Origin: Escherichia ruysiae
Lineage (GTDB): Bacteria; Pseudomonadota; Gammaproteobacteria; Enterobacterales; Enterobacteriaceae
Assembly (NCBI RefSeq): GCF_031323975.1
Contig: NZ_JAVIWS010000001.1
Coordinates: 4,464,001-4,528,000, forward strand
Reading direction: 5' to 3'
DNA length: 64,000 nucleotides
In this document: piece after piece, positions 1 through 64,000 of the stretch
How positions within the stretch are numbered: the first letter of the stretch is position 1
How the letters are laid out: every line of letters begins with the position of its first letter
The notes under the pieces: model-generated
Databases searched by the model: none
The model's input: the letters and a program-made list of their open reading frames with translations, nothing else
What the model was told of the DNA's origin: nothing
Position numbers and translations under genes: made by a program

Positions 1-36
1 ACCGATCAAATGCTGCAAAAACTGACGCAACTCTAA
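1..36 (+). CDS. flgG: Flagellar distal rod protein FlgG, 3' end only
   Basis: Only the last 11 codons and the TAA stop are inside the window. They read TDQMLQKLTQL, which matches the C-terminus of E. coli FlgG as I remember it. FlgG forms the distal rod of the flagellar basal body. The stop lies 51 bases before flgH, as expected inside the flgBCDEFGHIJ operon. Confidence 0.85.
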   Translation, partial: TDQMLQKLTQL

Positions 37-87
37 GGCATACCGGTGGGGACTCTCACCGGTTTACTGATTTTGAAGATGATAGCC

Positions 88-786
88 ATGCAAAAAAACG
101 CTGTGCATACTTACGCCATTTCCAGCTTGTTGGTGCTTTCACTATCCGGCTGTGCCTGGATACCCTCCACGCCGCTGGTGCAGGGGGCGACCAGTGCACA
201 GCCGGTTCCCGGCCCGACGCCCGTTGCCAACGGTTCAATTTTTCAGTCTGCCCAGCCGATTAACTATGGCTATCAACCGCTGTTTGAAGATCGCCGACCG
301 CGCAATATTGGTGACACGCTGACCATTGTGTTGCAGGAGAACGTCAGCGCCAGCAAGAGTTCCTCTGCGAATGCCAGCCGTGACGGTAAAACTAATTTTG
401 GCTTTGATACTGTGCCGCGCTATTTGCAGGGGCTGTTTGGTAACGCCCGCGCCGATGTCGATGCCTCTGGTGGCAATAGTTTCAACGGTAAAGGCGGTGC
501 TAATGCCAGCAATACCTTTAGCGGCACATTAACAGTGACGGTCGATCAGGTGCTGGTCAACGGTAACCTGCATGTGGTGGGTGAAAAACAGATCGCCATT
601 AATCAGGGCACTGAATTTATTCGCTTCTCCGGCGTGGTCAATCCACGCACCATCAGTGGCAGCAATACCGTACCGTCTACTCAGGTGGCGGATGCACGTA
701 TTGAGTACGTGGGTAACGGTTACATTAACGAAGCGCAAAATATGGGCTGGTTACAGCGTTTCTTCCTTAACCTGTCGCCAATGTAA
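88..786 (+). CDS. flgH: Flagellar L-ring lipoprotein FlgH
   Basis: FlgH assembles the L ring, the outer-membrane bushing through which the flagellar rod passes. The ATG at 88 gives 232 residues, the usual E. coli length; an in-frame ATG at 46 would add 14 residues that do not look like a signal peptide. The signal sequence ends in a lipobox (LSGC, Cys at residue 22), where the protein should be lipidated and sorted to the outer membrane. The C-terminus (FFLNLSPM) is family-typical. It lies between flgG and flgI; the flgI start is 11 bases after its stop. Confidence 0.97.
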
Positions 787-797
787 GTGAGGCTGTA

Positions 798-1895
798 GTG
801 ATTAAATTTCTCTCTGCGTTCATTCTTTTGCTGGTTGCGACGGTGGCGCAGGCCGACCGTATTCGCGATCTCACCAGCGTTCAGGGCGTACGGCAAAACT
901 CGCTGATCGGTTATGGGCTGGTCGTTGGCCTGGATGGTACAGGCGACCAGACGACCCAGACGCCGTTTACCACTCAAACGCTTAATAACATGCTCTCGCA
1001 GTTGGGAATTACCGTTCCGACTGGCACCAATATGCAACTCAAAAACGTGGCTGCGGTAATGGTGACGGCGTCGCTTCCGCCATTTGGTCGCCAGGGGCAA
1101 ACCATCGACGTGGTGGTTTCTTCTATGGGGAACGCCAAAAGTCTGCGTGGCGGCACGTTGTTGATGACACCGCTTAAGGGCGTTGATAGCCAGGTGTATG
1201 CGCTGGCGCAGGGCAACATTCTGGTTGGCGGTGCGGGCGCATCGGCGGGAGGCAGCAGTGTCCAGGTTAACCAACTGAACGGCGGACGGATCACTAATGG
1301 TGCGATTATTGAGCGCGAATTGCCCAGCCAGTTTGGCGCTGGCAATACCCTCAATTTGCAGCTAAATGAGGAAGATTTCACCATGGCGCAGGAAATTGCC
1401 GATACCATCAACCGCACACGTGGATACGGTAACGCGACGGCGTTAGATGCGCGGACTATTCAGGTACGCGTGCCGAGTGGCAACAGTTCCCAGGTGCGTT
1501 TCCTTGCTGATATCCAGAATATGCAGGTTAATGTCACCCCGCAGGACGCCAAAGTGATTATTAACTCGCGTACTGGTTCAGTGGTGATGAACCGTGAAGT
1601 GACGCTGGACAGTTGCGCGGTAGCACAGGGGAATCTCTCGGTTACGGTAAATCGTCAGGTTAACGTGAGCCAACCAGACACACCGTTTGGTGGCGGGCAG
1701 ACCGTTGTCACGCCACAAACCCAGATCGACTTACGCCAGAGCGGCGGTTCGCTGCAAAGCGTACGTTCTAGTGCCAGCCTCAATAACGTGGTGCGCGCGC
1801 TCAATGCGCTGGGCGCTACGCCGATGGATCTGATGTCCATACTGCAATCAATGCAAAGCGCGGGATGTCTGCGGGCAAAACTGGAAATCATCTGA
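798..1895 (+). CDS. flgI: Flagellar P-ring protein FlgI
   Basis: FlgI (365 residues) forms the periplasmic P ring around the flagellar rod in the peptidoglycan layer. The first 19 residues form a cleavable Sec signal peptide ending AQA, consistent with periplasmic export. Conserved segments such as [21 protein letters not shown] follow directly. Two cysteines (SCAVAQ near 276 and the GCLRAK near the end) are the pair known to form a stabilising disulfide in this family. The stop codon overlaps the flgJ start by one base (TGATG at 1893), so the two are translationally coupled. Confidence 0.97.
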
Positions 1896-2836
1896 TGATT
1901 AGCGACAGCAAACTACTGGCAAGTGCCGCCTGGGATGCGCAATCGCTTAACGATCTGAAAGCGAAAGCGGGCGAAGATCCGGCGGCAAATATTCGTCCGG
2001 TTGCCCGCCAGGTGGAAGGGATGTTCGTGCAGATGATGCTGAAAAGTATGCGTGAAGCCCTACCGAAAGATGGCCTGTTCAGTAGTGAGCACACTCGCCT
2101 CTACACCAGTATGTATGACCAGCAGATTGCCCAACAGATGACGGCGGGCAAAGGTCTGGGACTGGCGGAGATGATGGTAAAACAGATGACGCCAGAACAA
2201 CCACTGCCAGATGAAGCGACGCCAACGGCACCGATGAAATTCCCGCTCGAAACCGTGGTGCGTTATCAAAATCAGACACTCACGCAGCTTGTGCAAAAAG
2301 CCGTGCCACGTAACTACGATGATTCGCTGCCAGGTGACAGTAAAGCATTCCTCGCCCAACTCTCATTGCCCGCCCAACTGGCAAGCCAGCAAAGCGGTGT
2401 GCCACATCATCTGATCCTCGCCCAGGCCGCGCTGGAATCAGGCTGGGGTCAACGGCAAATTCGTCGTGAAAATGGTGAACCAAGCTATAACCTGTTTGGC
2501 GTCAAAGCCTCTGCCAACTGGAAAGGGGCGGTGACTGAAATTACCACTACCGAATATGAAAACGGCGAAGCGAGGAAAGTGAAGGCGAAGTTTCGGGTCT
2601 ACAGCTCTTATCTTGAAGCATTGTCGGATTATGTAGGACTGTTAACGCGTAATCCGCGTTACGCTGCCGTGACGACCGCCACAAGCGCCGAGCAGGGCGC
2701 GCAGGCATTACAGGACGCGGGCTATGCTACCGATCCTCATTATGCCCGCAAACTCACCAATATGATTCAACAGATGAAATCGGTAAGCGACAAGGTGAGT
2801 AAGACCTACAACATCAGTATCGATAATCTGTTCTGA
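1895..2836 (+). CDS. flgJ: Flagellar rod cap and peptidoglycan hydrolase FlgJ
   Basis: FlgJ (313 residues) caps the growing rod and opens the peptidoglycan for it. Residues 1-150 are the rod-scaffold domain. Residues about 151-313 are the glucosaminidase-type domain, with the likely catalytic Glu at residue 181 in QAALESGWGQ and the family segment YNLFGVKA. The ATG at 1895 overlaps the flgI stop by one base and gives the family length; an in-frame ATG at 1865 lies inside flgI and is less likely. It has no signal peptide, as expected for export through the flagellar type III system. Confidence 0.96.
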   Translation: MISDSKLLASAAWDAQSLNDLKAKAGEDPAANIRPVARQVEGMFVQMMLKSMREALPKDGLFSSEHTRLYTSMYDQQIAQQMTAGKGLGLAEMMVKQMTPEQPLPDEATPTAPMKFPLETVVRYQNQTLTQLVQKAVPRNYDDSLPGDSKAFLAQLSLPAQLASQQSGVPHHLILAQAALESGWGQRQIRRENGEPSYNLFGVKASANWKGAVTEITTTEYENGEARKVKAKFRVYSSYLEALSDYVGLLTRNPRYAAVTTATSAEQGAQALQDAGYATDPHYARKLTNMIQQMKSVSDKVSKTYNISIDNLF

Positions 2837-2841
2837 ACAAC

Positions 2842-2868
2842 TCAAGTCCGGCGGGTCGCTGCCGATAA
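2842..2868 (+). promoter_or_regulatory. Sigma-28 (FliA) class 3 promoter for flgKL
   Basis: TCAA at 2842-2845, exactly 15 bases, then GCCGATAA at 2861-2868. The second element is a perfect match to the sigma-28 -10 consensus, and the spacing equals the consensus TAAA-N15-GCCGATAA. It lies 33 bases before the flgK start in the flgJ-flgK gap, so flgKL can be transcribed late in flagellar assembly independently of the flgB promoter. Confidence 0.85.
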
Positions 2869-2901
2869 TGCTCTGTAATTGAAAGCTTATAAGGAACCTC
2901 C

Positions 2902-4545
2902 ATGTCCAGCTTGATCAATAACGCCATGAGCGGACTTAACGCGGCTCAGGCGGCGTTAAATACGGCGAGTAATAATATTTCCAGCTATAACGTTGCCGGA
3001 TATACTCGTCAAACGACCATTATGGCGCAGGCCAATAGCACTCTGGGGGCAGGCGGCTGGGTTGGCAATGGCGTCTACGTTTCCGGCGTACAGCGTGAGT
3101 ACGACGCCTTTATTACCAACCAGTTACGTGCGGCGCAGACCCAGAGTAGCGGCCTGACTTCCCGCTATGAGCAGATGTCGAAAATCGACAATATGCTCTC
3201 TGGCAGCACCACGTCGCTGGCAACACAGATGCAGGACTTCTTCACCAGTCTGCAAACGCTGGTCAGCAACGCGGAAGATCCAGCAGCACGTCAGGCGCTG
3301 ATTGGTAAATCAGAAGGGCTGGTGAATCAGTTTAAAACCACCGATCAGTATCTGCGCGACCAGGATAAACAGGTCAATATTGCGATAGGTGCCAGCGTTG
3401 ACCAGATCAACAATTTCGCTAAACAAATCGCCAGCCTTAACGATCAAATTTCACGCCTGACAGGTGTGGGGGCAGGGGCGTCACCCAACAATCTCCTGGA
3501 TCAACGCGATCAACTGGTGAGTGAATTAAACCAGATTGTTGGTGTAGAAGTCAGCGTTCAGGATGGCGGCACTTATAACATCACGATGGCCAATGGTTAC
3601 TCGCTGGTACAAGGTAGTACGGCGCGCCAGCTGGCGGCAGTACCGTCCAGCGCCGATCCTTCTCGTACCACTGTCGCTTATGTTGATGGGACAGCAGGCA
3701 ATATTGAGATCCCGGAGAAGTTGCTGAATACCGGGTCGCTGGGCGGCATTCTGACATTCCGTTCTCAGGATCTTGACCAGACGCGCAATACGCTCGGGCA
3801 ACTGGCGCTGGCATTTGCCGAGGCTTTCAATACCCAACATAACAAGGGATTTGATGCCAATGGTAAGGAAGGGCAGGATTTCTTTGCCATCGGTAAGCCG
3901 GCTGTACTGGAGAATACTAAAAACCAGGGTAACAGCGCGATTAGCGCCACAGTGACCGATGGCTCTGCCGTGCTGGCGACAGATTACAAAATCTCCTTTA
4001 GCAACGATCAGTGGCAGGTCACCCGCCTTGCCAGCAATACCACTTTTCCGGTGACGCCGGATGCTGACGGTAAAGTCACGTTTGATGGTCTGGAGTTGAC
4101 GTTTACTGGCACACCAGTCGCTAACGACAGCTTTACGCTGAAACCGGTAAGCGATGCCATCGTCAATATGGACGTTTTAATCACCGACGAAGCAGAAATC
4201 GCCATGGCGAGTGATAAAACGGCTGGTGAGAGCGACAACCGCAATGGTCAGGCGCTGCTGGATTTGCAAAGCAACGGTAAAACGGTGGGCGGGGCGAAAT
4301 CCTTTAACGACGCCTATGCCTCGTTGGTCAGCGACATCGGTAATAAAACCGCTACGTTGAAAACCAGCAGTACCACGCAAGGTAATGTGGTAACGCAACT
4401 TTCTAATCAGCAGCAATCTATTTCCGGCGTCAACCTCGACGAAGAGTACGGCAACCTGCAACGCTTTCAGCAGTATTACCTGGCGAATGCGCAGGTTTTG
4501 CAGACGGCGAACGCCATTTTTGATGCGCTGATTAACATTCGCTAA
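2902..4545 (+). CDS. flgK: Flagellar hook-filament junction protein FlgK (HAP1)
   Basis: FlgK (547 residues) is the first hook-associated protein and joins hook to filament. The N-terminal segment (MSSLINNAMSGLNAAQAALN, with NNISSYNVAGYTRQ) carries the rod/hook-type heptad region, and the C-terminus (YYLANAQVLQTANAIFDALI) carries the matching coiled-coil region. These ends are shared by flagellar axial proteins, and the length is normal for E. coli. A clear ribosome-binding site (AAGGAACC) lies before the ATG. flgL follows after 12 bases. Confidence 0.97.
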   Translation: MSSLINNAMSGLNAAQAALNTASNNISSYNVAGYTRQTTIMAQANSTLGAGGWVGNGVYVSGVQREYDAFITNQLRAAQTQSSGLTSRYEQMSKIDNMLSGSTTSLATQMQDFFTSLQTLVSNAEDPAARQALIGKSEGLVNQFKTTDQYLRDQDKQVNIAIGASVDQINNFAKQIASLNDQISRLTGVGAGASPNNLLDQRDQLVSELNQIVGVEVSVQDGGTYNITMANGYSLVQGSTARQLAAVPSSADPSRTTVAYVDGTAGNIEIPEKLLNTGSLGGILTFRSQDLDQTRNTLGQLALAFAEAFNTQHNKGFDANGKEGQDFFAIGKPAVLENTKNQGNSAISATVTDGSAVLATDYKISFSNDQWQVTRLASNTTFPVTPDADGKVTFDGLELTFTGTPVANDSFTLKPVSDAIVNMDVLITDEAEIAMASDKTAGESDNRNGQALLDLQSNGKTVGGAKSFNDAYASLVSDIGNKTATLKTSSTTQGNVVTQLSNQQQSISGVNLDEEYGNLQRFQQYYLANAQVLQTANAIFDALINIR

Positions 4546-4557
4546 GGGAGAGAAAAA

Positions 4558-5511
4558 ATGCGTTTCAGTACTCAAATGATGTACCAGCAGAACATGCGCG
4601 GTATCACCAGTTCTCAGGCAGAATGGATGAAGTACGGCGAACAGATGTCGACGGGTAAGCGAGTCGTTAACCCTTCAGATGATCCCATTGCTGCATCACA
4701 AGCCGTAGTGCTCTCACAAGCGCAGGCGCAAAACAGCCAGTACACGCTGGCGCGTACTTTCGCGACTCAAAAAGTGTCACTGGAAGAGAGTGTGCTTAGC
4801 CAGGTGACCACTGCTATCCAGAATGCTCAGGAGAAAATTGTCTATGCCAGCAACGGCACCTTGAGTGACGATGACCGGGCATCGCTGGCAACGGATATTC
4901 AGGGGCTCCGTGACCAGTTGTTGAATCTGGCGAATACCACTGACGGTAACGGGCGCTACATTTTTGCGGGTTATAAAACAGAAACCGCGCCGTTTAGCGA
5001 AGAGAAAGGTAAATATGTCGGCGGAACAGAAAGTATTAAGCAACAGGTCGATGCTTCGCGTTCGATGGTGATAGGGCATACCGGCGACAAAATTTTTAAT
5101 AGCATTACCAGTAATGCTGTAGCGGAACCAGACGGTAGCGATTCTGAAACCAATCTTTTTGCCATGCTGGATAGCGCCATTGCGGCGCTTAAAACACCGG
5201 TTGCGGATAGTGAAGCGGATCAAGAAACCTCCGCTGCGGCGTTAGATAAAACCAACCGTGGCCTGAAAAACTCGCTGAATAATGTGCTCACCGTACGCGC
5301 GGAATTAGGTACGCAGCTGAACGAGCTGGAGTCGCTGGATTCTTTAGGTAGCGATCGCGCTCTGGGCCAAACGCAGCAGATGAGTGATTTGGTTGATGTG
5401 GACTGGAATGCGACTATTTCATCTTACATCATGCAGCAAACGGCGTTGCAGGCGTCGTACAAAGCGTTTACTGATATGCAGGGGTTATCGCTTTTCCAGC
5501 TCAACAAATAA
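4558..5511 (+). CDS. flgL: Flagellar hook-filament junction protein FlgL (HAP3)
   Basis: FlgL (317 residues) is the second junction protein between hook and filament. It has flagellin-like ends: N-terminal MRFSTQMMYQQNM with TGKRVVNPSDDPIAA, and C-terminal coiled coil ending in LSLFQLNK. It has no signal peptide and is exported by the flagellar secretion system. It is preceded by GGGAGAG eight bases before the ATG and is the last gene of the flgKL unit, followed by an intrinsic terminator. Confidence 0.97.
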   Translation: MRFSTQMMYQQNMRGITSSQAEWMKYGEQMSTGKRVVNPSDDPIAASQAVVLSQAQAQNSQYTLARTFATQKVSLEESVLSQVTTAIQNAQEKIVYASNGTLSDDDRASLATDIQGLRDQLLNLANTTDGNGRYIFAGYKTETAPFSEEKGKYVGGTESIKQQVDASRSMVIGHTGDKIFNSITSNAVAEPDGSDSETNLFAMLDSAIAALKTPVADSEADQETSAAALDKTNRGLKNSLNNVLTVRAELGTQLNELESLDSLGSDRALGQTQQMSDLVDVDWNATISSYIMQQTALQASYKAFTDMQGLSLFQLNK

Positions 5512-5552
5512 GCACTTTTTCAAACATATCATGAAACTGGGTATGTTTTGTC

Positions 5553-5589
5553 TGCCTGCTCTGGGATCGCCGGGGCGGGCATTTTTTTT
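5553..5589 (+). terminator. Intrinsic terminator after flgL
   Basis: GCCTGCTC pairs with GGGCGGGC (two G-T pairs) around an 11-base loop, followed by ATTTTTTTT. It is 42 bases after the flgL stop, so it closes the flagellar unit on the plus strand. Confidence 0.75.
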
Positions 5590-5658
5590 GCCTGATTTGA
5601 GTAGTTGGCTAGCAAGAATGCCATTTGATGAATTTGAATATGTTGATTCAAAGATGAA

Positions 5659-5688
5659 ATAAAAAGCCCCGGCGGTTGCCAGGGCTTG
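5659..5688 (-). terminator. Intrinsic terminator after rne
   Basis: Read on the minus strand, AGCCCTGGC and GCCGGGGCT pair around an AACC loop (one G-T pair), followed by TTTTTATT. It begins about 20 bases beyond the rne stop codon. Confidence 0.8.
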
Positions 5689-5706
5689 ATTACTTTGAGC
5701 TAATGA

Positions 5707-8700
5707 TTACTCAACAGGTTGCGGACGTGCAGGAGCGGCAGAGGCATGATGCGTTGCCGTATGACCACCTGCGGCACCTTTACCTTCGAAGGCAAAAGTA
5801 GGGCGCTGCCAGTCACTGTGACGCGGTGCTTCCGGAACATATTCCGGTGCCGGAGCGCGTGTCATCGGTGCGGTAGCGTGGTTATGCTCAACGGTAATCT
5901 CAGGTTCAACAGCGGCTACCGTTTCAACTTCTGCTGCGACTTCAGCGACCACAGGTGCGGCAGGTTGAGCGACAACTTCAGGTTCGGCAACTACAACCTC
6001 GGCAGTTTCGGCAACTTCTTCAATATCTGCCGTCTCTTCCTGCGGTTCAACTACCGGTTCCGCGTGTTCTGCAACGTCCTGCGCTACAGCAACATCAGCC
6101 TCGGCAATCACCTGTGGCTGTTCAGTTACCGCTGCGGCAATCACTTCAGGATGCGTCGTTTCAACCACTTCCGGTTGCGCTTGTGCAACCGGAACCGGTG
6201 CTTCTATAGTTTCGGTCACTTCTTCAATAACCGGCGCGGCAACGACAGGTTCGACAGCGGCGGCGACAGGGACTTCTGTCACCATCGGCTGCATCTGTAC
6301 TTCTTCCTGTTCGCGTTGCTCTTCAACCTGTACATCTTGCGGACGTACAACCGGATAGCGGATCCAGACTTTGCCAGAGGCCAGTTCCGGAGACGCACAC
6401 GCTACGGTTAACGGCATTGGTGACTGAACCGGATAACGCTCGTCACGATAGCGACGACGACGCTGACCACTCACGCGCAGATGGCGAGGCGAGCGACGAG
6501 AACGACGCGGCATACCGCCGTTGTCACGGTTATCGACATTGTTCTCTTCTTGTTGTTCCGGCGCAGTTTGTGCAACGACTGGCAATGGTACTTTCACCAG
6601 TTCAGTACGTTGGGCAGACGCTTCCTGCATAACAGGTTCGGCGGCGACGGTTTCTTCAACCACCGGAGCGGCTACCACTTCTTCCGCAACGCTTTGCTCG
6701 TAACGCACTTTTTGATTTAGCTGGCGCTGTTTACGACGCGGTTGAACCGGACGTACACGCTCCTCCTGTTCAGTTTCCTGAACAGATTGCTCCTCAACAT
6801 TCAGTGCCTTCGCTTCTTGTTGTACCTGACGTTTATCATCGTTGCGGCGACGACTACGCTCACGACGCGGTGTTTGCTGCTCGTCGGTGGTACGCGCTTT
6901 TTCTGTTACATCAGCCTGCTGACGGCTCTCACGCGTCTCGGCAGTTTGCTGCTGTGACTGGCGACGATTACGACGGTTTTCTTCGCGATTATCGCTACCC
7001 TCTGTACGTTCGCTACGCGTGTCGCGGCGTTCATTACGGTCACGGCGATTGTTCTGACGAGGCTTACGGCGATCCTGTTGACGTTCCGGTTTCGTTTCTG
7101 CTTTTGGTGCAGGTTGCTCGGTTGGTTTGGTTTCTTCACCACCGCTGAACAGCGATTTCAGGGCGCTGAAGAGACGGCTTAACAGGCCTGGTTGTGCAGG
7201 AGCAGCAGGTGTTGTCGGCGCGGCTTTAGGCGCTGTGGCTGCCGCAGGCGTTACAGGTTCTGCCGGGGCTGGAGCTGGTGGCACATCCGGCATGGCAAAA
7301 GTCGCCAGTGCAGGTTGTTCCGGACGTTTACGCTCCGCAAACTCTTCTTCTGACGGCAGCGCCATTGCTTCTTCATGCAGCTTCGGCAGCATGTAGCTTA
7401 AGGTCGGCGTCTCTTCCCCTTTACGCACGCGCAGTACGTGGTAGTGCGGGGTTTCCATCTGATCGTTTGGTACAATCACACAGCGCACGCCGTCCTGACG
7501 GGTTTCAATTGCATTTACCGCAGAACGTTTTTCGTTCAGCAGGTAAGAGGCAATAGGGACAGGAACAATGGCGTGGACTTCCTGGGTGTTCTCTTTCAGG
7601 GCTTCTTCTTCAATCAAACGCAGAATAGAGAGCGACAGGGATTCATTATCACGCACGGTGCCAGTACCGGAGCAACGCGGGCAGACGTGATGGCTGGATT
7701 CACCCAGCGATGGGCTCAGGCGCTGACGGGACATCTCGAGCAGGCCAAAGCGAGAAATATGGCTGATTTGAATACGCGCACGATCCTGACGTACCGCTTC
7801 ACGCAGACGGTTTTCCACCGCGCGCTGATGGCGTACAGGCGTCATGTCGATGAAGTCGATAACAATCAGACCGCCGAGGTCACGCAGGCGTAGCTGACGA
7901 GCAATCTCATCGGCTGCTTCCAGGTTAGTGTTAAATGCAGTTTCTTCGATATCGCCGCCGCGAGTTGCACGCGCGGAGTTGATGTCGATGGCGGTTAACG
8001 CTTCGGTGCTGTCGATAACAATGGAGCCACCAGACGGCAGACGGACTTCACGCTGGAAGGCGGACTCGATCTGCGATTCGATCTGGTAGTGGCTGAACAG
8101 GGGAATTTCACCCGTGTACAGTTTGATTTTGCTGCTGAAATCCGGGCGACCCAACGCGGCGATATGCTGACGCGCCAGTTCGAGTACTTTCGGATTATCG
8201 ATAAGGATTTCGCCGATGTCCTGGCGTAAGTAATCGCGGAATGCACGAACGATAACATTGCTCTCCTGATGGATCAGGAACGGAGCAGGGCGGCTTTCAG
8301 CGGCTTTTTTGATGGCTTCCCAGTGTTTCAGGCGGAAGCTTAAATCCCATTGCAGCGCCTCAGCAGATTTGCCGACGCCAGCGGTGCGCACGATAAGCCC
8401 CATGCCTTCCGGCAGTTCAAGGCTCGCCAGTGCTTCTTTTAATTCGGTACGGTCGTCGCCTTCGATACGGCGAGAAATGCCACCCGCGCGCGGGTTGTTC
8501 GGCATCAGAACCAGATAGCTACCCGCCAGACTGATAAAAGTGGTTAATGCCGCGCCTTTGTTGCCGCGCTCTTCTTTATCGATCTGAACAATAACTTCCT
8601 GACCTTCGCGCAACACATCTTTAATGTTAGGACGGCCATGAGCACTGTAGTTAGCAGGGAAATATTCGCGGGCAATTTCTTTTAGTGGGAGGAAACCGTG

Positions 8701-8892
8701 ACGTTCAGCGCCGTAATCAACAAAAGCAGCTTCCAGACTCGGTTCAATGCGGGTGATTTTACCTTTGTAGATGTTCGCCTTTTTCTGTTCATGCCCTGGA
8801 CTTTCGATATCCAGATCATACAGACGCTGCCCATCTACAAGGGCAACGCGCAACTCTTCCTGCTGAGTTGCGTTGATTAACATTCTTTTCAT
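5707..8892 (-). CDS. rne: Ribonuclease E, endoribonuclease and degradosome scaffold
   Basis: RNase E (1061 residues, the K-12 length) starts most mRNA decay and processes rRNA, tRNA and sRNA. The N-terminal half holds the S1/5'-sensor and catalytic regions, with the DNase-I-like metal-binding aspartates in [10 protein letters not shown] (about 303) and IVIDFIDM (about 346). The zinc-link motif CPRCSGTG is near 404-407. The C-terminal half is disordered: membrane-targeting amphipathic helix [16 protein letters not shown] (about 567-582), arginine-rich RNA-binding stretches (about 600-850), then a Pro/Val/Glu-rich tail that in E. coli carries enolase and PNPase sites. Expression is autoregulated through the long leader upstream. 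Confidence 0.98.
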
Positions 8893-9253
8893 CGTAACTT
8901 ACTCATTATTCTTACATTGACGACTAAGCTGCGGGCAAAGTAACGCCTTTCCGGGTGTGAACCGATGGCCTCGTGTCTAGTCGCGTCGCCAACCTCACGG
9001 TTATCGTCAGCTCAAAGAGGCGCAGAGTGTCGGTTGCCCGTTTTTCATGCGGAAAAACAGCGCAATTATCAGAGAAACAGACTGGGTATTACTCTCCAGA
9101 AATATTTCCATCTACCGGTAAGGACTGCAACCCGCAGCCCGCTAACTGCCTGAAAGATCAATACGTCTTACGCCATTGCTGCGTTGATGATCGGTCGGGC
9201 AAAATGGGGTATTCCGTAAAATTTCTTGTTTTAACAAGGTTGGACACGGAAAC
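8893..9253 (-). promoter_or_regulatory. rne 5' leader (autoregulatory untranslated region)
   Basis: The promoter at 9260-9289 predicts a start near 9253, giving a leader of about 361 nt before the rne ATG. That is the length I remember for E. coli rne, whose leader folds into hairpins bound by RNase E to control its own mRNA level. The call rests on position, length and gene identity; I did not fold the hairpins. Confidence 0.7.
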
Positions 9254-9356
9254 GTTCTCATTATTCCACTGCAAGCCTTGTTATAGCAAGATGACTTTTA
9301 CCATTTATCACCCACTTACTCACAGTTTTTTCACTTCTTACTGGCGATTGGTTTAA
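8973..9356 (+). CDS. yceQ: Doubtful YceQ-like ORF antisense to the rne leader
   Basis: This 127-codon frame runs divergently across the rne leader and promoter. From about residue 17 it resembles the small hypothetical protein YceQ annotated in K-12, as I remember it. It has no recognisable domain, signal peptide or membrane segment, and its amino-acid mix (many Cys, Ser, Arg) looks like translated noncoding DNA. No good ribosome-binding site precedes the ATG at 8973, and a shorter start is equally possible. The conservation may reflect the rne leader rather than a protein. Confidence 0.25.
9260..9289 (-). promoter_or_regulatory. rne sigma-70 promoter
   Basis: On the minus strand, TTGCTA (9289-9284) is followed by 18 bases and AATAAT (9265-9260). 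The predicted start is close to 9253, in agreement with a 361-nt rne leader. Confidence 0.6.
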
Positions 9357-9464
9357 TAACCATCAATTAAGTGATTGCACTGGGAAGTAATAAGGTGCAG
9401 AACTAAATATAAGCATAGAAAAATGAGTGGCGCGAATCCTGTTGGCTATTTAGAATCGCCCACC

Positions 9465-10424
9465 ATGAAAACAGAGACTCCATCCGTAAAAATCGTTGCT
9501 ATTACCGCTGATGAAGCGGGGCAACGTATCGACAACTTTTTGCGCACCCAATTGAAAGGCGTACCAAAAAGTATGATTTACCGTATTTTGCGTAAAGGCG
9601 AAGTGCGGGTGAACAAAAAACGTATTAAGCCTGAATATAAACTCGAAGCCGGTGATGAAGTGCGTATTCCGCCGGTTCGCGTTGCTGAACGGGAAGAAGA
9701 GGCCGTTTCGCCGCATCTGCAAAAAGTGGCGGCGCTGGCGGACGTCATCTTATATGAAGATGATCATATCCTGGTGCTGAATAAACCCTCAGGTACGGCG
9801 GTGCATGGCGGCAGTGGTTTAAGTTTCGGCGTTATTGAAGGGCTGAGGGCGTTGCGCCCGGAAGCGCGATTCCTTGAACTGGTGCATCGACTCGACCGGG
9901 ACACTTCAGGTGTATTGCTGGTAGCGAAAAAACGTTCGGCGTTACGTTCTCTGCATGAGCAATTACGTGAAAAAGGGATGCAAAAAGATTATCTGGCGCT
10001 GGTGCGCGGTCAGTGGCAGTCACACGTGAAGAGTGTCCAGGCTCCGCTGCTGAAGAATATTCTGCAAAGCGGTGAACGTATCGTGCGTGTCAGTCAGGAA
10101 GGCAAACCGTCGGAAACACGCTTTAAAGTGGAAGAACGCTATGCGTTTGCCACGCTGGTTCGTTGCAGTCCGGTTACCGGACGTACGCACCAGATCCGTG
10201 TGCATACTCAATACGCTGGTCATCCGATTGCGTTTGACGATCGCTACGGTGACCGTGAATTTGACAGACAGCTCACTGAAGCAGGCACGGGATTAAATCG
10301 TCTGTTCCTGCACGCCGCAGCGTTGAAGTTTACCCATCCGGGGACCGGTGAGGTGATGCGTATCGAAGCGCCGATGGATGAAGGTTTGAAGCGGTGTTTG
10401 CAAAAGCTGCGTAACGCGCACTGA
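9465..10424 (+). CDS. rluC: 23S rRNA pseudouridine synthase RluC
   Basis: RluC makes pseudouridine at 955, 2504 and 2580 of 23S rRNA. The ATG at 9465 gives 319 residues, the family length; an upstream in-frame ATG at 9375 adds 30 residues unlike RluC. The N-terminal S4-like RNA-binding domain spans about 20-85. The catalytic motif HRLDRDTSG contains the essential Asp near residue 144. The motif TGRTHQIRVH lies further on, followed by FLHAAALKF. It is divergent from rne and followed by a REP element. Confidence 0.97.
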   Translation: MKTETPSVKIVAITADEAGQRIDNFLRTQLKGVPKSMIYRILRKGEVRVNKKRIKPEYKLEAGDEVRIPPVRVAEREEEAVSPHLQKVAALADVILYEDDHILVLNKPSGTAVHGGSGLSFGVIEGLRALRPEARFLELVHRLDRDTSGVLLVAKKRSALRSLHEQLREKGMQKDYLALVRGQWQSHVKSVQAPLLKNILQSGERIVRVSQEGKPSETRFKVEERYAFATLVRCSPVTGRTHQIRVHTQYAGHPIAFDDRYGDREFDRQLTEAGTGLNRLFLHAAALKFTHPGTGEVMRIEAPMDEGLKRCLQKLRNAH

Positions 10425-10456
10425 TACAAGCATATAAGCCTGATAATGGGCGGTAG

Positions 10457-10516
10457 GCCTGATACTGCATCAGGCTGCCAGAACCGATTGCCGGATGCGA
10501 CGTAACCGCATCCGGC
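10457..10516. repeat. REP/BIME element between rluC and yceF
   Basis: Two inverted repeats: GCCTGAT (10457-10463) with ATCAGGC (10469-10475), and GCCGGATGCG (10490-10499) with CGCATCCGGC (10507-10516). These are typical extragenic palindromic units of E. coli, here between the convergent ends of rluC and yceF. Confidence 0.85.
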
Positions 10517-10524
10517 GCAAACAA

Positions 10525-11109
10525 CTACCCCATCAGTGGGTTTTTCCCTTCCCGACGTAACATCTGACACAGCGCGATTAGCGGTAAACCAACCAGCGTG
10601 TTAGGGTCACGCCCCTCTAAACGCTCAAACAGCGTAATGCCAAATCCTTCACTCTTAAAGCTACCCGCGCAGTGCAGGGGATGCTCCTTACGCACGTAAT
10701 TATCAATCTCCGCCTCGCTCAGGTGACGGAAATGGACGTCAAAAGGCTCCACTTCTGTTTGCAGATGCCCATTCGCCGAATTAAACAACGCCAGTCCAGT
10801 ATAGAAGGTGACGATATTGCCGCTGGCTTTGCGTAATTGCAGACGCGCATTTTCTTCCGTTAACGGTTTACCGGTGATTTCCCCATCAAGAACACACACC
10901 TGGTCTGAACCAATAATTAAATGAGAGGGATAACGTGACGCTAAGGATTGCGCTTTTTCTTGCGCCAGCCGGAGCACCAGCTGGCGCGGTGATTCATCGC
11001 TATGCGGGGTTTCGTCGACCTCCGGGGCGGCACATTCGAAAGAGATTTGTAGTTTTTCAAGTAGGGCGCGGCGCCAGGGCGAAGTGGAGGCTAAAATAAG
11101 TTTAGACAT
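10525..11109 (-). CDS. yceF: Maf-family nucleotide pyrophosphatase YceF
   Basis: YceF (194 residues) hydrolyses noncanonical nucleoside triphosphates; the E. coli protein prefers 7-methyl-GTP. The Maf signature [11 protein letters not shown] is at the N-terminus, followed by PEVDETP and [12 protein letters not shown], which supply substrate- and metal-binding acidic residues. FKSEGFG and GLPLIAL are further family segments. The ATG at 11109 gives the family length; an in-frame ATG at 11148 would add 13 residues without Maf similarity. It is divergent from yceD. Confidence 0.95.
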
Positions 11110-11242
11110 ATTTTTTTCCATCAGATATAGCGTATTGATGATAGCCATTTTAAACTATGCGCTTCGTTTTGCAGGTTGATGTTCGTTATCAGCACTGAAC
11201 GAAAATAAAGCAGTAACCCGCAATGTGTGCGAATTATTGGCA

Positions 11243-11268
11243 AAAGGCAACCACAGGCTGCCTTTTTC
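11243..11268 (+). terminator. Hairpin with T-tract in the yceF-yceD gap, role unclear
   Basis: AAAGGCA pairs with TGCCTTT around a nine-base loop and runs into a T-rich stretch. It looks like an intrinsic terminator on the plus strand, yet the only annotated neighbour upstream (yceF) is on the other strand and reads away from it. It sits just before the yceD promoter and could shield that promoter or end a short unannotated transcript. Confidence 0.45.
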
Positions 11269-11269
11269 T

Positions 11270-11829
<560 letters not shown>

Positions 11830-11868
11830 TTGGTGCTCCCCGTTGGATCGGGGATAAACCGTAATTGA

Positions 11869-12054
<186 letters not shown>

Positions 12055-12134
12055 TCACGCATCTGCGTGATGAAGCTTAGTGAGGATTTTCCCCAGGCAA
12101 CTGGGGAAAGACCAAACCGGGCGGCGACGATACC

Positions 12135-13205
12135 TTGACACGTCTAACCCTGGCGTTAGATGTCATGGGGGGCGATTTTGGCCCTTCTGTGACAGTGCCT
12201 GCAGCTTTGCAGGCACTGAACTCTAATTCGCAACTCACTCTTCTTTTAGTCGGTAATCCCGACGCCATCACGCCATTACTTGCTAAAGCTGACTTCGAAC
12301 AACGTTCTCGTTTGCAGATTATTCCTGCGCAGTCAGTTATCGCCAGTGATGCCCGGCCTTCGCAAGCTATCCGCGCCAGTCGCGGTAGCTCAATGCGCGT
12401 GGCGCTGGAACTGGTGAAAGAAGGTCGAGCGCAAGCCTGTGTCAGTGCTGGCAATACCGGGGCGCTGATGGGGCTGGCTAAATTATTACTCAAGCCCCTG
12501 GAGGGGATTGAGCGCCCGGCGTTGGTGACGGTGTTACCGCATCAACAAAAGGGCAAAACGGTGGTTCTCGATTTAGGAGCCAACGTCGATTGTGACAGCA
12601 CAATGTTGGTGCAATTTGCCATTATGGGCTCAGTTTTGGCTGAAGAGGTGGTGGGAATTCCCAATCCTCGCGTGGCGTTGCTCAATATTGGTGAAGAAGA
12701 AGTAAAGGGTCTCGACAGTATTCGGGATGCCTCAGCGGTGCTTAAAACAATCCCTTCTATCAACTATATCGGCTATCTTGAAGCCAATGAGTTATTAACT
12801 GGCAAGACAGATGTGCTGGTCTGTGACGGCTTTACAGGAAATGTCACATTAAAGACGATGGAAGGTGTTGTCAGGATGTTCCTTTCTCTGCTGAAATCTC
12901 AGGGAGAAGGGAAAAAACGGTCGTGGTGGCTACTGTTATTAAAGCGTTGGCTACAAAAGAGCCTGACGAGGCGATTCAGTCACCTCAACCCCGACCAGTA
13001 TAACGGCGCCTGTCTGTTAGGATTGCGCGGCACGGTGATAAAAAGTCATGGTGCAGCCAATCAGCGAGCTTTTGCGGTCGCGATTGAACAGGCAGTGCAG
13101 GCGGTGCAGCGACAAGTTCCTCAGCGAATTGCCGCTCGCCTGGAATCTGTATACCCAGCTGGTTTTGAGCTGTTGGACGGTGGCAAAAGCGGATCTCTGC
13201 GGTAG
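12135..13205 (+). CDS. plsX: Phosphate acyltransferase PlsX
   Basis: PlsX (356 residues) makes acyl-phosphate from acyl-ACP and phosphate for phospholipid synthesis. The start is TTG at 12135, giving the family N-terminus (M)[16 protein letters not shown]. Other conserved segments are [31 protein letters not shown] and [12 protein letters not shown]. The TTG choice is supported by length, and the next ATG would remove the conserved LALDVMGGD core. fabH follows after 67 bases. Confidence 0.96.
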
Positions 13206-13272
13206 CAGGACGCTGCCAGCGAACTCGCAGTTTGCAAGTGACGGTATATAACCGAAAAGTGACTGAGCGTAC

Positions 13273-14226
13273 ATGTATACGAAGATTATTGGTACTGGCA
13301 GCTATCTGCCCGAACAAGTGCGGACAAACGCCGATCTGGAAAAAATGGTGGATACCTCTGACGAGTGGATTGTCACTCGTACAGGCATCCGCGAACGCCA
13401 CATTGCCGCGCCAAACGAAACCGTTTCAACCATGGGTTTTGAAGCGGCGACACGCGCAATTGAGATGGCTGGCATCGATAAAGACCAGATTGGGCTGATC
13501 GTTGTGGCAACGACTTCTGCTACGCACGCTTTTCCGAGCGCAGCATGTCAGATTCAAAGCATGTTGGGCATTAAAGGTTGCCCGGCGTTTGACGTTGCCG
13601 CAGCATGTGCAGGTTTCACCTACGCGTTGAGCGTAGCCGATCAATACGTGAAATCTGGTGCGGTGAAGTATGCTCTGGTTGTCGGTTCCGATGTACTGGC
13701 GCGCACCTGCGATCCGACAGATCGCGGGACTATTATTATTTTTGGCGATGGCGCGGGCGCTGCAGTGCTGGCTGCCTCTGAAGAGCCAGGAATTATCTCA
13801 ACGCATCTTCATGCTGATGGCAGCTATGGTGAATTGCTGACGTTGCCTAATGCCGACCGTGTGAATCCTGAAAATTCAATTCATCTGACCATGGCGGGCA
13901 ACGAAGTCTTCAAGGTTGCAGTAACCGAGTTGGCGCACATCGTTGATGAGACGCTGGCGGCAAATAATCTTGACCGTTCTCAACTGGACTGGCTGGTTCC
14001 GCATCAGGCTAACCTGCGTATTATCAGCGCAACGGCGAAAAAACTCGGCATGTCGATGGACAATGTCGTGGTGACGCTGGATCGCCACGGTAATACTTCT
14101 GCCGCTTCTGTCCCGTGCGCGCTGGATGAAGCTGTACGCGACGGGCGCATTAAGCCTGGGCAGTTGGTTCTGCTTGAAGCCTTTGGCGGTGGGTTCACCT
14201 GGGGCTCCGCGCTGGTTCGTTTCTAG
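13273..14226 (+). CDS. fabH: Beta-ketoacyl-ACP synthase III FabH
   Basis: FabH (317 residues) starts fatty-acid synthesis by condensing acetyl-CoA with malonyl-ACP. The thiolase-fold catalytic triad is visible: Cys in AAACAGF (about 112), His in VPHQANLR (about 244) and Asn in HGNTSAAS (about 274). The glycine-rich C-terminus [13 protein letters not shown] is also typical. It lies between plsX and fabD; fabD starts 15 bases after its stop. Confidence 0.98.
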
Positions 14227-14241
14227 GATAAGGATTTAAAG

Positions 14242-15171
14242 ATGACGCAATTTGCATTTGTGTTCCCTGGACAGGGCTCTCAAACCGTTGGAATGCTGGC
14301 TGATATGGCGGCGAGCTATCCCATTGTCGAAGAAACGTTTGCTGAAGCTTCTGCGGCGCTGGGCTACGACTTGTGGGCACTGACCCAGCAGGGACCTGCC
14401 GAAGAATTGAATAAAACCTGGCAAACCCAACCAGCACTGTTGACGGCATCTGTTGCGCTGTACCGTGTGTGGCAGCAGCAGGGCGGTAAAGCACCGGCGA
14501 TGATGGCCGGTCACAGCCTGGGTGAATACTCCGCGCTGGTTTGCGCTGGTGTGATTGATTTTGCTGATGCGGTGCGTCTGGTTGAGATGCGTGGCAAGTT
14601 CATGCAGGAAGCTGTACCGGAAGGGACAGGTGCAATGGCGGCAATTATCGGTCTTGATGATGCGTCTATTGCTAAAGCGTGTGAAGAAGCTGCAGAAGGT
14701 CAGGTCGTTTCTCCGGTAAACTTTAACTCTCCGGGGCAGGTCGTTATTGCCGGTCATAAAGAAGCGGTTGAGCGTGCAGGTGCTGCCTGTAAAGCTGCGG
14801 GCGCAAAACGTGCGCTGCCGTTGCCTGTAAGCGTACCGTCACACTGTGCGCTGATGAAACCGGCTGCCGATAAATTGGCTGTTGAATTGGCGAAAATCAC
14901 CTTCAATACCCCAACCGTTCCGGTTGTGAATAACGTTGATGTGAAATGCGAAACTAATGGCGATGCTATCCGTGATGCGCTGGTACGTCAGCTGTATAAT
15001 CCGGTTCAGTGGACGAAATCTGTTGAATACATGGCAGCGCAAGGCGTTGAACATCTTTATGAAGTCGGCCCGGGCAAAGTGCTTACTGGCCTGACGAAAC
15101 GCATTGTCGACACCCTGACCGCCTCGGCGCTGAACGAACCTTCAGCGATGGCAGCGGCGCTCGAGCTTTAA
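14242..15171 (+). CDS. fabD: Malonyl-CoA-ACP transacylase FabD
   Basis: FabD (309 residues) moves malonyl from CoA to ACP. The active-site serine is in AGHSLGEYSAL (Ser about 92), and the partner His is in SVPSHCALM (about 201). The N-terminal FVFPGQGSQTVGM is the family oxyanion-hole motif. It is expressed with fabH and fabG, with gaps of 15 and 12 bases and good ribosome-binding sites (AAGGA, GAGGAAA). Confidence 0.98.
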   Translation: MTQFAFVFPGQGSQTVGMLADMAASYPIVEETFAEASAALGYDLWALTQQGPAEELNKTWQTQPALLTASVALYRVWQQQGGKAPAMMAGHSLGEYSALVCAGVIDFADAVRLVEMRGKFMQEAVPEGTGAMAAIIGLDDASIAKACEEAAEGQVVSPVNFNSPGQVVIAGHKEAVERAGAACKAAGAKRALPLPVSVPSHCALMKPAADKLAVELAKITFNTPTVPVVNNVDVKCETNGDAIRDALVRQLYNPVQWTKSVEYMAAQGVEHLYEVGPGKVLTGLTKRIVDTLTASALNEPSAMAAALEL

Positions 15172-15183
15172 AAGAGGAAAAAT

Positions 15184-15918
15184 ATGAATTTTGAAGGAAA
15201 AATCGCACTGGTAACCGGTGCAAGCCGTGGGATTGGCCGCGCAATTGCTGAAACGCTCGCAGCTCGTGGCGCGAAAGTTATCGGTACTGCGACCAGTGAA
15301 AGCGGCGCTCAGGCGATCAGCGATTATTTAGGTGATAACGGTAAAGGTCTGATGTTGAATGTGACCGACCCGGCATCTATCGAATCTGTTCTGGAAAAAA
15401 TTCGCGCAGAATTTGGTGAAGTCGATATCCTGGTCAATAATGCCGGTATCACTCGTGATAACCTGTTAATGCGAATGAAAGATGATGAGTGGAACGATAT
15501 TATCGAAACCAACCTTTCATCTGTTTTCCGTCTGTCAAAAGCGGTAATGCGCGCTATGATGAAAAAGCGTCATGGTCGTATTATCACTATCGGTTCTGTG
15601 GTTGGTACCATGGGAAATGGCGGTCAGGCCAACTACGCTGCGGCGAAAGCGGGCTTGATCGGCTTCAGTAAATCCCTGGCGCGCGAAGTTGCGTCACGTG
15701 GTATTACTGTAAACGTTGTTGCTCCGGGCTTTATTGAAACGGACATGACACGTGCGCTGAGCGATGACCAGCGTGCGGGTATCCTGGCGCAGGTTCCTGC
15801 GGGTCGCCTCGGCGGCGCACAGGAAATCGCCAACGCGGTTGCATTCCTGGCATCCGACGAAGCAGCTTACATCACGGGTGAAACTTTGCATGTGAACGGC
15901 GGGATGTACATGGTCTGA
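15184..15918 (+). CDS. fabG: 3-oxoacyl-ACP reductase FabG
   Basis: FabG (244 residues) is the NADPH-dependent reductase of the elongation cycle. It is a short-chain dehydrogenase with the cofactor motif GASRGIG (12-18), NNAG near 86-89, the catalytic Ser in IGSVVG (about 138) and YAAAK (Tyr151, Lys155). The C-terminal GETLHVNGGMYMV is standard for the family. It shares the operon with fabD; acpP is 210 bases downstream and has its own promoter. Confidence 0.98.
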   Translation: MNFEGKIALVTGASRGIGRAIAETLAARGAKVIGTATSESGAQAISDYLGDNGKGLMLNVTDPASIESVLEKIRAEFGEVDILVNNAGITRDNLLMRMKDDEWNDIIETNLSSVFRLSKAVMRAMMKKRHGRIITIGSVVGTMGNGGQANYAAAKAGLIGFSKSLAREVASRGITVNVVAPGFIETDMTRALSDDQRAGILAQVPAGRLGGAQEIANAVAFLASDEAAYITGETLHVNGGMYMV

Positions 15919-16055
15919 CCGCGATTTGCACAAAATGCTCATGTTGCGCGCAGTCTGCGTGGTTATGAGTAATAATTAGTGCAAAATGATTTGCGTTGTT
16001 GGGGGGTATGGCCTCAAAATAACGTAAAATCGTGGTAAGACCTGCCGGGATTTAG

Positions 16056-16083
16056 TTGCAAATTTTTCAACATTTTATACACT
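16056..16083 (+). promoter_or_regulatory. acpP promoter
   Basis: TTGCAA (16056-16061), 16 bases, TACACT (16078-16083), about 45 bases before the acpP ATG. A separate promoter fits the very high demand for acyl carrier protein relative to the fab enzymes upstream. Confidence 0.55.
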
Positions 16084-16128
16084 ACGAAAACCATCGCGAA
16101 AGCGAGTTTTGATAGGAAATTTAAGAGT

Positions 16129-16365
16129 ATGAGCACTATCGAAGAACGCGTTAAGAAAATTATCGGCGAACAGCTGGGCGTTAAGCAGGAAGAAGTTACC
16201 AACAATGCTTCTTTCGTTGAAGACCTGGGCGCGGATTCTCTTGACACCGTTGAGCTGGTAATGGCTCTGGAAGAAGAGTTTGATACTGAGATTCCGGACG
16301 AAGAAGCTGAGAAAATCACCACCGTTCAGGCTGCCATTGATTACATCAACGGCCACCAGGCGTAA
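16129..16365 (+). CDS. acpP: Acyl carrier protein
   Basis: 78 residues, very acidic, with the phosphopantetheine attachment serine in [10 protein letters not shown] (Ser37 counting Met). It carries the growing acyl chain in fatty-acid synthesis and donates it to PlsX/PlsB and other acyltransferases. The sequence matches E. coli AcpP throughout as I remember it. It sits between its own promoter and an intrinsic terminator that is read through to fabF. Confidence 0.99.
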
Positions 16366-16376
16366 GTGAACATCTC

Positions 16377-17695
<1,319 letters not shown>

Positions 17696-17712
17696 TCCTT
17701 AAGTAGATAGTT

Positions 17713-17745
17713 AAAAAGCGAAACACAATGTGTTTCGCTTTTTTT
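17713..17745. terminator. Symmetrical (bidirectional) terminator between fabF and the fimbrial operon
   Basis: AAAAAGCGAAACACA (17713-17727) pairs with TGTTTCGCTTTTTTT (17731-17745). The stem is flanked by A on one side and T on the other, so it can end transcription in both directions. It lies 18 bases after the fabF stop and 9 bases beyond the last fimbrial gene. Confidence 0.85.
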
Positions 17746-17753
17746 ACGTCAAC

Positions 17754-18281
17754 TTATTGATAAGTAAACGTAAACTGCACAACAGTATGGAATTCACCTG
17801 CCGTGACCGTACCGGTAGGTGTATACATCCGTGCAGCAAGTGGGAAGGTCGCTTTTCTACTGGCCTGGTCGACGTTTACCGTCATTTTACCATTCGGGCT
17901 TATTTCCGTTATGTGGTCATCCGTCATAATCTGCAGCGCCATCCCGGTGGCATCCCCAAGTGTATTCGCGAACTTCGTCTGGTCAACAAGATCGCTTTCC
18001 CCGGTAAACAACGCTGTAACACTGCTTGTTGATGCAGGGCAAGAAGATAAATTCAGACTAAAGTTCTGCCACTCACTGGTATGGCCGACCGTGTCGTAAT
18101 TAACGGCTCGCGCCTGCTCAAAGCTGACAGTTTGAGCCTTCGTTTGTGTATCTATGACGCATGCTGATGCTACCACCGTGCCATTAATGTTAATATCAGC
18201 CGCTTGGGCAGAGTGAAATGCACATAAAGGCCAGAGAGTTACCAGTAAGGTAAAAATTGTGGCACTTCGTTGAGTAATCAT
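17754..18281 (-). CDS. Minor fimbrial subunit (FimF/FimG-like), distal gene
   Basis: 175 residues: a signal peptide ending AQA (about 28), then a single pilin domain. ADININGTVVASACVID has the donor-strand segment and first cysteine; the second cysteine is in LNLSSCPAS. The C-terminal QFTFTYQ has the penultimate tyrosine used for chaperone recognition. It is probably a tip-fibre or terminating subunit. It is clearly a paralogue of the preceding minor pilin gene, sharing ININGxVxAS and CPxSTSS. It is the last gene of the operon, just before the shared terminator. I do not recognise a named homologue. Confidence 0.85.
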   Translation of the reverse strand: MITQRSATIFTLLVTLWPLCAFHSAQAADININGTVVASACVIDTQTKAQTVSFEQARAVNYDTVGHTSEWQNFSLNLSSCPASTSSVTALFTGESDLVDQTKFANTLGDATGMALQIMTDDHITEISPNGKMTVNVDQASRKATFPLAARMYTPTGTVTAGEFHTVVQFTFTYQ

Positions 18282-18295
18282 GGCGCTAGCACCTG

Positions 18296-18820
18296 TTACT
18301 GATAAGTAAATGTTGCCTGAACCAGGCCGGTGATTGAACCAGGCATCACATTTCCTTTCGATACAGCCCGCGTACGAAGCTGAAGGTCATAGGCGTGAGA
18401 ACCAGGAATAGGGGTATTATTGATTGATGAACCATTACCCAACGTTGTAGAACCATCCTGCGTAGTGAGCTCAAGAGAGAGATTAGTTGCTGAACCAGTA
18501 TTGGCGTAGTTTGTGGCAATATCACCGTCCGGCGTACCAGAGAAAGCGACGCTAAAGCTGGAGGTTGAGAGTGGGCAATTGGTTAATTGCAAAGAGAAGT
18601 CTTTCCAGGTGGATGCGCTTCCCGCAGCCGAAAGAGAATCCGCCTGAATATTATCGCCAATATTTACATTCACGGCACTATTCCCACCATTAACGACGCA
18701 CGGAGATGCCAGTACTAATCCATTAATATTGATCTCTACCGCATTAACGGAGGAAGCCCCCAGAAGACTGCTGGCGATAACAAATATTATAAACTTACGC
18801 TTCCATATTATATTCATCAT
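18296..18820 (-). CDS. Minor fimbrial subunit (FimF/FimG-like)
   Basis: 174 residues: signal peptide to about residue 27 (SSVNA), then a pilin domain starting VEININGLVLASPCVV. The second cysteine is in LQLTNCPLST, and the end is VQATFTYQ. The length, disulfide spacing and C-terminal beta strand fit a chaperone-usher minor pilin. It lies 6 bases after the adhesin gene and 14 bases before its paralogue. It probably links the adhesin to the shaft; whether it or the distal paralogue contacts the adhesin cannot be told from sequence. Confidence 0.85.
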   Translation of the reverse strand: MMNIIWKRKFIIFVIASSLLGASSVNAVEININGLVLASPCVVNGGNSAVNVNIGDNIQADSLSAAGSASTWKDFSLQLTNCPLSTSSFSVAFSGTPDGDIATNYANTGSATNLSLELTTQDGSTTLGNGSSINNTPIPGSHAYDLQLRTRAVSKGNVMPGSITGLVQATFTYQ

Positions 18821-18826
18821 TTTTCC

Positions 18827-19822
18827 TTAATTATATTGTACAGTAAATTGCAATGCGGATTTTACCTGGCCGGTGGTTATGTTATTAACATCGTCAATGT
18901 AATAAGCTACTTTATATTCGGGTATTGTATAATCACCTGAGCCGATATAATTCAATGCAAAGTTATTGTTAAACTGATCGAATCCGCTTCCATCGGGGTT
19001 TTGAAATTGCACATATACGCCTTGCGCATAACCGGTTCCGGTCTCACCGTTCATCACGCCATCCACCGAGCCGTGAGTTCCGTATAAGGCGCTAAATTTG
19101 TAAGAGATACCCGTAATTGCGCCCGGACAATTTGTTAATGTTATTGTAGGTATTGGCGTAGCCAGTTGTGCCCCACTAACTGCATTACCGCCATAAAGTG
19201 TTGTAAGGTTCACTTCTTTTGGAGCATTTATTGTGCATGGCGTCATGGTAGGCTGCGAAGAAACTCCTGAGCGTGCAAGAAATGATTTATCCGAATAAGT
19301 GCTTCCCGGCGGGTTGTGATAATTTAATGTGACGTCAGGAACAGCGACAAGAGGTCCTGGCGGTATCTGCTCTGTAAGACGAACTAATTCATACTTGATG
19401 TGTATGTAACCACTCTTGCTTAAACCTTCCGGGAAAGTCAGCGTGTGAGGTGCTGCTTTCGCCAAATTTGGTGTGGTATCTGTTGGGGTTGAAAAATTGA
19501 GTTGATATGCAATGCCAATACCAGGATTGCTTGTTTGATATATGGTTGCTCCGTCGCCCGTTGTTCCGACCACCGTCCCATTTACTGTAAGATCGGCATA
19601 TGCACTGCCAGAACCTCCGGACGCGATATTGATCCAATAAAATTTATTCCAGTCATCAAACCAGGTTGTTCCACCTACACTCGTTGGTATGCTCCACGTT
19701 GAAAAATCATGAGGGTAGGTGACTACCTGTGCAGTATCAGTCTGAAATTGCGATGCTGTTGTTGTTAACGGCAGTGATGCAATGCCTGAGATAAGAAAGA
19801 TGATTACCCTTTGTTTATTCAT
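18827..19822 (-). CDS. Two-domain fimbrial tip adhesin (putative)
   Basis: 331 residues from the ATG at 19822. A start at 19867 would add 15 residues, overlap the usher gene and spoil the signal peptide. A signal peptide ends near residue 24 (TTTAS). Residues about 25-205 form a domain rich in aromatic residues, Gly and Thr, without cysteine. Residues about 206-331 are a pilin domain with Cys in TPCTIN and LTNCPG and the end ALQFTVQYN. This lectin-plus-pilin plan fits FimH- or LpfD-type adhesins. Its position straight after the usher resembles lpf operons. The receptor is unknown. Confidence 0.8.
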   Translation of the reverse strand: MNKQRVIIFLISGIASLPLTTTASQFQTDTAQVVTYPHDFSTWSIPTSVGGTTWFDDWNKFYWINIASGGSGSAYADLTVNGTVVGTTGDGATIYQTSNPGIGIAYQLNFSTPTDTTPNLAKAAPHTLTFPEGLSKSGYIHIKYELVRLTEQIPPGPLVAVPDVTLNYHNPPGSTYSDKSFLARSGVSSQPTMTPCTINAPKEVNLTTLYGGNAVSGAQLATPIPTITLTNCPGAITGISYKFSALYGTHGSVDGVMNGETGTGYAQGVYVQFQNPDGSGFDQFNNNFALNYIGSGDYTIPEYKVAYYIDDVNNITTGQVKSALQFTVQYN

Positions 19823-19850
19823 AGCATTGTTTCCTCTTTTCTGGCTCAAT

Positions 19851-22424
19851 TTATTCGCACCTTCCATGGCTCTCTAATACACTATTTGTCGATTGCTGTT
19901 GAGTGACGTTGAATTCAACCCGGCAATTTTGGTGCGCATTGTTTCCCCATTTAACGGCGAGTACACCACTGTCCGGCATACCTGTCATATAGACTTGTCC
20001 GTTATCGCCGACGATAAAGCTGTTTGCATTTTCGCTGTTAAGCAGGGTGACAATGGCTCCGAAAGGTATTGCTTCTCCCGATGGTTTATCCAGCATCATT
20101 AATACACGATTACCTACGCGAATATTAAAGTTTGCTCGCGCGATAGCGCCACGTGTCGGCGTTACTGTACGTGAGGAGAGCTCAACATCTGCATTTTCAG
20201 GTAATGCTTCAGTGTTAAGTGAAATAGTGTTTTCACGATAGGGGCTGATATAAGGAACGATCGTGTAGCCACGAAAGTCGGTGTTTACACCGGTCTGGTT
20301 ACTGATATTTACACCGCTGGCACCTGGCGCTTCAACCAGTGCAGTGGTTTCTCCCAGGGACTGGCTTAGTGTGATGCCATTGGCATGAACAACAATACCC
20401 CCATCAATACCATAGTTCACCCGGTGCTGGTTCTGGTCATAACTGTACGCAGCATTGACGCGACCATAGGTTCCCTGATAGTCCAGGCTGGCATAACCGC
20501 CATTACCTACACCGTGATCCGTTTCACTTTCCTGAATATTCCAGTTGAGGTTCTGATCGTCAAGCGCAGAACCATTCAGGCCTACAGAATGACTGGTATC
20601 GCCGTGTTTACTGGTATTCAGACTGTAGCTCGCCCAACTGTTATTCAACCAGCGATTTAATGGAATATTGATATTAAATGAGAAAATCTGATCGCTATTG
20701 TAGTACTTATTACGCGTTGTATTATTGTCGCGGTAATTACTATTGTCGTTGGTATTACGGTTATAACTGTAATTCAGGCTGTAAGTCATGCCGCTCCAGC
20801 TATTACTGTAGCCAACGCCAACAGAACGCATTTGTCGATCGCTGTTCCAATAATCTTCGCTAATGGCATTAAGCGATACTGAACCAGCATTCTGTCCAAG
20901 ATTTTGGTTAAGCAGGAACTCCGCTCGGTTACGCCGCCGTTCTGGCATGTTTTGATTATTTTCACGCCAGGTGTCGAGCGTTTCTTGCAGTGAATAATAA
21001 CCCGATGTGGAATAGCGATAGCCCGCGATAGAAACATTAGTCCCGGTGGCGAGAATGTTTTTACTATAGCGTACCCGTACTGACTGACCGCTGGTTTTCT
21101 CTTGTTCCTGCTGTTGGGACCAGGCCTGGGCGGTATCGATAGATAAGGCGCCCATTTCACCCAAGTTTTTACCCATACCGAAAATTAATGATTGATAATG
21201 TTGCGAGAATTGCCCACCGCCATATAAGGTAAATCCAACGGGCAGGCCATATATGGCAGTTGCTTGCGTGAAATACTCTTTATCAACACGGCTGTCATAA
21301 GAGCGGTATTTTCCGCTGGTCACGCTATATTTCAGGCGGCCTTCACGTTGCAACACGGGGAGCGATGCAAAGGGAACAACCTGGTGCTGTTCACTGCCAT
21401 CCGCTTCTTTGACCGTTACGTCCAGATCGCCGCTACTTCCGGTCGGATACATATCCGTGATTTCAAATGCGCCTGGCGAAACATAAGTTTGATAAATGGT
21501 ATAACCATTTTGTTTAACAATAACCTGCGCATTGGTTCTGGCGATTCCGCGTACAACAGGTGCATAACCACGCATACTGTCAGGTAACATATCGTCATCA
21601 GAAGCTAGCTGCACACCGCGAAACGGAACGCTATCAAACATATCTGACGGAGAAGAGCTTTCTCCAAGCGTGAGCTGGCTCTTGAGCGAAATGATATTTC
21701 GCTGGGCATAGGTATACAGAGAATCCCAGTTGTTCTGGGTATCACTACCAAAAGTGTTACGACTCCAGGTACTGTAATTACGTAAGCGCCATGGCCCGAT
21801 ATTTAATCCAGGAAGGAGATTAAGATAATAGCTGTCAGAATCAGATGAATTGCTATCACGCGATTTTGTATTAGCACCGGTGAAATTGTAGTTCAGCAGT
21901 AACGCATTTATTCCTTCATCCAGATTTTCAGGCGCCACGTATCCACGCGGTTTCGCTTCGACTGCCGCTTGAGGTATTTCCACCATTAGCTGCTGACGGT
22001 TAAAAATGAGTTTTGCCGAGGCCATCGGAATTGCCGCGAGATTGGCGCAGCCTTCATTATTGATCAGTTGCGGGAATAACTCGGTACGAACACCAAATTG
22101 CTTTAATTTTTCCACCGATATGCATGGTTGCAATATGTTCTGACCCTGAAGGTCTTTCTGCATACTGAAAGTAATATCGTGTGTACCCAGCGACATTTTG
22201 TTTAGGTAAACGTCAACACGATAGGTTCCAGGAATCTGACCGACACCCTCTTCAAAAGCGCTAAGATCTGAAATACCTGAGCCAGGGCCGTCGATTCCCA
22301 GTAATGCGGGGTTAAAATATTCGCGTGCATATGCCGATGAGGCGAGAGACAGGGCGCATTGCAGAGCAACGAAACAGGCAATTTTGTTCCGTATCATTTT
22401 CTTTTTATTGATTCTTGAACTCAT
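19851..22424 (-). CDS. Fimbrial outer-membrane usher (FimD/LpfC family)
   Basis: 857 residues. A signal peptide ends near AYA (about 33), and the mature N-terminal domain begins REYFNPALLG, which binds chaperone-subunit complexes. The 24-strand barrel and plug region includes the family signature VPFRGVQLASDDDMLPDSM and GYAPVVRGIA (about 268-296). The C-terminal domain (from about 760) has KPSGEAIPFGA and GMPDSGVLAVKWG, with paired cysteines near the end. Length and order are normal and intact, so the secretion pore should be functional. It lies 29 bases after the chaperone gene. Confidence 0.95.
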   Translation of the reverse strand: MSSRINKKKMIRNKIACFVALQCALSLASSAYAREYFNPALLGIDGPGSGISDLSAFEEGVGQIPGTYRVDVYLNKMSLGTHDITFSMQKDLQGQNILQPCISVEKLKQFGVRTELFPQLINNEGCANLAAIPMASAKLIFNRQQLMVEIPQAAVEAKPRGYVAPENLDEGINALLLNYNFTGANTKSRDSNSSDSDSYYLNLLPGLNIGPWRLRNYSTWSRNTFGSDTQNNWDSLYTYAQRNIISLKSQLTLGESSSPSDMFDSVPFRGVQLASDDDMLPDSMRGYAPVVRGIARTNAQVIVKQNGYTIYQTYVSPGAFEITDMYPTGSSGDLDVTVKEADGSEQHQVVPFASLPVLQREGRLKYSVTSGKYRSYDSRVDKEYFTQATAIYGLPVGFTLYGGGQFSQHYQSLIFGMGKNLGEMGALSIDTAQAWSQQQEQEKTSGQSVRVRYSKNILATGTNVSIAGYRYSTSGYYSLQETLDTWRENNQNMPERRRNRAEFLLNQNLGQNAGSVSLNAISEDYWNSDRQMRSVGVGYSNSWSGMTYSLNYSYNRNTNDNSNYRDNNTTRNKYYNSDQIFSFNINIPLNRWLNNSWASYSLNTSKHGDTSHSVGLNGSALDDQNLNWNIQESETDHGVGNGGYASLDYQGTYGRVNAAYSYDQNQHRVNYGIDGGIVVHANGITLSQSLGETTALVEAPGASGVNISNQTGVNTDFRGYTIVPYISPYRENTISLNTEALPENADVELSSRTVTPTRGAIARANFNIRVGNRVLMMLDKPSGEAIPFGAIVTLLNSENANSFIVGDNGQVYMTGMPDSGVLAVKWGNNAHQNCRVEFNVTQQQSTNSVLESHGRCE

Positions 22425-22453
22425 TACACATCCTTATGCAGTTAAATGACGTC

Positions 22454-23131
22454 TTACAAAGAAGCGTTGTGTACGTCGCCTGCTGCACCGTAATCACTGA
22501 TGATTGTCCAGCTTACATTTCCTGTTGTGTTGGCTGGAATTTGAAATGTCGCACTACTCATAGGAGCAACATATGTGGCATCAGGTAATGCTTTTCCGCC
22601 AATCTTGACCTGACTGAAGTTCATATAGTAAGCAGTTGGGTTGGTGACAGTGATTTGCTGTCCGCTACGTCGCCAGGTCAAATTTTTCACGACTTGTTCT
22701 GGTAATGTGGACGAAATCTCATGTGGTCGATAAATCAATTTAATTCGCGTTTTAATGGCAATTTGCAAGGTGTTGACATTTTCCTGCTTTTCAGTTGCAG
22801 GTATCGTTTTAATATTCATCCAGTACATCGTTTCGCGATCTGTCGGCAGATTGCCGCCAGCGCGAATAATGCGCAACGCATTTTCTTCAGTGGCGCCCAG
22901 GCGGAACAGAGGGGGGGTAATAATAAAAGGGGCTTTGGCGTTGGTTTGCGGATCTCCATCGACCCATGATTGAATAAGGTAGGAGGATTTATCCGGATTT
23001 TTCAGGTGCAGAGACGTTTCTTTTTTATCGCCGTTATAAATAACTCGTGTTCCTCCAACAATGACACCCGCCTGTGCAACAGAGTTGGATAATAACAATG
23101 CAGTAGCAAGAAAATAAGTCGATAATTTCAT
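22454..23131 (-). CDS. Periplasmic fimbrial chaperone (FGS subfamily)
   Basis: 225 residues: signal peptide ending AQA (about 21), then two immunoglobulin-like domains. The conserved arginine is in GTRVIYNG and the conserved lysine in TRIKLIYRP (about 130); these anchor the C-terminus of bound pilins. PLFRLGATEENALRI is the family signature. The short loop before the second segment suggests the FGS class used for rod-like pili. It lies between the major pilin and the usher, separated from the pilin by a 74-base gap containing a strong hairpin. Confidence 0.94.
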   Translation of the reverse strand: MKLSTYFLATALLLSNSVAQAGVIVGGTRVIYNGDKKETSLHLKNPDKSSYLIQSWVDGDPQTNAKAPFIITPPLFRLGATEENALRIIRAGGNLPTDRETMYWMNIKTIPATEKQENVNTLQIAIKTRIKLIYRPHEISSTLPEQVVKNLTWRRSGQQITVTNPTAYYMNFSQVKIGGKALPDATYVAPMSSATFQIPANTTGNVSWTIISDYGAAGDVHNASL

Positions 23132-23147
23132 CTCAAAAACCTTTAAA

Positions 23148-23176
23148 AGGTAAAACCGAGTAACTCGGTTTTACCT
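23148..23176 (-). promoter_or_regulatory. Intercistronic hairpin between major pilin and chaperone genes
   Basis: A perfect 13-base inverted repeat (AGGTAAAACCGAG and its complement) has a three-base loop, and in the sense of the operon it is followed by TTTTAAAGG. Such hairpins in pilus operons stabilise the pilin mRNA end or attenuate transcription so that the shaft subunit outnumbers chaperone and usher. Confidence 0.7.
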
Positions 23177-23205
23177 GACGTAATTATATTAAAATCAGGC
23201 GTATC

Positions 23206-23739
23206 TTAGTTATACGCTAACGTAAAGTTCACAGTACCATTTGCACTACCAACCGCTATGGTATCTTCTGTAGCGATATAACGTGCAAAGAAGTCCAGGT
23301 TAGTGTCGCCAGTGCTATTGAGAGCCGTGCTATCGGATTCAGTACCGAGAGGTAGCACGCTACCGGAAGAATTCATGAGCTGAATTGCAACACCTTTTGC
23401 TACACCGGTTGTACCGTAATCAGTAACTTGTAAAGCATCCTGGTTGATCTGATCCGGAGTACCATCGTATTTAACAGCAACATTTTTGAGCTCATTCGGG
23501 CAATTTTTTAATACCAGTGTAAATTTGGTATTTGCAGCAGTAGTCCCAGCCGTAGCGTTAAAAGCTGTTTTAGCAATTGTGCCTAATTTCACTGTCATTG
23601 GAGATGACAGCGTACTGTTAACTTCACAGCCTGATTCAATGATATCTCCAATAAAATTTATTTTACCATCATCTGCAGAGGCGACAGAGCTAAGACCAGC
23701 GGTTGTTACTAAAACCAGAGCGGCTAGTTTGAATTTCAT
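23206..23739 (-). CDS. Major fimbrial subunit (type-1-like pilin)
   Basis: 177 residues: signal peptide to about residue 22 (SSVASA), then a pilin starting DDGKINFIGDIIESGCEV. The paired cysteines are in GCEV (about 38) and LKNCPNEL (about 79), and the C-terminus is VNFTLAYN with the penultimate tyrosine. Good AAGGA ribosome-binding site. As the first gene, followed by the hairpin, it is the expected shaft subunit. Its length and spacing resemble LpfA and FimA-family pilins, but I cannot name its exact type. Confidence 0.92.
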   Translation of the reverse strand: MKFKLAALVLVTTAGLSSVASADDGKINFIGDIIESGCEVNSTLSSPMTVKLGTIAKTAFNATAGTTAANTKFTLVLKNCPNELKNVAVKYDGTPDQINQDALQVTDYGTTGVAKGVAIQLMNSSGSVLPLGTESDSTALNSTGDTNLDFFARYIATEDTIAVGSANGTVNFTLAYN

Positions 23740-23832
23740 TTACATTATCCTTGAGATTGCAGCAAATATGCTTACTTTGACAGTACTAAGGCACTGCCAT
23801 CACTCCAGTGAATTTTAAATTCCTCAGGAAAA

Positions 23833-23861
23833 AATATAATATTAAAGCACGAAACGTTAAA
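23833..23861 (-). promoter_or_regulatory. Possible promoter for the fimbrial operon
   Basis: On the minus strand, TTTAAC (23861-23856), 17 bases and TATATT (23838-23833), about 95 bases before the pilin ATG. The -10 is good and the -35 poor, so an activator may be needed. The rest of 23740-24095 is AT-rich; I saw no phase-variation inverted repeats. Confidence 0.35.
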
Positions 23862-24040
23862 CACCTTATTTTTACTTAAATATGTTTTTAGGCATGCTTA
23901 ATTGATTCGTATTGCGTATGATTGGTGGTGAAGTTTGTGAGGATTGCTGGGGGAGTTGTACAATCATATTGATGATTTAAATGTGTGCTGTCGTATAAAT
24001 ATCTTTGGGCAATCAAAAAGAGGCCAGTGAACAGATAAAT

Positions 24041-24070
24041 TTGAACATAGAAGCTAAAATAATTTATTGT
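24041..24070 (+). promoter_or_regulatory. Possible promoter for pabC-mltG-tmk-holB
   Basis: TTGAAC (24041-24046), 18 bases, TATTGT (24065-24070), giving a leader of about 20 bases to the pabC ATG. It is only a moderate match. Some promoter is expected here because the fab operon transcript ends at 17713-17745. A second weak candidate is TTGATG at 23969 with TATAAA at 23994. Confidence 0.35.
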
Positions 24071-24095
24071 ATTTCTTTGTTTATTGGGGAAGTGA

Positions 24096-24905
24096 ATGTT
24101 TTTAATTAATGGAAAATGTAACAATGAGTTACCGGCTTGTGACAGGAGCATACAGTTCGGTGATGGATGTTTTACAACGGCTGTGATAAACTGTGGGCAG
24201 GTAGTACTCTTGACCGCGCATTTAACACGTTTACGTGAAGCCTGCTCCCGTTTAAGCATTCCTTATTCCGACTGGTCTATACTGGAAGATGAGATGCAAA
24301 GTCTGGCACGACAAGCTGAGCGTGGCGTTTTAAAAGTTATTATCACTCGCGGCAGTGGTGGTCGAGGATATAGCATCGCCCACTGCGAATCGCCTGGGCG
24401 CATTTTATCTGTCTCCCCCTTTCCTGAACATTACACCCGCTGGCGGCGGGAAGGTATTACTCTGGCGCTAAGTCCAGTACGCCTTGGACGTAATCCTTAT
24501 CTCGCAGGAATTAAACATCTTAATCGGCTTGAGCAAGTACTGATCCGCTCTCATCTTGAGCAGACAAACGCCGATGAGGCGCTGGTTCTTGACAGCGATG
24601 GGTGGGTTACGGAATGCTGTGCGGCTAATTTGTTCTGGCGCAAGGGCAACGTAGTTTATACGCCGCGTCTGGATCAGGCTGGTGTCAACGGCATTATGCG
24701 ACAATTCTGCATCGGTTTACTGGCACAATCCTCTTATCAGCTTGTCGAAGTACAAGCCTCGCTGGAGGAGGTGATGCAGGCAGATGAGATGGTAGTCTGT
24801 AATGCGTTGATGCCAGTGATTCCCGTGCGTGCCTGTGGCGAAGCCTCCTTTTCGTCAACAACGCTATATGAATATTTAGCCCCACTTTGTGAGCACCCGA
24901 ATTAG
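24096..24905 (+). CDS. pabC: Aminodeoxychorismate lyase PabC
   Basis: PabC (269 residues) releases pyruvate from 4-amino-4-deoxychorismate to give p-aminobenzoate for folate. It is a fold-type IV PLP enzyme with the catalytic lysine in [12 protein letters not shown] (about 140) and the PLP-binding run [16 protein letters not shown]. The length matches K-12. Residues 1 to about 118 differ strongly from the K-12 protein I remember, whereas from [13 protein letters not shown] onward it is nearly identical, so the gene looks mosaic. Ribosome-binding site GGGGAAG; mltG follows after two bases. Confidence 0.96.
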
Positions 24906-24907
24906 TC

Positions 24908-25930
24908 ATGAAAAAAGTGTTATTGATTGTCTTGTTATTGCTGGTGGTACTGGGTATCGCCGCTGGTGTGGGCGTCTGGAAGGTTCGCCATCTCGCCGAC
25001 AGCAAATTACTTATTAAAGAAGAGACGATATTTACCCTCAAACCGGGAACCGGACGTCTGGCGCTCGGTGAACAGCTTTATGCCGATAAGATCATCAATC
25101 GCCCACGGGTATTTCAATGGCTGCTGCGTATCGAACCGGATCTTTCTCACTTCAAAGCCGGAACTTACCGCTTTACACCGCAGATGACTGTGCGTGAGAT
25201 GCTGAAATTGCTGGAAAGCGGTAAAGAAGCACAGTTTCCACTACGCCTGGTGGAAGGGATGCGTCTGAGCGATTACCTCAAACAATTGCGTGAGGCACCG
25301 TATGTCAAGCACACGCTGAGCGACGATAAATATACCACCGTGGCACAGGCGCTGGAGCTGGAAAAACCGGAGTGGATTGAAGGCTGGTTCTGGCCAGACA
25401 CCTGGATGTATACCGCCAATACCACCGATGTTGCGTTACTCAAGCGAGCACACAAGAAAATGCTGAAAGCGGTTGATAGCGCCTGGGAAGGGCGTGCGGA
25501 CGGTCTACCTTATAAAGATAAAAACCAGCTGGTGACGATGGCATCAATTATCGAAAAAGAAACCGCCGTTGCCAGTGAGCGAGATCAGGTTGCCTCGGTC
25601 TTTATCAACCGTTTACGCATTGGTATGCGCCTGCAGACCGACCCGACGGTGATTTACGGGATGGGAGAGCGTTATAATGGCAAACTTTCTCGTGCAGATC
25701 TGGAAACGCCAACAGCGTATAACACCTACACCATTACCGGTTTGCCGCCAGGCGCGATTGCTACGCCGGGGGCTGATTCGCTGAAGGCTGCTGCGCATCC
25801 GGCAAAAACGCCGTATCTCTATTTTGTGGCCGATGGTAAAGGTGGTCACACGTTTAATACCAATCTTGCCAGTCATAACAAGTCTGTGCAGGATTATCTG
25901 AAAGTGCTTAAGGAAAAAAATGCGCAGTAA
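24908..25930 (+). CDS. mltG: Endolytic murein transglycosylase MltG
   Basis: MltG (340 residues, YceG family) cuts nascent peptidoglycan and is thought to end glycan-strand growth. An N-terminal membrane segment (residues about 4-22) anchors it to the inner membrane. A LysM-like region follows at about 40-100, and the catalytic domain contains ASIIEKET with the essential glutamate (about 218) and [10 protein letters not shown]. The end overlaps the tmk start by 11 bases, showing tight coupling in pabC-mltG-tmk-holB. Confidence 0.97.
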
Positions 25931-26561
25931 GTATATCGTCATTGAAGGGCTGGAAGGCGCAGGCAAAACCACCGCACGCAACGTGGTGGTTGAGACGCTT
26001 GAGCAACTGGGTATCCGCGACATGGTTTTCACTCGGGAACCTGGCGGTACGCAACTTGCCGAAAAGTTAAGAAGCCTGGTGCTGGATATCAAATCGGTAG
26101 GCGATGAAGTCATTACCGATAAAGCCGAAGTGCTGATGTTTTATGCCGCGCGTGTACAGCTGGTAGAAACCGTCATCAAACCGGCACTGGCAAACGGCAC
26201 CTGGGTGATTGGCGATCGCCACGATCTCTCCACTCAGGCGTATCAGGGCGGTGGTCGTGGTATTGACCAGCATATGCTGGCAACGTTGCGTGATGCCGTT
26301 CTTGGGGATTTTCGCCCTGATTTAACGCTCTATCTCGATGTTACCCCAGAAGTCGGCCTTAAGCGCGCGCGCGCGCGCGGCGAGCTGGATCGCATTGAGC
26401 AAGAGTCTTTTGATTTCTTTAATCGCACCCGCGCCCGCTATCTGGAACTGGCTGCACAAGATAAAAGCATTCACACTATTGATGCAACACAATCGCTGGA
26501 AGCCGTCATGGACGCGATTCGCACCACCGTGACTCACTGGGTTAAGGAGCAGGGCGAATGA
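25920..26561 (+). CDS. tmk: Thymidylate kinase
   Basis: Tmk (213 residues) phosphorylates dTMP to dTDP and is essential. P-loop GLEGAGKTT (about 10-18), DRH near 98 ([12 protein letters not shown]) and the LID sequence [11 protein letters not shown] (about 147-157), where the E. coli-type enzyme places its catalytic arginines. The LID is encoded by an uninterrupted 17-base alternating GC run. The C-terminus (KEQGE) differs slightly from the K-12 ending I remember. The stop overlaps the holB ATG (ATGA at 26558). Confidence 0.98.
26363..26379. repeat. 17-base alternating GC tract inside tmk
   Basis: GCGCGCGCGCGCGCGCG, encoding the Arg-Ala-Arg-Ala-Arg of the Tmk LID loop. Such dinucleotide runs can adopt Z-DNA and are prone to two-base slippage, which would frameshift this essential gene. 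Confidence 0.9.
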
Positions 26562-27562
26562 GATGGTATCCATGGTTACGACCTGATTTCGAAAAACTGG
26601 TAGCCAGCTATCAGGCCGGAAGGGGTCACCATGCGCTACTGATTCAGGCATTACCTGGCATGGGCGATGATGCCTTAATCTACGCTCTTAGCCGTTATTT
26701 ACTTTGCCAACAACCGCAGGGGCACAAAAGTTGTGGTCATTGTCGCGGATGCCAGTTGATGCAGGCGGGGACGCATCCCGATTATTACACTCTTGCTCCC
26801 GAAAAAGGGAAGAATGCTCTGGGCATTGATGCCGTGCGTGAAGTCACTGAAAAGCTGAATGAACACGCACGATTAGGCGGTGCGAAAGTTGTCTGGGTCA
26901 CTGATGCCGCCTTGCTGACCGATGCTGCTGCCAATGCCTTGCTGAAAACGCTGGAAGAGCCGCCAGCGGAAACCTGGTTTTTCCTCGCTACACGAGAACT
27001 TGAACGCTTACTGGCAACACTGCGCAGCCGTTGTCGCTTACATTACCTTGCACCGCCGCCAGAACAGTACGCAGTGAGCTGGCTTGCGCGTGAAGTGACA
27101 ATGTCACAAGAGGCCATAATAACCGCATTGCGTCTGAGCGCCGGTTCGCCTGGCGCGGCGTTGGGGCTGTTTCAGGGAGATACCTGGCAGGCACGTGAGA
27201 TACTTTGTCAGGCATTGGCACACAGCGTGCAATCGGGTGACTGGTATTCGATGTTGTCGGCACTGAACCACGAACAAGCTCCGGCGCGTCTGCACTGGTT
27301 GGCAACTTTGTTGATGGATGCGCTCAAATGCCATTATGGTGCTTCACAAGTCACCAATGTTGATGTTCCTGGTGTTGTCACCGCACTGGCAAACCAGCTT
27401 TCTCCCTCTCGCCTGCAGGCTATACTGGGGGATGTTTGCCAAAGTCGTGAGCAGTTAATTTCTGTCACAGGCGTAAACCGCGAGCTTGTCATCACCGATC
27501 TTTTACTGCGTATTGAGCATTACCTGCAACCGGGTGTTGTGTTACCGGTTCCTCATCTTTAA
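26558..27562 (+). CDS. holB: DNA polymerase III delta-prime subunit
   Basis: HolB (334 residues) is the delta-prime clamp-loader subunit that helps load the sliding clamp. The zinc-binding module is visible as CQQ followed by CGHCRGCQL (about 50-65). The degenerate P-loop region near the N-terminus ([11 protein letters not shown]) lacks a normal GKT, as known for delta-prime. The SRC motif is in LRSRCRL (about 158). It overlaps tmk by four bases; ycfH follows after 10 bases. Confidence 0.97.
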
Positions 27563-27572
27563 GAGAGACATT

Positions 27573-28370
27573 ATGTTTTTAGTCGACTCACACTGCCATC
27601 TTGATGGTCTGAATTATGAATCTTTGCACAAGGACGTGGATGACGTTCTGGCGAAAGCCGCTGCGCGCGATGTGAAATTTTGTCTGGCGGTCGCCACGAC
27701 ATTGCCCGGTTACCTGCATATGCGGGATCTGGTCGGCGAACGTGACAACGTCGTTTTTTCTTGCGGCGTGCATCCGCTAAATCAGAATGATCCCTACGAT
27801 GTGGAAGATTTACGCCGTCTGGCAACAGAAGAGGGCGTTGTTGCGCTGGGTGAAACCGGGCTGGATTATTATTACACGCCGGAAACAAAAGTCCGTCAGC
27901 AAGAATCCTTTATTCACCATATCCAGATTGGTCGCGAACTGAACAAGCCGGTTATCGTCCATACGCGTGACGCCCGCGCCGATACGCTGGCTATTCTGCG
28001 CGAAGAAAAAGTGACGGATTGTGGTGGCGTACTACACTGTTTTACAGAGGACAAAGAAACGGCGGGCAAGTTACTGGATCTCGGATTTTATATCTCCTTT
28101 TCCGGCATTGTGACCTTCCGTAATGCGGAACAACTGCGCGATGCCGCGCGTTATGTCCCGCTGGATCGACTCCTGGTGGAAACTGATTCGCCTTACCTGG
28201 CGCCAGTGCCACATCGAGGAAAAGAGAATCAACCTGCAATGGTTCGTGACGTTGCAGAATACATGGCTGTGTTGAAAGGTGTTGCCGTTGAAGAACTGGC
28301 GCAGGTAACCACCGATAACTTCGCCCGTCTGTTTCACATCGACGCTTCCCGCCTTCAGTCCATCAGTTGA
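27573..28370 (+). CDS. ycfH: TatD-family metal-dependent hydrolase YcfH
   Basis: 265 residues, a TIM-barrel metallohydrolase of the TatD DNase family. Metal ligands: DSHCHLD at the N-terminus, GETGLDYYY (Glu about 93), PVIVHTRDA (His about 129), LHCFTED (His about 154) and VETDSPYLAP (Asp about 204). The ATG at 27573 is preceded by AAGAGAGA and gives the K-12 length; an upstream in-frame start at 27486 lies inside holB. The exact substrate is not known. Confidence 0.95.
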   Translation: MFLVDSHCHLDGLNYESLHKDVDDVLAKAAARDVKFCLAVATTLPGYLHMRDLVGERDNVVFSCGVHPLNQNDPYDVEDLRRLATEEGVVALGETGLDYYYTPETKVRQQESFIHHIQIGRELNKPVIVHTRDARADTLAILREEKVTDCGGVLHCFTEDKETAGKLLDLGFYISFSGIVTFRNAEQLRDAARYVPLDRLLVETDSPYLAPVPHRGKENQPAMVRDVAEYMAVLKGVAVEELAQVTTDNFARLFHIDASRLQSIS

Positions 28371-28513
28371 ATGAATTTTTTTTAAGCTCGTAATTAATGG
28401 TTAAAACGAGTAAAGTTCACCGCCGCAAATTGGGCGGTGGCTAACCATGTTTGTAATATCTTGACATATGTTTTGTCAAAATGTGCAACTTCGCTAAAGA
28501 CCTGAAGTTGAAA

Positions 28514-28567
28514 CGTGATAGCCGTCAAACAAATCGACACTGAATTATTTTACTCTGTGTAATAAAT
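28514..28567 (+). promoter_or_regulatory. ptsG promoter with CRP and Mlc sites
   Basis: A CRP-like site CGTGATAGCCGTCAAA (28514-28529) is centred about 40 bases before the expected start, and TACTCT (28551-28556) is the -10 box. The sequence 28544-28567 around it resembles the Mlc operator. This is the known class II CRP/Mlc arrangement of E. coli ptsG: activation by cAMP-CRP and repression by Mlc when glucose is absent. Confidence 0.7.
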
Positions 28568-28635
28568 AAAGGGCGCTTAGATGCCCTGTACACGGCAAGG
28601 TTCTCCCCCCTTGCCACGCGTGAGAACGTAAAAAG

Positions 28636-28648
28636 CACCCATACTCAG
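28636..28648 (+). promoter_or_regulatory. SgrS small-RNA pairing site in the ptsG leader
   Basis: CACCCATACTCAG, just before the ribosome-binding site AGGAG, is complementary with one mismatch to the CTGAGTATTGGTG stretch of SgrS as I remember it. SgrS with Hfq and RNase E blocks ptsG translation and destroys the mRNA during glucose-phosphate stress. SgrS itself is outside this window. Confidence 0.7.
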
Positions 28649-28662
28649 GAGCACTCTCAATT

Positions 28663-30096
28663 ATGTTTAAGAATGCATTTGCTAACCTGCAAAAGGTCGG
28701 TAAATCGCTGATGCTGCCGGTATCCGTACTGCCTATCGCAGGTATTCTGCTGGGCGTCGGTTCCGCGAATTTCAGCTGGCTGCCAGCCGTTGTATCGCAT
28801 GTTATGGCAGAAGCAGGCGGTTCCGTCTTTGCAAACATGCCACTTATTTTTGCGATCGGTGTCGCCCTTGGCTTTACCAATAACGATGGCGTATCCGCTC
28901 TTGCCGCAGTTGTTGCCTATGGCATCATGGTAAAAACCATGGCTGTGGTCGCGCCGCTGGTACTGCATTTACCTGCTGAAGAAATTGCCGCTAAACATCT
29001 GGCGGATACTGGCGTACTTGGGGGGATCATCTCCGGTGCGATTGCAGCGTACATGTTTAACCGTTTCTACCGTATTAAGCTGCCTGAGTATCTTGGCTTC
29101 TTTGCCGGTAAACGCTTTGTACCGATCATTTCTGGTTTGGCTGCCATCTTTACTGGCGTTGTGCTGTCCTTCATTTGGCCGCCGATTGGTTCCGCAATCC
29201 AGACCTTCTCCCAGTGGGCTGCTTACCAGAACCCGGTAGTTGCGTTTGGTATTTACGGCTTCATCGAACGTTGTCTGGTGCCGTTTGGTCTGCACCATAT
29301 CTGGAACGTACCTTTCCAGATGCAGATTGGTGAATACACCAACGCAGCAGGTCAGGTTTTCCACGGCGATATTCCGCGTTATATGGCGGGTGACCCGACT
29401 GCGGGTAAACTGTCTGGCGGCTTCCTGTTCAAAATGTACGGTCTGCCGGCAGCTGCGATTGCTATCTGGCACTCTGCTAAACCAGAAAACCGCGCGAAAG
29501 TGGGCGGTATCATGATCTCCGCTGCGTTGACCTCGTTCCTGACCGGTATCACCGAGCCGATCGAGTTCTCCTTCATGTTCGTTGCGCCGATCCTGTACAT
29601 CATCCACGCGATACTGGCTGGTCTGGCATTCCCAATCTGTATTTTGCTGGGAATGCGCGACGGTACGTCGTTCTCACACGGCCTGATCGACTTCATCGTA
29701 CTGTCTGGTAACAGCAGCAAACTGTGGCTGTTCCCGATTGTCGGTATTGGTTATGCGATTGTTTACTACACCATCTTCCGTGTGCTGATTAAAGCTCTGG
29801 ATCTGAAAACGCCGGGCCGTGAAGACGCAACTGAAGATGCGAAAGCTACCGGCACCAGCGAAATGGCACCGGCTCTGGTTGCCGCATTTGGTGGTAAAGA
29901 AAACATCACTAACCTCGATGCATGTATTACTCGTCTGCGCGTCAGCGTTGCTGATGTGTCCAAAGTGGATCAGGCTGGCCTGAAGAAACTGGGCGCAGCG
30001 GGCGTAGTGGTTGCTGGTTCTGGTGTTCAGGCAATTTTCGGTACTAAATCCGATAACCTGAAAACCGAGATGGATGAGTACATCCGCAACAACTAA
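28663..30096 (+). CDS. ptsG: Glucose-specific PTS permease, EIICB
   Basis: PtsG (477 residues) imports and phosphorylates glucose. Residues 1 to about 385 form the membrane EIIC domain with many hydrophobic helices and the conserved [10 protein letters not shown] sugar-binding segment. After a linker, EIIB has the phosphorylated cysteine in [11 protein letters not shown] (about 421). It receives phosphate from EIIA-Glc (Crr). Single-gene unit with leader control upstream and a terminator at 30120-30144. Confidence 0.98.
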
Positions 30097-30119
30097 TCAG
30101 TAAAATGTTGGGGAGACTA

Positions 30120-30144
30120 AGGCAGCCGGATGGCTGCCTTTTTT
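30120..30144 (+). terminator. Intrinsic terminator after ptsG
   Basis: AGGCAGCC and GGCTGCCT pair around GGAT, followed by TTTTT; 23 bases beyond the ptsG stop and just before the convergent end of fhuE. Confidence 0.85.
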
Positions 30145-30155
30145 ACAGGTGTTAA

Positions 30156-32345
30156 TCAGAACTGATACGTGCCGGTAATACTAAAATTACGTGGTGCGCC
30201 GTAGACGACAGAACCTTCCACGTTAGTGTCATAGGTTTTATCGAACAGATTATTGACGTTACCCTGCAACGAGAAGTTTTTTGTCACCTGGTAGCGGGTG
30301 AACAGATCCACCAGCGCGTAGCTACCTTGCTCGACGCGGAAGGTGCCATACGGTGTCACGGTGTCGGTATACACGCGATTTTGCCAGTTAACACCACCGC
30401 CGACCGTCAACTCTGGCATGACAGGCAACCGATAGCTGGTAAACATTTTAACCGTGGTACGCGGCAGATTCGGGTTAACGGCATTCCCTTCGTTATCTTC
30501 CGCCAGATAGCGCGTTGCGCCAAACGTCAGTTGCCAGTTGTCGGTAATTGCGCCGTTAAGTTCAAATTCCACGCCTTTACTTACTGTCCCATCCACCGCT
30601 TTATAGGCGGTTTCGCCGTTACTGCCGGGGATAGGCATTCCGGTGGACTGGGCGACATTATCCTGCTCAATACGGAAGATGGCTAACGTGGTGGTCAGAC
30701 GGCTATTCATCCAGTCTGATTTCAGACCCAGTTCGTAGTTGTTACCGGTGATCGGCGCCAGATATTTACCCGAACTGTCACGATCATTTTGTGGCTGGAA
30801 AATAGAGGTATAGCTGGCGTAGGTCGACCAGTTGTCATTGATGTCAAACACCAGACCAGCATAAGGCGTGGTGTGGTTTTTCTCCATGCTGTAAGTCAGT
30901 GTATCAACCCGCCAGTTGGTATAACGTGCGCCGAGGATCAGATGCAGCGGATCGGCGAGGGTGACGCGGGTGGCGGCATACAACGATTTCATATGTGTGG
31001 TATCGTCCTGTGCCAGGCTTTGCGGTGCCCAGTTGGTCTGCGGGAAGTTACCGTTGAAGTTGTAGAAACTGCCAATTTCATTGGGGAAAACGTTGGCCCA
31101 GGAGCTGAAATAGCGGTTGTTTTGTTTACTGTAGCTACCGCCGAGCATCAGATTGTGCTGGCGACCAAACACTTCATAACTACCGTCGGCAAACAGATCC
31201 AGCGCGTCAACTTTACGTTTGCCACTGTTCCAGCCAGTGCCGCCCACATAATCAAATCCGGGGCCATAGCTGCCATATGGTCCCACTAACGTTCCATCTG
31301 CTTTATTTACGTAGGCGTCGACATACATCATTTTGCTGTCAAATTCGACTTCGGAATGGGTGGCATTCAGCGTCGCCTGCCAGGTATCGGCAAATCGTTG
31401 CTTCAGTGACAGAAAGACTTTGTTGATCTCTTTGTCGTTATACGCCCAGTCAGGCGCGGTGCTGCGGGCGCGATCGTAACTGTTGCTGCTGCCATCGGTA
31501 TTCCAGCGTGGCAGGCCACCCCAGGTTGGGCTATTAACATCAATACGTTGATATTCATAACCGGCAGAAAGCGTGGTCAGCTCGCCCAAATCAGCATCCA
31601 CAATGCCGGAGAAGAAAGTCTTTTCGCTGTTGTAGCGATCCAGCCATAAATCGTTGTTCTGATAGCCGCCGACAATTCGCGCGCGGACTTTACCATCTTC
31701 CGTGAGCGGACTTTGTAAATCCGCCACATACCGTTCTTTGTTCCAGCTTCCGTATTCCGCCGAGACATCGCCTTTAAATTCACGGCTGGTGGCATGTTTG
31801 CGAACCATATTAATCGCTGCAGAAGGATTGCCAGTACCGGTCATTAGCCCGGTCGCGCCACGCACCACTTCTACACGCTCGAACAACGCCATATCAGTGA
31901 GTGCATCGCCCAGATTCCAGCGTGATTCAAAATAGGTGGGAATACCATCGACCATATAGTTATCGATCTGGAATCCACGCGAATAATAGAGGGTACGGTC
32001 GGAGTCAGCCTGGCTTTTGCTAATCCCGAGGGTATTTTCCATCACTTCGCCCAGCGTTTGCAGTTGCTGATCTTCCATTCGCTGCTGGCTGACAATAGTG
32101 ACCGACTGTGGAATATCACGTTGGGTCATCTGCATTTTAGTACCTACAGAGGTAGACGTTACGCTGTAATCATTTTCGTCATCAACTGGAGCATTGGTTG
32201 CTCCCTCAACAATCACCGTTTCTTCGGCGGTTGGCACGGCCAGAGTGGAGGAAGGAAATAAGGCCAGAGCAATGCAGGCTGCGAGCAGCGACGGCGTGGC
32301 TGCGGCTTGATGCTGATTATCCCTGTTAAATTGTGTCGAAAGCAT
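30156..32345 (-). CDS. fhuE: TonB-dependent ferric-coprogen/rhodotorulate receptor FhuE
   Basis: FhuE (729 residues) is the outer-membrane receptor for coprogen and related hydroxamate siderophores. A signal peptide ends near residue 36 (TLAVPTA). The TonB box lies in EETVIVEG, followed by the plug (SVTIVSQQRMEDQQLQTLGEV to about 190) and the 22-strand barrel, ending in ...FSITGTYQF with terminal Phe. It is intact at the K-12 length. Energy comes from TonB-ExbBD and uptake continues through FhuBCD, all encoded elsewhere. Confidence 0.97.
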   Translation of the reverse strand: MLSTQFNRDNQHQAAATPSLLAACIALALFPSSTLAVPTAEETVIVEGATNAPVDDENDYSVTSTSVGTKMQMTQRDIPQSVTIVSQQRMEDQQLQTLGEVMENTLGISKSQADSDRTLYYSRGFQIDNYMVDGIPTYFESRWNLGDALTDMALFERVEVVRGATGLMTGTGNPSAAINMVRKHATSREFKGDVSAEYGSWNKERYVADLQSPLTEDGKVRARIVGGYQNNDLWLDRYNSEKTFFSGIVDADLGELTTLSAGYEYQRIDVNSPTWGGLPRWNTDGSSNSYDRARSTAPDWAYNDKEINKVFLSLKQRFADTWQATLNATHSEVEFDSKMMYVDAYVNKADGTLVGPYGSYGPGFDYVGGTGWNSGKRKVDALDLFADGSYEVFGRQHNLMLGGSYSKQNNRYFSSWANVFPNEIGSFYNFNGNFPQTNWAPQSLAQDDTTHMKSLYAATRVTLADPLHLILGARYTNWRVDTLTYSMEKNHTTPYAGLVFDINDNWSTYASYTSIFQPQNDRDSSGKYLAPITGNNYELGLKSDWMNSRLTTTLAIFRIEQDNVAQSTGMPIPGSNGETAYKAVDGTVSKGVEFELNGAITDNWQLTFGATRYLAEDNEGNAVNPNLPRTTVKMFTSYRLPVMPELTVGGGVNWQNRVYTDTVTPYGTFRVEQGSYALVDLFTRYQVTKNFSLQGNVNNLFDKTYDTNVEGSVVYGAPRNFSITGTYQF

Positions 32346-32438
32346 CTGAAATCTCTTGATTTATGTTGTAGTCAGGCTCATTCCAGAGGAAGGTGATGAG
32401 CGTTTATATTTAGCGCGCTAATAATTCTGCATGGTAAT

Positions 32439-32457
32439 GCAAATGAGAAATATACGC
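32439..32457 (-). promoter_or_regulatory. Possible Fur box upstream of fhuE
   Basis: The 19 bases matched 11 of 19 positions of the GATAATGATAATCATTATC consensus by eye, about 95 bases before the fhuE start. Fur control of fhuE is established, but this exact site is only a candidate. The remaining 32346-32678 gap also holds the hinT promoter (candidate -10 TATACT at 32614-32619). Confidence 0.4.
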
Positions 32458-32678
32458 ATTCATATTTAACATGTAAACCAAAGAGAAAGTGTGTTTTCGG
32501 TTCATTCATAGGCATAAAGGGGAATAATGGCGATGTATGCGGCAGTAAAACGGTTTTTTGCTTAATAAATCGTGGGTTAAGGTTGAAAGAGCGGGTTTAA
32601 CTCGACCATACTCTATACTCGCAGTGTGGCGCGGCGTAGCATGGCGCAACGCATGGCTATTTAAAAAAGGAAAATGTC

Positions 32679-33038
32679 GTGGCAGAAGAAACTATTTTCA
32701 GCAAAATTATTCGTCGTGAGATCCCCTCCGATATCGTCTACCAGGATGATCTGGTAACGGCGTTTCGCGATATTTCGCCGCAAGCGCCAACACATATTCT
32801 CATCATTCCTAATATCCTGATTCCTACCGTGAACGACGTCTCTGCCGAGCATGAGCAGGCGCTGGGACGCATGATCACTGTAGCGGCAAAAATTGCTGAG
32901 CAAGAAGGCATTGCCGAAGATGGCTATCGTCTGATCATGAACACCAACCGCCATGGCGGGCAAGAGGTGTACCACATCCATATGCACTTGCTGGGTGGCC
33001 GTCCTCTTGGCCCAATGCTGGCGCATAAAGGTCTGTAA
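32679..33038 (+). CDS. hinT: HIT-family purine nucleoside phosphoramidase HinT
   Basis: HinT (119 residues) hydrolyses AMP-lysine and other adenosine phosphoramidates. The histidine triad is [10 protein letters not shown] (about 99-108). The start is GTG at 32679, preceded by AAAAAAGGAAAA; this gives the K-12 N-terminus [13 protein letters not shown]. It is first in a run of closely spaced genes (hinT-ycfL-lpoB-thiK-nagZ-ycfP). Confidence 0.96.
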
Positions 33039-33040
33039 CG

Positions 33041-33418
33041 ATGAGAAAAGGATGCTTTGGGCTGGTGTCTCTGGCGCTGTTATTGCTGGTGGGGTGTCGT
33101 TCACATCCGGAAATTCCGGTGAATGATGAGCAATCGCTGGTGATGGAGTCATCTCTTCTGGCTGCGGGCATCAGTGCAGAAAAGCCCGTTCTTTCAATGT
33201 CTGATATTCAGCCTTCAGCATCCTCGACGCTTTATAACGAAAGGCAAGAACCCGTTACCGTTCATTATCGTTTTTACTGGTATGACGCCAGAGGGCTGGA
33301 GATGCATCCTCTGGAAACGCCCCGCAGCGTTACCATTCCCGCACGTTCGGCGGTAACTCTGTACGGCAGCGCCAATTATCTGGGGGCGCACAAAGTCAGA
33401 CTTTATCTATATTTGTAA
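33041..33418 (+). CDS. ycfL: Putative lipoprotein YcfL (DUF1425)
   Basis: 125 residues. The signal peptide ends in a lipobox LLLVGC (Cys19), so it is probably an outer-membrane lipoprotein. The remainder is a small beta-rich domain containing VHYRFYWYDARGLEM. The function is not established; its place beside lpoB suggests an envelope role. It starts two bases after hinT. Confidence 0.92.
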   Translation: MRKGCFGLVSLALLLLVGCRSHPEIPVNDEQSLVMESSLLAAGISAEKPVLSMSDIQPSASSTLYNERQEPVTVHYRFYWYDARGLEMHPLETPRSVTIPARSAVTLYGSANYLGAHKVRLYLYL

Positions 33419-33431
33419 GGGGTGAATCTTG

Positions 33432-34053
33432 ATGACAAAAATGAGTCGCTACGCCTTAATCACCGCGCTGGCGATGTTTCTCGCCGGGTGTGTGGGGCCT
33501 CGAGAACCTGCACCGGTAGAAGAGGTGAAACCTGCGCCGGAGCAACCAGCCGAGCCGCAACAGCCAGTACCAACCGTGCCATCGGTGCCGACGATCCCGC
33601 AGCAGCCAGGGCCAATTGAGCACGAAGATCAAACTGCACCGCCTGCGCCGCATATTCGTCATTATGACTGGAACGGCGCAATGCAGCCGATGGTCAGTAA
33701 AATGCTTGGGGCTGATGGTGTGACCGCAGGCAGCGTTCTGCTGGTTGATAGCGTTAATAACCGTACTAACGGTTCGCTGAATGCCGGAGAAGCGACCGAA
33801 ACGCTACGTAATGCGCTGGCCAATAACGGTAAATTTACACTCGTTTCTGCCCAACAGCTTTCAATGGCCAAACAGCAGTTAGGTTTGTCGCCGCAGGACA
33901 GTTTAGGCACTCGCAGTAAAGCGATTGGCATTGCCCGTAACGTCGGCGCTCATTATGTGCTGTACTCCAGTGCCTCTGGTAACGTCAACGCACCGACCCT
34001 GCAAATGCAACTCATGCTGGTGCAGACGGGTGAAATTATCTGGTCAGGTAAAG

Positions 34054-34073
<20 letters not shown>
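33432..34073 (+). CDS. lpoB: Outer-membrane lipoprotein LpoB, activator of PBP1b
   Basis: LpoB (213 residues) reaches across the periplasm and stimulates the peptidoglycan synthase PBP1b. The lipobox is FLAGC (Cys20). A long flexible Pro/Glu/Gln-rich linker (about 25-75) precedes a compact domain with [15 protein letters not shown] and [19 protein letters not shown]. The ATG at 33432 is chosen over a TTG one codon earlier and over the ATG three codons later. The last 20 bases overlap the start of thiK. Confidence 0.96.
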
Positions 34074-35914
<1,841 letters not shown>

Positions 35915-35936
35915 CCCTGGCTTATGTGAGGAAGCG

Positions 35937-36479
35937 ATGATTATCTATTTACACGGTTTTGACTCTAACAGTCCGGGTAACCACGAGAAAGTTTTACAAT
36001 TGCAGTTTATTGACCCGGATGTGCGCTTGATAAGCTACAGCACTCTGCATCCGAAACACGATATGCAGCATCTGCTCAAAGAAGTAGACAAAATGCTGCA
36101 ACTGAACGTCGACGAGCGCCCGCTAATTTGCGGCGTTGGTCTGGGCGGATACTGGGCGGAACGGATTGGTTTTCTCTGTGATATCCGCCAGGTGATCTTC
36201 AACCCTAATTTGTTCCCTTACGAGAACATGGAAGGGAAGATTGATCGCCCGGAAGAGTACGCCGACATCGCGACTAAATGTGTGACTAACTTCCGCGAGA
36301 AGAATCGCGATCGTTGTCTGGTGATATTGTCGCGTAATGATGAGGCGCTTAATAGTCAGCGGACATCTGAAGAGTTGCATCATTATTACGAGATTGTCTG
36401 GGACGAAGATCAGACGCACAAATTCAAAAATATCTCTCCGCATTTGCAGCGCATTAAGGCGTTCAAAACCCTCGGTTAA
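35937..36479 (+). CDS. ycfP: Putative esterase-like protein YcfP (UPF0227)
   Basis: 180 residues, an alpha/beta-hydrolase-like protein starting [31 protein letters not shown] takes the place of the usual GxSxG: the nucleophile serine appears to be replaced by Gly-Leu, so classical hydrolase activity is doubtful. Function not established. The ATG at 35937 is preceded by GTGAGGAAG; an upstream in-frame start at 35880 lies within nagZ. Confidence 0.93.
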
Positions 36480-36493
36480 AGCTATCCTCGGTC

Positions 36494-36614
36494 GCATCAG
36501 GTAACCTTGCCTATATCTGATGCGCCCCGGATTCTGTAGGTTGGATGAAGCGTCCACGCCACATCCGACAGCCGTGTACCAATGCCTGATGCGATGCTGC
36601 GCATCTTATCAGGC
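36494..36614. repeat. BIME/REP elements between ycfP and ndh
   Basis: GCATCAG (36494-36500) pairs with CTGATGC (36517-36523); a degenerate REP is at about 36535-36575; and GCCTGATGCG (36584) pairs with the CGCATC...CAGGC arm ending at 36614. These fill the first part of the 400-base ycfP-ndh gap; the ndh promoter region fills the rest. Confidence 0.75.
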
Positions 36615-36729
36615 CCACCAATTGCCCTCTATATACGCCTCACTCTCCCGAGTCCGCTTAAATAATAAACAATAAACTCTGTTTTTTGATCTCACCCGGT
36701 AAAGTCGCCTATCTTTTCAGCAACAAAAC

Positions 36730-36778
36730 TTGATTAACATCAATTTTGGTATGACCAATGCACCATTCATGTTATTCT
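36730..36778 (+). promoter_or_regulatory. ndh promoter with FNR box
   Basis: TTGATTAACATCAA (36730-36743) matches the FNR consensus TTGAT-N4-ATCAA. It is centred about 50 bases before the start predicted from the -10 box TATTCT (36773-36778). FNR repression of ndh without oxygen is well established, with a site near -50. Confidence 0.8.
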
Positions 36779-36879
36779 CAATAGCGAAGAACATTTTCAT
36801 TGCTGTAACCTATTGTTAATTAAGAGCTATCTTAATAACTATTAATTAACAATTGGTTAATAAATTTAAGGGGGTCACG

Positions 36880-38184
36880 TTGACTACGCCATTGAAAAAA
36901 ATTGTGATTGTCGGCGGCGGTGCTGGTGGGCTGGAAATGGCGACACAGCTGGGGCATAAGCTGGGACGCAAGAAAAAAGCCAAAATTACGCTGGTCGATC
37001 GTAACCACAGCCACCTGTGGAAACCGCTGCTGCACGAAGTGGCGACTGGCTCGCTTGATGAAGGCGTCGATGCACTGAGCTACCTGGCTCATGCGCGTAA
37101 TCATGGTTTTCAGTTCCAGCTGGGTTCCGTAATTGATATTGATCGTGAAGCGAAAACAATCACTATTGCAGAACTGCGCGACGAAAAAGGTGAACTGCTG
37201 GTTCCGGAACGTAAAATCGCCTATGACACGCTGGTGATGGCGCTGGGCAGCACCTCTAACGATTTCAATACGCCGGGTGTAAAAGAGAACTGTATTTTCC
37301 TCGATAACCCGCATCAGGCGCGTCGTTTCCATCAGGAGATGCTGAATCTGTTCCTGAAATACTCCGCCAACCTGGGCGCGAATGGCAAAGTGAATATTGC
37401 GATTGTTGGCGGCGGCGCGACGGGTGTAGAACTCTCCGCTGAATTGCACAACGCCGTCAAGCAACTGCACAGCTACGGTTACAAAGGCCTGACCAACGAA
37501 GCGTTGAACGTAACGCTGGTAGAAGCGGGCGAACGTATTTTGCCTGCGCTGCCGCCACGTATCTCTGCTGCCGCCCACAATGAGTTAACGAAACTGGGCG
37601 TTCGCGTGCTGACGCAAACCATGGTCACCAGCGCCGATGAAGGGGGGCTGCACACTAAAGATGGCGAATATATTGAGGCTGATCTGATGGTGTGGGCTGC
37701 CGGGATCAAAGCGCCAGATTTCCTGAAGGATATTGGTGGGCTGGAGACCAACCGTATCAACCAGCTGGTGGTGGAACCGACGCTGCAAACCACGCGCGAT
37801 CCAGACATTTATGCTATTGGCGACTGTGCGTCATGCCCGCGTCCGGAAGGGGGTTTTGTTCCGCCGCGCGCTCAGGCCGCACACCAGATGGCTACCTGCG
37901 CAATGAACAATATTCTGGCGCAGATGAATGGCAAACCGCTGAAAAATTATCAGTATAAAGATCACGGTTCGCTGGTATCGCTGTCGAACTTCTCTACCGT
38001 CGGTAGCCTGATGGGTAACCTGACGCGCGGCTCAATGATGATTGAAGGACGTATTGCGCGCTTTGTGTATATCTCGCTGTACCGAATGCATCAGATTGCG
38101 CTACATGGTTACTTTAAAACCGGATTAATGATGCTGGTGGGGAGTATCAACCGCGTTATCCGTCCGCGTTTGAAACTGCATTAA
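36880..38184 (+). CDS. ndh: NADH dehydrogenase II (non-proton-pumping)
   Basis: Ndh (434 residues) passes electrons from NADH to ubiquinone without pumping protons. Two Rossmann motifs are visible: FAD site [11 protein letters not shown] (about 9-19) and NADH site [11 protein letters not shown] (about 172-182). YAIGDCASC (about 310) contacts FAD. The C-terminal amphipathic segment provides membrane attachment. The start is TTG at 36880 after AAGGGGG; this gives the mature [10 protein letters not shown] end, while ATG 36853 would add nine residues. Confidence 0.97.
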
Positions 38185-38196
38185 TCAACTTGTACT

Positions 38197-38283
38197 GGCG
38201 GATGCGGCGTAAATGCCTTATCCGCCCAGGATAAATAGTATGAGCGGCAGGCCTGATAAGACGCGTTAAGCGTCGCATCAGGC
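38197..38283. repeat. REP/BIME pair between ndh and ycfJ
   Basis: GGCGGAT...ATCCGCC (38197-38226) and GCCTGATAAGACGC...GCGTCGCATCAGGC (38251-38283): two palindromic units in the 226-base gap. Confidence 0.85.
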
Positions 38284-38410
38284 ATTCCCTCAGACTCCTC
38301 CGAATCCTTAAGTATTTCCTGCCATTCCTGCGCTTTTCATCTTCTGTCTGATGGTTGTTTCACCCCTTCGCTTGCATGATTGACATAACTGCAAAGAAGG
38401 AGGTGTTCCC

Positions 38411-38950
38411 GTGAATAAATCAATGTTGGCGGGTATCGGGATTGGTGTCGCGGCTGCGCTGGGCGTAGCGGCAGTGGCCAGCCTGAACGTGTTTGAACGT
38501 GGCCCGCAATACGCTCAGGTTGTTTCTGCAATCCCAATCAAGGAAACGGTTAAAACACCGCGCCAGGAGTGCCGCAATGTCACAGTGACTCATCGCCGAC
38601 CGGTGCAGGATGAAAATCGCATTGCGGGTTCGGTTCTGGGCGCTGTGGCTGGTGGGGTGATAGGGCATCAGTTTGGCGGTGGTCGCGGTAAGGATGTTGC
38701 TACAGTCGTCGGGGCGCTTGGTGGTGGATATGCTGGTAACCAGATTCAGGGCTCTCTCCAGGAACGTGATACTTACACCACCACCCAACAGCGTTGTAAA
38801 ACGGTGTATGACAAGTCAGAAAAAATGCTCGGCTATGACGTGACCTATAAGATTGGCGATCAGCAGGGCAAAATCCGTATGGACCGCGATCCGGGTACAC
38901 AAATCCAATTAGATAACAACGGACAACTGGTTCTGAATAACAAAGTATAA
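38411..38950 (+). CDS. ycfJ: Glycine-zipper protein YcfJ (UmoD/PRK11280 type)
   Basis: 179 residues. An N-terminal membrane segment or signal anchor (about 5-25) is followed by TPRQECRNVTVTHR and a glycine-zipper stretch AGSVLGAVAGGVIGHQFGGG (about 74-93), then VGALGGGYAGNQ, the Rick_17kDa_Anti type. The C-terminal half contains CKTVYDKSEKMLGYDVTYK. It is probably envelope-located; no firm function is known. Ribosome-binding site AAGGAGG. Confidence 0.92.
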   Translation: MNKSMLAGIGIGVAAALGVAAVASLNVFERGPQYAQVVSAIPIKETVKTPRQECRNVTVTHRRPVQDENRIAGSVLGAVAGGVIGHQFGGGRGKDVATVVGALGGGYAGNQIQGSLQERDTYTTTQQRCKTVYDKSEKMLGYDVTYKIGDQQGKIRMDRDPGTQIQLDNNGQLVLNNKV

Positions 38951-38971
38951 CAAGGCTGTACTCTGCAATTT

Positions 38972-39007
38972 AGCCCCTCATTCGCTCAGGCTGAGGGGCT
39001 TTTTTTG
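38972..39007 (+). terminator. Intrinsic terminator after ycfJ
   Basis: AGCCCCTCA and TGAGGGGCT form a nine-base stem followed by seven Ts, between the convergent genes ycfJ and comR. Confidence 0.85.
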
Positions 39008-39011
39008 CGCT

Positions 39012-39644
39012 TTATTTCACCAGTTCCGGCCATAAACGCAAAGTGGTTCGGGCAATCTGCATCAGTTTTTCCAGCGATGCGCCTTCGCGGGCGCTGATCG
39101 ACATCCCCTGAATAATACAGTTAAGGAATTCCGCCAGATGCGTTACGTCACAGTGGGCAGGGATTTCCCCGCGCGCCTGGCGTTGACATAAAAACTGCTG
39201 CAAGGTGCGTTCTTGCATCGCGTGGCGTGATTTCAACGTATTGGCGATATCTCCAGAATCCGGGGAGAGGGTGGTGCAGTTGTTGATCATAAAGCAGCCA
39301 GCAGGGGTGTCTTTGCTGGTAAAGCAGTTGGCGATGGCAGCGAAATAGTCAGTCAGCGCAGACTCCACACTTTTCTCTTCACAAAACAGTTGTGCTTCGT
39401 GCTTTGCGGCAAAACGGTCGATATAGCGATCAAGTACGGCGCGGAATAATCCCTCTTTATTGGTGAACTCCGCATATAGCGTTGGCGCTTTGGCTCCGGT
39501 CGCTTCGACGAGATCGGCAAGAGAAGTGGCTTCATAACCATGCTGCCAGAACAACTTCATGGCCTTATCAAGCGCGGCTTCCCTGTCGAACACTTTTGGG
39601 CGACCACGGCTTTTTTTTACACAATGTGTTGAGTCAGTTGCCAT
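39012..39644 (-). CDS. comR: TetR-family repressor ComR of bhsA
   Basis: ComR (210 residues) represses the divergent gene bhsA and is relieved by copper. The N-terminal helix-turn-helix is at about 18-65 (RGRPKVFDREAALDKAMKLF, then SLADLVEATGAKAPTLYAEF). The effector domain contains cysteines (CFMINNCTTL, about 115-124) that could serve copper sensing. The ATG at 39644 gives the K-12 length; an in-frame ATG at 39707 would add 21 residues not seen in the family. Confidence 0.95.
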   Translation of the reverse strand: MATDSTHCVKKSRGRPKVFDREAALDKAMKLFWQHGYEATSLADLVEATGAKAPTLYAEFTNKEGLFRAVLDRYIDRFAAKHEAQLFCEEKSVESALTDYFAAIANCFTSKDTPAGCFMINNCTTLSPDSGDIANTLKSRHAMQERTLQQFLCQRQARGEIPAHCDVTHLAEFLNCIIQGMSISAREGASLEKLMQIARTTLRLWPELVK

Positions 39645-39800
39645 GATGCCGTTGTACCTTGTAGCTGTGAATGAACGGTTATTATAAAAATAATCACTTC
39701 CGTTCACCAGTCCAGAAGACAGAAAAATAATTTCCCTCTATTTAACTGAAATTTAAAGGGTTTTAATTTAACTAATGATTGTTATAAAAAACATCTTGTA

Positions 39801-39816
39801 TGTGATCAAGATCACA
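39801..39816. promoter_or_regulatory. Consensus CRP site in the comR-bhsA intergenic region
   Basis: TGTGATCAAGATCACA fits the CRP consensus TGTGA-N6-TCACA perfectly. It lies 69-84 bases before the bhsA ATG and 157 bases before the comR start, so activation of bhsA is the simpler reading. Confidence 0.75.
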
Positions 39817-39884
39817 TCTATCATTTAGTTATCGATCGTTAAGTAATTGCTTGCGACGCTATTCATCTGCATAAGGTCACTATT

Positions 39885-40142
39885 ATGAAAAATGTAAAAA
39901 CCCTCATCGCTGCGGCGATTTTAAGCTCCATGTCATTTGCCAGCTTTGCGGCTGTCGAAGTTCAGGCAACACCAGAAGGTCAACAAAAAGTGGGCACTAT
40001 CAGTGCTAACGCGGGGACAAATCTGGGATCGCTGGAAGAACAACTGGCACAAAAAGCAGATGAGATGGGCGCAAAATCTTTCCGTATTACTTCAGTAACC
40101 GGTCCGAATACCCTCCACGGAACGGCAGTAATTTATAAATAA
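39885..40142 (+). CDS. bhsA: Stress-induced outer-membrane protein BhsA (YhcN family)
   Basis: 85 residues with a signal peptide (to about 22, SFA-A) and a single YhcN/DUF1471 domain: KVGTISANAGTNLGSLEEQLAQKADEMGAKSFRIT is split here as its core, about residues 36-70, ending HGTAVIYK. It affects biofilm formation, multiple-stress resistance and copper permeability. It is controlled by the divergent repressor ComR and probably by CRP. Confidence 0.95.
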   Translation: MKNVKTLIAAAILSSMSFASFAAVEVQATPEGQQKVGTISANAGTNLGSLEEQLAQKADEMGAKSFRITSVTGPNTLHGTAVIYK

Positions 40143-40178
40143 GCATTAACCCTCATTAATGCCTGTTATTGCTGCTAT

Positions 40179-40213
40179 TTCCCCGCAACACCCTGTGCTG
40201 CGGGGATTTTTTT
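40179..40213 (+). terminator. Intrinsic terminator after bhsA
   Basis: TCCCCGCA (40180-40187) and TGCGGGGA (40199-40206) form the stem, followed by seven Ts. It lies before the convergent end of ldtC. Confidence 0.85.
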
Positions 40214-40222
40214 GTCCGCGAT

Positions 40223-41185
40223 TTACAGCGTTTGCTGATTCACTTGATGACGACGCACATCAGCCGGCATTCCGGAACGCACGTCCATTACGTGCTGCAT
40301 CACTTCGGCGTCAGTTTGCGCAGCATTTTTAAATGCCTGCATCGCACTGTTGAGCGTAATCGGCAACAATTGCGGATCGTCATCTATCTTCTCTGACAGC
40401 GGCTGGTGCACTTCCACCAGACGTGCGCCGTTTGGCTCGGCGGAGACTTTAATCGGCGTGTTGATAATGTTCACTTTGGTGCCGGGGCTGACCTGGCTGA
40501 AAAGTGTTTTGATATCGTCATCACGCAGACGAATACAGCCAGAACTTACCCGCATACCAATACCGAAATCGGCGTTCGTACCGTGAAGCAAATAGACACC
40601 GCTATAGGCCGCCAGACGAATCGCATGATGGCCCATCGGGTTATCCGGTCCTGCCGGAACGACTGGTGGAAGCTCAATCCCCTGGGCTTTATAACGGGCG
40701 CGGATGTTTGCAGTCGGCGTCCAGGTTGGGTTTGCACGCTTGTCCGAAACGGTAGTCACCATTGTCGGCGTCAGCGTGTCACCCCCCAACTGACCAATGC
40801 CGATGGGGTACACGGTCACTGAATTTTTGCCTGGTGGGTAGTAATAGAGACGCAACTCCGCAATGTTGATCACAATGCCTTCACGCGGCGCGTCTGGCAG
40901 TAAAGTTTGCAATGGAATGGTTAACACACTGCCTGCGCGCGGTACATACGGATCAACGCCGGGGTTAGCCTGTAACAGCGCGAGAAAGCCGACGTTATAT
41001 TTTTTGGCGATCGCTTCCAGCGAACCGCCGTCATTTTCCACCACATGAAATTTGTTTTCGCCCACCAGACGACTGCCCGCAGGCGGCAGCGGCCAGGTGT
41101 TGGCTTTTGCCGGTAGCGTCAGCGCCACGGCAGCGGCGAACGTAAAAAACGTTAGCCAGCGAGAAAAACGCGTTTTGATCATCAC
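40223..41185 (-). CDS. ldtC: L,D-transpeptidase LdtC (YcfS)
   Basis: LdtC (320 residues) attaches Braun's lipoprotein to peptidoglycan. Signal peptide to about 29 (PAKA). A LysM domain (about 45-90, HVVENDGGSLEAIAKKYNVG) is followed by the YkuD catalytic domain with HGTNADFGIGMRVSSGCIRL, holding the nucleophile Cys (about 218) and catalytic His. The start is GTG at 41185 directly before an ATG at 41182; either is possible. Confidence 0.95.
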   Translation of the reverse strand: MMIKTRFSRWLTFFTFAAAVALTLPAKANTWPLPPAGSRLVGENKFHVVENDGGSLEAIAKKYNVGFLALLQANPGVDPYVPRAGSVLTIPLQTLLPDAPREGIVINIAELRLYYYPPGKNSVTVYPIGIGQLGGDTLTPTMVTTVSDKRANPTWTPTANIRARYKAQGIELPPVVPAGPDNPMGHHAIRLAAYSGVYLLHGTNADFGIGMRVSSGCIRLRDDDIKTLFSQVSPGTKVNIINTPIKVSAEPNGARLVEVHQPLSEKIDDDPQLLPITLNSAMQAFKNAAQTDAEVMQHVMDVRSGMPADVRRHQVNQQTL

Positions 41186-41328
41186 CAAAAGTCCATAATA
41201 AATATAAGGTTATTGTAATAAAAAGATAAGTCTGAATTATGGATGGTGACAGTGTCGGATAGTGCAGGGAAGTGCAAAGAATTTGTAAATGTTGGGGATG
41301 GGGGCGAAGAAACGCCCCCAATTTACCA

Positions 41329-44300
41329 TTAAGCGATCGCGTTCTCTTCCAGTTCACGCATAAACTGGCGCACCCATTCGATTCGCGTTTTCCGCTCGCT
41401 CAAATCCTGAATAAACTTCAGGCGCGTCGGGCCATCAAGGCGGTAATGCTGCGGCTGTTTTTGCAGCAAACCAATCAGCCAGGCAGGATTCACGTGATTC
41501 TTCTCAGCAAATTCGATCACACCGCCTTTCTCGTTCCCTTCCAGCTTCCTGATCCCCAGCTTCTGCGCTTGCTGGCGCAGACGGGCAATATCCAGTAGGG
41601 TTCGCGCCGGATCCGGCAGCAGGCCGAAGCGATCGATAAGTTCGACTTTGATCTCTTCCAGCTCGCTTTCCGTTTTGGCGCTGGCAATACGTTTATAGAA
41701 CGACAGACGGGTATTTACATCAGGAATGAAGTCATCCGGCAACAGCGACGGCATCCGCAGTTCGACTTCCGTTTGCTGGCTGGTGAGATCTTCGAGCGAC
41801 GGCTCGCGTCCGGCTTTCAGTGCATCGACGGCATTTTCCAGCAACTCCATATAAAGCGAGAAACCGATAGTTTCCATCGAGCCACTTTGTTCTTCGCCGA
41901 GCAGTTCACCGGCGCCGCGAATCTCCAGATCGTGCGTTGCCAGCGCAAAGCCCGCGCCAAGGTCTTCCAGAGAAGCAATCGCTTCGAGACGTTTTTGCGC
42001 ATCGGTAGTCATCGCTTTCGGGTGCGGCGTCAGCAGCCATGCATATGCCTGGTGATGCGAACGTCCGACGCGGCCGCGCAACTGGTGTAGTTGCGCCAGA
42101 CCGAAGTGATCTGCGCGTTCAATAATAATGGTGTTGGCGGTAGGGATGTCGATCCCGGTTTCGATAATTGTGGTACAAACCAGCACGTTAAAACGCTGAT
42201 GATGGAAATCATTCATCACCCGTTCCAGTTCGCGCTCACGCATCTGCCCGTGACCGATGGCGATCCGCGCTTCTGGCACCAGTTCTGCCAGCCGTTCGGC
42301 GGCTTTCTGGATGTTTTCCACATCATTGTAGAGATAATAAACCTGTCCCCCGCGCAGAATTTCACGCAGGACAGCCTCTCTGACCACCAGACTGTCGTAC
42401 TCACGGACAAAGGTTTTAACTGCCAGACGACGGGCGGGCGGCGTGGCGATAATCGACAGATCGCGCATTCCGCTCATCGCCATATTCAGCGTTCGTGGGA
42501 TCGGCGTTGCGGTAAGTGTCAGAATATCCACGTTCGCGCGCATCGCTTTAATGCGCTCTTTATGACGCACCCCGAAGCGGTGTTCTTCATCGACAATCAG
42601 CAGGCCTAAATCTTTAAACTTGACGTCACTTTGCAGCAGTTTGTGCGTACCGATCAGAATATCGATTTTCCCTTCCGCCACTTCCGTAAGGATTTGCGTC
42701 TGCTCTTTGGCGCTGCGGAAACGGGAGATCATTTCGATGCGTACCGGCCAGTTGGCGAAACGGTCGCGGAAGTTGTCGTAATGCTGCTGCGCGAGCAGAG
42801 TTGTTGGCACCAGCACCGCCACCTGCTTGTGGTTCTCTACCGCCAGGAAAGCGGCGCGCATCGCTACTTCTGTTTTACCAAAGCCAACATCGCCGCACAC
42901 CAGACGATCCATTGCCAGCGGCTGACACATGTCGCTAAGCACCGCATTAATGGCCTGCGCCTGATCCGGCGTGGTTTCGAAGGGGAAGCTGTCGCAGAAC
43001 AATTGATATTGCTCACGATCGTGTTTAAACGCGAAACCCTCTTTGGCGGCGCGTTGAGCGTAGATATCCAGCAATTCCGCCGCCACATCACGCACTTTTT
43101 CTGCCGCTTTCTGCCGAGCGCGTGACCACGCATCGCCGCCAAGTTTATGCAGCGGGGCATTTTCTTCCGCGCCACCCGCGTAACGGCTAATCAGATGCAG
43201 CGACGACACCGGAACATACAGTTTGGCGTCGTTGGCATAGGTGAGCATCAGATACTCGCCGGTAATGCCGCCAGCTTCCAGCGTGGTCATTCCGGCATAG
43301 CGCCCGACACCGTGCTCCAGATGCACCACCGGCTGACCAATATGCAGTTCCGCGAGGTTGCGGATCAGTGTATCGGGGTTGATGGCGCGGCGAGAATCCT
43401 GACGACGACGGGCAACGCGTTCACCGAGCAGATCGCTTTCGCAAATCAGTGCCAGATTACGCACCGTATCGACAAAACCATGTTCGGCAGCGCCAATCAT
43501 CAGATAACGCCCACGGTCGCTGGCCTCATCGAGGCGCATAATGCGTTGCGGAGCAATTTTAATACGGGCGAGTAGTTCTCCGAGTGCTTCACGGCGACCT
43601 TCACTTTCTACCGAAAACACCACCGGGCCGTCGAAAGATTCAAGAAATTTACGCAGCGCATCCAGCGGGGCTTTTTGCTGCGCCTGAACGGCAAGGTCTG
43701 GCAGTTTCTGAAAGCCTAAATTGGCATTCGCTGCTTTTGTCGGTAAATGTTCATTTTTTAGCTGTACACGCGGCCAGTTTTTCAGCTCTGAGAACAGTTC
43801 ATCGACCCGCAGCCAGAGCGATTGTGGCGGCAGTAGTGGACGCATCGGATCGACGCCGCGATTCTCAAAACGCGCCAGCGTGTCAGCCTGGAAACGTTCG
43901 GCACTGTTTTCCAGATCGCCAGTATTCACCAGCAGTGTATTTGCAGGGAAATAACTGAACAGTGGCGGCAACGGTTCGCTGAAGAACAGTGGTTGCCAGT
44001 ACTCGATCCCGGCAGGCAATGTGCCTTTGCTCACTTGTTGATAAATATGTTCTGGATCGCGTTTTACTTCGAAAGAATCACGCCACTGACTGCGGAACAG
44101 TTCAATTGCCGCTTTATCGGTCGGAAATTCGTGTGCGGGCAGTAGGTTGATGGCTTCAACTTCCTCCAGCGTGCGCTGGCTATCGACATCAAATACTCGC
44201 AGGCTGTCGATTTCATCATCAAAGAAATCAAGACGATAAGGCAACTCACTCCCCATCGGGAAGAGATCCAACAACGCACCGCGCGTGGCGTATTCACCGT

Positions 44301-44775
44301 GCTCCATTACCTGATCAACATGGCGATAACCGGCGCTGTCCAGTTGGGTACGCAATGCATCTCGTGACAGGCGCTGACCTTTTTTCATCACCAGCGCATG
44401 ACCGTGGAGAAAACTGTGCGGGCAAACGCGCTGCATAAGCGTATTCACCGGAACAATCAGTACACCACGCTGCATTGTTGGTAACTGGTAAAGAGTGGAA
44501 AGACGCGAGGAGATAATATCCTGATGAGGCGAAAAACTGTCGTAAGGGAGGGTTTCCCAGTCCGCCAGATTCATCACCATCTGGTCGGTGAACTGGCTGA
44601 TTTCATCATGCAAACGCAGAGCATTTTGCATATCTGGTGCGATGAGCACCACCGGTCCGGCGTGACGTTCGGCAATTTCCGCTACCAGCGTCGCACAGGC
44701 AGCGCCGGTTAACTCGCCCAGCAGACGCTGTTCACCCGCTTTGACGGGCAGCGTATAACGATATTGTTCAGGCAT
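41329..44775 (-). CDS. mfd: Transcription-repair coupling factor Mfd
   Basis: Mfd (1148 residues) removes RNA polymerase stalled at DNA damage and recruits UvrA. The N-terminal UvrB-like region (about 1-340) binds UvrA. The RNA-polymerase interaction region is near 480-545 (LEHGVGRYAGM). The RecG-like motor has Walker A GDVGFGKTEVA (about 625), DEEH (VDEEHRFG, about 729) and motif VI GRVGRSHHQAY. ATG 44775 gives the K-12 length; the upstream in-frame ATG at 44838 adds 21 residues without family support. Confidence 0.97.
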   Translation of the reverse strand: MPEQYRYTLPVKAGEQRLLGELTGAACATLVAEIAERHAGPVVLIAPDMQNALRLHDEISQFTDQMVMNLADWETLPYDSFSPHQDIISSRLSTLYQLPTMQRGVLIVPVNTLMQRVCPHSFLHGHALVMKKGQRLSRDALRTQLDSAGYRHVDQVMEHGEYATRGALLDLFPMGSELPYRLDFFDDEIDSLRVFDVDSQRTLEEVEAINLLPAHEFPTDKAAIELFRSQWRDSFEVKRDPEHIYQQVSKGTLPAGIEYWQPLFFSEPLPPLFSYFPANTLLVNTGDLENSAERFQADTLARFENRGVDPMRPLLPPQSLWLRVDELFSELKNWPRVQLKNEHLPTKAANANLGFQKLPDLAVQAQQKAPLDALRKFLESFDGPVVFSVESEGRREALGELLARIKIAPQRIMRLDEASDRGRYLMIGAAEHGFVDTVRNLALICESDLLGERVARRRQDSRRAINPDTLIRNLAELHIGQPVVHLEHGVGRYAGMTTLEAGGITGEYLMLTYANDAKLYVPVSSLHLISRYAGGAEENAPLHKLGGDAWSRARQKAAEKVRDVAAELLDIYAQRAAKEGFAFKHDREQYQLFCDSFPFETTPDQAQAINAVLSDMCQPLAMDRLVCGDVGFGKTEVAMRAAFLAVENHKQVAVLVPTTLLAQQHYDNFRDRFANWPVRIEMISRFRSAKEQTQILTEVAEGKIDILIGTHKLLQSDVKFKDLGLLIVDEEHRFGVRHKERIKAMRANVDILTLTATPIPRTLNMAMSGMRDLSIIATPPARRLAVKTFVREYDSLVVREAVLREILRGGQVYYLYNDVENIQKAAERLAELVPEARIAIGHGQMRERELERVMNDFHHQRFNVLVCTTIIETGIDIPTANTIIIERADHFGLAQLHQLRGRVGRSHHQAYAWLLTPHPKAMTTDAQKRLEAIASLEDLGAGFALATHDLEIRGAGELLGEEQSGSMETIGFSLYMELLENAVDALKAGREPSLEDLTSQQTEVELRMPSLLPDDFIPDVNTRLSFYKRIASAKTESELEEIKVELIDRFGLLPDPARTLLDIARLRQQAQKLGIRKLEGNEKGGVIEFAEKNHVNPAWLIGLLQKQPQHYRLDGPTRLKFIQDLSERKTRIEWVRQFMRELEENAIA

Positions 44776-44902
44776 AACGGTTGTCAGATTCTCGTTAGGA
44801 TATGCCTCAACATATGGGGGCATATCTCTGATAAGCAATGCTGTTCATTATCCGGAATCGACATGGTTTAGCAAATTGAATCGCCCCGGCTGGGGCGATG
44901 GC

Positions 44903-45973
44903 TTAGCGAGAGTAACTGGTTGCAGGCAGAGAAGGCGGGGAGAACAACAGATCGCTGAATGCGCGTTGTGAAATTTTGCGTACCAACAAGCCAGCAACAG
45001 TACAAATCAACAAACTGACAAAGGGGTAAACCAGCAGGAGCGTCAGTTCGAGTTGCGGCGACCAGCGTGCTGCGTTCATTTGCGGAATCAGACTCAAGCT
45101 GAATATCTCTACCAGAATGCGATGGGTGGTGTAGATGGCAATGGTGTTGGAACCAATCACATTCAGCAGGCTGGAGGAGCGCATACCGAAACGCTGCTCG
45201 TACTGATAAAACAGCTTCATGATCACCACAATCGATACCAGCGACAGGAGTAGCGACACGTTAAACAACCAGGCACTGACCGCCAGAACGGCCAGCAGCG
45301 AAGACATCAGCAGATGGCGGCGCAACGGTACTTCTTTAACACAGGTCATTAATGTTGCGCCAAACCAAGCGCCAAGGCTGTAATAAGGCAAATTGCGGAT
45401 CACACTGTTCATTCCCCACCACGGCGTGGGAACGAAATTAACAGCCACACTCATCAGTACAAACAGGGCGAATAATGGCAGCGCCTGGCGGTTAAAAATT
45501 TTACACACCACGAAATAGACAATTAAAGCATACAGATACCACAAGCTGGTGCTGGCGGTGATCATCCCGTGCAGGAACTCACCGGTGGAATCGGCATAAG
45601 CAGCATTTGAGGCATTGCTGTAATCGCGCTCAGGTGCCAGCCACTGATTCAGTGCGCTCAGCGCCAGCCACTGGACGATACCCCACAGCGCCAGCACCCA
45701 GAAGATGCTCCAGATCCGTTTATCGAGACAATTTCCCCACGGCACACTGTCGATATAGCGGCGAATCAAATAGCCGGAGATAAAGAAAAAAACCGGCATA
45801 CGAAAGGGTGCAAGATAAAGATTGAAATAGATCCAGCATTTGCTCAGGACTTCCGATAACGGATGCTGAAAAGTGGTCATATGCGGATAAAAGGTAATGA
45901 CCGAGTGATAAACCACCACCAGACAGATGCATAACCCTTTGATCTGGTTAATCCATAGTTCTTTTTGTTTCAT
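44903..45973 (-). CDS. ycfT: Acyltransferase-3 family inner-membrane protein YcfT
   Basis: 356 residues with about ten hydrophobic segments. The N-terminal INQIKGLCICLVVVYHSVI has the arginine/histidine pattern of the acyltransferase-3 family, which O-acylates sugars and other envelope molecules. No substrate is known. It lies between mfd and the divergent lolC; a short hairpin at 44881-44898 follows its stop but lacks a good T-tract. Confidence 0.92.
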   Translation of the reverse strand: MKQKELWINQIKGLCICLVVVYHSVITFYPHMTTFQHPLSEVLSKCWIYFNLYLAPFRMPVFFFISGYLIRRYIDSVPWGNCLDKRIWSIFWVLALWGIVQWLALSALNQWLAPERDYSNASNAAYADSTGEFLHGMITASTSLWYLYALIVYFVVCKIFNRQALPLFALFVLMSVAVNFVPTPWWGMNSVIRNLPYYSLGAWFGATLMTCVKEVPLRRHLLMSSLLAVLAVSAWLFNVSLLLSLVSIVVIMKLFYQYEQRFGMRSSSLLNVIGSNTIAIYTTHRILVEIFSLSLIPQMNAARWSPQLELTLLLVYPFVSLLICTVAGLLVRKISQRAFSDLLFSPPSLPATSYSR

Positions 45974-46116
45974 CAGAACAACACGCTCTTTTATTAATTT
46001 ACCAACAACTGATCCTGCTGGTTATTAACCGAGGTGTAATGGGTATCTGTCTGTATTAGATGATTTTTCAGATTAAGATCAGGCTGCAAGCCTGCTGGTA
46101 AAATATGGCAATTTAG

Positions 46117-49374
<3,258 letters not shown>

Positions 49375-49402
49375 AGGCAGTACATTAAAACAAGGAGCGG
49401 CA

Positions 49403-50314
49403 ATGTATTACGGGTTTGATATTGGTGGAACAAAAATTGCGCTTGGCGTATTTGATAGCAGTCGGCAGTTGCAGTGGGAAAAGCGGGTGCCGACACCGCG
49501 TGACAGCTATGACGCATTTTTAGATGCAGTGTGCGAGCTGGTCGTCGAAGCCGATCAGCGTTTTGGCTGTAAAGGTTCTGTCGGCATCGGTATTCCGGGA
49601 ATGCCGGAAACAGAAGATGGCACGCTGTATGCCGCCAATGTCCCCGCTGCCAGCGGTAAACCGCTGCGTGCCGACCTGAGCGCACGTCTTGAGCGCGATG
49701 TGCGACTTGATAATGACGCGAACTGTTTTGCCCTTTCTGAAGCCTGGGATGATGAATTTACCCAATATCCGCTGGTGATGGGGTTAATTCTCGGCACTGG
49801 CGTTGGCGGTGGACTGGTGTTTAACGGTAAAGCGGTGACGGGTAAAAGCTATATTACCGGCGAGTTTGGTCATATGCGTCTGCCGGTCGATGCGTTAACC
49901 ATGATGGGGCTTGATTTCCCATTACGCCGCTGCGGCTGTGGTCAGCATGGCTGCATTGAAAATTATCTGTCTGGTCGCGGTTTTGCGTGGCTGTATCAAC
50001 ACTATTATCATCAACCGTTGCAGGCTCCCGAAATTATTGCGCTTTATGATCAAGGCGATGAGCAGGCAAGGGCGCATGTTGAGCGTTATCTGGATCTATT
50101 AGCGGTTTGTCTGGGAAACATCCTGACCATTATTGACCCTGATCTGGTGGTCATTGGCGGTGGTTTATCCAATTTCCCGGCAATCACAACGCAACTGGCG
50201 GACAGGCTGCCTCGTCATCTCTTACCTGTAGCTCGTGTTCCGCGCATTGAACGCGCGCGCCACGGTGATGCAGGCGGAATGCGTGGAGCTGCCTTCCTAC
50301 ATCTAACCGATTAA
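49403..50314 (+). CDS. nagK: N-acetylglucosamine kinase NagK
   Basis: NagK (303 residues) phosphorylates GlcNAc recovered from cell-wall turnover, which fits the presence of nagZ in the same region. It is a ROK-family kinase: [11 protein letters not shown] at the N-terminus, [12 protein letters not shown] with the catalytic Asp (about 107), GTGVGGGLV, and the zinc motif [11 protein letters not shown] (about 177-187). ATG 49403 follows AAGGAG; an in-frame ATG at 49343 lies in lolE. Confidence 0.97.
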
Positions 50315-50329
50315 ACAACAGAGGTTGCT

Positions 50330-51151
50330 ATGCTGTCGCGTCGGGGTCATCGGTTAAGTCGTTTTCGTAAAAATAAACGCCGCCTGCGCGAGCGTTTACG
50401 TCAGCGTATTTTTTTCAGAGATAAAGTGGTGTCGGAAGCAATGGAAAAACCAAGAGTACTCGTACTGACAGGGGCTGGTATTTCTGCGGAATCAGGTATT
50501 CGTACCTTTCGCGCCGCAGATGGCCTGTGGGAAGAACATCGTGTTGAAGATGTTGCGACGCCAGAGGGCTTTGATCGCGACCCTGAACTGGTGCAAGCGT
50601 TTTATAACGCTCGTCGCCGACAGTTACAGCAGCCAGAAATACAGCCTAACGCCGCGCATCTTGCGCTGGCTAAACTGCAAGATGCCCTCGGCGACCGCTT
50701 TTTGCTGGTGACGCAGAATATCGATAACCTGCATGAACGCGCAGGCAATACCAATGTGATTCATATGCATGGAGAATTGCTGAAAGTACGTTGTTCGCAA
50801 AGCGGGCAGGTTCTCGACTGGACTGGTGATGTTACGCCAGAAGATAAATGTCATTGCTGCCAGTTTCCGGCTCCGCTGCGCCCGCACGTGGTGTGGTTTG
50901 GCGAAATGCCGCTTGGCATGGATGAAATTTATATGGCACTGGCGATGGCGGATATTTTCATTGCCATTGGCACATCCGGGCATGTTTATCCGGCGGCCGG
51001 TTTTGTTCATGAAGCAAAATTGCATGGCGCGCACACCGTGGAACTCAATCTTGAGCCGAGCCAGGTTGGTAACGAATTTGCCGAGAAATATTACGGCCCG
51101 GCAAGCCAGGTGGTGCCAGAGTTTGTTGAAAAGTTGCTGAAGGGATTATAA
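50330..51151 (+). CDS. cobB: Sirtuin NAD-dependent protein deacylase CobB
   Basis: CobB (273 residues) removes acetyl and succinyl groups from protein lysines, including acetyl-CoA synthetase. NAD motif [14 protein letters not shown] (about 48-61), [12 protein letters not shown] (about 128), catalytic His in IHMHGE (about 147), and zinc cysteines in VRCSQS and CHCCQ. An arginine-rich N-terminal extension precedes an internal ATG (50441) that gives the known short form. It ends LLKGL; the K-12 protein I remember continues six residues (KAGSIA). Confidence 0.96.
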
Positions 51152-51164
51152 ATCAGGAGTAATT

Positions 51165-51262
51165 GCCTGATGCGCTACGCTTATCAGGCCTACGATAGGG
51201 CGCAATTAATTGAATTTGCGGGTTTTGTAGGCCTGATAAGGCGTTAACGCCGCATCCGGCAT
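51165..51262. repeat. BIME/REP cluster downstream of cobB
   Basis: GCCTGAT...ATCAGGC (51165-51189) and GTAGGCCTGATAAGGCG with its complementary GCCGCATCCGGC arm (to 51260): at least two palindromic units. They occupy the place where ycfZ is expected. Confidence 0.85.
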
Positions 51263-51314
51263 AATACACGCGCACTTTATCGGCCTCTTTTAACTTTTAC
51301 TCGTATGAATTTTT

Positions 51315-51776
51315 TCATGGGCGGGACTTCCTGTTCCTGCGTGATTTTTTAGAGGAGGGGACCATGATTATCAGACCGATACCACCGAAAATAATGCCTG
51401 CTATGCCAACAAAGCCCCATTCAAAAAAATTAACTCAGGGATTGTTTATTTCGGCTTCTTCTGGATGCCCTGGCGGATAATAGACATTGACTTTGTCACC
51501 TTCGCTATCTTCATAAAAATCACTACCAATATTTGAATTAAAAATTAGCGTGTAATCTGGTGTAGGGCGAAAGGCAACCACTGGATACCAGGAACCATTA
51601 TCACCGACGTCGTTTGAATGATTGTTGTACCAGACGGCATCAACAATGACCCCTTCGGTATGCATCGCATTTTTGGTATAGGTGAACTGGTTGTAAAATA
51701 TAACAACAGAAATAACGAGCAGTACCAAACCAATACCGACGAAAGAGCGGGATAAAACGTTACTGTCCTGACTCAT
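51315..51776 (-). pseudogene. ymfA: ymfA (DUF3592 protein) with an in-frame stop codon
   Basis: The frame reads [20 protein letters not shown]..., one membrane helix (about 11-29) and a periplasmic DUF3592-like part, then TGA at 51435-51437 after 113 residues. The same frame continues without interruption for 39 more residues, including a second hydrophobic helix ([19 protein letters not shown]) and a basic tail, to the stop at 51315-51317. The total of 153 positions equals the K-12 YmfA length I remember. So the gene probably suffered a nonsense change (TGG to TGA would suffice) and now makes a one-helix form at most. Confidence 0.8.
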
Positions 51777-51796
51777 ATGTCACTTCCTTGCTAAAT

Positions 51797-51826
51797 AAAA
51801 AACGGGCGGTAATACCACCGCCCGTT
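51797..51826 (-). terminator. Intrinsic terminator after potD
   Basis: AACGGGCGGT (51801-51810) and ACCGCCCGTT (51817-51826) form a ten-base stem; on the minus strand it is followed by TTTTATTT. It closes the potABCD operon and separates it from ymfA. Confidence 0.88.
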
Positions 51827-51833
51827 TGCTGAA

Positions 51834-52880
51834 TTAACGTCCTGCTTTCAGCTTCTGATAATACTCTTCATAAATGCTGCTGGCTGCGCCAACGTCATTC
51901 TGCCATTCACCATTTTTAATGGTTTCAGCATCCGGGTAGAGCGTTTTATCGTTCGCTACTTCCGGGCTTAACAGCTTACGCGCCGCAAGGTTTGGCGTTG
52001 GATAACCGATAGTTTCGGCAACCTGTTTTGCCACATCCGGGCGCAGCAGGAAGTTGATCAATTTCAGCGCGCCTTCTTTGTTTTTGGCATTTGCCGGGAT
52101 CGCCAGGCTGTCCATCCAGAAAATGCCGCCTTCTTTCGGCCACACCACGTCAATTGGCGTACCCGCCTGGCGCGCAACGAAAGCAGAACCGTTCCAGATC
52201 ATGCCGAGGTTAACTTCGCCTTCCATGTACGGGTTAGCCGGGTTATCGGAGTTAAACGCTGCGACGTTTGGCATCAGTTTTTTCAGCTCGTTATATGCAG
52301 CTTCAATCTCTTTCGGATCGGTGGTGTTACCGGAATAGCCCAGCTTACGCAGCGCCATCTGGAACACTTCACGGGCATCGTCGGTCAGCAGCAGGCTGCC
52401 TTTGTACTCAGGCTTCCACAGATCGGCCCAGCTGGTAACGGATTTCGGATCCACCGCATCACCGTTAACGCCAATCGCCGTCGCACCCCAGATATACGGA
52501 ATGGAGTAGTCGTTATTCGGGTCAAAAGGCTTGTTGAGCATGTCTGGATCGAGATTGCTGAAGTTCGTTAACTTCGACTTGTCGATCTTCTGGATCATCC
52601 CTTCTTTACGCATTTTATCGACGTAATAGGTTGAAGGAACCACCAGATCATAGGCACCGTCTTTGTACGTTTTCAGCTTGGCATACATGGTTTCGTTCGA
52701 CTCGTAAGTCGAATAGATAACCTTAATACCGGTTTCTTTGGTGAACTGTTCAAGCAGTCCTGGCGGCACGTACTCGGTCCAGTTGTAGAAATACAGCGTG
52801 TTGTTGTCATCGGCGTGAGCGGCGCTCATGCCCAGTGCCAGAGCACCCGCCGCGAGCAGGTGGCGTGACCATTTTTTCAT
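51834..52880 (-). CDS. potD: Spermidine/putrescine-binding periplasmic protein PotD
   Basis: PotD (348 residues) binds spermidine preferentially and delivers it to PotBC. Signal peptide ending AHA (about 23), mature start DDNNTLYFYNWTEYVP. Acidic and aromatic ligand residues are in the conserved STYESNETMYAKLK and WGATAIGVN segments, with GMIWNGSAF later. It starts inside the end of potC (ATGA, four-base overlap). Confidence 0.97.
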   Translation of the reverse strand: MKKWSRHLLAAGALALGMSAAHADDNNTLYFYNWTEYVPPGLLEQFTKETGIKVIYSTYESNETMYAKLKTYKDGAYDLVVPSTYYVDKMRKEGMIQKIDKSKLTNFSNLDPDMLNKPFDPNNDYSIPYIWGATAIGVNGDAVDPKSVTSWADLWKPEYKGSLLLTDDAREVFQMALRKLGYSGNTTDPKEIEAAYNELKKLMPNVAAFNSDNPANPYMEGEVNLGMIWNGSAFVARQAGTPIDVVWPKEGGIFWMDSLAIPANAKNKEGALKLINFLLRPDVAKQVAETIGYPTPNLAARKLLSPEVANDKTLYPDAETIKNGEWQNDVGAASSIYEEYYQKLKAGR

Positions 52881-53671
52881 TTAACGTCCCCTGTGTTACC
52901 TTTCGTTTTATCACGAGCAATAAGCTGGCTGGCAATTACCATTACCAGCGACAGCACCAGTAATATGGTTGCCAGCGCGTTAACTTCCGGCGATACGCCG
53001 ACTTTGACCATCGAATAAATTTTTAACGGCAGAATTTCATAGCTCGGTCCGGTGACAAACGACGAAACTACCACATCGTCCATCGACAGGGTAAAGCTTA
53101 GCACCCAGCCCGCAGCCACAGCTGGCATTGCCAGTGGCAAAATGATTTTCCGTAGAATGGTAAATTCGCTGGCGCCGAGATCTTTCGCCGCTTCCAGCAT
53201 CCGCACATCAAAACCTTTCAGGCGCGAATACACTGTCACCACCACAAATGGCAGGCAGAAGGTGATATGCGAGAACAGCAGCGACCAGAAGCCAAGCTGA
53301 ATACCCAGCAGCATAAACAGCACCAGCAGCGAAATCGCCATCACGATATCTGGTGACATCATCACCACAAACAGCATTCCGCTAACGAACGGCTTACCAC
53401 GAAAGCGATAACGGTACAGTGCAACTGCCGTCAGTGAACCGATAAGCGTAGCAAACGTCGCCGAAAACACCGCCATTGTTAGTGAATGCTGCGCTGCCTG
53501 TAACAGGCTGTCGTTGTTCATCAGCAGGCTATACCATTTGGTGGTAAAACCCTGCCAGTTGATGCCAAAGCGCGAGCTGTTAAAGGAGTTCACAATCAAA
53601 ATAATGATTGGGATATACAGGTACGCGTAGATAGCGGTCATAAAACCGCCGCGAAGCAGTCGACCGATCAT
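52877..53671 (-). CDS. potC: Polyamine transporter permease PotC
   Basis: PotC (264 residues) is one of the two inner-membrane channel subunits of the PotABCD importer. It has six hydrophobic segments and the ABC-permease EAA motif EAAKDLGASEFTILRKIILPLAMPA around 160-185, which docks on PotA. It overlaps both potB and potD by four bases (ATGA). Confidence 0.96.
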   Translation of the reverse strand: MIGRLLRGGFMTAIYAYLYIPIIILIVNSFNSSRFGINWQGFTTKWYSLLMNNDSLLQAAQHSLTMAVFSATFATLIGSLTAVALYRYRFRGKPFVSGMLFVVMMSPDIVMAISLLVLFMLLGIQLGFWSLLFSHITFCLPFVVVTVYSRLKGFDVRMLEAAKDLGASEFTILRKIILPLAMPAVAAGWVLSFTLSMDDVVVSSFVTGPSYEILPLKIYSMVKVGVSPEVNALATILLVLSLVMVIASQLIARDKTKGNTGDVK

Positions 53672-54525
53672 TCGAGTTCCACCTTCTTATTCAGCAAACG
53701 AGAAGCGCGCCAGTAAACCAGCAACATCAGGCCCATTACGATAGTCAGCGTAATGCTGGTGGCGGCGCCAAACGGCCAGTCGCGAATATTAAGGAACTGA
53801 ACCTTGATGACGTTACCGATCAGCAGGTTTTTCGCACCACCCATCAGGTCGGATACATAGAACAAGCCCATAGCTGGCAGCATCACCAGCAGACATCCGG
53901 CAATAATTCCCGGCATCGTCAGCGGAATAATAATACGGATAAAAGTCTGCAATTTGCTGGCACCGAGATCGCGCGCCGCTTCCAGTAAAGGTTTATCCAG
54001 TTTTTCAATACTGGAATAGAGTGGCATCACCATAAACGGCAGCAGAATGTAAACCAGACCGATAATCACCGCGCTGGGGGTGAACATGATGCGAATTGGG
54101 GTATCAATAACGCCCAGCCACAGCAGGAACTCGTTGAGATAACCTTTGGTGCTGAGGAAAATTTTTAGCCCGTAGATACGAATCAGCGAGTTTGTCCAGA
54201 ACGGAACAATCAGCAGAAACAGCAGCAGCGGTCGCACTTTATGCGGCAGTTTTGCCAGAAACCAGGCAAACGGGTAGCCCAGCACCAGGCAGGCGAGAGT
54301 GGCGATCAGCGCCATATTCAGTGAGTGCACGAGCACTTCAAAATAGAGCGGATCGAGCAGACGTGTGTAGTTATCCAGCGTAAAGACCATTTTGACGAAA
54401 CTCGCGTCGTCGCGGGTCAAAAAGCTGGTGCCAATGATCATCAGGTTGGGCAGAAAGACAAACAACACAAGCCAACCGACGATAGTGACAATCACTACAT
54501 TCTGGAACTTACTTGTGTTCTTCAT
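53668..54525 (-). CDS. potB: Polyamine transporter permease PotB
   Basis: PotB (285 residues from ATG 54525, or 275 from an in-frame GTG at 54495, which is the length I remember being annotated in K-12). Six hydrophobic segments; the EAA motif is [20 protein letters not shown] near 195. It pairs with PotC. The ATG start overlaps the end of potA by 17 bases, and the stop overlaps potC. Confidence 0.95.
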
Positions 54526-55645
54526 CAGCCAGTACGACCTCCCAGCTTTCTACCCAATTAATGGCCATTTTCTGGTCGAGTGAGTGGTCAAAGTCAGGAT
54601 CGTCTTCGTTGAAGAATTCGCTGACCATCACCATCTTGCCATTTTCCAGTTCGACAACCGACTCCAGCGTCATGCCTTTGTAGTTACGCTCGCGAACGTA
54701 ACCAATCAGCCCTTCGACGTGGTTATCATCGTTGATTTCGTCAACGCGTAAGTCTTCCGGGCGTAACAGAACATGCAGTTTTTGCCCAGGTTCAACGGCG
54801 AAGTTAACGTAGATATTACACTCGCGGCCTTCAACGTTGGCGCGTACGCGTTGCTCGTCGAGACGTTCGATCACCGTGGCGTTAAACATATTGATTTCGC
54901 CAATGAATCCGGCAACAAACAGGTTTTTGGGTTCTTCGTAGATTTCACGTGGTGTGCCGTCTTGTTCAATGCGACCATCGCGCATCACCACAATCCGGTC
55001 AGACATAGTGAGTGCCTCTTCCTGGTCGTGGGTAACGAAGACGAAAGTAATGCCAAGTTTTCGCTGTAACGCTTTTAACTCGTTCTGCATCTGTTTGCGC
55101 AGTTTGTAATCCAGCGCGGAAAGCGATTCATCAAGCAACAACAGACGAGGCTTGTTAACCACTGCGCGGGCAATGGCCACGCGTTGCTGCTGACCGCCAG
55201 AGAGTTGATGCGGTTTGCGTTGAGCGAAGGTTTCCAGTTGTACCATCCGCAGGGCTTCCATCACGCGAGGCGTAATTTCAGCAGCGGGGGTTTTTTGCAT
55301 ACGCAACCCAAAGGCCACATTTTCGAATACGGTCATGTGGGGGAATAACGCGTAGCTTTGGAAAACGGTGTTCACATAGCGGTTTTCCGCCGGAACGTGG
55401 GTGATGTCCTCGTTATCCAGCATGATGCGCCCGGAATCAACAGTTTCCAGACCCGCAATCAGGCGAAGAACGGTTGTTTTACCGCAGCCAGAAGGGCCAA
55501 GCAGCGTGAGGAACTCGCCATTGTTGATAGTCAGATCAAGCTGGGGAATGACTTCTTTACCATCAAAGCATTTGCGAATTCCCGCCAATTGCACCAGCGG
55601 TGAAAGCGAACTCGGTTGTTTATTCAATTTTTTACTCTGTCCCAT
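54509..55645 (-). CDS. potA: Polyamine transporter ATPase PotA
   Basis: PotA (378 residues) powers spermidine/putrescine import. Walker [12 protein letters not shown] (about 49-59), signature [10 protein letters not shown] (about 147-156), Walker [12 protein letters not shown] and the switch His in VTHDQEE. The C-terminal TOBE-like domain (about 260-378) is where polyamine feedback is thought to act. First gene of potABCD, divergent from pepT across 249 bases. Confidence 0.97.
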
Positions 55646-55894
55646 GTAAACGCAACGGATGGCTTACCGATGCGGGGTTTGTGGTTAACCACCTTGGTGA
55701 CTCTTAATGAGGGCGGTAATTCTACGGCAAACCATCGGAATCGCCAATCCTTGTTGTGAATTACTGGCTTAGCTTTATATTGATTAAGGTAATGTTGATA
55801 AATATTCCCGCTTGCAGGGGTAAAAGTGACCTGACGCAATATTTGTCTTTTCTTGCTTCTTAATAATGTTGTCACGAAAAGTGAGGGTGACTAC

Positions 55895-57121
55895 ATGGAT
55901 AAACTACTTGAGCGTTTTTTGAACTACGTGTCTCTGGATACCCAATCAAAAGCGGGAGTGAGACAGGTTCCCAGCACGGAAGGTCAGTGGAAGTTATTGC
56001 ATTTGTTGAAAGATCAGCTCGAAGAGATGGGGCTTATCAATGTGACCTTAAGTGAGAAAGGAACGCTAATGGCGACGTTACCGGCTAACGTTCCTGGCGA
56101 TATCCCGGCGATTGGTTTTATTTCTCATGTGGATACCTCTCCGGATTGCAGCGGTAAAAATGTAAATCCGCAAATTGTTGAAAACTATCGTGGTGGCGAC
56201 ATCGCGCTGGGTATTGGCGACGAAGTCTTGTCACCAGTGATGTTCCCGGTTCTGCATCAATTGCTGGGGCAGACGCTGATCACCACCGATGGCAAAACGC
56301 TATTGGGCGCTGACGATAAAGCCGGTATTGCGGAAATTATGACCGCGCTGGCGGTATTGCAGCAGAAAAACATTCCGCATGGCGATATTCGCGTCGCCTT
56401 TACGCCAGATGAAGAAGTGGGGAAAGGGGCGAAACACTTTGATGTTGACGCCTTTGATGCTCGTTGGGCTTACACCGTCGATGGTGGTGGCGTAGGCGAA
56501 CTGGAGTTTGAAAACTTCAACGCCGCATCGGTGAATATCAAAATTGTCGGTAACAACGTTCACCCTGGCTCGGCAAAAGGCGTGATGGTTAACGCGCTAT
56601 CGCTGGCTGCACGCATTCATGCAGAAGTTCCGGCGGATGAAAGCCCAGAAACTACCGAAGGTTATGAAGGTTTTTATCACCTGACGAGCATGAAAGGCAC
56701 CGTTGAGCGCGCCGATATGCACTACATCATTCGTGATTTCGATCGTAAACAGTTTGAAGCGCGTAAACGTAAGATGATGGAGATTGCCAAGAAAGTGGGC
56801 AAAGGGCTGCACCCTGATTGCTACATTGAACTGGTGATTGAAGACAGTTACTACAACATGCGCGAGAAAATTGTGGATCATCCGCATATTCTCGATATCG
56901 CCCAGCAGGCGATGCGCGATTGTGATATTGAACCGGATCTGAAGCCGATCCGTGGCGGCACCGACGGCGCGCAGTTGTCGTTTATGGGATTACCGTGCCC
57001 GAACCTGTTCACTGGCGGTTACAACTATCATGGTAAACATGAGTTTGTGACCCTGGAAGGAATGGAAAAAGCGGTGCAGGTGATCGTGCGTATTGCCGAG
57101 TTAACGGCGCAACGGAAGTAA
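55895..57121 (+). CDS. pepT: Peptidase T (tripeptidase)
   Basis: PepT (408 residues) cuts the N-terminal residue from tripeptides. It is an M20 di-zinc enzyme: [10 protein letters not shown] (His about 78, Asp 80), LGADDKAG (Asp about 140), TPDEEVGKG (the Glu-Glu pair about 173-174), DGGG and, near the end, [10 protein letters not shown]. The ATG at 55895 is chosen after GTGAGGGTG; the in-frame ATG at 55853 adds 14 unsupported residues. Confidence 0.97.
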
Positions 57122-57129
57122 GCGAAAAG

Positions 57130-57158
57130 GGATGCGGCATGTGATGCCGCATCCGGCT
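57130..57158. repeat. REP element between convergent pepT and roxA
   Basis: GATGCGGCAT (57131-57140) and ATGCCGCATC (57144-57153), followed by CGGC: one compact palindromic unit in a 48-base gap. It may act as a transcription barrier for both genes. Confidence 0.85.
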
Positions 57159-57169
57159 TACATCCAAAC

Positions 57170-58291
57170 TTACCCTTCGAAGAACCAATACCCGCTATTG
57201 ACCAGCGCCGCGAGCATCGCGAGGAATGATGGATCTTCCAGCGCATCGCCAAAATTCTCGGCAGTCAGCACAATATTACTGGCGAGCGCATCCAGTGCCG
57301 GACGGTGCGGAGAATCGATCTTTTCACCATTGGCGTATACATCATCACCAATGCGCAATACGCGCAGACCACCCAGGCGCACCAGCACATCACCTTGTTT
57401 CAGCGCATCGTAGATTTCATCCGGCTGATAAGGCGGCTCTGGCGGCGCGATATCCAGTTCATGACGTGACTGGGAAATAAACTCGCCAAACCACTGTTTA
57501 AAGTGTTCCGGCTGGTTGATCAGTTCAAGCATCATCTCACGCAGTTTATCCATCTCTTGCGGCAGAACATCAGCCGGATGGGCGCGAGGAGGGATATCCG
57601 GATCGCTGTAATAATTACCGCCCAGCTCACGTTGCAGAACATAATCGGCAAAACCGCTGATCAGCTCCCGCGTATTGGGCGCACGAAAACCGACAGAGTA
57701 GTTCATCGCATTTTCCAGCGCGTAGCCTTCGTGCGGGAATCCCGGCGGAATATAAAGAATATCGCCAGGCTCCAGCTCTTCATCGATGATGGCTTCGAAC
57801 GGATCGACCTGTAACAGATCCGGGTGCGGGCAGTGCTGTTTCATTTGCAGCTTTTCGCCCACTCGCCAGCGACGACGACCAGTTCCCTGGATAATAAACA
57901 CATCGTATTGATCGAGATGCGGGCCGACGCCGCCGCCGGGTACGGAAAATGAGATCATCAGGTCGTCAATGCGCCAGTCCGGCAGTTCACGAAACGGACG
58001 CATCAGCGCGGCAGTTGGTTCATGCCAGTGATTTACTGCCTGCACCAGCAATGACCAGTTGGTCTCACCGAGATGATCGTAGCTTTCGAATGGACCGTGG
58101 CTGACCTGCCATTTACCATCCTGGTGACTGACCAGCCGACTGTCGACTTCGCTTTCCATCGCCAGACCCGCTAACTCGTCTGGAGAGATTGGGTCAATAA
58201 AATTATTAAAGCCGCGTTTTAACACTACCGGACGTTTCTGCCAGTGGCGTTCAAGAAAATCGGGCCAGTTAAGGGTAAGTTGGTATTCCAT
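57170..58291 (-). CDS. roxA: Ribosomal oxygenase RoxA (L16 arginine hydroxylase, YcfD)
   Basis: RoxA (373 residues) is a JmjC-type 2-oxoglutarate/Fe(II) oxygenase that hydroxylates Arg81 of ribosomal protein L16. Iron ligands are in GPHLDQYD (His about 125, Asp 127) and FPHEGYAL (His about 187). The C-terminal part is a winged-helix-like domain after about 270. ATG 58291 gives the K-12 start MEYQLTLNW; another ATG lies three codons upstream at 58300. Confidence 0.95.
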   Translation of the reverse strand: MEYQLTLNWPDFLERHWQKRPVVLKRGFNNFIDPISPDELAGLAMESEVDSRLVSHQDGKWQVSHGPFESYDHLGETNWSLLVQAVNHWHEPTAALMRPFRELPDWRIDDLMISFSVPGGGVGPHLDQYDVFIIQGTGRRRWRVGEKLQMKQHCPHPDLLQVDPFEAIIDEELEPGDILYIPPGFPHEGYALENAMNYSVGFRAPNTRELISGFADYVLQRELGGNYYSDPDIPPRAHPADVLPQEMDKLREMMLELINQPEHFKQWFGEFISQSRHELDIAPPEPPYQPDEIYDALKQGDVLVRLGGLRVLRIGDDVYANGEKIDSPHRPALDALASNIVLTAENFGDALEDPSFLAMLAALVNSGYWFFEG

Positions 58292-58366
58292 GTTAAGCAT
58301 CCACAGGCTGGTATCTGCAACCGATTATAACGGATGCTTAACGTAATGCGTGAAGAAAGGGCATAT

Positions 58367-59827
58367 TTATTCACTCTTTGGCGAAGAATGCTGGCGACCA
58401 AAAATCACTTCCATTCGTGCACCGCCGAGCATACTCTCTCCGGCGATGATTTTTCCGTCGTATTGCTCGGTAATTTCACGTGCGACTGCCAGACCGACAC
58501 CTTGTCCGGGGCGCAAAGTGTCAACACGTTGACCACGGTCGAAGACCACTTCACGCTTGCTTTTCGGGATACCGGGGCCATCATCCTCGACCACAATATA
58601 GAGATGATCATCGGTTTGTCTGGCTGAAATTTCGACAAACTCAAGACAGTATTTACAGGCGTTATCCAGTACGTTGCCCATCACTTCGACAAAATCATTC
58701 TGCTCACCCACAAAGCTGATTTCTGGCGAGATATCGAGGGAAATATTAACCCCTTTACGCTGATAAACTTTGTTCAGCGCCGAGGTGAGATTGTCCAGCA
58801 GTGGGGCGACAGGATGCAATTCGCGGCTAAGTAATGTTCCACCGCGCATACTGGCGCGATGCAGGTAGTAGCCAATTTGTTGCGAGATGCGGCTGATTTG
58901 TTCCAGCATTACCGGCTCTGCTTCGCTGACGCTCATCTTCTCACTACGCATGGAACGTAGCGTACTTTGCAGCACCGCCAGCGGTGTTTTCAGACTGTGC
59001 GTCAGGTCGGTGAGCGTAGTGCGGTATTTGTCGTAACGTTCACGCTCACTTTTTAACAGTCGGTTCAGGTTACGTACCAGGCTGGTAAGTTCCCTCGTGG
59101 TGGTAGGGTTGAGTAGTTCCCGGTTGTGCTCTTCCAGTTCGCGGACTTCTTTTGCCAGGGCTTCGATAGGGCGTAAACTCCACCAGGCGGCGACCCATAA
59201 CAGAGGGATCACTAACAGCAGGTTGGCTGAGAGCACATAGACAAACCAGCTCCACACCATATAGGAACTTTTAAGCTCTACAGGGATGGTATCAACCACC
59301 ACAATGGTTAACTTTGGCATCTGCGACGTTGCCGGATAGATGTTTACTGCCACCGAGTGAGTCATCTCAGCGTCGTCGTCATCCTCCCGTACTTCCTGCA
59401 ACTGTTGCTGTATAGAATGATCTTCACTCAGCAAGATGCTGGTATCGTTAACATCCGCTTCTATTTCATGGAAGCCATTAGATTTCAGCCAGTCAGGCTG
59501 GATCATTTTCATCAACCAGGGAACGTCACGCTGCGCCCATAAAAGTTGCCCGTTCTCATCATAGATCAGTGTCATAGTAGGGCTTTGCTTGTCGATATTT
59601 TCTGGCAATTCGACATGCAATTTGTTGTTTTCCCACTTCGCGAGGGTATAGAACAGGTTGCTCTCGCCACGTAACAGCCGAAACGTGGTTTTATCGAAAC
59701 TGACGCTATAACCGATCAGCGCGACCATCCCGTAGGCAAGCGAAAGCACCAGCACTACCGCTGCCGTTGCCAACAGAAAACGAACCCGTAGCGAGAGTGG
59801 GGAAAAAATACGCAGTAATTTTTTCAT
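58367..59827 (-). CDS. phoQ: Sensor histidine kinase PhoQ
   Basis: PhoQ (486 residues) senses low Mg2+, acid pH and cationic peptides. Membrane helix 1 about 17-38; periplasmic sensor with the acidic cluster [12 protein letters not shown] (about 145-156) that binds divalent metals at the membrane; helix 2 about 195-215; HAMP; phosphorylated His in [14 protein letters not shown] (about 277). The ATPase domain has NVLDNACKY and EDDGPGIP. Its ATG shares a base with the phoP stop. Confidence 0.98.
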
Positions 59828-60498
59828 CAGCGCAATTCGAACAGATAGCCCTGGCCGCGAACGGTGGTAATCACTTCTTGCGGATATTGCGTCTGAATTT
59901 TCTTACGCAGTCGGCCCATTAATACATCAATGGTATGGCTTTCCCGCAGTTCGGCATCCGGATAGAGCTGTAACATCAGCGAATCTTTGCTGACCACTTT
60001 GCCGTTATTACGGATTAGCGTTTCCATAATGGTGTATTCAAACGCGGTCAGTTTGATCACTTCGTCGTTAATGGATAATTCACGGCGGGAGAGATCAACC
60101 TGAAACGGTGGCAGCGAAATAACCTGTGAAGCCAGACCGCTATTACGCCGCATCAACGCCTGCATACGCGCCATCACCTCTTCAATATGAAACGGTTTGG
60201 TCACGTAATCATCAGCACCGGCACTTAAGACTTCGACTTTGTCCTGCCAGCTTTCACGGGCGGTCAATACCAGAATCGGTAGTGAAACATCGTTGCTACG
60301 CCAGCGGCGGATCAGCGACAGACCATCTTCATCAGGCAAGCCAAGATCGACAATGGCAATATCCGGTAAATGTTCATTGAGATAATAATCTGCTTCTTTG
60401 GCATCTTCTGCGTCATCGACCTGATGACCAGCGTCCTGAATCTGAACTTTAAGATGGTGACGTAACAACGCATTGTCTTCGACAACCAGTACGCGCAT
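59827..60498 (-). CDS. phoP: Response regulator PhoP
   Basis: PhoP (223 residues) is the OmpR-type regulator of the Mg2+/acid/peptide response. The receiver has acidic residues VEDN at the start, the phosphorylated Asp in [12 protein letters not shown] (about 51) and TKPF. The winged-helix DNA-binding domain covers about 125-223 ([31 protein letters not shown]). Autoregulated through the PhoP box upstream; cotranscribed with phoQ. Confidence 0.98.
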
Positions 60499-60540
60499 TT
60501 TTATTTCTCCCTGTCTTAATTATTAAAATAGTGTAACGCG

Positions 60541-60575
60541 ATTATGTATTTATGGGAGTAAACATTAATTAAACC
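60541..60575 (-). promoter_or_regulatory. PhoP box and promoter of phoPQ
   Basis: On the minus strand, GGTTTA (60575-60570), five bases, TGTTTA (60564-60559): the direct repeat recognised by PhoP, here at the -35 position. CATAAT (60546-60541) follows 12 bases later as the -10 box. This is the known autoregulated phoP promoter layout. Confidence 0.88.
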
Positions 60576-60656
60576 AGCGGGTAGGGGAGGCAACACAGGA
60601 AAAGATTAGCTTAACAAGCAGGCCGGACAGCATCGCCATCCGACCTTGACAGGGGA

Positions 60657-62030
<1,374 letters not shown>

Positions 62031-62672
62031 TCACAACTCCGGGGTTAAATGAGCAAGAATTTGTTTTGCCTGAGTGGTCAGGCGATTACGAGAAAACATC
62101 AGTTGCAGACGTCCACCGCCGACCTGGTGCCAGAGCACGGCGGCGCGAATGCCTGCCAGCAGGGTTGCGCGAACTTTCGCCTGCACCTGCGGGCTTTGCA
62201 GTACAGCAGGGGAACCGGTGACCTGAATGCGCGGGCCAAGCGGGCTGATAACATCAACATAGATGGCGGCCATCGCGCTCATCAGCGTTTCGGACTGTAA
62301 ATCGAAGTGTTCGAGCTGGCGTTGCAGGCCGTTGATCCGGTTGCCCAGAGTGTCGAGCGCACCTTTGGCAGATGAAAGTTTACGCTCAAGCACCATCAGG
62401 CTAAGGGTGTAGCGGGTTAACTCAGCGTTCAAACCCTGACGGCTGCTGGCATTGAGCACGCCGAGCAGGGTTTCCAGCCCGACGCGCAGGTTGGCTTCGC
62501 TACCGCCAAAAACCGCCAGCGTGGAGCTGGGGTTCATATCAATAATACTGTTGAGTGAAACGTGTAGCGCATCGGCATCACAATGCCCCTGGTGAGCGAG
62601 TTGTTGCACCAGGCGAGCCGACTGACAAATACCGGCCAGGGCGAGGGTGATGTCATAGTAATTCTTTGCCAC
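62031..62672 (-). CDS. hflD: High-frequency lysogenization protein HflD
   Basis: HflD (213 residues) is a peripheral inner-membrane protein that binds phage lambda CII and lowers its stability. It is largely alpha-helical with no signal peptide. Of two GTG codons (62678 and 62672), the second is preferred: it gives the K-12 N-terminus (M)[13 protein letters not shown] and sits eight bases after AGGAAG, while the first is only two bases away. Confidence 0.95.
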
Positions 62673-62707
62673 GTTCACTGCTTCCTTGTTTTAAGTAAAG
62701 ATAATAA

Positions 62708-64000
<1,293 letters not shown>

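What the first reader, a model, noticed from the sequence alone, without database searches (positions are those of the whole stretch)
17754..23739. Complete chaperone-usher fimbrial operon inserted between fabF and pabC
Six intact genes (major pilin, chaperone, usher, two-domain adhesin, two minor pilins) lie on the minus strand where K-12 has fabF directly followed by pabC. No integrase, tRNA, IS or target-site repeat flanks it, so it did not arrive as a typical mobile island. The gene order (pilin-chaperone-usher-adhesin-minor pilins) resembles lpf operons, but I recognise neither the proteins nor this chromosomal site as a named fimbrial type. Every gene has an intact signal peptide, disulfide pair and C-terminal strand, so it looks functional.
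Basis: partly seen in the sequence, partly recalled or inferred. Interest (0 to 1): 0.72.

Follow-up and report, generated by a model that had tools for sequence, protein, structure and literature searches.

The report
Fimbrial operon swapped in by recombination
A complete, unnamed set of genes for making adhesive surface hairs sits between two housekeeping genes of an Escherichia species, and sequence comparisons suggest that it arrived by ordinary DNA recombination that also replaced the first part of the neighbouring gene.

Summary
Six intact minus-strand genes (17754-23739) encode a chaperone-usher fimbria: major pilin, chaperone, usher, two-domain adhesin, two minor pilins. They lie between fabF and pabC, where K-12 has 119 bp and 5370 of 5426 E. 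coli genomes have a near-contiguous junction. A same-species genome is empty here with 99% identical flanks.

The foreign block runs beyond the operon, into the last 97 nt of fabF at most and the first 357 nt of pabC, where it stops abruptly. In 7 occupied genomes pabC is 56-61% identical to a related empty genome over nt 1-330 and 78-100% from nt 406. The step is sharp in the window and strong in three others; it is weaker in two and inconclusive in Citrobacter braakii. The operon thus appears to move by homologous recombination in its flanking genes, leaving a chimeric pabC.

The fimbria is an unnamed member of a known kind: no named-family cut-off is met and its usher forms its own clade. 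Receptor and expression were not tested.

The parts
17599..24452 (.). Whole exchanged block (outermost differences from the empty same-species genome G060): fabF tail, operon, intergenic region, pabC head
17599..17695 (+). fabF 3' end: 11 differences from G060 after 1145 identical nt; the crossover lies before 17656
17713..17745 (.). Terminator hairpin shared by the converging fabF and last minor pilin gene
   Evidence: z -5.98; coordinates counted on the sequence
17754..18281 (-). Minor pilin 2
18296..18820 (-). Minor pilin 1 (FimG-like, no Pfam hit)
18827..19822 (-). Two-domain tip adhesin, 331 aa; receptor domain without strong Pfam match
19851..22424 (-). Outer-membrane usher
22454..23131 (-). 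Periplasmic chaperone
23148..23176 (-). Stem-loop between pilin and chaperone genes, covarying across 8 related operons
23206..23739 (-). Major pilin
23740..24095 (.). Divergent intergenic region (32.6% GC) that must hold the start signals of pilin and pabC; no GATC
24096..24905 (+). Chimeric pabC: nt 1-357 (24096-24452) foreign, nt 358-810 identical to G060

Best explanation
It is a chaperone-usher fimbrial operon, probably working, of a type for which I found no name. Shown by sequence: six intact genes, a covarying stem-loop after the pilin gene, purifying selection, the same type at the same site in 7 genomes, and sharp mosaic boundaries in fabF and pabC against an empty same-species genome. 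Inferred from knowledge of the family: the chaperone folds subunits in the periplasm, the usher assembles them, the two-domain adhesin sits at the tip and binds an unknown receptor through its N-terminal domain, and the stem-loop favours the major pilin over the later genes. Inferred from the mosaic: the operon enters chromosomes without an integrase of its own. Donor DNA carrying fabF, operon and pabC recombines with the resident chromosome, one crossover in the 3' part of fabF and one in the middle of pabC, and leaves a chimeric pabC.
For: Empty same-species genome with 99.0% identical flanks on both sides. fabF identical for 1145 nt, then 11 differences in the last 97; pabC diverged to nt 357, then 453 identical nt. 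In 7 occupied genomes pabC is 56-61% identical to a related empty genome over nt 1-330 and 78-100% from nt 406; 45 pairs of empty Escherichia give 81-99% and 88-99%. A drop at the fabF 3' end in 4 of 7 pairs. C-terminal part of PabC follows the host: Escherichia one clade 99/95, and one clade of the 7 occupied is rejected, p-AU 1e-59. Operon dS between the two occupied Escherichia is 1.5 to saturated, against 0.13-0.29 for fabF, tmk and mltG, with pN well below pS. No tRNA, plasmid match or end repeat seen. Recombination at flanking core genes without mobile elements is an established model (PMC5635113, passages).
Against: The first part of pabC evolves faster in general: distant empty pairs also give 67 against 78, 75 against 81, and E. 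fergusonii (name recalled from its chromosome length) 62-68 against 77-79. So the step is weaker evidence in G339 (57/85) and G329 (61/86) and inconclusive in C. braakii (56/78), whose partners are distant. Partners were chosen after seeing trees. The fabF step is not seen in 3 of 7 pairs. Holding the Escherichia sequences together for the first part of PabC is not rejected, p-AU 0.295. One related operon lies elsewhere (G217), so other routes of movement exist. In G339 the chaperone gene is in two pieces. No fibre, receptor or transcript was tested.
Confidence: 0.82

Rival explanations
1. The operon is ancestral at this site and was lost in most lineages; empty genomes are the derived ones, having received an empty allele by recombination.
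For: Occupied genomes lie in at least four genus groups plus C. braakii, all at one site. The first parts of the 7 occupied PabC form one side of a branch in three trees.
Against: 10 of 12 Escherichia genomes are empty, and their pabC has normal divergence along its whole length, as expected of a resident allele. Operon dS between the two occupied Escherichia is saturated while flanking genes have 0.13-0.29, which speaks against plain vertical descent. Branch support for the occupied group is weak: 79, 90/66, 50/46.
Confidence: 0.13
2. It is a diverged member of an already named type such as Lpf, Sti or Elf, not a type of its own.
For: Models of such types are among the nearest named families, and the six-gene order equals elfADCG-ycbUV.
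Against: All scores lie below the curated cut-offs: usher 874.6 bits against 995 for the best model, 854.7 against 1271 for LpfC, 741.1 against 975 for FimD. In the usher tree the type is a clade of 8 with support 100, apart from FimD, SfmD and ElfC. The tree holds no named Salmonella ushers, so this is not fully tested.
Confidence: 0.12
3. The operon was brought in by an integrative element or plasmid whose own genes were later lost.
For: G217 carries a related operon at another chromosomal place, so some non-allelic movement has happened.
Against: No tRNA, no plasmid match at megablast sensitivity, no end repeat among the families shown, and the block ends inside two conserved genes with homology to the recipient.
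Confidence: 0.05

Closest known systems
Elf (Ycb) fimbriae of E. coli K-12, elfADCG-ycbUV
   Same: Same order: pilin, chaperone, usher, adhesin-like, two minor pilins; ushers in the same wider part of the tree
   Different: Other chromosomal site, a second chaperone gene ycbF follows, usher outside the clade of 8
Long polar fimbriae (lpf)
   Same: Similar gene order (recalled) and usher model LpfC matched over its whole length (854.7 bits)
   Different: Far below the LpfC cut-off of 1271 bits
Type 1 fimbriae (fim)
   Same: Pilin, chaperone, usher, two-domain adhesin; minor pilins best match FimG
   Different: Usher 741.1 bits against a cut-off of 975; other gene order; no invertible element or recombinase gene seen at the operon
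[quoted passage not shown]
   Same: No mobile element; recombination signal in the flanking core genes
   Different: Here the breakpoints can be read directly, in genomes of several genera, and leave a chimeric housekeeping gene

Membership tests
Chaperone-usher fimbriae | Usher, PapD-type chaperone and pilin subunits in one cluster | tested here: met
   Pfam PF00577, PF00345/PF02753, PF00419 above gathering scores
Chaperone-usher fimbriae | Fibre on the cell surface built by these genes | not testable with these tools
   Needs microscopy
Two-domain tip adhesin | Receptor domain followed by a pilin domain | tested here: inconclusive
   Pilin domain matches FimG (E 5e-4); receptor domain seen only in low-confidence models (mean pLDDT 55.6 and 63.1) whose best matches are adhesins
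Named types with an NCBIfam equivalog model (Lpf, Fim, Bcf, Sef, Std and others) | Score above the curated cut-off | tested here: not met
   None of the six proteins reaches a cut-off
The 38 Escherichia types of PMC3559732 | Usher clade and locus position of a listed type | tested here: inconclusive
   fabF and pabC occur 0 times in its main text; the figures with positions are not held; usher apart from 6 K-12 types in my tree
Gamma-1 usher clade | Usher grouping with the gamma-1 reference set | tested here: inconclusive
   Next to FimD, SfmD and ElfC; the clade letter is recalled and no full reference set was used
Type 1 fimbrial phase switch | Invertible promoter element with recombinase genes | tested here: not met
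   None of the 25 inverted repeats shown (of 33) flanks the promoter region; no recombinase among the ORFs of 80 aa or more at the operon, judged by eye
Integrase-free hotspot exchanged by flanking recombination | Variable content, no mobile element, recombination signal in flanking core genes | tested here: met

The most novel reading that the evidence does not exclude
fabF tail + fimbrial operon + pabC head is an old allele in its own right that circulates between genera of Enterobacteriaceae against an equally old empty allele. Each entry uses the conserved middle of pabC as crossover site, so every carrier has a chimeric PabC, and the adhesin's receptor domain, the most variable part, is kept diverse by selection.
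Probability: 0.25. Interest if true: 0.6.

Novelty: new member of a known kind. Interest (0 to 1): 0.42.

Why it matters
The fimbria is one more type in a very large family. More useful is the clear picture of how such operons can move without mobile elements: breakpoints can be read in two housekeeping genes, and the passenger leaves a chimeric folate-synthesis gene (pabC) as a scar. A step in pabC identity is a simple marker for surveying how often fimbriae move this way. The adhesin's receptor domain has no strong Pfam match and no credible solved relative by sequence.

Tried and rejected
Mobile island: no tRNA, plasmid match or end repeat seen. Presence in E. coli: 0 of 5426 genomes have a place covering 80% of the operon query at megablast sensitivity, and 5370 of 5426 hold the fabF-pabC junction with gaps of at most about 900 bp (3 of the 60 rows listed have an IS200-type element there). 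Phase switch: no GATC in 23740-24095 and no flanking inverted repeat among the 25 shown of 33. Promoters there: 2 matches, 2.5 in shuffles. Conserved promoter: the pilin-pabC regions of 6 operons do not align convincingly. Congruence of usher and PabC trees: only partial. Adhesin structure: both models are of low confidence, so the fold matches (CupB6, FimH, MrkD, Abp, F17G) support no more than 'tip adhesin'. Species name: not settled; 93% to E. coli over 11.6 kb in the 8 rows listed, where 4 records with a best place of 99% or more were not listed and not followed. Literature: ten searches; I saw no paper on this operon at this site in the listings. Papers seen: PMC3559732 passages and two sections; passages only of PMC9238391, PMC3373541, PMC5635113 and PMC8896058.

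Count notes: the trees used 7 occupied and 34 empty genomes and left out G001 and G002, which were used. The 20 empty genomes were picked by me from the list, so they give no frequency. Empty partners were picked as near relatives after seeing the trees. In one search EcpC gave no hit and was dropped, and YehB and YfcU were fetched but not used. The stem-loop segments were cut out after seeing their folds, and one of the five measures does not exceed the shuffles (216 of 500).
Full report
OBSERVATION. The six ORFs are intact at the stated places. Pfam places the usher (PF00577, E 5e-198, with PapC_N and PapC_C), the chaperone (PapD_N and PapD_C) and two pilins (PF00419). The minor pilin at 18296-18820 has no Pfam hit but matches FimG-type models below their cut-off, and the adhesin's C-terminal half is a sub-threshold pilin match. 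K-12 MG1655 has fabF and pabC 119 bp apart. The operon has 45.0% GC against 50.7% for the window, and the 356 bp between pilin and pabC have 32.6%. The window lies in a 4.6 Mb genome that is about 93% identical to E. coli over 11.6 kb, so an Escherichia other than E. coli is likely; the species was not settled.

ANATOMY. On the minus strand the order is major pilin, stem-loop, chaperone, usher, adhesin, minor pilin 1, minor pilin 2. The last gene and fabF converge on a strong terminator hairpin (17713-17745; z -5.98). A stem-loop after the pilin gene (23148-23176) recurs in the 8 related operons compared. Seven of its 11 pairs have changes on both sides, 95.4% of cells are paired, and 0 of 500 shuffles reach the covariation score; one of five measures (further pair types) does not exceed shuffles, and the segments were chosen after folding. 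That such stem-loops favour the major subunit is recalled from other fimbriae; my search for a paper found none. The adhesin probably starts at 19822. Its receptor domain has no strong Pfam match (MrkD-like, E 0.005 at best, in 2 of 8 members) and no credible match among solved structures by sequence. Low-confidence models resemble adhesins such as CupB6, FimH, MrkD, Abp and F17G. Between the eight members the receptor domain is 41% identical on average, the adhesin's pilin domain 59% and the usher 70%.

WHERE ELSE. In the genus, 2 of 12 genomes are occupied at this site: this one and G004. Of 5426 E. coli genomes, 5370 hold the near-contiguous junction and 0 have a place covering 80% of the operon query at megablast sensitivity. 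Outside the genus the same genes lie between fabF and pabC in Citrobacter braakii (L013), G235 and G080, G329 and G339. G119 (genus code of G235) and G213 and G293 (genus code of G080) are empty, as are 20 further genomes that I picked, with gaps of 79-172 nt. A profile of the adhesin finds it in 8 of 392 genomes of the family at E 1e-40: 5 at fabF-pabC (own, G080, G235, G329, G339) and 3 elsewhere (G217, G288, G365). G217 has the closely related operon between genes that I recognise from recall as gsk and ybaL.

HOW IT GOT THERE. G060, listed as the same species, is empty, with flanks 99.0% identical on both sides. fabF is identical for 1145 nt and then has 11 differences in its last 97 nt, the first at 17599 and the next at 17656; pabC is diverged up to nt 357 and identical for the remaining 453 nt. 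In 7 occupied genomes, each paired with a related empty genome, pabC is 56-61% identical over nt 1-330 and 78-100% from nt 406 on (window 59/100, G004 61/90, G235 57/94, G080 58/92, G339 57/85, G329 61/86, C. braakii 56/78). Forty-five pairs among 10 empty Escherichia give 81-99% and 88-99%, and both occupied Escherichia give 56-62% and 89-100% against these 10. At the fabF end, 4 of 7 pairs (window, G004, G235, G080) drop to 78-85% in the last 54 nt, below every earlier block; the other 3 do not, and 4 empty pairs give 96-100% there. FabF ends in KR then V or I in 5 of the 6 occupied genomes read (window, others; G339 was not in that listing), and in KKI in 7 of 8 empty ones. The second part of PabC follows the host: Escherichia is one clade (99/95), and holding the 7 occupied together is rejected (p-AU 1e-59).

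WHAT SPEAKS AGAINST A STRONGER CLAIM. The first part of pabC evolves faster in general: the distant empty pairs give 67 against 78, 75 against 81 and 67 against 78, and G008 (E. fergusonii, recalled from its chromosome length) gives 62-68 against 77-79. The step is therefore sharp only in the window, strong in G004, G235 and G080, weaker in G339 and G329, and inconclusive in C. braakii. For the first part of PabC the 7 occupied sequences form one side of a branch in three trees, but with weak support (79; 90/66; 50/46), and forcing the Escherichia sequences together is not rejected (p-AU 0.295). The usher tree agrees with it on window + G004 but not on the other pairs. An old occupied allele shared between genera is thus possible but not shown. 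The mosaic in the window does not depend on these trees.

FUNCTION. Between the two occupied Escherichia the operon genes have dS of 1.5 to saturated, against 0.13-0.29 for fabF, tmk and mltG, while pN stays well below pS in all six genes. That speaks against plain vertical descent from their common ancestor and for purifying selection. In G339 the chaperone gene is in two pieces, so not every copy need work. Fibre, receptor and expression were not tested. The pilin-pabC region must also hold the start signals of pabC, which is cut off from fabF by a terminator and an opposed operon; I found no clear promoter and no sign of a phase switch.

COMPARISON WITH THE KNOWN. No NCBIfam equivalog cut-off is met by any of the six proteins; the usher's best model scores 874.6 bits against a cut-off of 995. 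The usher forms a clade of 8 with SH-aLRT support 100: the seven fabF-pabC operons plus G217. The gene order equals elfADCG-ycbUV. The survey of 38 Escherichia types does not contain the words fabF or pabC in its main text (PMC3559732; passages and two sections); its figures are not held. Nor do two Salmonella surveys (PMC9238391 and PMC3373541; passages). Movement by recombination in flanking core genes is an established model (PMC5635113; passages).

VERDICT. A real, complete, probably working fimbrial operon; a new member of a known kind at a recurrent site. The instructive part is its mode of entry and the chimeric pabC that it leaves behind.

Noticed in passing
window 30156-32345 (minus strand): A TonB-dependent-receptor-like ORF of 729 aa (fhuE by recalled K-12 position) is missing from 5 of the 11 other Escherichia stretches aligned: L090, L091, L095, L096 and L099 skip about 30330-32470, while the other six run through it.
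   Followed up: no
L157 (G339) 14429-15105: The chaperone gene of the related operon in G339 is split over two frames, so that copy may be decaying.
   Followed up: no
L159 / L119 (G217): A close relative of the operon sits at another chromosomal place, between genes that I recall as gsk and ybaL.
   Followed up: partly
G000 whole genome: The window's genome has 10 usher matches in all.
   Followed up: partly
fabF-pabC interval of some E. coli genomes: 3 of the 60 listed E. coli rows have an IS200-type transposase gene in this interval (H39, H75, H92).
   Followed up: no
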